Shown here piece after piece: positions 1-29,943 of a DNA stretch of 29,943 nucleotides. The stretch comes from a virus. Under the pieces are notes generated by a model that ran no database searches, was not told the origin of the DNA, and was given only the letters and a program-made list of their open reading frames with translations. Numbering within the stretch: position 1 is the stretch's first letter; the number at the start of each line of letters is the position of its first letter. Both the position numbers and the translations under genes were made by a program. The stretch is from positions 1-29,943 of IMG/VR virus record IMGVR_UViG_3300032304_000185. One strand, given 5' to 3'.

Positions 1-1431
1 GATTCCCGCGTTGGTGAAGTTGGTCAGTAGGCTGGTGTTAGTGATTGCCGTTACCGGCGAGGTGGGTGGCGTGAAGGCTGAGGTATAGACTGCCGTTCCT
101 TTAACGATGCGAGCGTTTGAAATGTTTCCAGTAAAAGTAGCGTCACCATTAACTTGTGCGCCAATTCCAACTGCAACGCTACTAGCCATCAAAGACGACG
201 ACGAAGATGCTGTTCCAACAGAAACACCATTTGCGTACAGAGTAAATGTTGACCCGCTTCTAACTCCAGCCAAATGAAACCATGAATTCAATGGCAGCGC
301 CGAGCCATTTATTTGAAATATCCATGCGCTTCCGCTGCTTGAACAAGCAAAGTAAGGAATGTTTCCTGGTGCCAAGCCTAAAGTAAACGGACCAAAAGTT
401 GCATCAGACGCTCGTCTTGAAATTAAAAATCCATACCCGCTTGAAGCGGTAGTGTATCCCCACGCTTCAATTGTAAAATCGCCAGAGCCAAAATCAAATG
501 CGGCGTTACTAGGCGCAGTTAACCAATTGCCGGTTCCAGCAAAATATCCACTCCCCCCATACGCCGCAGTGGTGTACGAAGCAGCCGGTGAGAATGGCTG
601 GAATGCTTGGACCTTGGGAGTTCCGTTGGCCGTGATGGTGAAATTGTTGGTGCTGTTGTCTTTGAACCTGTTGCTTTGGCAGGTTAGCAGCGAAGTATTA
701 GTGATTGCGGTGAGCGGGGTTGTTGGTGGCGTAAATGCGCCTGTATAAACTGCGGTCCCTTTGACAATACGAGTATTAGATAAATAACCGTTTAGAATTT
801 CATCTCCGTTAGCGTGCGCGCCTATTCCTAATGAACTGGAGCTAGCTACTAACGAAGCAGAAGAAGTGGCCGTACCAACAGAAACTCCATTTACATACAA
901 AGTGAATGTGCTTCCACTCCTAACTCCAGCAAAATGTATCCAAGAATTTAATGCCAATCCTGCCGAACCAGTTATTTGAAATATCCACGAACTTCCGTTG
1001 CTGGAACAAGCAAAATAAGGAGTGTTTGAATTGGTCAACCCCATAGCGAAAGGACCGTAAACAGCCCCAGACGCTCTTCTTGAAATTAAAAATTGATACG
1101 CAGAAGTATATGCTGCAAAATAAACCCAAGTTTCAATTGTAAAATCGCCGGTTCCAAAATCAAACGCTGCATTACTAGGGGCCGTCAACCAATTTCCAGT
1201 ACCTCCTAAATAATTACTCCACTGCCCATCCGGCCAGTACGGAGTCACAGAACCCTGCGTTGGGGTGCCGTTGCGGGTGATGGTGAAGTTATTGGTGCTG
1301 GAATCTAAGAACGTATTGTTCTGCTGCCCGTTGGTGCTGGTTGTATTTAACAGCAACGGGACATAAGGAAATAACGGATCTGTTGCAGCAGCAGCAGCAG
1401 CAGCCCGCCCTGATTTAGATGCAGCAAACAT
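1..1431 (-). CDS. Tail fibre-like protein with tandem LamG-like domains (3' end cut by window)
   Basis: The frame is open from an ATG at 1431 to the window edge (477 codons, no stop), so the C-terminus lies outside. The start shares one base with the stop of the upstream gene (TAATG). After a short N-terminus with a run of seven alanines (CTG repeats near 1385-1405) there are two copies of a unit of about 222 residues, starting near residues 60 and 280. Each contains the signatures NWLTAPSNAAFDFG, GDFTIE.W, LISRRAS and RSGSTFTLYVNGVSVGTA, which are typical of the concanavalin A-like/LamG_3 jelly-roll fold. A third unit appears to begin at the edge (TAITNTSLLTNFTNAG). The family binds carbohydrate or other ligands, and in phages it occurs in fibres. 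It lies last in the portal-to-fibre cluster, so host-receptor binding is the likely role (inferred). No enzyme motif is visible. Confidence 0.8.
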   Translation of the reverse strand, partial: MFAASKSGRAAAAAAATDPLFPYVPLLLNTTSTNGQQNNTFLDSSTNNFTITRNGTPTQGSVTPYWPDGQWSNYLGGTGNWLTAPSNAAFDFGTGDFTIETWVYFAAYTSAYQFLISRRASGAVYGPFAMGLTNSNTPYFACSSNGSSWIFQITGSAGLALNSWIHFAGVRSGSTFTLYVNGVSVGTATSSASLVASSSSLGIGAHANGDEILNGYLSNTRIVKGTAVYTGAFTPPTTPLTAITNTSLLTCQSNRFKDNSTNNFTITANGTPKVQAFQPFSPAASYTTAAYGGSGYFAGTGNWLTAPSNAAFDFGSGDFTIEAWGYTTASSGYGFLISRRASDATFGPFTLGLAPGNIPYFACSSSGSAWIFQINGSALPLNSWFHLAGVRSGSTFTLYANGVSVGTASSSSSLMASSVAVGIGAQVNGDATFTGNISNARIVKGTAVYTSAFTPPTSPVTAITNTSLLTNFTNAGI

Positions 1432-2078
1432 TATGTGTAATTTTGTCCGATTGTTGTGCCGTACCAGCTAGTACCGTCAGAGAAGAAAGAATAAATATCC
1501 TTTTTGCTCGCCGTAGTCGTAATCGTCGGCGCAGTCGCTGCCGGCCAAGATACCGTAGACCAAGTAACCGTGCGGCTTCCAGTCCCGTCTTGAGACAAAA
1601 TAATAATAAACGACTTACCAGCCACCGCAGTTGGCATTGTAATCGTAGCATTACCCGTTAACGTTAGGTTCTGAACCGTACCATTGGCCAAACTTACCGT
1701 GATTGCTGTACTTGTGTTTGCAGAAAACAGCGTCTCAACGTAGTTGGTTACCGTTGGATTGGTCAGTGCTGGCGTATTGTTAAAAACCACTAGCCCAGAG
1801 CCTGTCTCATCGGTCATCGCTGAAATCAGATTGGCGCTTGATGGCGTACCTAAGAACGTAGCGACCCCAGTGCCTAGACCAGAAACACCCGTGGAAACAG
1901 GCAATCCCGTGCCGTTTGTCAACACAATAGCCGAAGGGGTTCCAAAATCCCCACCAGTAACAATTAGCGTTCCGGTTGTGTCCGGTAAAGTGACCACTGG
2001 CGTTCCAGCAGTTGCCGCAGCCTGTAAAGTCTGGGTGCCAGCCCCGCTTGCATTGCCTTGAAGTTTAATTGCACTCAT
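1431..2078 (-). CDS. Putative tail fibre / virion structural protein (215 aa)
   Basis: This is a Gly/Ala/Thr/Val-rich protein without Cys. It begins MSAIKLQGNASGAGT and contains the TLPDTTGTLI element that is frequent in phage fibre and collar proteins. The rest looks like repeated beta-strands ending in SFFSDGTSWYGTTIG, a motif I associate with small phage fibre modules. It follows the 122-aa gene directly and shares its stop with the start of the LamG fibre gene, so the three genes are probably co-translated. A role in tail or fibre assembly is inferred from context and composition. No receptor-binding or enzymatic residues can be named. Confidence 0.6.
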   Translation of the reverse strand: MSAIKLQGNASGAGTQTLQAAATAGTPVVTLPDTTGTLIVTGGDFGTPSAIVLTNGTGLPVSTGVSGLGTGVATFLGTPSSANLISAMTDETGSGLVVFNNTPALTNPTVTNYVETLFSANTSTAITVSLANGTVQNLTLTGNATITMPTAVAGKSFIIILSQDGTGSRTVTWSTVSWPAATAPTITTTASKKDIYSFFSDGTSWYGTTIGQNYT

Positions 2079-2447
2079 TTAGGTATTCCAAATTGCCCAA
2101 ACTTGACCAGTCGGGACAGTGACTGCATATCCTGCGGCAACTGTTACTGGGCTAACACTAAACCCGTTTGTGTTGTTGGTGAGCGTGTAGTTCTGACTGA
2201 TAACAATCTGAGACTCAAGAATGGGACCGCCACCACCACCACCGCCAGAAGAATTGATCGTCTGATTAGGCCAAGTTCCAGTAATAGTGACGTTCGTGCC
2301 GGCAACCAACGAAGGCGCTGCCGTTCCGGTGCCGCCGTTTACTACGTCTAAAACACCAGTAAACGAGTGTGTGGCGTTCCACGCAGTCGCGCCGCTGGCG
2401 CTAAACGACCCGTCTGCTGGCGTAGTGTGGTTTACCGAAATTGTCAT
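2079..2447 (-). CDS. Putative small virion/fibre protein with glycine hinge (122 aa)
   Basis: The N-terminus MTISVNHTTPADGSF and the segment GVLDVVNGGTGTAAPSLVAG resemble phage fibre and baseplate-type proteins, in which the element VNGGTG recurs. A run of seven glycines near residues 70-76 separates two beta-rich halves. The start overlaps the end of the upstream 120-aa gene by four bases. The gene sits between the portal-linked gene and the 215-aa fibre protein, so a structural role is likely. The exact function is unknown. Confidence 0.55.
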   Translation of the reverse strand: MTISVNHTTPADGSFSASGATAWNATHSFTGVLDVVNGGTGTAAPSLVAGTNVTITGTWPNQTINSSGGGGGGGPILESQIVISQNYTLTNNTNGFSVSPVTVAAGYAVTVPTGQVWAIWNT

Positions 2448-2806
2448 GCTAAGAACCTTAGACGGTACAAAGCACGCAGATAAATTTCTATAATGTTATC
2501 AATCAATTGCTGCAAAGACATATCCGTCTTGTCAACAATTTCGTACCTGCAAGCCTCAATTTCTTTCAACTGCTCTTCCAAGAATTCAACAATATTAGTC
2601 GTTTTTTTGGCTGTCATCAGCGTAATTGGCCCAATCAGCCCGTGCCGACCCTGGTACGCTTCGGCAAAATCATCTGCCGCTTCAACAATTAGTTCATAAA
2701 AATGACCAAGCGCCTTGTGCTTGCTGTAGCTGCGCGTGTTGAGATGTACACTATGCGCTACATCTCGCGCCAAGAACAGAAGCCCTACAAAATCCGCGCA
2801 CTTCAT
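2444..2806 (-). CDS. Ferritin/Dps-like small phage protein (DUF5856-type, tentative)
   Basis: This 120-aa, mostly helical protein begins MKCADFVGLLFLARDVAHSV and contains a stretch around HLNTRSYSKHKALGHFYE and VEAADDFAEAYQGRHGLIG. The pattern of an early His-containing helix, then H..LG.FY..I...AD..AE.YQG, is one I recognise from short phage proteins related to the ferritin/Dps fold. Those are often annotated DUF5856, from memory and not searched. The His, Glu and Asp residues could form a metal or ferroxidase-like site, but I cannot confirm the ligand geometry. It overlaps the portal stop by four bases, placing it in the packaging/structural operon. A helical virion or DNA-protective protein is an inference. 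Confidence 0.5.
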   Translation of the reverse strand: MKCADFVGLLFLARDVAHSVHLNTRSYSKHKALGHFYELIVEAADDFAEAYQGRHGLIGPITLMTAKKTTNIVEFLEEQLKEIEACRYEIVDKTDMSLQQLIDNIIEIYLRALYRLRFLA

Positions 2807-4974
2807 TGCATCATCCCTTCAGAAGGCATCATTTCCATCGGCATGGATTCCTCACGCATCTCTGGCATTTGATTCATAAGGTTCTGCGACTCCATAGCCG
2901 CAGCGACTACGCCCATCGCAATGTCTTGGATTTGCTCTTCGGTCATACCCGCCTGAACAGCACTAATGCGCTGCGTCTCAGCCTGATACGCCTTAATCTG
3001 CGCCTCAAAGTCTTTGCGCTCCATGTCCTGCGCTTCCATCGACTTGCCGACATTTTGCAACATCTGGTGCATTTGATCCAACTCTGCCGCCATAGCCTGC
3101 ATCTGCTGGTTAGCAGCTTGCAACTCTGGATTATCCTCGGCATCACCCATGAGCTTAGGATCAATCGTCTTGGCAAACCGCTTTGCCATTTCTTGAGCAC
3201 CAGGCCAATCCATGTTTTTAACAAACAAGTCGCCAGCCACGGTCCAAAGCTGTGGATTACCTTGCAGTAGCTGCGCCATTGCCTCAAGTGCCTCTTGGCG
3301 CTTGGTGGCATACCCCGGACCAGTCGCAACCACTACGTCGTACTTGCCAACAGACGGGTTGTAGATCTTGTCAATCACAATCCCTTCTTGGTTCTGGATC
3401 TTGCGCACCGGCTCGGCCTGAGTCGGGTCAATCTTGACCATCTTCGTCTCGCCATCAATCCCAATAATGCGGGCGATGCGCTGCGTGTCGTAAATCTTGG
3501 GGATCATGTCCACCAACTGCCGACCAACGTACCGTACAGCCCGTGCTAGGTTGTCTTGGTAATGGTAAGTGCCAACGTCACCCTCACGCTGGCGAGCAAG
3601 GATTGCCCTGCCGGAACGCTCGTTAGATGTCATCCCCAAAGAGGCGTTGTACTGCCCCGTTGCAGACTTAATGTCTTCCGAAGCACCAACTTTGGCTTGC
3701 AACAACCCAGATGACGCCATTGGCGGCTGCGCCCGTTGGGGCAGCGGCAATATTGCGCCCTGACCGTCCGTTACATCCGGGTTGACCTCCAAATACGGCC
3801 AGTTATTTGTGTTAGCGGTCTTCCACTGGGTTTCATACCCCTCAAACTGGCCGCCATAACCGATAAATGGTGCCTTTGGAGCCAGCGCAAGCATCTCTGC
3901 CTCTTGGCTAGTCCAATAGTTGTACATCCGTTGGGCATCTTTTGCGTTACGCACTAGCCCACTGATATAAATGCGACCCTCAACCTCGTATTCGTTACCA
4001 ATCACCCGCACAACAGGGATACAACTACCGGCCCATTCTTGCTTTTCAAGGATTTCGTAGCCGTTAATCTTTGTCCAGCAAATCTTCTTGCGATCCGCTT
4101 GGCGTGACTTCTTCGGCTTACCGTAAACCGCCCGCAACTCTTTGTCTTCCGGCGTTCCTTGGAATGCAGTCACGTTGCCGGGGTACAAATTCAACGTCTG
4201 CGTGTCGTATTCGCAATAAAAATACTCAGCAATCCGGATTGTGTCTGTATTTAGCCACTGACTCAGGTTCTGATCCCCTACACCCAACGTCTCAAGCGTA
4301 GACAAGGGCGATGCGTTAGGGAACAGCCGTGCGTATTCGGCTTTAGACAAATCTTCCGTTATAAAACACCACTCGGCATCACTGCCGCAGGGGTCCTGAA
4401 TCAGCGGATCCATGTAGACCGAGAAGCTATTGCGAACCCGCGCAATCTTGATGTCTTGGTCAAAAGTATCGTCGTCGCAATACTCGGTCAGAATCCGAAT
4501 ATAACCCTCGCCATACGCAACCTGGTTCTCACAAGCAGTGTCGTAGGCCACATCGGCATCCGAGATGTACTCGATATGCCGAATCATGCCGTTGAAAATC
4601 TCGGCGACCTCAACGTCCGCGTTGTCATCTACCGGAATGACCTTGACGCTAGGCCGGTTCTGGCGCTGATCATTAGTAATCTGATGTACGTGCTGCGGTA
4701 GTTTGTTAATCGTCAGGCATGGCCGCGCATTAATCGTCTGTCCCTGCACCGCACCACGAGTCGCCAACACATCGGCGGGCCATTGCCACTGGTTATCAGG
4801 GCTACCTGCGTAGAAACGCAGGTCGTCTAGCTCATCCTCTCGACTTTCCGAGTACGCCGAGATAGCCATCGACAGGCGATCCCGCGCCGTTGACAGCACA
4901 TCCGAATCGCTCTTAAGTGGCTTACCACCCAGCGCGACGTTGCCAACAGCGTTAATACCAGTGTAGTCAGCCAT
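2803..4974 (-). CDS. Portal protein, P22 gp1-like
   Basis: The protein has 723 residues, the size of P22-type portals. It forms the dodecameric channel at the capsid vertex through which DNA is packaged and ejected. Recognisable features are an N-terminal segment RLSMAISAYSESREDELDD...YAGSPDNQWQW, then TINKLPQHVHQITNDQRQNRP and the central barrel and wing regions. There is a long C-terminal coiled-coil/Gln-Met-rich tail, matching the barrel extension of P22 portal. The ATG at 4974 is preferred: it follows GGAAG at about six bases and shares one base with the preceding stop (TGATG). A GTG two codons earlier is possible. It is downstream of terL and three small genes, the usual terminase-portal order. 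Confidence 0.93.
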   Translation of the reverse strand: MADYTGINAVGNVALGGKPLKSDSDVLSTARDRLSMAISAYSESREDELDDLRFYAGSPDNQWQWPADVLATRGAVQGQTINARPCLTINKLPQHVHQITNDQRQNRPSVKVIPVDDNADVEVAEIFNGMIRHIEYISDADVAYDTACENQVAYGEGYIRILTEYCDDDTFDQDIKIARVRNSFSVYMDPLIQDPCGSDAEWCFITEDLSKAEYARLFPNASPLSTLETLGVGDQNLSQWLNTDTIRIAEYFYCEYDTQTLNLYPGNVTAFQGTPEDKELRAVYGKPKKSRQADRKKICWTKINGYEILEKQEWAGSCIPVVRVIGNEYEVEGRIYISGLVRNAKDAQRMYNYWTSQEAEMLALAPKAPFIGYGGQFEGYETQWKTANTNNWPYLEVNPDVTDGQGAILPLPQRAQPPMASSGLLQAKVGASEDIKSATGQYNASLGMTSNERSGRAILARQREGDVGTYHYQDNLARAVRYVGRQLVDMIPKIYDTQRIARIIGIDGETKMVKIDPTQAEPVRKIQNQEGIVIDKIYNPSVGKYDVVVATGPGYATKRQEALEAMAQLLQGNPQLWTVAGDLFVKNMDWPGAQEMAKRFAKTIDPKLMGDAEDNPELQAANQQMQAMAAELDQMHQMLQNVGKSMEAQDMERKDFEAQIKAYQAETQRISAVQAGMTEEQIQDIAMGVVAAAMESQNLMNQMPEMREESMPMEMMPSEGMMQ

Positions 4975-5231
4975 CAACACTTCCAGCGTTTAAGTGACGC
5001 CTTAGCCCGCTCTGCATCGCCTTTGGCGTGGGCTACAACCCCTTCCATTCTAGCGCAAAAGCTAGACTTCCTACCCTTATCGGCTTCCGTCTTGGGGTTT
5101 GGCGCTGGTGCTTTCAAATTACTACCAGTCTCACGATTGTACTTCTCACGCCCCTTCTCGGTCAGGCCAGCGCCCTTGCTAACCGGCAACTTCTCACCAC
5201 GCCCAACCGATAACGATACGCCTTTCTTCAC
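4974..5231 (-). CDS. Small basic protein (85 aa) between terL and portal
   Basis: This Lys/Arg/Gly-rich protein begins MKKGVSLSVGRGEKLPVSKG, contains GLTEKGREKYNRETGSNLKA and ends SFCARMEG...LKRWKC with two cysteines. I recognise the pattern from many phages, where it is an uncharacterised basic protein next to terL or portal (possibly the DUF6321-type group, from memory). The GTG start overlaps the stop of the 50-aa gene (GTGA), and the gene ends one base into the portal ATG. Nucleic acid binding is plausible from its charge but not shown. Confidence 0.7.
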   Translation of the reverse strand: MKKGVSLSVGRGEKLPVSKGAGLTEKGREKYNRETGSNLKAPAPNPKTEADKGRKSSFCARMEGVVAHAKGDAERAKASLKRWKC

Positions 5232-5380
5232 TTTTTCTTCGCCGTCTTTGCAGACTCTTTAAAGTCTTTAGCGGTTGGCGCAGCTTTACTGCCAACCTTG
5301 TTCATCTTCTCGCCAGAACCAGCTTTGATACGTTCCTGTTTGGCATGAATATTGGCGTATAGCCCAGGCTTCTTACTCAT
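5228..5380 (-). CDS. Small basic protein (50 aa)
   Basis: This 50-residue frame begins MSKKPGLYANIHAKQERIKA, continues GSGEKMNKVGSKAAPTAKDF and ends in a lysine run. The GLYANIHAK..RI..GSGEKM pattern is one I know from uncharacterised phage proteins next to portal and terminase genes. Its ATG overlaps the upstream stop as ATGA, and its TGA overlaps the GTG start of the 85-aa gene. That overlap supports real translation in the operon. A single-stranded or packaged-DNA binding role is only a guess from the charge. Confidence 0.65.
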   Translation of the reverse strand: MSKKPGLYANIHAKQERIKAGSGEKMNKVGSKAAPTAKDFKESAKTAKKK

Positions 5381-5505
5381 TTCTTTGCCGCCGCTCGTTT
5401 GGTTGCGTATGCAATTGCAACTGCTTGTTTGACCGGCTTACCGGCTTTAACTTCAGTCTTGATGTTTTCTTTGAACGCTTTGGGGGAAGCAGATTTTTTA
5501 AGCAT
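5377..5505 (-). CDS. Small basic protein (42 aa)
   Basis: This 42-residue frame starts three bases after the terL stop. It reads MLKKSASPKAFKENIKTEVK followed by AGKPVKQAVAIAYATKRAAA. The AFK.N...E..AGKP.KQA.AIAY..KR pattern is frequent as a tiny conserved phage protein. The ATGA overlap with the next gene and the conserved motif argue that it is genuine. Function unknown. Confidence 0.65.
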   Translation of the reverse strand: MLKKSASPKAFKENIKTEVKAGKPVKQAVAIAYATKRAAAKK

Positions 5506-5508
5506 TGT

Positions 5509-7032
5509 TTACGCACCCATCCAAGATCCAGACATTGTAGACCCACTAGACCTTAAGGTTTTAGGTGGCTCTTTGTATTCTCGATGCGCTACAGGGTAAG
5601 CAAAGGTCACCGCCAGCGCGTCGGCTGCGTCAGGTGATGCCAATCCTCTAGACTTCATTTCTTTCTTGCCTTCCAGAAAGATCGTACCCGCCGAGTTGGG
5701 CTTTTTCATCGGGCCAACCAGATCGGCCTTTAACTGCCGATCCTTTGGAATGCTCGCAGACCTTAACCAGTCCCGCATCGCACCCCACATCTCAGCCCGC
5801 TTATTACCCCACATCACCGGGTTTTTAGCCTTCCAGCCAAAATTGACCCCTCGCACCTTATACCTCTGTTCAACCAATCGGTCAAGTATTCCATACCCCA
5901 AACCACCCTCGTCAATGACCGTCAGCGTGGGCTTGTACTCCTCAATCGCGTCAATAACATTCCCAACGGTGGTCATCGTATCGTCGCCCCTAAACCGCTT
6001 AATCGCAACAATGTCGCGTCCCTGCCTCACCACAATCACCGTTGAATCCAAACCTCCTCGCGCCGGATCAACCCCAATAACAATCGGCGCGGTCTGATCC
6101 TTATATTTTTCTCGCTCCATCGCATCGTCGACCAAACTTGGCCCAATAAATTGGTCATCCCCACTAGCCGGAAACTCTCCGTACACCTCCACCCGCGCTT
6201 GAGGTGAATCCTCCCCATACTCGGCGATGATCTGCTCATAAGTATTCTTGTCCGTCCCCTCAACCTCCCTGGCATCAATCTGCCGGCCCTTCCAAAAATC
6301 CCGCTTGCCATGAAATGTCTCAAAGAAATACCCACTGTTTCTCCTTGGGTTACTAAACGCAAACCAATACCTGTCTAAAATATTCTCAGTAAAGAACCCC
6401 GCACCCACCGCCCATATCGGGTCCGGTATCCCGCTTGCCTCGTCAAAGATCAACATCATTCCGTCGTGATTGTGCACCCCGGCATACGCATCCGGGTTTT
6501 CCTCTGACCACAACTTGCCCTCTGCTGCCCAGTAGCGCGTACCTTTCTTCAAATCCCGCTCAACCAGCTCCGTCAACCACGCCGCCGGCACGATCTTGGT
6601 CGCACTAATCTCCCACCAGTAGCTGTTGATAATCATCGCTTGCCACTTGGTCAACTCACCCCAGGTCACCGAGCGCAGCTGGCTCTCGCTGTTCGCACTA
6701 ACAATCACCGTAGAACCAATCCTAGTGGTCAGCATCCACAATATCAGCCAACTCACCAGCGCAGACTTGCCAATACCACGCCCGCTCGAGACCGCCTCGC
6801 GCAGCGTCTGCATATCAACCTGGCCTTGGTTGTCCTTAATGTGCTTGGCAATGTCCCTCAAAATCTCCCTCTGCCACTTCCTCGGGCCGCTGAACTTAGC
6901 CAACGGCGTGTTCGCCTGACCCCACGGGAACGCAAACAACACAAACGCCTCCGGGTTGTCCGCAACCGCCGGCGACCATAACTTGGTCATCAAGATCTGT
7001 TCGTCTTCGGCGCTATAACGAGTTTTTTGCAT
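5509..7032 (-). CDS. terL: Terminase large subunit (ATPase/nuclease)
   Basis: This 507-aa packaging motor subunit translocates DNA into the procapsid and cuts concatemers. The N-terminal ATPase has a Walker A SGRGIGKS at residues 83-90 and a Walker B MLIFDEA at 193-199, with a catalytic Glu. The C-terminal RNase H-like nuclease has acidic residues in GVDPARGG (D322), TVIDEGG (D374) and ASPDAADALA (D468/D471). It acts with TerS (upstream gene) and portal (downstream). No Shine-Dalgarno sequence precedes the ATG at 7032. Instead there is an A/T-rich tract with two T runs on the coding strand, so translation may depend on the unstructured leader. Confidence 0.95.
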   Translation of the reverse strand: MQKTRYSAEDEQILMTKLWSPAVADNPEAFVLFAFPWGQANTPLAKFSGPRKWQREILRDIAKHIKDNQGQVDMQTLREAVSSGRGIGKSALVSWLILWMLTTRIGSTVIVSANSESQLRSVTWGELTKWQAMIINSYWWEISATKIVPAAWLTELVERDLKKGTRYWAAEGKLWSEENPDAYAGVHNHDGMMLIFDEASGIPDPIWAVGAGFFTENILDRYWFAFSNPRRNSGYFFETFHGKRDFWKGRQIDAREVEGTDKNTYEQIIAEYGEDSPQARVEVYGEFPASGDDQFIGPSLVDDAMEREKYKDQTAPIVIGVDPARGGLDSTVIVVRQGRDIVAIKRFRGDDTMTTVGNVIDAIEEYKPTLTVIDEGGLGYGILDRLVEQRYKVRGVNFGWKAKNPVMWGNKRAEMWGAMRDWLRSASIPKDRQLKADLVGPMKKPNSAGTIFLEGKKEMKSRGLASPDAADALAVTFAYPVAHREYKEPPKTLRSSGSTMSGSWMGA

Positions 7033-7184
7033 TTTTCAAAAAATAAAAAAAATTCTTGTGGGGCCACCGTTACCGTGACCGGTCGCCCGCCGGCCCTACC
7101 CGCCCCCCTCGGTCCTACGGGAAAACCCTCGGTCGGACCGTCCGGACCCGATGTGGTAGCCGTAGGGGGAATCGAATCGGTGGT
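7033..7184 (-). other. GC-rich terS-terL spacer with inverted repeats, T tract and tRNA-3'-like segment
   Basis: This spacer has no convincing gene. It is very GC-rich at about 7075-7150, with the element CCCTCGGTC twice and short palindromes (CGGTCGGACCG, GTCCGGAC). On the minus strand a G-U-containing stem GGTCAC/GTGGCC near 7055-7073 is followed by T8AT6 just before terL. This resembles an attenuator or weak terminator. At 7154-7176 the minus strand carries a segment spaced exactly like a tRNA T-loop to CCA end. A packaging or regulatory site is possible. Confidence 0.4.
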
Positions 7185-7757
7185 CTAACCCGTTGATTTC
7201 ATTGCATTTTCGTCTCCGCGGTCGGCGATGTTACCCCCATTGTTACCCCCAACGTACTCGACCGTAACAGGCGTAACCGCATCCGTAACAAGCGTAACAG
7301 GCTCTGTTACGGTCAGTAACGGCGTGTCCATCTCCACGATCTCGGCCTCGATCAAGCGTGCTTGCGCCTGGGCGAGCGCGTCGGTGATGGAGATGTTGCC
7401 GCTCACCTCGATCTGGCGCGGTGCTTCGGTCCAGCGCATTTGCGTCTTAGTCCACCAGATGAGCGACGCCACGTCGCCGGCCATAGCCTTCTGATAGAGC
7501 GTCTGCCCGATGCCAGCACTAGCTTTAGCCCTGCCGCGCTCAAGCTCGGTCATAAAGTACTTGCGCAGCGTGGTGGTGTTTATGCCATCGCCAATGAGCG
7601 GGGCGATGTGATGCTCGGCGACGCCCCAGTTCGCCAGCTTCTCAACCATCTCTCGATCTTTGTCACTCGGCACAAACTCAGGTCGACCCGATCCCGGTTG
7701 CGGCCCTCCTCGCTTCTTCTTTTCTTGAACTGATTTTCCTTTTTCCGTCATTTCCAC
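7185..7757 (-). CDS. terS: Terminase small subunit (DNA recognition)
   Basis: This 190-aa protein sits directly upstream of terL. After a basic N-terminus (KKKRGGPQPGSGRPEF) there is a helix-turn-helix-like segment at about residues 32-75. It is followed by ELERGRAKASAGIGQTLYQK and MAGDVASLIWWTKTQMRW, a signature I know from phage small terminase or packaging proteins. TerS rings bind the pac/cos site and stimulate TerL. The acidic/Thr-Val-rich tail (VTEPVTLVTDAVTPVTVEYV) is encoded by a cluster of CGTAAC hexamers. The start is the GTG at 7757, five bases after GAGGGG; an ATG two codons later has worse spacing. Confidence 0.8.
   Translation of the reverse strand: MEMTEKGKSVQEKKKRGGPQPGSGRPEFVPSDKDREMVEKLANWGVAEHHIAPLIGDGINTTTLRKYFMTELERGRAKASAGIGQTLYQKAMAGDVASLIWWTKTQMRWTEAPRQIEVSGNISITDALAQAQARLIEAEIVEMDTPLLTVTEPVTLVTDAVTPVTVEYVGGNNGGNIADRGDENAMKSTG
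7263..7311. repeat. GTTACG/CGTAAC hexamer cluster inside the terS 3' end
   Basis: CGTAAC starts at 7263, 7272, 7284 and 7293 (steps of 9, 12 and 9), and GTTACG at 7306. The same hexamer dominates the spacer upstream of terS. Here it also encodes the Val-Thr repeats of the TerS tail, so selection could act at DNA or protein level. Confidence 0.7.
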
Positions 7758-7788
7758 ATTTTCCCCTCAAGGTGAAACCTTCACGTAC

Positions 7789-7915
7789 CGTAACGCTCCG
7801 CATCGTACCGTAACACCGTAACACCCTAAAGGGTGTGTTACGTTACGTTACGGTAAACTCGCCTTTGCCGCCGTAACAATGTTACGCCATGTTACGGCTT
7901 GTTACGGTTGTTACG
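7789..7915. repeat. Iteron-like GTTACG/CGTAAC array upstream of terS
   Basis: There are eleven copies of the hexamer in 127 bases. CGTAAC starts at 7789, 7809, 7817 and 7872. GTTACG starts at 7837, 7842, 7847, 7881, 7891, 7901 and 7910. The last four are spaced 10, 10 and 9 bases apart, about one helical turn. Three others overlap in tandem with a 5-base period. A 7-bp perfect inverted repeat ACACCCT/AGGGTGT (7821-7836) lies at the centre. This non-coding spacer between the replicase and terS is a candidate packaging site, replication origin or operator. Confidence 0.75.
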
Positions 7916-9776
7916 GACTAACTTTTATAATGAGTTTAGAACCTAATACTGTATCTTTAACCAGCCATCCCTTATCGTGCTTGCCTATAATTTCAGCATC
8001 GGTCAGATCCCTGATGATCATCCCCGGTCTGGCTGAAGACTTGAGGTGCTGATCAACCGAGTTGGCTTTGATGCCTTGCTCAAGCAAAAACGTCTTAAAC
8101 GCCTCTCGGCTGACGTATGGCATCTCATCCATAATTTCCGCACCGCCAACGAACCAAGCCCGCTCAAGATTGGCCTTGTGTTCTGCCAACTTGTCTTCCT
8201 TTGGTTGTGGGATACGAAGGTCGCCTTCTTGAAACATCTCAAACACCGCCCCAGGCAGCGGCATCCCATCCTCATCCTGCCAACCTAGATCTACTGGGCT
8301 GAGACATCCAAATAGATCTGCTGGTTCTGGCGCGTCTTTCTGCTTGGTGCAGCTAACGATAATCTCGTGAGTCTTGCCGTGAACCAGAATGCTCGCGTCC
8401 AATGCCCCACGCCACGCGCTAGAACCCCGCGCACGCTGTTTGGCTTCGTTACTGTGCCCAAGGTGATGTATCAACATGGTTGTGGCACTGAGAGCCATTG
8501 AGACCACGTTACAGGCATTGATCATGGCGCGTGAGTCTTTGGCGCTGTTCTCGTCCCCTGACATATGGTTGTTCAGGGTGTCGATGTTAACTAGCGCCAC
8601 TGGCTCGGAGGTCAATGCCCGGACTGCCGCAATCACCTGAGTCGCAGCGCCGGGTCCATCCATGTCAATGGCTTTGTTGCTAATTAGCAAGTTGTCCAGA
8701 CTATTTACGTTGTTCCGCTTGCACCAGCTCGCAATGCGCTGGCGCATTCCGTAGTTACCCTCACCTGCCAGATACACCACGATGCCAGGTTTAGTACGGA
8801 TGCCGTGCCAGTCGATCCCGCTGGCTATGCAGCAGGCCATGTCGAGCGCAACGAAAGTCTTACCCACTCCAGACTCGCCGTACATCATGGTTGTGGCGTA
8901 TGCGGGAAGCCAACCCTTCACAATCCACGGCACGGGGCTTGGTTGGCCCAAGAAGCTCGTCGCACGGGTCAGGAAGTAGTCGCGTGTCTCCTCTTGGGTG
9001 AAAAGCGTGTCAAGGGCCGCAGAACCGAGCGCGTTACTGGCCGCAACGTCTGCGTCTGGTTCGTACCTCGTGACTGATCTTGCGATCTGCTTGATCTCGC
9101 TCGATGGTAATGGGATCTCGCAGCGTGTCTCGTTTGCAACACTAATCGCGGCCAAGATCTCGGCTTCCGTCATCCCAAACGAGCGCATCGCCCCGGCCAG
9201 ACTCGTTAGGCCATCGTTGCGGTTACCTTGGATTAGATCCCCGTTAGTTGTGGGTGCAACCTTGCGCTGCCCAAGGAGCGGCAACCAATGGGTTGGTATC
9301 TCTGTTGGTGGAACACCGTCTAACGGATCGCTGGACGCTTCCCACTCGTAGGCGCGGTGCTCAATCGTTGACGGGTAGACGATGAAGTACCGGCCATCGG
9401 CTAACAGGTCTATCCCATCGGCCAGCTTGCAAGATCGGATGCCGTCAACGTGCTTGGCAACGTAATGCTGCCCACCACCTGCGGTCATCGCCATTACGCC
9501 ATCAGGGATCTGGCCGTGATCAGAGAGCCATTGCTCCCAATTAGCGTCGCCGCCGTTGCGTGGGTCAATGTCAAACACCACGATACCGCTGGCGCTGCCG
9601 CAAGCAATACCGACATTCAGATTCGGGTTCTGCCCCCACCAACGCTGGATCTGGGCGGGGTCTGTCGTCGCATCGTTGACCCCGTGAGCGGTGGCAGGAA
9701 CCTTGCCGTTTGGCACTACTGGTAACACTCGCCAGCCCCAACTTGCATACAAAAGCGCCGCGTCAATCTTGTTCAT
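7911..9776 (-). CDS. Bifunctional primase-polymerase / AAA ATPase (replicative helicase-like)
   Basis: With the ATG at 9776 the protein has 621 residues. The N-terminal 170 residues match a prim-pol domain: ALLYASWGWRVLPV, VGIACG, the acidic motif VFDIDPRNGG (D69, D71) and GGGQHY. The second half is a RecA/RepA-like ATPase (AAA_25 type) with Walker A YGESGVGKT near 299-307, Walker B VALVNIDT near 393-400 and RGSSAWRGALD. Such proteins prime and unwind DNA for phage replication. I reject an upstream ATG that would add 23 residues, because the prim-pol fold starts at MNKIDAALLY. The chosen start overlaps the cro-like gene by 14 bases, suggesting one transcript. Its stop falls inside the GTTACG array. 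Confidence 0.88.
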   Translation of the reverse strand: MNKIDAALLYASWGWRVLPVVPNGKVPATAHGVNDATTDPAQIQRWWGQNPNLNVGIACGSASGIVVFDIDPRNGGDANWEQWLSDHGQIPDGVMAMTAGGGQHYVAKHVDGIRSCKLADGIDLLADGRYFIVYPSTIEHRAYEWEASSDPLDGVPPTEIPTHWLPLLGQRKVAPTTNGDLIQGNRNDGLTSLAGAMRSFGMTEAEILAAISVANETRCEIPLPSSEIKQIARSVTRYEPDADVAASNALGSAALDTLFTQEETRDYFLTRATSFLGQPSPVPWIVKGWLPAYATTMMYGESGVGKTFVALDMACCIASGIDWHGIRTKPGIVVYLAGEGNYGMRQRIASWCKRNNVNSLDNLLISNKAIDMDGPGAATQVIAAVRALTSEPVALVNIDTLNNHMSGDENSAKDSRAMINACNVVSMALSATTMLIHHLGHSNEAKQRARGSSAWRGALDASILVHGKTHEIIVSCTKQKDAPEPADLFGCLSPVDLGWQDEDGMPLPGAVFEMFQEGDLRIPQPKEDKLAEHKANLERAWFVGGAEIMDEMPYVSREAFKTFLLEQGIKANSVDQHLKSSARPGMIIRDLTDAEIIGKHDKGWLVKDTVLGSKLIIKVSP

Positions 9777-9936
9777 GGTCTGCACGTAACTTGCCCTCAG
9801 TCTTAACTTCGATCTCGTACTGTCGCGCCATCGGCGGGCGTTCACCCCACCGATAGATCACTTGGGGCCAGACCCCAAGCGCATCGGCAAGCTTTTTCAG
9901 CCCGCCAAAGTGCTTGATCGCTTCCTCTGTTGTCAC
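9763..9936 (-). CDS. Cro/YdaS-like HTH repressor (57 aa)
   Basis: The predicted protein starts TTEEAIKHFGGLKKLADALG, then VWPQVIYRWGERPPMARQYE. This is the pattern of small Cro/YdaS-type repressors: helix, turn ALGV, recognition helix with Q-VIYRW, then P..R..EIE..T.G.L. The GTG at 9936 is chosen because AAGGAGA lies about five bases upstream. A longer ATG-initiated frame would give a Cys-rich, atypical N-terminus. It is the first gene of the leftward unit and probably binds the divergent promoter region to set early/late or rightward/leftward transcription. No CI-type partner or integrase is in the window. Confidence 0.8.
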   Translation of the reverse strand: MTTEEAIKHFGGLKKLADALGVWPQVIYRWGERPPMARQYEIEVKTEGKLRADHEQD

Positions 9937-9963
9937 TTTTTCTCCTTGGGTTGAAACTTTCTG

Positions 9964-9992
9964 TTGACACTCTAAAGTTAAACGGGCAAAGT
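9964..9992 (+). promoter_or_regulatory. Rightward sigma70-like promoter for the early operon
   Basis: A perfect TTGACA (9964-9969) is followed, after a 17-base spacer, by a weak -10 CAAAGT (9987-9992; three consensus matches). It lies upstream of the first plus-strand gene at 10049. The weak -10 suggests dependence on an activator or easy repression. Confidence 0.5.
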
Positions 9993-9997
9993 AGCAA
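9969..9997 (-). promoter_or_regulatory. Leftward sigma70-like promoter for cro-like and replicase genes
   Basis: On the minus strand TTGCTA (9992-9997), a 17-base spacer and TAGAGT (9969-9974) form a plausible promoter. It overlaps the rightward promoter almost completely. The near-palindrome ACTCTAAAGT at 9969-9978 covers this -10 and the end of the other -35, so it is a candidate Cro operator. Confidence 0.45.
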
Positions 9998-10048
9998 CAA
10001 CTGCACGAACCGATGGCCGGACGGTGCAGCAACACAGAGGTAAGTAGC

Positions 10049-10303
10049 ATGAACGATTGGAACAATTCACTAGAAGTTTGGTTGGGTTCAGGCAAGTTTG
10101 ACGCCAAGCAACGCGAGATTGGATACATCGTTGGTCTTAACGACAACGGGACCGAGTTCGCGGCATGGGTTCAGAACGGTCGCATGATCGGTCGTGACTT
10201 CAAAGACTTCGGCGTTACCCAACGCAGCAAAACTTTTGCAAGCCAACAAGAAGCTACTTCTTGGGCGTACAAGACCGCTAAAGAACGCATTGCAAACCTG
10301 TAA
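10049..10303 (+). CDS. Hypothetical early protein (84 aa)
   Basis: This is the first gene of the rightward operon. It begins MNDWNNSLEVWLGSGKFDAK and contains YIVGLNDNGTEFAAWVQNGR and a C-terminal helix with QQEATSWAYKTAKERI. I do not recognise a named family. The ATG at 10049 follows GAGG at about eight bases and is preferred over an upstream ATG at 10013, which would run into the promoter-proximal leader. Position suggests an immediate-early regulatory or host-takeover role, which is inference only. Confidence 0.65.
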   Translation: MNDWNNSLEVWLGSGKFDAKQREIGYIVGLNDNGTEFAAWVQNGRMIGRDFKDFGVTQRSKTFASQQEATSWAYKTAKERIANL

Positions 10304-10310
10304 ACCAACC

Positions 10311-10326
10311 GGGGGCCTCGGCCCCC
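10311..10326 (+). promoter_or_regulatory. Intercistronic GC hairpin before a Shine-Dalgarno
   Basis: A stem GGGGGC/GCCCCC with loop CTCG lies between the 84-aa gene and the next start, seven bases before AAGGAG. There is no T run, so it is more likely a processing, stability or attenuation element than a simple terminator. Confidence 0.45.
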
Positions 10327-10343
10327 ACAACCAAGGAGTAACC

Positions 10344-10454
10344 ATGAAGTTTGAACCTAAAGAAGACCCGCCTTGGGTCATTGTGCTGGCGTCCATCGCA
10401 GTTGGCGCATCTGCTGCCATCGTCTTGGTCTTGGCTTTAAGTGGAGGTCTGTGA
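10344..10454 (+). CDS. Small single-span membrane protein (36 aa)
   Basis: This 36-residue frame has a charged N-terminus MKFEPKEDPPW and one hydrophobic span of about 22 residues (VIVLASIAVGASAAIVLVLA). AAGGAG lies eight bases upstream of the ATG. Its TGA shares one base with the ATG of the ATPase gene (TGATG), which supports real translation and coupling. Function unknown. It could anchor an early complex or act on the host membrane. Confidence 0.6.
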   Translation: MKFEPKEDPPWVIVLASIAVGASAAIVLVLALSGGL

Positions 10455-11131
10455 TGGCAATCCAACTTAAACGCACAAAAGAAGCTACCGCGCAAGCGGT
10501 AAAGCTTTTGGTTTACGGTCAAGCCGGTGCGGGAAAGACCAGTCTTATCCCAACCCTGCCAAAACCCGTGATTCTAAGCGCAGAGGGCGGTTTGTTGAGT
10601 ATCGCTGATACCAATCTACCATTCATTGAAATCACGAGCATGGCGGAGCTTCAGGAGGCCTACAAGTGGCTTACCAGCAGCGCCGAGGCAGGTGAGTTCC
10701 AGTCGGTGGCGCTGGACAGTATCAGCGAGATCGCCGAGGTAGTGCTTAACGCTGAGAAGAAGATCAACAAAGATCCCAGAGCGGCGTATGGCGCGATGCA
10801 GGAACAGATGGCAGATGTTATCCGAGGCTTCCGCGATCTCCCCGGCAAGCACGTTTATATGTCGGCAAAATTGGAAAAAACTCAGGATGAGATGGGCCGC
10901 GTGTTGTATGCGCCCTCGATGCCGGGAAACAAGACAGGGCAATCATTGCCCTACTTCTTTGACGAGGTTCTGGCGTTGCGCGTGGAAAAAGACGCCGAGG
11001 GTTTTACCCGCCGCGCTTTGATGACCGACGGCGATGGGTTGTGGCTTGCTAAGGACCGCAGCGGCAAGTTGGAAGTGTGGGAAGACGCCGATCTTGGCGA
11101 GATCATTAAGAAAATTGGAGGTGCAGCATGA
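10454..11131 (+). CDS. Sak4-like RecA-fold ATPase (AAA_24)
   Basis: This 225-aa P-loop protein has Walker A VYGQAGAGKTSL (residues 20-31) and Walker B QSVALDSI (83-90). It also has the AAA_24 hallmarks LSAEGGLLSI and PGNKTGQSLPYFFDEVLAL, followed by ADLGEII. The family includes phage Sak4 single-strand annealing/recombination proteins that work with a cognate SSB. Here a DUF669-type SSB lies two genes downstream and a Cas4-like nuclease next, which fits a recombination module. The ATG at 10454 is chosen over the upstream ATG because it overlaps the preceding stop and starts just before the conserved beta-strand. Confidence 0.82.
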   Translation: MAIQLKRTKEATAQAVKLLVYGQAGAGKTSLIPTLPKPVILSAEGGLLSIADTNLPFIEITSMAELQEAYKWLTSSAEAGEFQSVALDSISEIAEVVLNAEKKINKDPRAAYGAMQEQMADVIRGFRDLPGKHVYMSAKLEKTQDEMGRVLYAPSMPGNKTGQSLPYFFDEVLALRVEKDAEGFTRRALMTDGDGLWLAKDRSGKLEVWEDADLGEIIKKIGGAA

Positions 11132-11532
11132 GAGTGTTTGATGACATTACGCTTGACGAACTGGCCGAGCGTTGGATTGGTTATAAGGAGGCCGAGAAGG
11201 TGGCCGTTGAATGCCGCCGTGAGATTGAGGACCAGATTGCAAAGAAGGTCAGCTTTCCTGAGACGTTTGAAGGCACTGAAAACGTGGTGCAAGTTGGGTC
11301 ACCATTTGCAATCAAGATTGAAGGTCGGGTTAATCGCACGGTCAACGCTGACAAGTTGCTAGTCATTGCCCATGAGACGGGTAGTGAAGAGCATTTGTCT
11401 ACGGTGTTCCGCTGGAAACCTGAGATTAATATGGCCGTCTGGAAAGCAACAGACGAGTCAATTACCAAACCGTTTGCGGCAGCAATAACTGCCAAACCCG
11501 GACGCCCTAGTTTTACTATCACAAGGAAGTAA
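11128..11532 (+). CDS. Conserved phage protein of unknown function (134 aa)
   Basis: The N-terminal half is helical and charged (TLDELAERWIGYKEAEKVAV, then CRREIEDQIAKKV). The C-terminal half is beta-rich with a basic end (KPGRPSFTITRK). Proteins of this layout, with a helix resembling a coil followed by a small beta domain, commonly sit between phage Sak4-like ATPases and SSB-like proteins. I cannot name a Pfam with certainty (DUF7173 is a possibility from memory). It overlaps the ATPase stop as ATGA and ends three bases before the SSB start. A role as recombination accessory is inferred from context. Confidence 0.6.
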   Translation: MRVFDDITLDELAERWIGYKEAEKVAVECRREIEDQIAKKVSFPETFEGTENVVQVGSPFAIKIEGRVNRTVNADKLLVIAHETGSEEHLSTVFRWKPEINMAVWKATDESITKPFAAAITAKPGRPSFTITRK

Positions 11533-11534
11533 AA

Positions 11535-12014
11535 ATGCTTTTAGACGAAACCTTTGACGTTGCCACGCTACCCCAGTCGGAGCGCAACTTTGAACCCCTG
11601 CCACAGGGCTGGTACACCGCAACAATCTCCAACGCAGAAGTGATGCCTACAAAGATGGGTAATGGCAAGTACATCAAGATCCGCTACGACATCCAAGGCC
11701 CGACGCACCAAGGGCGCGTGGTGTTTGGTAACTTGAACGTACGCAACCCCAACCCGAAGGCCGAGGAGATCGGGCGACAACAGTTGGGCGAGATCATGCG
11801 GGCGATTGGCCTGACTTCGCTCAAGGATACGGACCAGATGATCGGCGGCAACTTGTCAATCAAGTTGGATATTCGGATTTCAGAGCAATACGGCAATAGC
11901 AACGAGGTTAAGGGGTTTAAGTCGTTGTCTGGCGGTGCTGCACCTGCACCGAAGGCTGCGCAATCAGTTCCCGCTGCCGGTGTAAAAGCCGCGCCACCGT
12001 GGGCTAAGAAGTAA
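11535..12014 (+). CDS. Single-stranded DNA-binding protein, DUF669-like
   Basis: This 159-aa protein begins MLLDETFDVATLPQSE and contains PLPQGWYTATISNAEVMPTK, MGNGKYIKIRYDIQGP, then GRVVFGNLNVRNPNP and KAEEIGRQQLGEI. This is the DUF669 pattern, an OB-like fold that acts as SSB in several phages. The tail is Ala/Pro-rich and ends PPWAKK rather than the acidic DDDIPF tip of bacterial SSB, so it may not recruit host partners in the usual way. Its place between the Sak4-like ATPase and the Cas4-like nuclease fits single-strand annealing recombination and replication. Confidence 0.78.
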   Translation: MLLDETFDVATLPQSERNFEPLPQGWYTATISNAEVMPTKMGNGKYIKIRYDIQGPTHQGRVVFGNLNVRNPNPKAEEIGRQQLGEIMRAIGLTSLKDTDQMIGGNLSIKLDIRISEQYGNSNEVKGFKSLSGGAAPAPKAAQSVPAAGVKAAPPWAKK

Positions 12015-12026
12015 CAGGCAAAAAAA

Positions 12027-12049
12027 TGCCCCGGTGGAGTGCCGGGGCA
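12027..12049 (+). promoter_or_regulatory. Intercistronic GC hairpin before the Cas4-like gene
   Basis: A perfect stem TGCCCCGG/CCGGGGCA with a seven-base loop lies 12 bases after the SSB stop and just before AAGGAG. There is no T run, so it is not a classical terminator on this strand. It parallels the 10311 hairpin and could protect or process the operon mRNA. Confidence 0.45.
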
Positions 12050-12073
12050 AAGATACCAAGGAGAGAGCACGAA

Positions 12074-13099
12074 ATGAAAATCCCTGACGCTCAATATAGC
12101 ATTCCCGAGCTAATTGACCAACACCACGCAGACAAGCCAGAGAAGCCAAGGGCACATCTTGGTGCAAGCCAACTCGGTCACCCTTGTGACCGTTGGCTAT
12201 GGCTGTCGTTCCGCTGGGCGGTGGCAAGTAAGTTTGAAGGTCGCGTGTTGCGTATGTTTCGGCGCGGCCAGAATGAAGAAGCCACGATCAAGGACGATTT
12301 ACAAGCCATCGGCATCCAGTTTAAGCCAGGGGTAACGCAAGAACGGGTGGACTTTGGTTGCCACATTAGCGGGAGCATAGATGACATCGCAATATCTGGA
12401 GTGCCGGGAGCGCCACAGAAGAAACACGTTTGTGAGTACAAAACCCACAACAAAAAATCGTTTGAACAAGTCGAAGACAAGGGCGTGGAACGTGCCAAGT
12501 TTGATCACTTTGTGCAAATGCAGTCTTATATGCATGGCACTGGTATTGACCGCGCGTTGTATGTGGCTGTCTGCAAAGATGACGACAGACTCTACACCGA
12601 GCGGGTGGAGTACGACAAAGGCGTCGCCGAAAACGCAATAGCCCGTGGTAAGCGGATTGCATTGTCAGACCGAATGCCCGAGCCTTTGAGCGCAGACCCT
12701 AGCTGGTATCAATGCAAGTGGTGTCCAGCGCATGAGTTCTGCCACGGCGACCGTTTAACCAAAGAGGTCAACTGCCGCACCTGCGCCCATAGCACGGCGA
12801 CCGAGGATTCCAAGTGGATCTGCGAGCGCCACGCTGGTAATGAGATACCCGTTGAGTGGCAGCGTGAGGGTTGCGGTAGCCATGTCCTGCATCCCAATAT
12901 GGTCCCGTGGCAGCTCAAGGAAGCCGGCGACCAGTGGCAGGCAATCTACGTCATCAAAGGCAAAGAAGTGGTCAACGGCGAGCCAGGGGACGGTGTGTAC
13001 GGTTCTAAGGAGTTGGTTGCTAACGCTACTGCTTGTGCTGAGTCTGACGAAGGGATGATTGAGTTTCGTAAGATGTTTGATGCTCGAGTGGTGGGATGA
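12074..13099 (+). CDS. Cas4/RecB-like PD-(D/E)XK nuclease with Fe-S cysteines
   Basis: From the ATG at 12074 (AAGGAG about ten bases upstream) the protein has 341 residues. Nuclease motifs are ISGSIDDIAI (D103/D104), VCEYKTHN (E121, K123) and QMQSYMHG. One cysteine before the core (GHPCDRW, C38) and three after it (C214-x2-C217-x5-C223) match the 4Fe-4S arrangement of Cas4/AddB nucleases. A C-terminal extension has a second Cys set (C234, C237, C250, C267) that could bind zinc. The enzyme probably resects DNA ends for the neighbouring Sak4/SSB pair. The stop overlaps the methyltransferase ATG (ATGA). Confidence 0.82.
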   Translation: MKIPDAQYSIPELIDQHHADKPEKPRAHLGASQLGHPCDRWLWLSFRWAVASKFEGRVLRMFRRGQNEEATIKDDLQAIGIQFKPGVTQERVDFGCHISGSIDDIAISGVPGAPQKKHVCEYKTHNKKSFEQVEDKGVERAKFDHFVQMQSYMHGTGIDRALYVAVCKDDDRLYTERVEYDKGVAENAIARGKRIALSDRMPEPLSADPSWYQCKWCPAHEFCHGDRLTKEVNCRTCAHSTATEDSKWICERHAGNEIPVEWQREGCGSHVLHPNMVPWQLKEAGDQWQAIYVIKGKEVVNGEPGDGVYGSKELVANATACAESDEGMIEFRKMFDARVVG

Positions 13100-13855
13100 A
13101 TGAGTTGGCTTTATTCGCGGGCGCTGGTGGAGGAATACTCGGCGGCCACCTCCTCGGATGGCGCACAGTCTGTGCAGTCGAATGGGAACCCTACGCAGCT
13201 TGCGTACTTGCCGCCCGACAAAATGACGGCATTCTCCCGCCTTTCCCGATTTGGGATGACGTTCAAACCTTTGACGGAAAGCCTTGGGCAGGACGTGTTG
13301 ACGTCATATCTGGAGGATTTCCCTGTCAGGACATCTCAGCAGCAGGAGGTGGAGACGGCCTGGAAGGAGAAAGATCCGGAATGTGGTCACACATGGCTAG
13401 AGTTGTTGGCGAGGTTCGACCCCGTTACGTTTATGTGGAAAACTCCCCAATGCTCACTTCTAGAGGATTACACCGAGTTCTCGGAGACCTGTCCGAAATG
13501 GGGTTTGATGCAAGATGGGGTGTTGTATCAGCAGCAGAGTGCGGCGCCCCCCCACAGACGCGACAGGATCTGGATTCTGGCCAACTCCCGTGGCATCAGA
13601 TTGCAAGGGCGGGAAGTCCAACACGGTTCACTACAAAAACCAGAGGTTCGTAAGGATCAGCCAGACTACAGGCACAGAGTTTGGGGCGAAGCTGTCAGCC
13701 TCGTATCAGTTGATGACTGGAAATCCTTTGCCGGAAAGTTTTTCCGAGTGGATGATGGGTTGGCCTCCAGGGTGGACAGACTTAAATCCATTGGCAATGG
13801 ACAAGTACCAGCAGTGGCAGCAACAGCATGGAGGCTCTTAAATGATCCTGCGTGA
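13096..13855 (+). CDS. C5 cytosine DNA methyltransferase, frameshifted at a C7 run
   Basis: The first frame (ATG at 13096) has motif I LALFAGAGGGILGG, motif IV SGGFPCQDIS (catalytic C77), motif VI VYVENSP and the run to SAAECGAP. After the seven Cs at 13547-13553 this frame becomes nonsense and stops at 13653. Removing one C restores motif VIII (ECGAPHRRDRIWILA) and motif X (DRLKSIGNGQVPAVAATAWR), ending at 13855 with 252 aa. The intact enzyme would be a short Dcm-like C5 methylase. It could protect phage DNA from host restriction or alter replication. As written it lacks motifs VIII and X and should be inactive. A sequencing error, natural phase variation and +1 frameshifting are all possible. 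It overlaps the helicase start by 14 bases. Confidence 0.82.
13100..13841 (+). CDS. Overlapping ORF in the +1 frame of the methyltransferase gene (possible dual coding)
   Basis: An ATG four bases after the methylase ATG, directly after the nuclease TGA, opens a frame with no stop to the C7 run. The same one-C correction moves it into the frame that ends at 13841, immediately before the helicase ATG. The corrected product is 246 aa: MSWLYSRALVEEYSAA, FGMTFKPLTESLGQD, EDFPVRTSQQQE, ARFDPVTFMWKTPQCSL, FSETCPKWGLMQDGVLY, then GSGFWPTPVASD and PGWTDLNPLAMDKYQQWQ. From memory, proteins with this same series of motifs are annotated as hypothetical in many phages. They may be true products or mistaken shadows of methylase genes. 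Its key motif FPVRTSQ is the +1 reading of the catalytic FPCQDIS. Function unknown. Confidence 0.4.
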
Positions 13856-15443
13856 CTACCAGCAGCGGGCCATAGACGATCTGTACGCTTGGTTTCTTGC
13901 TGGCTATGCGGGAAACCCTTGTCTGGTATTGCCAACAGGCTCAGGCAAGAGCCACATCGTTGCCGCTATCTGCGAAGACGCGCTTACTAAGTGGCCTGAG
14001 ACGCGGGTGTTGATGCTGACCCACGTTAAAGAATTGATTGAGCAAAACGCCGAAAAGATGTACGTACATTGGCCGGACGCCCCGCTTGGTATTTATAGTG
14101 CAGGGATTGGGCGGCGTGAGTTACACCAGCCGATCACGTTTGCCGGCATTCAGTCGGTGCGGGACAAGGCAGCGCAGATTGACCACGTTGATCTGGTGAT
14201 CATTGACGAGTGCCATTTGGTCAATCACAAGGACACGGGCGGCTATCGTGATCTGCTACGCCAGCTTCAACGCATCAACCCTAACCTGCGTGTCATTGGC
14301 CTGACCGCCACACCGTATCGGCTAGGTCACGGCATGATCACAGATGAGCCGGCGATCTTTAACGCCTTGATCGCTCCGGTGACGGTTGAAGAGTTGATCT
14401 TCAAAAAGCATCTGGCCCCGCTGCGTTCTAAGGTGACGGCAACCGCGTTAGACACTACCGGCGTTGCCAAACGCGGTGGCGAGTTTGTTGAAGGCGAGTT
14501 GCAGAAGGCGGTCAACACTAAAGACCAGAATGTCCGAGTTGTTAGCGAAGTAATCGCCTTGGCTGAAGATCGGCAGCATTGGTTGTTTTTCTGCACGGGT
14601 GTATCTCACGCCGAAAACGTCTGTGAGATCTTGAACTACTGGGGCATACCGTCTAAGTGCGTGACCGGCGACACGCCCAAGAAAGAGCGCGAGAAGATTA
14701 TTGAAGAGTTCAAGACCGGCAAGATCAAGGCGTTAACCAACGCCAACGTGCTGACCACAGGGTTTGACTACCCAGACATTGACCTGATTGCCATGCTGCG
14801 GCCAACGATGTCCCCTGGTCTGTACATCCAGATGGCCGGTCGAGGGATGCGCCCCAAGAGCCATACCGATCATTGTTTGGTTCTGGACTTTGCCAAGGTT
14901 GTGGCAACGCATGGTCCGATCACCAATGTGCAAGCTCCCAAAAAGGGAGGTTCTGGCGATGGCGTTGCACCAATCAAAATATGCGACAACTGCAACGAGA
15001 TCTGTGCGTTGGCGGTGCGCGTATGCCCCGCCTGCGGAACGGATTTTCCCGCTGTTGAGCCTAAAAGGTTGAAGTTACAGCATGACGACATTATGGGCGA
15101 CAGCGGTACCGAGATGGCGGTCACCGACTGGTCGTGGCGGCGGCACGTTAGCCAAGCCAGCGGCAAGCTAATGGTGTCAATCACTTACTACGGTGGCCTG
15201 AGCGATACCCCTATCACCGAATACCTGCCGATACTGCATTCTGGTTTTGCCGGTGAGAAGGCGTTGGGTACGCTGTACTACATCGCTAACAAGGCCCAGG
15301 CGGTACTAAATCAGATCAACGAAGTGGCTGAGTCAGACGCGGTTGATTATGTGGTGGCGCAGATGAACCAAGGGTTTTCCCCAGTATCCATTGAGTACAA
15401 ACGCGATGGAAAATTCTACAGAGTGGTAAGCAGAAAATGGTGA
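13842..15443 (+). CDS. DEAD/DEAH-box superfamily 2 helicase
   Basis: The 533-aa protein begins MILRDYQQRAIDDLY (Q-motif-like). It has motif I LPTGSGKS (30-37), motif II IDECH (121-125), motif III LTATPYR (154-160), motif V NVLTTGFDYPDID (302-314) and motif VI QMAGRGMR (330-337). A four-cysteine zinc ribbon follows (C381, C384, C395, C398), then a C-terminal domain of unknown role. SSL2/UvsW-type phage helicases of this kind act in replication restart, branch migration or origin unwinding. It follows the upstream overlapping frame without a gap (TAAATG) and overlaps the VRR-NUC gene by seven bases. Confidence 0.9.
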   Translation: MILRDYQQRAIDDLYAWFLAGYAGNPCLVLPTGSGKSHIVAAICEDALTKWPETRVLMLTHVKELIEQNAEKMYVHWPDAPLGIYSAGIGRRELHQPITFAGIQSVRDKAAQIDHVDLVIIDECHLVNHKDTGGYRDLLRQLQRINPNLRVIGLTATPYRLGHGMITDEPAIFNALIAPVTVEELIFKKHLAPLRSKVTATALDTTGVAKRGGEFVEGELQKAVNTKDQNVRVVSEVIALAEDRQHWLFFCTGVSHAENVCEILNYWGIPSKCVTGDTPKKEREKIIEEFKTGKIKALTNANVLTTGFDYPDIDLIAMLRPTMSPGLYIQMAGRGMRPKSHTDHCLVLDFAKVVATHGPITNVQAPKKGGSGDGVAPIKICDNCNEICALAVRVCPACGTDFPAVEPKRLKLQHDDIMGDSGTEMAVTDWSWRRHVSQASGKLMVSITYYGGLSDTPITEYLPILHSGFAGEKALGTLYYIANKAQAVLNQINEVAESDAVDYVVAQMNQGFSPVSIEYKRDGKFYRVVSRKW

Positions 15444-15766
15444 TGCCAACCGAGCATGAAGAGCAACGTGAACTGGTGCGCTGGTTTCGGCAAACGTACC
15501 CAGACGTGCGGATTTTTGCCATTCCAAACGGGGAAAAGCGCAGCATTAGCGTGGCAAGTAGGTTGAAGGCCGAAGGCGTTAGCGCCGGGGTTCCTGACTT
15601 GTTTGTGCCGTCTTGGGGTTTGTGGATTGAAATGAAACGTCAGAAAGGAGGTGTGTTAAGACCAGAACAAAAAGATTGGATTGATTACCTACAAGGCTGC
15701 GGGCATCGGGTCATTGTGGGATACGGGTTTGACGATGCCAAAACCAAAATCGGAGAGCAGAAATGA
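15437..15766 (+). CDS. VRR-NUC nuclease (109 aa)
   Basis: A compact PD-(D/E)XK nuclease of the VRR-NUC family: HEEQRELVRWFR near residues 7-18, AIPNGEKR, AGVPDLFVP (D54), LWIEMKRQKGG (E65, K67) and LRPEQKDWI (Q78). Stand-alone phage members cleave branched or flap DNA and typically neighbour helicases. The start may be ATG 15437 or the in-frame ATG at 15443; both lie near the helicase stop. With the upstream helicase it forms a pair that could process recombination intermediates. Confidence 0.85.
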   Translation: MVMPTEHEEQRELVRWFRQTYPDVRIFAIPNGEKRSISVASRLKAEGVSAGVPDLFVPSWGLWIEMKRQKGGVLRPEQKDWIDYLQGCGHRVIVGYGFDDAKTKIGEQK

Positions 15767-16083
15767 CCAAGAAACAAAAACCAGAATTTAAAGTTAACTT
15801 CAGCATTGCTGAGATGGTTCAGCGTTTTGCTGACTACGCATTGGAGCCTGTGTTTAGGCTACCCAACAGCGAGCAGATTGTTGTTCCACACTTTATCGAA
15901 CCTCACAAATGGGTTGGATTGGGTATGGTTACGTACACAACCGAGGAGTTGCTTAACTCCCGTGCGGACCCAGAGCTTCAATGCCTATGGTCAAGGCCGT
16001 GGACAGAGAAGATTATCTTCCAAGGTAAAGATCGGGTGTTTAGCAGCGCAGAACTTAAAATCTTGATAAAGGCACGGCTATGA
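15763..16083 (+). CDS. Hypothetical protein (106 aa)
   Basis: This is a soluble protein with a basic start (MTKKQKPEFKVNFS) and a Pro/Val-rich middle (RLPNSEQIVVPHFIEPHKWV). I do not recognise a family. It overlaps the VRR-NUC stop and the next start by four bases each, so it is almost certainly translated as part of the operon. Confidence 0.6.
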   Translation: MTKKQKPEFKVNFSIAEMVQRFADYALEPVFRLPNSEQIVVPHFIEPHKWVGLGMVTYTTEELLNSRADPELQCLWSRPWTEKIIFQGKDRVFSSAELKILIKARL

Positions 16084-16331
16084 ACAAAGCAGAAGCATGG
16101 CGCAAGTGGTGGTCTGTAATTCAAAAGACCGCTCCCGCTGGTAGTTATGACCCAAGGGAAGCACCTATGTGGGAGGCCTGGGAAGCGGCTTGGGAGGAAG
16201 CAACCAAACAATCGCAAGTTGAGATTAACCACCTTAAAGAACAGCTAATGCGTGCCAACACCAATGACGGTGCGTACAAGGCTGCGTTTTTGGCTGGTCA
16301 AATGACCGCGCGGGGTGGATCGTGGAAGTGA
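16080..16331 (+). CDS. Hypothetical protein, Trp-rich helical (83 aa)
   Basis: The product has six Trp in its first 60 residues (AWRKWWSVIQK, MWEAWEAAWEEA) followed by a coiled-coil-like helix (VEINHLKEQLMRA). Short phage proteins with a WE.W..A..E repeat are common, but I cannot assign a function. Its start overlaps the previous stop as ATGA. Confidence 0.6.
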   Translation: MNKAEAWRKWWSVIQKTAPAGSYDPREAPMWEAWEAAWEEATKQSQVEINHLKEQLMRANTNDGAYKAAFLAGQMTARGGSWK

Positions 16332-16468
16332 AACCTAACTGCCAGCAATGCAGGGTCAATCCTGCAACACACAAAGTCCCGTTATCAAGCGGTAAGGGCT
16401 ATCGGTGGAAGTGCGAGGCTTGCTTTAAGCGATTACACACAAGCGGATTCAAGGACAAGATAGCATGA
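16328..16468 (+). CDS. Zinc-ribbon mini-protein (46 aa)
   Basis: A GTG at 16328 overlaps the preceding TGA (GTGA), and the frame ends as ATGA with the next gene. It encodes KPNCQQCRVNPATHKV, then YRWKCEACFKRLHT. The pair CxxC...CxxC separated by about 20 residues is a zinc-ribbon signature. Dual four-base overlaps support expression. It could be a small nucleic acid-binding or regulatory protein. Confidence 0.6.
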   Translation: MKPNCQQCRVNPATHKVPLSSGKGYRWKCEACFKRLHTSGFKDKIA

Positions 16469-16737
16469 AGTACGAAGACATCAAAGACTTTTATGAACGA
16501 TGCGAAACACATCCAGACCATCAGACTGGAATGATTTCGTACAGAATGATTGAGCAGCGACTGCAAGAAGAGATTGAAGAGTTGCGTCAATACATCGAAC
16601 AGCGTCAGTGGGTCGGGCTGACGATTGAGGAAATTAAATCCCTGCCTAGCTGGTGGCCTAGTTACGAAGACGCCCCGGCTTTGATTGAATTAGTTAAAGA
16701 TGTAGAAGCCAAGCTCAAGGAGAAGAACGGTGGCTAG
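16465..16737 (+). CDS. Hypothetical helical protein (90 aa)
   Basis: This acidic helical protein contains a predicted coiled-coil (RLQEEIEELRQYIEQRQWVG), then LTIEEIKSLPSWWPSYEDAP and a C-terminal KDVEAKLKEK. The QWVGLT.EEI element recurs in small phage proteins of the replication region, as far as I remember, without a known function. It shares its start with the end of the zinc-ribbon gene. Confidence 0.6.
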   Translation: MKYEDIKDFYERCETHPDHQTGMISYRMIEQRLQEEIEELRQYIEQRQWVGLTIEEIKSLPSWWPSYEDAPALIELVKDVEAKLKEKNGG

Positions 16738-16876
16738 ATACGGAATCCTTGACGACGAAGGCAAGGTAGTCCGTTGGGTCTGGCATCCCCCGCCATACCC
16801 ACACATTGTCCAAAAAATAAAACGCCAGCGCAAACCCAAGCTGAATCTATCTAACGTACCAGACGCACTATTTTGA
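16730..16876 (+). CDS. Small hypothetical protein (48 aa)
   Basis: A GTG at 16730 is preceded by AAGGAG at seven bases, within the end of the previous gene. The product begins ARYGILDDEGKVVRW and has a Pro-rich and then basic middle (HPPPYPHIVQKIKRQRKPKL). The strong ribosome-binding site and tight overlap support it. No family recognised. Confidence 0.5.
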   Translation: MARYGILDDEGKVVRWVWHPPPYPHIVQKIKRQRKPKLNLSNVPDALF

Positions 16877-16883
16877 GGTAAAT

Positions 16884-17138
16884 ATGAGCCAACAGAAGGT
16901 TCTTGATTATTTAAGCGAACACGGAGAGATGGCAAGGAAAGAAATGAAAGTGCCAGGTGTAACGCCCAAGGCGTTGTTTGGGATACTGAACCGTTTGTGC
17001 GCCAACGGTTCTGTCTCCAAACGTGAAGTTGGAGAAGAAAACAGAAGGTATTTTGTGTTTAACATCGGCCCTCCTTCGGTAGAGCCAGAGTACTCGTATA
17101 TCCTTAGAAACTTACCTAGAAAGGAATTTCATGGCTAA
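16884..17138 (+). CDS. Winged-helix-like small protein (84 aa)
   Basis: Residues 1-55 look like a winged helix: KVLDYLSEHGEMARKEM, VTPKALFGILNRLCANGSV and a wing KREVGEENRRYFVF. The family of such phage proteins regulates transcription or binds DNA. It starts seven bases after the previous stop with AGGTAAAT upstream. It could be a late-acting regulator at the end of the early operon; this is inference. Confidence 0.55.
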   Translation: MSQQKVLDYLSEHGEMARKEMKVPGVTPKALFGILNRLCANGSVSKREVGEENRRYFVFNIGPPSVEPEYSYILRNLPRKEFHG

Positions 17139-17340
17139 TTTTGAAACGTGGCAGTATGACAACCTTGTCAAATTTGCAGTAGAAGCAAACCAGCGGCTGG
17201 CGCTGCTGAATGCGGAGATTGAGGCGTTAAACGCCGACTTAAAAGCGGCGATTAACGCTTACCGCGACCTACTTCGCCGCGACACCCCTGTACTTTTCGA
17301 AGCTACGCATCCCACCGAAACCAAGCAGACCGGCGAGTAA
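17131..17340 (+). CDS. Coiled-coil protein (69 aa) at the end of the rightward operon
   Basis: The sequence begins MANFETWQYDNLVKFAVEAN, followed by a regular coiled coil (LALLNAEIEALNADLKAAIN). AAGGA lies upstream. The last 72 bases run antisense to the holin gene of the opposite strand, so the two operons converge and overlap. Function unknown. Confidence 0.6.
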   Translation: MANFETWQYDNLVKFAVEANQRLALLNAEIEALNADLKAAINAYRDLLRRDTPVLFEATHPTETKQTGE

Positions 17341-17706
17341 CGTCATCAACTGCTCAACCTGAAGATCTGGCGGCGGGGGTAGGCCCTTCGGGATAATGTC
17401 TACGCCCTGCCCAAACGCCCATACCCATTGCATCAGAGGATAGCCAAGAAACTGATAGGCTAGGCCAGCAACGCCAACCCAACCGACAGCAGGACGCCAG
17501 CCAGAGACAAATACGCTAGTGCTTGCAGCTTCAATTTTATTGATGTCCACTTGGGCGAGATCGGTCGCTTGGTCGATGCGCTTTTCCTCAAGGTCGAGTT
17601 TGCGCTCCTCCAACGCCATTTCCAAGCGTTCTTTGTCGGTTGTGTACAAATCCCCCGCAACTTTTCCGACCCCTTCAATAATTGATCCAATACCGAGCAA
17701 GTCCAT
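17269..17706 (-). CDS. Holin (GTA/3TM type)
   Basis: This 145-aa protein has an N-terminal start (MDLLGIGSIIEGVGKVAGDL), a long charged helix (residues 24-60) and then hydrophobic segments around RPAVGWVGVAGLAYQFLGYP, LMQWVWAFG and LMTLLAGLLGFGGMRS. This matches the GTA-type three-transmembrane holin family. It forms lesions in the inner membrane to release the endolysin at the end of the cycle. Its ATG shares one base with the stop of the HNH gene (TGATG). The 3' end overlaps the convergent plus-strand gene by 72 bases. Confidence 0.78.
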   Translation of the reverse strand: MDLLGIGSIIEGVGKVAGDLYTTDKERLEMALEERKLDLEEKRIDQATDLAQVDINKIEAASTSVFVSGWRPAVGWVGVAGLAYQFLGYPLMQWVWAFGQGVDIIPKGLPPPPDLQVEQLMTLLAGLLGFGGMRSFEKYRGVAAK

Positions 17707-18227
17707 CAGACATTCTCCGTTCGCGCACGTTCAGCTTGCGCTCTCGCTGCTACTGCGTCTTTGATTGAATCAAATAACCCAACATGAGTGGGCTTGCCTT
17801 GTTTACTAATCTGCACAACCCATTTTTTTGAGGCTTTGTGCCAAGACACGCCCTGAACACCACTTGTGTTGTCACTACGAACTGAAGCATTCTGGGCGTT
17901 TAGTTCCGCTGACGCCAGCCTAAGATTGACAATTCTGTTGTCTGACCGATTTCGATTGATGTGGTCAAGCCATTCGGTTGGCATATTGCCGTGAATGTAC
18001 AACCACGCAAGCCGGTGGGCTTTGTATAAAAAACCGCTAAGCCTAATAACCAAATAACCTTCTTCGCTCAAATGACCGCACGGTTTCCCCGGGTACACAC
18101 TATTAAACACTCTTTGACGCCGTTCGCTCTTAAAATGAGCTAGGGGTCGCACTTTCCAAAAAAACGCTCCCGTTTCTGGATTGTAATCAAGACATTCTTT
18201 GATGTACGTTTGCGTCAAATCTTTCAC
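17706..18227 (-). CDS. HNH homing-type endonuclease with AP2 DNA-binding domain
   Basis: This 173-aa protein has the HNH core KAHRLAWLYIHG (H71) and WLDHINRNRSDNRIVNLR (D88, H89, N97), followed by an AP2-like domain SGVQGVSWHKASKKWVVQIS and HVGLFDSIKDAVAAR. Such free-standing HNH-AP2 proteins are mobile nicking or cutting enzymes, common in phages. Here the gene sits between endolysin and holin with a four-base overlap on one side and a one-base overlap on the other. It therefore appears integrated into the operon's translation rather than merely inserted. Confidence 0.88.
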   Translation of the reverse strand: MKDLTQTYIKECLDYNPETGAFFWKVRPLAHFKSERRQRVFNSVYPGKPCGHLSEEGYLVIRLSGFLYKAHRLAWLYIHGNMPTEWLDHINRNRSDNRIVNLRLASAELNAQNASVRSDNTSGVQGVSWHKASKKWVVQISKQGKPTHVGLFDSIKDAVAARAQAERARTENV

Positions 18228-18739
18228 TTCAAGCCCCGTAAGGTTCTTTGAATCCAGCCAAGAAGAAACTTAGACTGGGTACGATTTTTATTGCAGATGT
18301 CAGCGTAGCGCGTGATCTTCGCCAGCGCGTAGGATTTTCTGAACGACTCGGATTCAACATTGTTGAACTTTTGCAGGGTCACATCGCCGACTGAGCCATC
18401 TGGGGTAGCGCCCACAATCAACTGCGCGAGCTTCACCGCGACTTTGATGCCGGTGTTTACGCCGAAATTGAAGATGTTTTCTGCAACAACTTGCTGCGTA
18501 ATTTCATCCCCTCGTACACGATCCCAAAACTCAACTTTATAAAAGTTGCGAACCATCCCAGTGAGGAGCGGATTGTCAATAGCGCCGTTGTCAATCAGGT
18601 TCCATCCCGGCCAGTGCGGGTTTGGGTTGCGTGCAATTCCTGCATAAGTCATTCCCCCGGTATCACCCGGAACAGTGTGTAAAATATAACCGCCTTCATC
18701 GACGATCATCTTGTCAAATGCGGGATTGAAATCAGCCAT
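18224..18739 (-). CDS. Endolysin, glycoside hydrolase family 108 muramidase
   Basis: The 171-aa protein begins ADFNPAFDKMIVDEGGYILH and has PGDTGGMTYAGIARN, the hallmark of GH108/TtsA-type phage lysozymes. The Glu of EGGY (E15) is the expected catalytic acid. The C-terminal half carries a peptidoglycan-binding-like segment (GATPDGSVGDVTLQKFN). It cuts the glycan strand after the holin opens the membrane. No signal peptide or anchor is visible. It directly follows a membrane/coiled-coil gene. Confidence 0.88.
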   Translation of the reverse strand: MADFNPAFDKMIVDEGGYILHTVPGDTGGMTYAGIARNPNPHWPGWNLIDNGAIDNPLLTGMVRNFYKVEFWDRVRGDEITQQVVAENIFNFGVNTGIKVAVKLAQLIVGATPDGSVGDVTLQKFNNVESESFRKSYALAKITRYADICNKNRTQSKFLLGWIQRTLRGLK

Positions 18740-19050
18740 TATTTCCTCGCCATTCTGTCTTCGATGATACTGATGTGCTTCTGATTATCGTGAATCATGT
18801 CACGGTTGCGTTGAATCTCTTTCTCAAGCTCTTGCCGCAGTTTTTCCCTTGCTAGTTCCGCACCGGAGTTCACGGCTTGTTTGTTGTCAGATGTAACAAC
18901 AAGACTAATCTTGGCGTTAAGTACAGTAACCTCATGCGTGAGTTTGTCCAACGCTGACATCAGGTACACCACGCAGGTAAACAAAATCGGCAGAACCGCA
19001 AACGCAGTCTTTTCGATTAGCTGACTCTTGGCTTCAAGTTTTTCGCTCAC
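18739..19050 (-). CDS. Membrane-anchored coiled-coil protein (103 aa), candidate lysis accessory
   Basis: This protein has one transmembrane segment (AFAVLPILFTCVVYLMSAL, about residues 15-33) and a C-terminal charged coiled coil (ELAREKLRQELEKEIQRNRD). It starts with GTG overlapping the previous stop (GTGA). The layout is that of an inner-membrane spanin or an antiholin, but no Rz signature can be claimed. Its place in the lysis cassette before the endolysin supports a lysis role. Confidence 0.6.
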   Translation of the reverse strand: MSEKLEAKSQLIEKTAFAVLPILFTCVVYLMSALDKLTHEVTVLNAKISLVVTSDNKQAVNSGAELAREKLRQELEKEIQRNRDMIHDNQKHISIIEDRMARK

Positions 19051-19205
19051 TGCCTGTCCTTCATCTTGTTGATGATCTCAAATGCGGACTTGACTTTTTC
19101 CTCAAGAACTGCTACTCGCAGGTCCAACTTAGACAACACGATGATGAGCGTCACCAGACCGAGCAGTATCGGCCATGCCTTCAGAAAAAGCTCTGCGATT
19201 TCCAT
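19047..19205 (-). CDS. Small membrane/coiled-coil protein (52 aa)
   Basis: The frame begins MEIAELFLKAWPILLGLVTL, is hydrophobic to residue 26, then amphipathic (LDLRVAVLEEKVKSAFEIIN). Its ATG shares a base with the metallophosphoesterase stop (TAATG), and its TGA overlaps the GTG of the next gene. It may be a holin-like, pinholin or antiholin peptide; this is inferred from topology and place. Confidence 0.6.
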   Translation of the reverse strand: MEIAELFLKAWPILLGLVTLIIVLSKLDLRVAVLEEKVKSAFEIINKMKDRQ

Positions 19206-20155
19206 TAATACTCACTCACATCAATAAGTTGACCACGGAAGTCAATGATACCCTCAGCGTGTTTGCTGACCAACTCAGGCCAGAGCGGTTTGCTGTCTTT
19301 CATGGTTATCACCGCAAACCCACTGCGCCAGTTGACCGGACCGTCTTCAAGGTAGTCGATAAATTGCGGCCCGTCTATATCTGCCAAACATCCGGTGTCA
19401 ACCCCGAAGCGGTTTCCCCGGTAGTCCCCAAACGGCGTGACCTTGAGGCTGTGTAGATGGCCTGTGATAGTTGTAACCCCAGAATTTACGGTATTGTTGT
19501 GGGTGGCGTGAACGCCGCTCTTATAGCGATGTTTAATAACTACGTTATCCGACAACCAACAAGACCAGCAAGGATGCCACTTGGGGAAATGGTCCTTTAG
19601 CGCCGTGCCGCCAACCCCCTCAAATTGTGGTGCAGCTTCGGACAGGCGCGACTCAAAGCGAGAGTCATGGTTACCTAGCGGCCAGATCAGTTGCGTGTGA
19701 TGGCGGGCCTTCTCGCAGGCGTCTTCGATCTCTTTAAGTGCTTCCTGACACGCTTGCAGTTCCTGCTTCACGTTTGGAACCGCGCTCCAATTTATTCTGG
19801 CGTGTCTGCTGATCGAACTTCCGTCAAAAATATCGCCGTTGGCTACTACGACGTGCGGTTTAAGTTCGTTTATCGCCCATAACAAGCCCTTGAAGGCAGT
19901 TGTTCGGATGCCAGGCCAGAAGTGTGCGTCAGAGAAAATGATGGCGATGCCATCAGTCAGGCCAGCTTCGTGTCTGGCTTTTTGAATGTGGACTGGTTTT
20001 CCACTTGATAAATTTATATTTAACTTACTTTCTAACGCACGCCGCCGAGTGTGGACGCGACGTTCAGAAAGGCCAGTTGCCTTAGCTACTTTTAGTGGTG
20101 ATTTGTGCTCGTCCCATAACCGCAAAAACTCTTCGTCTGTGATTTTCATTTTCAT
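19205..20155 (-). CDS. Calcineurin-like metallophosphoesterase with N-terminal HTH
   Basis: The 316-aa protein has metal-binding motifs FSDAHF (D76, H78), NGDIFDG (D108, D111), LGNHDSRFE (N162, H163, D164) and TGHLHS (H233, H235). The first 45 residues (EEFLRLWDEHKSPLKVAKAT then GLSERRVHTRRRA) form a helix-turn-helix-like element resembling those that start phage replisome or regulatory proteins. Such enzymes hydrolyse phosphoester bonds of DNA, nucleotides or phosphoproteins. The substrate is unknown. AAGGA is positioned before the ATG at 20155. Confidence 0.82.
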   Translation of the reverse strand: MKMKITDEEFLRLWDEHKSPLKVAKATGLSERRVHTRRRALESKLNINLSSGKPVHIQKARHEAGLTDGIAIIFSDAHFWPGIRTTAFKGLLWAINELKPHVVVANGDIFDGSSISRHARINWSAVPNVKQELQACQEALKEIEDACEKARHHTQLIWPLGNHDSRFESRLSEAAPQFEGVGGTALKDHFPKWHPCWSCWLSDNVVIKHRYKSGVHATHNNTVNSGVTTITGHLHSLKVTPFGDYRGNRFGVDTGCLADIDGPQFIDYLEDGPVNWRSGFAVITMKDSKPLWPELVSKHAEGIIDFRGQLIDVSEY

Positions 20156-20215
20156 GATTCTTCATCCTTGTAGAAGAACCACAGCAAATACCACAGTTTT
20201 GTTGCGGTTGGGTGA

Positions 20216-20236
20216 CCCCCCGAGGTTATCGGGGGG
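20216..20236 (-). promoter_or_regulatory. Intercistronic GC hairpin
   Basis: A perfect 8-bp stem CCCCCCGA/TCGGGGGG with a five-base loop follows the stop of the 74-aa acidic gene on the minus strand and precedes the metallophosphoesterase. No T run follows, so strong intrinsic termination is unlikely. Attenuation or mRNA stabilisation is more plausible. Confidence 0.45.
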
Positions 20237-20244
20237 CCAGATCA

Positions 20245-20469
20245 TTACTCGTCGGTCTGTTCGTCAAACTCTTCTGCTTCAACTTCTTCTTCGTCTTCTT
20301 CTTCAGCATGGGCTTGGAAGAGAGCGTCAGCGGTTGAAGAGAAAAGCGAAGACAGGGTGAACTCGTTGATGTTTGATGCTTTAGCAACCAAGAAGGCGAC
20401 CGAGAACAAAGCGTTCAGGGCGTCAACTGGCTCAGAGTCATTGATCGCGGCAAGGATGTCGTCTTTCAT
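20245..20469 (-). CDS. Small acidic protein (74 aa)
   Basis: From the ATG at 20469 (GGAG six to seven bases upstream) the product begins MKDDILAAINDSEPVDALNA and ends with a long acidic tail (EEEDEEEVEAEEFDEQTDE). A TTG four codons earlier is rejected. The tail is mimetic of DNA or chaperone acidic tails; an interaction with basic or DNA-binding proteins is possible. I do not recognise a family. Confidence 0.6.
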   Translation of the reverse strand: MKDDILAAINDSEPVDALNALFSVAFLVAKASNINEFTLSSLFSSTADALFQAHAEEEDEEEVEAEEFDEQTDE

Positions 20470-20518
20470 GTCAGGCTCCAAGAAAAGGAGTCTTATCTTA
20501 CGAACTGACGATTACCGT

Positions 20519-20707
20519 TTAATGACCTCTGGTCAGTATGGTCAGCAGCAGAAAAATAATTGCACCGCACCCAGTGACTAGGATCTGTTCTAACCGCTTA
20601 ATCCGAGCGTGGATACCCTTGGTTTCCTTTTCAATGCCTTCGTACCTTACGGCGCAGACATCTACGTGGGCGTCAATCTTGTGATCAACTTCAGATAATG
20701 TAACCAT
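20519..20707 (-). CDS. Small membrane protein (62 aa), XhlA/holin-like
   Basis: The soluble helical N-terminal part (VTLSEVDHKIDAHVDVCAVR then YEGIEKETKGIHARIKRLEQ) is followed by one membrane span at about residues 42-58. The layout matches haemolysin XhlA-like phage proteins. The gene's start overlaps the stop of the large upstream gene by one base. It could aid lysis or membrane association. The identity is tentative. Confidence 0.6.
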   Translation of the reverse strand: MVTLSEVDHKIDAHVDVCAVRYEGIEKETKGIHARIKRLEQILVTGCGAIIFLLLTILTRGH

Positions 20708-22437
20708 CAGGGCACCAATTTGTTTTGGTTTGAGGGGGCAAGAGCGTTAAATGTTGCGGCTTCTTTGGCTTGTTTTTTGGTTTTGTAGTCTTGGCGCAAT
20801 TCTGCAACTGTTTTAGCGCCAGGGACCCGTAAAGCAATATTTTCAAGACCACGCATAAGTGCGCTAGCGGTGTTGGAATAGTTTACAGCACCTGGTTGTT
20901 TGACCATTGCGTCTTTAACTGTATCTCGCAGATCAAGAATCTGCTCTCGGCCATCTTTTCCAAACAACTCGGTCAGTTTGTCCTCACGCTCCAACTTATC
21001 AACCGCCTTGCGGAAGTTGTCAAACTTGGTAACACCATTAACGCCGGTTGCCTGACCTTTGAGCCATTGGACAGTCTGGCCTTTCAGTTCATTGATTGCC
21101 TGTTGACCTTCTTGGCCAGCACGTTTAAGCAAAGAGGTGATGTGCTGAACGTCTTCCTTTGAACTACCAAGCACCACGTTATCAAACACGTTGGACAACC
21201 GTACAAGACGATCCTCGCCTTTGCTACCAACCAGTTTGGCAACGGCGGCAACGTCTTCAAACTCTTTGGCAAACTGACGGCGAGCTGCGCGGGCTTCCTT
21301 GTACAGATCTCCACCTGCACCTTCGGTTGTTTCGTCAATCAAACCTTTGAGGTCTTTTCCGTAAGTTGAATTCGGCGTTCCTGGCTGCGCTTTTTTACCA
21401 ATGTTTTGGTAGACATCCTCAAGCGCCCGAATAGAAATGTTTCCAGTTCCGTCTGGGTCATTAATCCTAAGTTGCTCAAGCGTATCTTGCAAAATTGGGG
21501 CAAGTGAGGTTCTGGTCGTAGGCGTTTGCTTGTTTATGTAATCAACAAGACTCTGGTAAGGAACCTCTTGTAGCGTCTCGCCAGCGTTATCTGCCGCGTT
21601 GTATTTACTACGATAATTGTTGATTGATTTTTGGTACTCTGCCATCAACGGGGCATCAACAATTTTGCCAACATCTCGCAGATAGATTGGGTCAACATCA
21701 GCTACGGTTGAGCCTGTAGCTTCGGTCAGTTTTTGAAACTGCCTACCGATTGCTTCTTGCTGTTGCTGCTTGAGGTTGGTAAGAGGGGCTACCAACTGAG
21801 GCTTGTTTGACTTGAGCAAATCTTGCTCAAGTTGCTGTTGCGCCAAACTTTGGGTTTGCTCCCCTTTGGTCAACGGAACGCCTTGACGTTGGGCGCGTTC
21901 TGCACGCAGCAACGCTTCTTGCGTCAACGCAGCACCACCACCAGCCATTTGTGGTTCTAGCGTCCGTACCAGAGCGTTCTGTACTGTTTGGGCTACACGT
22001 TGTGCTGCTGGAGCAGCTCGAGCAGCAAGCGCGTTGACGCTTTGTGCAACTTGTCCTGATTGACCAATGGCAGGTACAAACGCTGGAAGGCCAGACGTTA
22101 ACGTGCCAAGTGCTTGAAGATTGGCTTGTGCGGCAGGACTGATAGGTACGTTGCTACCCAACGCCGTGACTTTACGGGCAACCTGCTCTTTGGGAGTACC
22201 CGTCAATATTTCAGCGCCCAAACCAATCGGCGCTGCGGCTAGGCTAGTCAAGCCACCATAAATCATTCTTGCTGCCGTTTCTGGGGCAGCACCTACTCTT
22301 TCAAAAAAAGATGGTTCTTGAACAAGTGCTGGCTGTTCTACAGCGCCAGGGATGTCCGCTGGAGTTGCTTTAGGCGTGACAAACTGGGCAAAAGGATTGG
22401 GTTGCTTAACAAATTGGGCAAACGGATTTTCAGCCAT
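20707..22437 (-). CDS. Large structural/ejection-type protein (576 aa)
   Basis: This is a long, mostly helical and Gln/Ala-rich protein. Its N-terminus repeats NPFAQFV twice (residues 4-20), followed by an Ala/Gly-rich, membrane-active-looking region (ARMIYGGLTSLAAAPIGLGA). The gene lies after the gp7-like and 501-aa genes, where P22-like phages encode ejection (pilot) proteins gp20 and gp16. A DNA ejection role is inferred from position and composition. I do not see a transglycosylase motif and cannot claim similarity to a named protein. Confidence 0.6.
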   Translation of the reverse strand: MAENPFAQFVKQPNPFAQFVTPKATPADIPGAVEQPALVQEPSFFERVGAAPETAARMIYGGLTSLAAAPIGLGAEILTGTPKEQVARKVTALGSNVPISPAAQANLQALGTLTSGLPAFVPAIGQSGQVAQSVNALAARAAPAAQRVAQTVQNALVRTLEPQMAGGGAALTQEALLRAERAQRQGVPLTKGEQTQSLAQQQLEQDLLKSNKPQLVAPLTNLKQQQQEAIGRQFQKLTEATGSTVADVDPIYLRDVGKIVDAPLMAEYQKSINNYRSKYNAADNAGETLQEVPYQSLVDYINKQTPTTRTSLAPILQDTLEQLRINDPDGTGNISIRALEDVYQNIGKKAQPGTPNSTYGKDLKGLIDETTEGAGGDLYKEARAARRQFAKEFEDVAAVAKLVGSKGEDRLVRLSNVFDNVVLGSSKEDVQHITSLLKRAGQEGQQAINELKGQTVQWLKGQATGVNGVTKFDNFRKAVDKLEREDKLTELFGKDGREQILDLRDTVKDAMVKQPGAVNYSNTASALMRGLENIALRVPGAKTVAELRQDYKTKKQAKEAATFNALAPSNQNKLVP

Positions 22438-23943
22438 TTAATTCCCCAAAACTCTTTTAGCCGAACCGGGGCCGAATTGAGCGTCAAATTGTTCTTTTGT
22501 GCCGCGACCTTGCCTCAAAAAATCTATAGCGGCTTGAGGTATGTTTGATGTAATTCCTGCCGAAACAGGAGAAGCAGCATAATCAACAATTACATCTTCT
22601 GGGTTTAACTTGGCACGTTTTGCCATGTTGGTGTATTGATCTTTGATGCGGTCTGCACCTACTTTTTGGGCTTTGTAAAGATTGTTTGCTTCAGTAATAA
22701 AATCTTTTCTTAAATCTGTGCTAAGACGCTGACCAGTCATCACTTTGTTAACAGCGGTTTGAACTCGCTCACCAAACGATCCAGACGCAGCAGCAGCAGC
22801 AAATTCGCTTTCACGCACAACAGAAGTTGGGTCAAGAAGTTTGACGTAGTTGTAAAGCAACGACATATCACCAGCGCCAGTTGGTGCTGTTGTAGTGATC
22901 TTGGTGTGGGCGTCTTGTACCGCCCTAAAATCTTTAGTCAGAGCATTGAATTCATCCCGCAATTCACCCGCTTTGATTTGTTCAGGCTTTTCTGATGGCG
23001 GCAAAAATCTTGTTGGATTTTTAAGTATTTCTTCTCGCGTTGCGTAAATATTTTGTCCAAGAATTTTATCAAACGTCGCAACAGGAGCCAAAGGCTGCGC
23101 AGGAGTTCTGCCAGCAGCAGCCATAGCAACCCTAAAGTCTTGAATGGTTCCTTTGAAACTTCCGCCTTCAGGACTTTTTGCAAAAAGAAATTCTTTTACT
23201 AAAGTTGGTTGTTCTGCTGATTTTTCTGGCAACGTAAATGGTGCTTGCCCCGGCACATAAACTGTTTGGCCGGGACTAAATGTTTGAGGTCTGCGTAGTT
23301 CGGCAATCTGGCGCGACAGTTCCGCAACCATAGGAGTAATTTGCGGGTTTTCTGCCGCAAGCATACTTAGCCCGTCTCGCTGGCGCTCAAGTTGTCTAAG
23401 TTGAGCCATTGTGTTTTCGCCAAAATTGGTCGGAAATCCAGATGGCATAAGCGCGTTTGTAGACGCGGGTGCTGGCGCTTGCTCTGGCAAGTTGGAGCGC
23501 ATCTTGACGCCAGTACCACCACCGCTCAAATTTTCCACCGACATTACCGGCCCTTGAATTGGCGCGGTGGTGGTTACAGGCGCGGGTTGAGCGGGCGCGG
23601 GAGTACCGCCGCCCATAGCAAGATTAAAATTCTTTTGAAAATTAAGTTTTTGTTTTATTTTAATTCCGGCATCCATAACATTAGGAATACCGGTATTAAT
23701 CATTGCGTCAGCGGCGACATCAAGATTTTCTGGGCCACCTTTTGATGCAATAAACTTTCGCATTTCGTCTAACGCAGTCGAATCGCGTTGCAGTTGCGCT
23801 AACTGCTGTTCTTGAAACTGCCGCGAAACGCGCCCAGACTTAATCTGTTCCATAGCCGCCACATCCTGCAAAGGATCTGGCATATTGAACTTGGGCGCTT
23901 GGTAAGCGTTGACGATTGACGGGTCGAGAGGTCGGAGTGCCAT
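22438..23943 (-). CDS. Candidate internal virion/ejection protein (501 aa)
   Basis: This is a helical protein with an N-terminal helix (PLQDVAAMEQIKSGRVSRQF), a Pro/Ala-rich linker (GGTPAPAQPAPVTTTAPIQG) and a helical C-terminal half rich in Lys and Glu. It is adjacent to the gp7-like transfer protein and to another large helical protein, the arrangement of the P22 ejection gene set (gp7, gp20, gp16). It ends immediately before the 576-aa gene. No named domain recognised, so the call rests on order and composition. Confidence 0.6.
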   Translation of the reverse strand: MALRPLDPSIVNAYQAPKFNMPDPLQDVAAMEQIKSGRVSRQFQEQQLAQLQRDSTALDEMRKFIASKGGPENLDVAADAMINTGIPNVMDAGIKIKQKLNFQKNFNLAMGGGTPAPAQPAPVTTTAPIQGPVMSVENLSGGGTGVKMRSNLPEQAPAPASTNALMPSGFPTNFGENTMAQLRQLERQRDGLSMLAAENPQITPMVAELSRQIAELRRPQTFSPGQTVYVPGQAPFTLPEKSAEQPTLVKEFLFAKSPEGGSFKGTIQDFRVAMAAAGRTPAQPLAPVATFDKILGQNIYATREEILKNPTRFLPPSEKPEQIKAGELRDEFNALTKDFRAVQDAHTKITTTAPTGAGDMSLLYNYVKLLDPTSVVRESEFAAAAASGSFGERVQTAVNKVMTGQRLSTDLRKDFITEANNLYKAQKVGADRIKDQYTNMAKRAKLNPEDVIVDYAASPVSAGITSNIPQAAIDFLRQGRGTKEQFDAQFGPGSAKRVLGN

Positions 23944-23948
23944 GTCAA

Positions 23949-24623
23949 TTACCTATTTTCAATTGGCGCTGGAGTCCTGCCGTAGAAATCAGCCAACGCA
24001 TTTGTGCGCTGCCCGTACTGGTACATTTGACCAGCTTGACCAAGTGCTTGATTCAAAGCGTTTGATTGACCAAGATAACCAGAGGCGCGAGCAGATCCGA
24101 TGTCTTGCAGATTCTGACCCATCTGCGCACCGTAAGCGCCATATGCGTTGGTTAACGTACCTGCTGCGGTTTGACCCACTCCAGCCAACGATTGCAATGG
24201 GTTAAGTTGGGCTGCTCGCTCGGTCTGATATCGGTTGAACGCATTCATATACTCTTGAGAACCCATTTCCTGACCGTAGCGTTGCGCTGCTTTAAGCGTG
24301 GCGCCCGATAGCAAGCCACCTCGTTGTGCGGCGGTGCGGTCTAACGCTTTCATGCCTTCTGACAATCGAAACCCATAGCCAGGATCTTGCGTAAACTGAT
24401 CCATGCCAAACTTGGTGTAGTCACTAAGCGGAATAAGTTTATTAAGAGCGGTTTCGCCAGCCTTGCGAAACGGTTCTTGCAACTCAACCTGACGCTCAAA
24501 CATTCGCTCTTGAGCATCTTGCGCCGATTGAGTGGCTTGCGCTTGTACATCGGCAGCCCTGCTGGCCGATCTAGAGCCTAAATATCCTGCGCCAAGAGTG
24601 GCTACGGCTATCATCCAAGGCAT
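23949..24623 (-). CDS. DNA transfer protein, P22 gp7-like
   Basis: The 224-aa protein has a hydrophobic N-terminus (MPWMIAVATLGAGYLGSRSA) and the motifs QDPGYGFRLSEGMKALDRTA, AQRGGLLSGATLKAAQRYGQ and NPLQSLAGVGQTAAG, followed by Gly/Tyr-rich repeats. I recognise this from phage proteins annotated as DNA transfer protein p32 or gp7-like. gp7 is ejected with the genome and helps it cross the envelope. It is transcribed with the downstream candidate ejection genes and follows the cupin gene by one base. Confidence 0.75.
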   Translation of the reverse strand: MPWMIAVATLGAGYLGSRSASRAADVQAQATQSAQDAQERMFERQVELQEPFRKAGETALNKLIPLSDYTKFGMDQFTQDPGYGFRLSEGMKALDRTAAQRGGLLSGATLKAAQRYGQEMGSQEYMNAFNRYQTERAAQLNPLQSLAGVGQTAAGTLTNAYGAYGAQMGQNLQDIGSARASGYLGQSNALNQALGQAGQMYQYGQRTNALADFYGRTPAPIENR

Positions 24624-24624
24624 C

Positions 24625-24969
24625 TCAATGCTCCTTTTTTAGAATTTGCATAACATTTGCAAACTCTGCCATGTTTGCTGGTTGAATCAGAGTGTCGTCA
24701 ATTTCGTTCTCGTCCGTGCAATCTGTAGCGTGGATGCAGTACCAAACTGCGTCAGTCAAAGTTTTAACGCCGTGATGCTTGTTGGCTTCAATTGTAAAAC
24801 ACGCGGGCGCGTTTATAACCAATGTTTTTCCATCCACCACAACTTCTACAGACCCACTAGCCAAGATGGATAGGTGGTCATGTTTATGGGAATGCTGAAC
24901 CAAAACATGATCAGCCGGTATGCGCGATTCTTTGGCGTAGACCCCAGAACTGAAATAATGTTCAATCAA
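24625..24969 (-). CDS. Cupin-domain protein (114 aa)
   Basis: The beta-rich chain carries cupin motif 1 (VQHSHKHDHLSILASGSVEV; H26, H28, H30, H32, E42) and motif 2 (PACFTIEANKHHGV, H65/H66). The metal-binding His set appears intact, which suggests binding to a divalent metal and a small ligand or a sugar-like substrate. Cupins in phage structural clusters are uncommon but recurrent. It could modify virion sugars, scavenge a metal or be structural. It overlaps the upstream beta-rich virion gene by four bases. Confidence 0.75.
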   Translation of the reverse strand: MIEHYFSSGVYAKESRIPADHVLVQHSHKHDHLSILASGSVEVVVDGKTLVINAPACFTIEANKHHGVKTLTDAVWYCIHATDCTDENEIDDTLIQPANMAEFANVMQILKKEH

Positions 24970-25298
24970 GTCACTTCCCGCCCAGAAACTCGGATGTTGA
25001 TCGCGCTGGCCGTACCTGCAATTGTACTGATAAAGTCGCCAACACCTAGAACTTGCCCAACCAACTCTGGGAACGTATAAACCTCAGACGCGGCAAGCGT
25101 CTTGGTTTTGGTGATCAAGTTGGTGTTTCCGGCAGATCCGGCCACTGTGACCAAGTTGACAGAAATTGTAGCAGCAGACGCGCTGATGTTGGTCGCTGTA
25201 AACTTGTCAATGATCGCGGTGACGCCAGTCGCGGTGTACTGGGTCGTTTGCGTGTTTTCGGCAAACTTTGCCGGGACTAGGACTTTAACGGTAACCAT
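24966..25298 (-). CDS. Small beta-rich virion-type protein (110 aa)
   Basis: It begins MVTVKVLVPAKFAENTQTTQ and contains YTATGVTAIIDKFTATNISA, then repeated beta-strand segments typical of head or tail decoration proteins. It lies between the 214-aa tail/fibre gene and the cupin and overlaps the cupin start. I have no name for it, but the composition and place indicate a virion component. Confidence 0.55.
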   Translation of the reverse strand: MVTVKVLVPAKFAENTQTTQYTATGVTAIIDKFTATNISASAATISVNLVTVAGSAGNTNLITKTKTLAASEVYTFPELVGQVLGVGDFISTIAGTASAINIRVSGREVT

Positions 25299-25301
25299 CA
25301 G

Positions 25302-25946
25302 TTACTCCAGAAGCAGAATATTGTTAGGTACATATTGCATCATTATCCAGTTTGTTCCGTTAGAAACAAGCGTACATTGATCGCCCGCGCTTGCCAGCAG
25401 GATTGAAGTGCCAGCAGCACCACCACCGATTGCCACTACGTTGCTCGACGCCGAGATCAGCGTCTGCGCTTGGTAGTTCTGAAAATACAAAACTCGGCCT
25501 AAATAGCCAGACGCGGCGGGCAGCGTGGCGGTGCAAGACGAGCCAGACTTGTTGTTGATGATCCATACATCTGTAGCCGCAACAGAAAAGTCTGCCGTAT
25601 ACGTTACTGGTGCGCTAGACGAAGCAGCAAGAGCCAAGTTGATAGCGCCAACATCCACAATCGGTTGAACCTGCAACCCATCAATCTGCTTTTGTAACTC
25701 CGCAATCTGAGGCAGCAAAGCCACCGGCGATTGTTGCGTATCTACGTTCTGCGTTAACTCTTGAAGCTCAGCATCGTAAGACGCAATCAATGTCTCTGGG
25801 CTAGGTCCAACGGCAGGGTTATCATAGACTTCTGCAGCCGCGTTGTTTAACGACAGAAAGAACAAATACCAAGCGCGATCAATAAGCCCCGTACGGGAAT
25901 CAACCAGCGGCACCCGTGGCGGGGTGATCGGCGTAATATTAGGCAT
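25302..25946 (-). CDS. Tail/fibre-associated virion protein (214 aa)
   Basis: The start MPNITPITPPRVPLVDSRTG followed by LIDRAWYLFFLSLNNAA is a signature I know well from phage virion proteins next to P22 gp10-like genes. The C-terminal half is beta-rich (ADFSVAATDVWIINNKSGSS and NWIMMQYVPNN) and resembles fibre or adaptor modules. It may form the adaptor of the tail fibre. Its start overlaps the gp10-like stop by eight bases. Confidence 0.65.
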   Translation of the reverse strand: MPNITPITPPRVPLVDSRTGLIDRAWYLFFLSLNNAAAEVYDNPAVGPSPETLIASYDAELQELTQNVDTQQSPVALLPQIAELQKQIDGLQVQPIVDVGAINLALAASSSAPVTYTADFSVAATDVWIINNKSGSSCTATLPAASGYLGRVLYFQNYQAQTLISASSNVVAIGGGAAGTSILLASAGDQCTLVSNGTNWIMMQYVPNNILLLE

Positions 25947-27480
25947 TTGTGCCGCTCAAGATTAACTCTGCGCCCATGATCACCGTCTTGACCGGATCGG
26001 TCCCAGAAACTTCGTAAACCCGATCGCGCAATTTTAGGGTCATTCCCAACCGCCGCCAAAACACGCGGTGTTGGTAGACGCCAATCTTGCCAACTGGTGA
26101 CCAATGTTCGTTTGAGTACGTGTGGCCGCCGTCATCTGACCAGCGCAGCATAACTTGCGGGTCAGCGCCCTGCGTAGCGATTGCTTGTTGTTCTGCGATT
26201 AAGTAATCATCGCTCTCAGTAATCAAATAATCGTCATCTTCCGTTTGTAGGTAAATGTCTTCGTTTACAACAAAGCCGTTTAGCCCAACGCCAGACTCGC
26301 AATCAAGTTGTAGGCTATGGTGCGCTGTACGTTTTAGGTTATTCTGACCAGTTGGCAGCGCCCGCCAAGACCGCAACCACTTCTGGATGTTGCCGTTGTC
26401 GGCGTACACATCTAGATCAAAAGCGTAAATGTTGCCGTTCTCAAAGTCGCCAACAACAATCTGATTGTTAAACGCCATCTGGCAGTTGCTGCGATGACGG
26501 GTAAAATCACCGTTTACCCAACCAGCCCGCTCATGCCACGCTTCCGTCGCCGCGTCGTATACCCACGTAGCGTTGCCGGTTGGGAACGTCAACACATAAA
26601 AAGAATGACCGTCCTGCTGATACGTGTAGGCAATCGCGTCAGAGATGTTGCCATACTGCTGGATCTGCCATTCAATCGCATGGGTTGAGATCCGCTGGCC
26701 GGTGTAGCCGTTGGCACGGTAAACCATGCCCTGACCGCGCCGGTCGCGCCCAAGCCAGAACATCCCGTTATCCATCTTGGCAACAGAATACGGCGCGGCA
26801 CAACCCAGTTCGTTAAATGCGCCTTGGATGCGTTGCAAAGGGTAATCGGTCGCGCCAGAGTCGTACCAGACTTCAATTGAGTTAGTGCCAAACGCCCAGA
26901 CTTCGCGGAAATTTGACGCTACAGCAACCAATCCATCTGGCGAGCCTTCGGTACTTGCAAACTCCAGCGGGTCAATAGACGTACCATCCAACAGAGCGGT
27001 AACCCACATTTTTTGGCTGTTTGGCTCGTTGAACACAAAATAGCCGTCCAAATAGCAGACGGTTACAGCGCCGGGAAAATCAGGATCGGTGATTTGCCCA
27101 AAGGCGTTGGTGGTGTTGTTGTAGATGTAGCTAGGGCCATTAGCCGCAATAAACAACTGCGTACCGTTGTCAGCCAAGCTGACTGGGCCAGTACCTGCCA
27201 CCGTGCCAAGCAACGTGGGCGCATACGAAGTATTAATCTTGTACAACTCTGTGCCAGACACCACAAAGGCCGTGCTGTCGCTGGACGAGAACGCCCACAG
27301 GCCCCTGATTGGCCCAGTGCCAATTGTTGCCAAGAACTTTAGCCCTGGCGCTCGATTCAAAAATGCTGGTTCCTTACCCGCTTCCGGCACAATTTCTGGG
27401 AACAAGTTCACCATTCTGTTGTCGGCGGCGTTGACCGACCGAGCAACATAGGCCGACCCCAGAATGGGAGTTTTCATCAA
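25939..27480 (-). CDS. Packaged DNA stabilization protein, P22 gp10-like
   Basis: The 513-aa protein begins MKTPILGSAYVARSVNAADN and RMVNLFPEIV, then contains repeats of beta-propeller-like strands (LWAFSSSDSTAFVVSGTELY, LLGTVAGTGPVSLADNGTQL, FREVWAFGTNSIEVWYDSGA). This is the layout of P22 gp10, which binds gp4 and the tailspikes and closes the tail to retain DNA. The start overlaps the gp4-like stop by four bases, as in P22-like modules. Confidence 0.85.
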   Translation of the reverse strand: MMKTPILGSAYVARSVNAADNRMVNLFPEIVPEAGKEPAFLNRAPGLKFLATIGTGPIRGLWAFSSSDSTAFVVSGTELYKINTSYAPTLLGTVAGTGPVSLADNGTQLFIAANGPSYIYNNTTNAFGQITDPDFPGAVTVCYLDGYFVFNEPNSQKMWVTALLDGTSIDPLEFASTEGSPDGLVAVASNFREVWAFGTNSIEVWYDSGATDYPLQRIQGAFNELGCAAPYSVAKMDNGMFWLGRDRRGQGMVYRANGYTGQRISTHAIEWQIQQYGNISDAIAYTYQQDGHSFYVLTFPTGNATWVYDAATEAWHERAGWVNGDFTRHRSNCQMAFNNQIVVGDFENGNIYAFDLDVYADNGNIQKWLRSWRALPTGQNNLKRTAHHSLQLDCESGVGLNGFVVNEDIYLQTEDDDYLITESDDYLIAEQQAIATQGADPQVMLRWSDDGGHTYSNEHWSPVGKIGVYQHRVFWRRLGMTLKLRDRVYEVSGTDPVKTVIMGAELILSGTNA

Positions 27481-28208
27481 TAATTCCCAGCGTACACGTT
27501 GAACCGCTGCCGCGTCGCAACGATTGCGTAAGGCATCGACATTACATCGTCAGGGTTGTTGATGCGCTTGAGGTTGCGCTTGCTGGTCATGGCAATCCGC
27601 TGCACCTGCGGCGATGGTTCAACGCCAAACTCAGGCGCAATCTCCATAGCCAAGTTGTAGGTAAATGCCCGCAAGTATCCTGGAGGGAACGCTAGAACAG
27701 TAGCCAGCGTTGCCGGTTCGGCCAACTCTTGAACGCTAATAAAATGAAATTCCAACAGGCGCGTGGGCTTTGGGTAAATAAAAATGTCAACGTCAGGGTA
27801 GGTCATGTTTACAAACATGACCTGCGGGTAGGTAGACGTTACGGTTTTGACCGCAATCCCGTTGTACTGCTGCTGATTGATAAGCTTAATCCCGTAAGAC
27901 ACATTGGTCTGCGGGTCGCGGAAATACGTTGCGTCGTCAACCAGAATGGGACGAACCGCAGTACCGTTTAGACGTACCAAAGACCCTGACGGGCCTAGCG
28001 TAGCGTTGATTGAACCGACAGGCCAATTAACGATCTGGTCTATGGTTGAGAACACCGACAACCGCTCAGTGTTCCAACTATCAATCATCTGATTCATTGC
28101 CATCAATGAATCTTGCGACACAGACGCTGAGGTGGTTTCACCTTCTGCCAGAACCCCCAACAAACGCAGGGCGCGGTTGATCTGATCGCCAGCCGAATAT
28201 GTTGCCAT
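27477..28208 (-). CDS. Head-to-tail connector / tail accessory factor, P22 gp4-like
   Basis: The 243-aa protein begins MATYSAGDQINRALRLLGVL and contains AMNQMIDSWNTERLSVFSTI, PPGYLRAFTYNLAMEIAPEF and the C-terminal RFNVYAGNY. This matches the P22 gp4 tail accessory factor family. It attaches below the portal and provides the platform for gp10. A GAGG sits upstream of the ATG at 28208. It is followed by gp10-like in the expected order. Confidence 0.85.
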   Translation of the reverse strand: MATYSAGDQINRALRLLGVLAEGETTSASVSQDSLMAMNQMIDSWNTERLSVFSTIDQIVNWPVGSINATLGPSGSLVRLNGTAVRPILVDDATYFRDPQTNVSYGIKLINQQQYNGIAVKTVTSTYPQVMFVNMTYPDVDIFIYPKPTRLLEFHFISVQELAEPATLATVLAFPPGYLRAFTYNLAMEIAPEFGVEPSPQVQRIAMTSKRNLKRINNPDDVMSMPYAIVATRQRFNVYAGNY

Positions 28209-28220
28209 CGTAAACCTCAG

Positions 28221-28242
28221 AAGGAGGGGCCGAAGCCCCGCC
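28221..28242 (-). promoter_or_regulatory. UUCG-loop hairpin between virion genes
   Basis: On the minus strand a GGGGC stem, TTCG loop and GCCCC stem follow the 152-aa gene; the CUUCGG tetraloop is exceptionally stable. A pyrimidine-rich but not T-rich stretch follows, so termination would be partial and readthrough to gp4 is likely. Confidence 0.55.
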
Positions 28243-28244
28243 TG

Positions 28245-28703
28245 TTAAGTCAAGCAGTGAAGTACCGAAAAATTGATAACGACAGCTTCAGAATATGAAG
28301 TTGCGCTCAAATTACGCAATGCAATTACCGCAGATCCAGCAGTCATACTGCAAACATAAGTAGTGTAAGCCGCAGCGGTGCTACCAGTAGTAACACTAGA
28401 GATATTCACAATGATTGTGTCGTTAGAGGAGATTGTGCTGTTGGTCAACGTAAATGTTGCCACTGCACCCCCAGCTAATGCTGCGTTGTTCATTGTGATG
28501 CGACCAGCAGACTTGTTTAGGGTAACACCCGTAGACTTGTCTGTTAATTGCGTAACCGCACCTTGGGCTGCTGCGCTGTAGCCGATTTCAGTGGTAGCGT
28601 AAATTGTCGTGCCAACAATCGTCGATGGAATAACAGCGCCAATTGTGCCGCCATCAATATCTTGATCGCTATAAGCAACGCCAATTGATTTGGTATTACC
28701 CAT
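28245..28703 (-). CDS. Small virion/decoration-type protein (152 aa)
   Basis: This beta-rich, Ser/Thr/Ala-rich protein begins MGNTKSIGVAYSDQDIDGGT and has a middle region GAVTQLTDKSTGVTLNKSAG, then beta-strands ending in YSEAVVINFSVLHCL. Proteins of this type follow coat genes in many environmental P22-like phages; I would guess a head decoration protein. No family name can be assigned. An efficient terminator lies just upstream of it, so it may have its own promoter or depend on readthrough. Confidence 0.6.
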   Translation of the reverse strand: MGNTKSIGVAYSDQDIDGGTIGAVIPSTIVGTTIYATTEIGYSAAAQGAVTQLTDKSTGVTLNKSAGRITMNNAALAGGAVATFTLTNSTISSNDTIIVNISSVTTGSTAAAYTTYVCSMTAGSAVIALRNLSATSYSEAVVINFSVLHCLT

Positions 28704-28721
28704 TTTCTAATCCTTTGAAAA

Positions 28722-28744
28722 ATAGGGGCCGAAGCCCCTATTAA
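28722..28744 (-). terminator. Rho-independent terminator (UUCG loop, T run)
   Basis: On the minus strand a stem AATAGGGGC/GCCCCTATT with TTCG loop is followed by the T-rich end TATTTTTC. It lies just after the 135-aa gene. This is the clearest intrinsic terminator in the window and could set coat and decoration levels apart from the genes downstream. Confidence 0.8.
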
Positions 28745-29152
28745 TTACAACAAAAATGCCGAGTAAGCAGCGTCACCAGTACGCACAAAACGGTATGTGT
28801 GTGCGCTAAAACGGCCCACAGTAACCGAGCCAAAGATCGTGATACCAGTGCCTGTTGTAACAGGAACGGTAGACGATGCGCCAGCGTTGTTGTTGTTGCA
28901 AATAGTCAGCTCAAAAGATGAGCCAATTTTTGCGTTAGGAATTGCCACATCAAGCGACGCTGCTGTGGGCAGAGTTACGGTCAATGTAGCATCGCTACCT
29001 TTGTTGCATACAACCAAACCAAAAGACACTTGATCAGCGGTCAACGTAGTGTCGCCAGTCAAGGTTGCTGGGATAGTTTGTACGCCTAGAACTGTTTCAT
29101 TCAGGTTACCGGCACCAACTTGGTAACCACCTGCGCCATTAGGTAAAGCCAT
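28745..29152 (-). CDS. Small virion protein, decoration-type (135 aa)
   Basis: It begins MALPNGAGGYQVGAGNLNET and contains ATLTGDTTLTADQVSFGLVV, then a beta-sandwich-like pattern ending FSAHTYRFVRTGDAAYSA. A gene of this size and composition after the coat gene suggests a head decoration or stabilising protein. AAGGAAAT lies upstream of the ATG. The family is not identified with certainty. Confidence 0.6.
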   Translation of the reverse strand: MALPNGAGGYQVGAGNLNETVLGVQTIPATLTGDTTLTADQVSFGLVVCNKGSDATLTVTLPTAASLDVAIPNAKIGSSFELTICNNNNAGASSTVPVTTGTGITIFGSVTVGRFSAHTYRFVRTGDAAYSAFLL

Positions 29153-29172
29153 GATAATTTCCTTAAATTAAA

Positions 29173-29943
29173 TTAACCCCAGACGCGACAAGCCATCTGC
29201 GGACGAATTGTGTTGAAACCGTACAGAACGTCAATACGGCAAGGCAGACGGTCGTTGTTGATGTCGTACTGGCGCACGACACGCAACGAAATACCGTTAT
29301 GCACTGCGCGAGCAGCCATATCAACACCCTGCGGCAGCAAAAGGTCAGCCGTAGCAAACGTGATTGCGTCCTTGTGGTAGACCAAGTTCTGTGGGTATTG
29401 AGTTGAGGCAGTACCAACAAACACCACGGCTTTGCTAGTTGCAGGCAAAGTCAATACGGTTGCCAGAGCGTTGCTTGCTGAGTAAATTGGAGCAACAGTG
29501 ATGTTGCCAGCACCTGCACCACTCAAAGTCACATCAGCAGTAGCCACAAACTGGAACAAAGAGCCAGTTGACTCACGGGTCTGTGGGTTCACAGCAAAGC
29601 AGTCAGCCACGGTGAACACGTCGCCAATCTTGACAGTTGCGTTAGCACCAGCGCCGGTGATGGCGATGGTGGTTGCGCCTTCTGCCGTAACCGCTGCCGA
29701 AGTCGTGCCGCCGGTTGCAGTGCGCGAACCCGTTGTAAACTGCTTGATCGACTGAGACATATTGATCTCGTCAAAACCCAACACGCCAGTCCCCATCATG
29801 CCGTTCTTGAACTGCTTGCTGATGGTATCCGTTGGGTTAAACAGACCTTTCATGCCTTCAACAAGACCAGCGTTTGCAGCGGGGTTAACCGTTGCATAAC
29901 GTGGGGACATTACAGCAGCGTTTTCGTTTAGCTTCTGTTGAGC
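29173..29943 (-). CDS. Major coat protein, P22 gp5-like (5' end cut by window)
   Basis: The frame is open to the right edge: AQQKLNENAAVMSPRYATV precedes VNPAANAGLVEGMKGLFNP and TISKQFKNGMMGTGVLGFDE, typical of P22-type coat proteins. The middle has a beta-rich inserted domain (GATTIAITGAGANATVKIGD) like the I-domain/telokin-like part, and the C-terminus ends GFNTIRPQMACRVWG. The true start is beyond the window. Together with gp4- and gp10-like genes it confirms the P22-like capsid and tail system. Confidence 0.9.
   Translation of the reverse strand, partial: AQQKLNENAAVMSPRYATVNPAANAGLVEGMKGLFNPTDTISKQFKNGMMGTGVLGFDEINMSQSIKQFTTGSRTATGGTTSAAVTAEGATTIAITGAGANATVKIGDVFTVADCFAVNPQTRESTGSLFQFVATADVTLSGAGAGNITVAPIYSASNALATVLTLPATSKAVVFVGTASTQYPQNLVYHKDAITFATADLLLPQGVDMAARAVHNGISLRVVRQYDINNDRLPCRIDVLYGFNTIRPQMACRVWG

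Follow-up and report, generated by a model that had tools for sequence, protein, structure and literature searches.

A probable iteron origin attached to the gene of a prim-pol/RepA-type helicase in a tailed phage

What reads an array of eleven copies of one hexamer, GTTACG, that lies between a replicase gene and the small terminase gene (terS) of a virus? The array was found in the virus record IMGVR_UViG_3300032304_000185, which we analyzed over all of its 29,943 bases and refer to as the window. A sequence-only reading of this DNA had taken the neighboring genes for a prim-pol replicase and terS, and it had left two uses for the array, as a packaging (pac) site read by TerS or as iterons read by a replication initiator. 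Both neighbors had been named correctly, based on Prim-Pol, PriCT-1, and AAA_25 domain matches in the replicase (hereafter, the initiator) and on a PHROG assignment for TerS. They are part of a minus-strand series transcribed in the order Cro-like regulator, prim-pol/RepA-type helicase, terS, terL, and P22-like portal. The coordinates are collected in Table 1.

Several other features of the window are worth recording. The major head protein gene at 29173-29910 is cut by the right end of the window and has lost the N-terminal portion; its product matches only positions 167-383 of the 385 in its family, and the record is therefore a fragment. A DNA C5-methyltransferase-like gene at 13096-13855 is apparently split across two frames (13096-13653 and 13515-13841), which, judging by the translations alone, seems to reflect a frameshift or an assembly error. 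A gene for an HNH/AP2 homing-type endonuclease is located at 17706-18227, within the group of genes that spans 17.2-19.1 kb. The window contained no Rfam match and no tRNA, and an RNA element or a tRNA was rejected as the identity of the array. Cumulative GC skew reaches its minimum near 10 kb, approximately 2 kb from the array, a position that gene direction alone could explain.

Table 1. Coordinates of the array, its parts, and the neighboring genes in the window
Feature	Positions	Strand	Basis or remark
terL (large terminase)	5509..7032	-	context
terS (small terminase)	7185..7757	-	PHROG; downstream neighbor of the array, not the protein tracked by it
Second GTTACG cluster, 5 copies, in VT..VT codons of the terS C-terminal tail	7263..7311		only in the clade of the window
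Iteron array, 11 copies of GTTACG/CGTAAC	7789..7915		positions conserved across relatives
Central palindrome ACACCCTAAAGGGTGT, CTTTAG core in prim-pol sense	7821..7836		hairpin ACACCCT-AA-AGGGTGT
First iteron, overlapping the prim-pol stop codon	7910..7915	+	TAA at 7911-7913, minus strand
Initiator (Prim-Pol + PriCT-1 + RepA-type hexameric helicase (AAA_25) + C-terminal winged helix, 644 aa)	7911..9845	-	domain matches
Predicted winged-helix DNA-binding domain, residues 548-644	7914..8204	-	AlphaFold2; tracks the iteron word
Predicted recognition helix, residues 594-600	8046..8066	-	third helix; residue 599 the best specificity candidate

The claim that eleven copies in 127 bases are far beyond chance was confirmed, with copies at 7789, 7809, 7817, and 7872 on the minus strand and at 7837, 7842, 7847, 7881, 7891, 7901, and 7910 on the plus strand. 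In 100 simulated genomes of the same length (third-order Markov), the best count of any hexamer per 127-base stretch was only 3-5. The whole window contains 25 copies against 12.5 expected, a number that no shuffle reached. Read in the prim-pol sense, the array opens with four forward copies 9-10 bp apart, a single inverted copy, and the spacer GGCAAAGGCGA; a triplet of forward copies stepped by 5 bp comes next, and the central palindrome then separates this triplet from three inverted copies. The phased steps of 10, 10, and 9 bases (7881-7910), the three overlapping copies (7837/7842/7847), and the 7-bp perfect hairpin had all been described accurately, and the overlap of the first iteron with the initiator stop codon (CCG TAA C in prim-pol sense, the copy being CGTAAC) had been missed. 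Apart from the palindrome, no portion of the array retains its sequence from one lineage to another.

In order to place the array among its relatives, we gathered loci first through terS and terL and then through the initiator, from viral contigs and bacterial genomes; all relatives other than the named phages are metagenome or genome contigs. A DNA-level search of named phages returned MW202867.1 as the sole match in the initiator, and protein searches were therefore used. A search of plasmids gave partial matches only. An array was called when the repeats within 240 bases after the initiator stop exceeded every one of 60 shuffles. By this measure, an array immediately behind the stop is present at 154 of the 172 initiator-family loci whose downstream region is readable. 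In most of the remaining loci, the array is displaced by an inserted gene, or the region contains GC runs or partial repeats, and a few loci (L078, L165, and L166 among them) seemingly have no array near the stop codon. Where the initiator is readable, the array begins at its stop codon, usually 5 bases inside. At a few loci, another gene lies between initiator and array, and the array then follows that gene. Six loci (L017, L030, L038, L043, L088, and L168) have an open reading frame there, from about +1 to +850 after the stop, which by eye is a candidate PAPS-reductase-like gene, and the form of the array is kept behind it.

The gene that follows the array is much less constant. Depending on the relative, it is terS, a PAPS-reductase-like gene before terS, MazG, or a hypothetical gene, and in several cultured phages that carry the array it is not terS: Alteromonas XX1924 and PB15 (word GGTTCA), Idiomarinaceae 1N2-2 (GGTACA), and Salicola CGphi29 (GGGGACA). 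These observations bear on the pac reading, in which a ring-forming TerS would bind the array and headful packaging would start there. In its favor, terS is the gene immediately downstream of the array in the window and itself contains a second GTTACG cluster, and the pac site of P1 is likewise an array of hexamers. However, in many relatives terS has been pushed 0.5-1.3 kb away, with the array kept at the initiator stop, and no terS follows the array in 1N2-2 or the Alteromonas phages within the stretch examined.

The words themselves differ between relatives. GTTACG is the word of the window clade, and others include GTGACG (L035), GCTACG (L037), GTTCCC (L067), TGTCCC (L069), TGTCAC (L083), and GGGGCG (L082). 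Taking the top hexamer of a 250-base region as the word, we obtained 39 top hexamers from 155 arrays, some of which are shifted frames of one word. In four loci (L241, L242, L232, and L223), the array is built of C and G runs (CCCCCT type) that escape simple repeat scans, and L215 has four more copies of its own word, GGTAAC, inside the initiator gene, at -349 to -291 from the stop. The sequence-only reading had proposed looking for conservation in related phages, which is what we found: rather than drifting at random, all copies within an array change in concert. Even the stop codon follows the word, being TAA in CGTAAC arrays and TAG in the CGTAGC arrays of GCTACG-type relatives.

The geometry of the array stays the same as its words change. 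Across 77 arrays made of different words, the copy positions coincide relative to the CTTTAG/CTATAG palindrome, with forward copies from about -90 to -55 at ~10-bp steps and at -25, -20, and -15, and inverted copies near -50 and from +5 to +19. A palindrome with a CTWWAG core was counted in 78 of the 135 non-redundant arrays, whereas shuffles yielded 2.0. The array, its location, its conserved geometry, and the concerted change of its words are all shown directly by these comparisons.

We compared three proteins as candidate readers of the word, and it was the initiator DNA-binding domain that co-varied with the iteron word between relatives. We restricted the correlation tests to arrays with at least 6 copies. 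Among 122 non-redundant initiators, word distance correlated with distance in the winged helix (the last 93 residues) given the helicase (partial Mantel r = 0.54), and none of 500 permutations reached this value, the highest being 0.08 in label shuffles that ignore the tree. The reverse test, word against helicase given the winged helix, gave -0.06. Across 44 loci with TerS, the word followed the winged helix given TerS (partial r = 0.74 with the TerS N-terminus controlled, and 0.63) and did not follow TerS given the winged helix (0.02 and -0.05). For the 27 loci with a Cro-like protein, the partial r was 0.91 with the winged helix versus -0.09 with the Cro-like protein. The word therefore co-varies with the winged helix and not with TerS, Cro, or the helicase core, and we rejected a Cro operator on this basis.

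Individual pairs of loci make the same point about TerS. L077 and L082 have TerS proteins that are 96% identical, with the words GTTACG and GGGGCG and initiator C-termini only 30% identical; L067 and L070 (TerS 95% identical) have GTTCC and GGGGC; and near-identity of TerS at 93% is likewise found beside completely different arrays. Conversely, TerS proteins with different N-terminal DNA-binding domains adjoin the same array. Since near-identical TerS proteins accompany different arrays, different ones accompany the same array, and the array often remains where terS has moved away or is missing, the pac reading is unsupported and was rejected as very improbable; the site sequence is not matched to a cognate TerS. 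Of the two uses left by the sequence-only reading, the iterons stood and the pac site did not. The iteron reading is supported because the array stays attached to the initiator gene with or without a nearby terS and co-varies with the winged helix.

Three pairs of relatives (L035/L037, L244/L251, and L213/L215) show what such a change looks like in otherwise similar genomes. Their helicases are at least 98.5% identical, their winged helices are only 42-49% identical, and their words differ. Between the L035 and L037 initiators, identity is 92-100% over almost every stretch up to about residue 550 and falls to ~50% exactly within the winged helix. In this pair and in L244/L251, a stretch of low nucleotide identity spans approximately -300 to +130 relative to the stop and is flanked on either side by higher identity, which exceeds 90% in terS for L035/L037; in L213/L215, the low identity continues for ~500 bases beyond the stop. 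L244 and L251 have the same spacer and palindrome arms (GGGTTCTTTAGAACCC) and differ in every iteron, which suggests that the words were rewritten in place.

The domain involved was examined by structure prediction. In the full AlphaFold2 model (18 sequences), pLDDT is 80-91 over residues 548-644 and poor in the N-terminal half (mean 56); the C-terminal domain modeled alone with 63 relatives has a mean pLDDT of 80. Its predicted topology is helix-strand-helix-helix-helix with a beta-hairpin wing. Among solved structures in the PDB, the fold of the full model most closely resembles RSF1010 RepA (1nlf, 1olo). For the C-terminal domain, Foldseek against the PDB returned nothing significant (best E 0.08, to CRP-type winged helices), VIA-align reached Z scores up to 6.6 to assorted winged helices, which is not distinctive, and a sequence search of the winged helix against the PDB gave no meaningful match. 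Weak Pfam RepA_N matches in 6 of 63 winged helices (E no better than 0.02) were left aside. As the PDB matches are generic and without a significant E value, the winged-helix assignment rests on the predicted topology, and the initiator is best described as a primase, a helicase, and a predicted C-terminal winged helix. Within its predicted recognition helix, residue 599 is the best candidate for a specificity residue: it differs in 0% of 520 same-word pairs and in 96% of 48 different-word pairs, the pairs being non-independent. The neighboring residues 598 and 600 also rank high in word tracking.

The second GTTACG cluster, which the sequence-only reading had missed, lies in the terS tail, where TerS of the window clade has a repeated Val-Thr motif. 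In this tail, 134 of 172 VT pairs are written GTTACG, versus 7 of 389 in prim-pol plus terL of the same loci. Such a strong codon bias points to selection on the DNA word itself. No tail repeats were present in lineages with other words. The cluster may be a further region for binding, in the way that P4 pairs its crr with an ori, or it may connect replication to packaging.

Two further readings take the array as a protein-binding site of another kind. In the first, the initiator or the Cro-like protein would repress the end of its own mRNA or the terS/late transcript, as a replication-to-packaging switch without origin function. The array does lie in the terS leader in the window, initiators often autoregulate, and binding by the initiator fits an operator as well as it fits an origin. 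However, the array adjoins the 3′ terminus of the initiator gene and not its promoter, relatives have widely differing genes next to the array, the word shows no co-variation with the Cro-like protein, and about ten copies in a fixed inverted geometry are more than an operator needs, so we consider an operator unlikely. In the second, the words would be centromere-like and form a partition or incompatibility site of a phage-plasmid, with copy number controlled by the same initiator. Iteron arrays commonly carry incompatibility, which diversified words would relieve. With no ParA/ParB-type gene recognized among the window proteins examined and a replicative helicase as the tracking protein, this reading is extremely improbable.

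Based on these results, we consider it very probable that the array serves the window phage as an iteron origin or as a cis element resembling one, as P4 crr does. By inference, its words are almost certainly docking sites for the initiator, and the array is most likely the start point for genome copying. Winged-helix copies would bind the GTTACG words directly behind their own gene. The two oppositely oriented word sets flank the central CTTTAG palindrome, so that helicase rings would be loaded facing opposite ways; melting would follow at or near the palindrome, after which the prim-pol part would synthesize primers. It is important to note that two observations count against an origin. The DNA separating the iteron sets is not rich in AT, in contrast to PICI origins, and the mean AT excess inside the array is 0.01-0.08; in addition, the GC-skew minimum lies approximately 2 kb away, although gene direction alone could account for this. 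Among the arrays, there was no strong, conserved AT-rich unwinding element, with a mild AT enrichment shortly ahead of the stop and between +140 and +200.

A broader interpretation is possible, though we hold it only tentatively: the array and the winged helix may form a widespread replication-specificity locus of tailed phages, with many matched alleles (~20 or more words) exchanged or rewritten in place under diversifying selection, and with terS-tail iterons coupling replication to packaging in the window clade. If so, diversification may serve escape from incompatibility with related phages or from parasites that hijack or cut origins. For phages with prim-pol/RepA-helicase replicases, the analysis names where replication likely starts and which domain would read that site, making the question directly testable. 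The many natural alleles, in which geometry is fixed and word and winged helix vary, also represent a ready-made data set on a protein-DNA recognition code; among them are three cases in which the domain has been exchanged naturally between proteins that are nearly identical elsewhere.

The nearest characterized case is P4. As a positive control, the same scan found the P4 crr, with 10 copies of GGTGAA directly behind the alpha gene versus a shuffle maximum of 4, in agreement with the annotated crr and its type-1 repeats directly behind that gene. The window locus has the same arrangement of multiple short repeats, in both orientations, directly behind an initiator gene, with a second iteron region elsewhere. 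The initiators are also alike in joining a primase, a helicase, and a C-terminal winged helix, which for P4 is described in a passage of PMC4234260 that also cites binding of the alpha winged helix to ori repeats. Alpha differs in its bacterial-type primase, according to the same passage, whereas the initiator here has a prim-pol and a RepA/RecA-fold helicase. The annotated P4 ori lies ~4.5 kb away, and P4 is a satellite, unlike the tailed window phage with its own portal and terminase.

The pri-rep-ori of SaPIs and other PICIs, and SCCmec Cch2, share two iteron sets immediately 3′ of the initiator gene (PMC6092414; PMC7581432), and the C-terminal domains of SaPI Rep and Cch2 recognize iterons directly downstream of their own genes (PMC7581432). 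PICI iterons flank an AT-rich region, whereas the sets here flank a palindrome that is not AT-rich, and PICIs are satellites that need a helper, whereas the window has genes for TerL, a P22-like portal, and a major head protein. The rep-then-iterons layout has been described as present in no known bacterial replicon except PICIs (PMC6092414). We found no description of the present arrays in the literature searched, mostly outside subscription journals, and these phages seem to form another group with this layout, larger than the first.

Other systems resemble the locus in part. The helicase domain best matches the solved RSF1010 RepA. RSF1010 likewise has an iteron-driven origin with its own primase and helicase. 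Its RepA, RepB′, and RepC are separate polypeptides, whereas primase, helicase, and DNA-binding domain are fused here, and the primase type differs. ORF904 of pRN1 also combines a prim-pol, a helicase, and a C-terminal winged helix, with a required cis region just downstream (PMC4234260). That region is a 100-nt stem-loop without iterons, and the helicase is of the SF3 type; the locus here has iterons and a short palindrome, which does not match a pRN1-type stem-loop origin. In geminiviruses, iteron position is constant and iteron sequence is diversified (PMC12548392), and in PLE, a change of iterons or replication module allows escape from an origin-cutting phage nuclease (PMC8263062). In both, as here, position and repeat pattern are kept as iteron sequence diversifies with the initiator (PMC12548392; PMC8263062), although geminivirus Rep and PLE RepA_N are unrelated to the window protein, as are their replication modes. 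By analogy, the arrays would work like those of P4 and PICIs, without being PICIs or pac sites themselves. Overall, the reading we favor is a P4/PICI-like iteron origin that is coupled to a helicase of the RepA type and whose specificity alleles can be exchanged.
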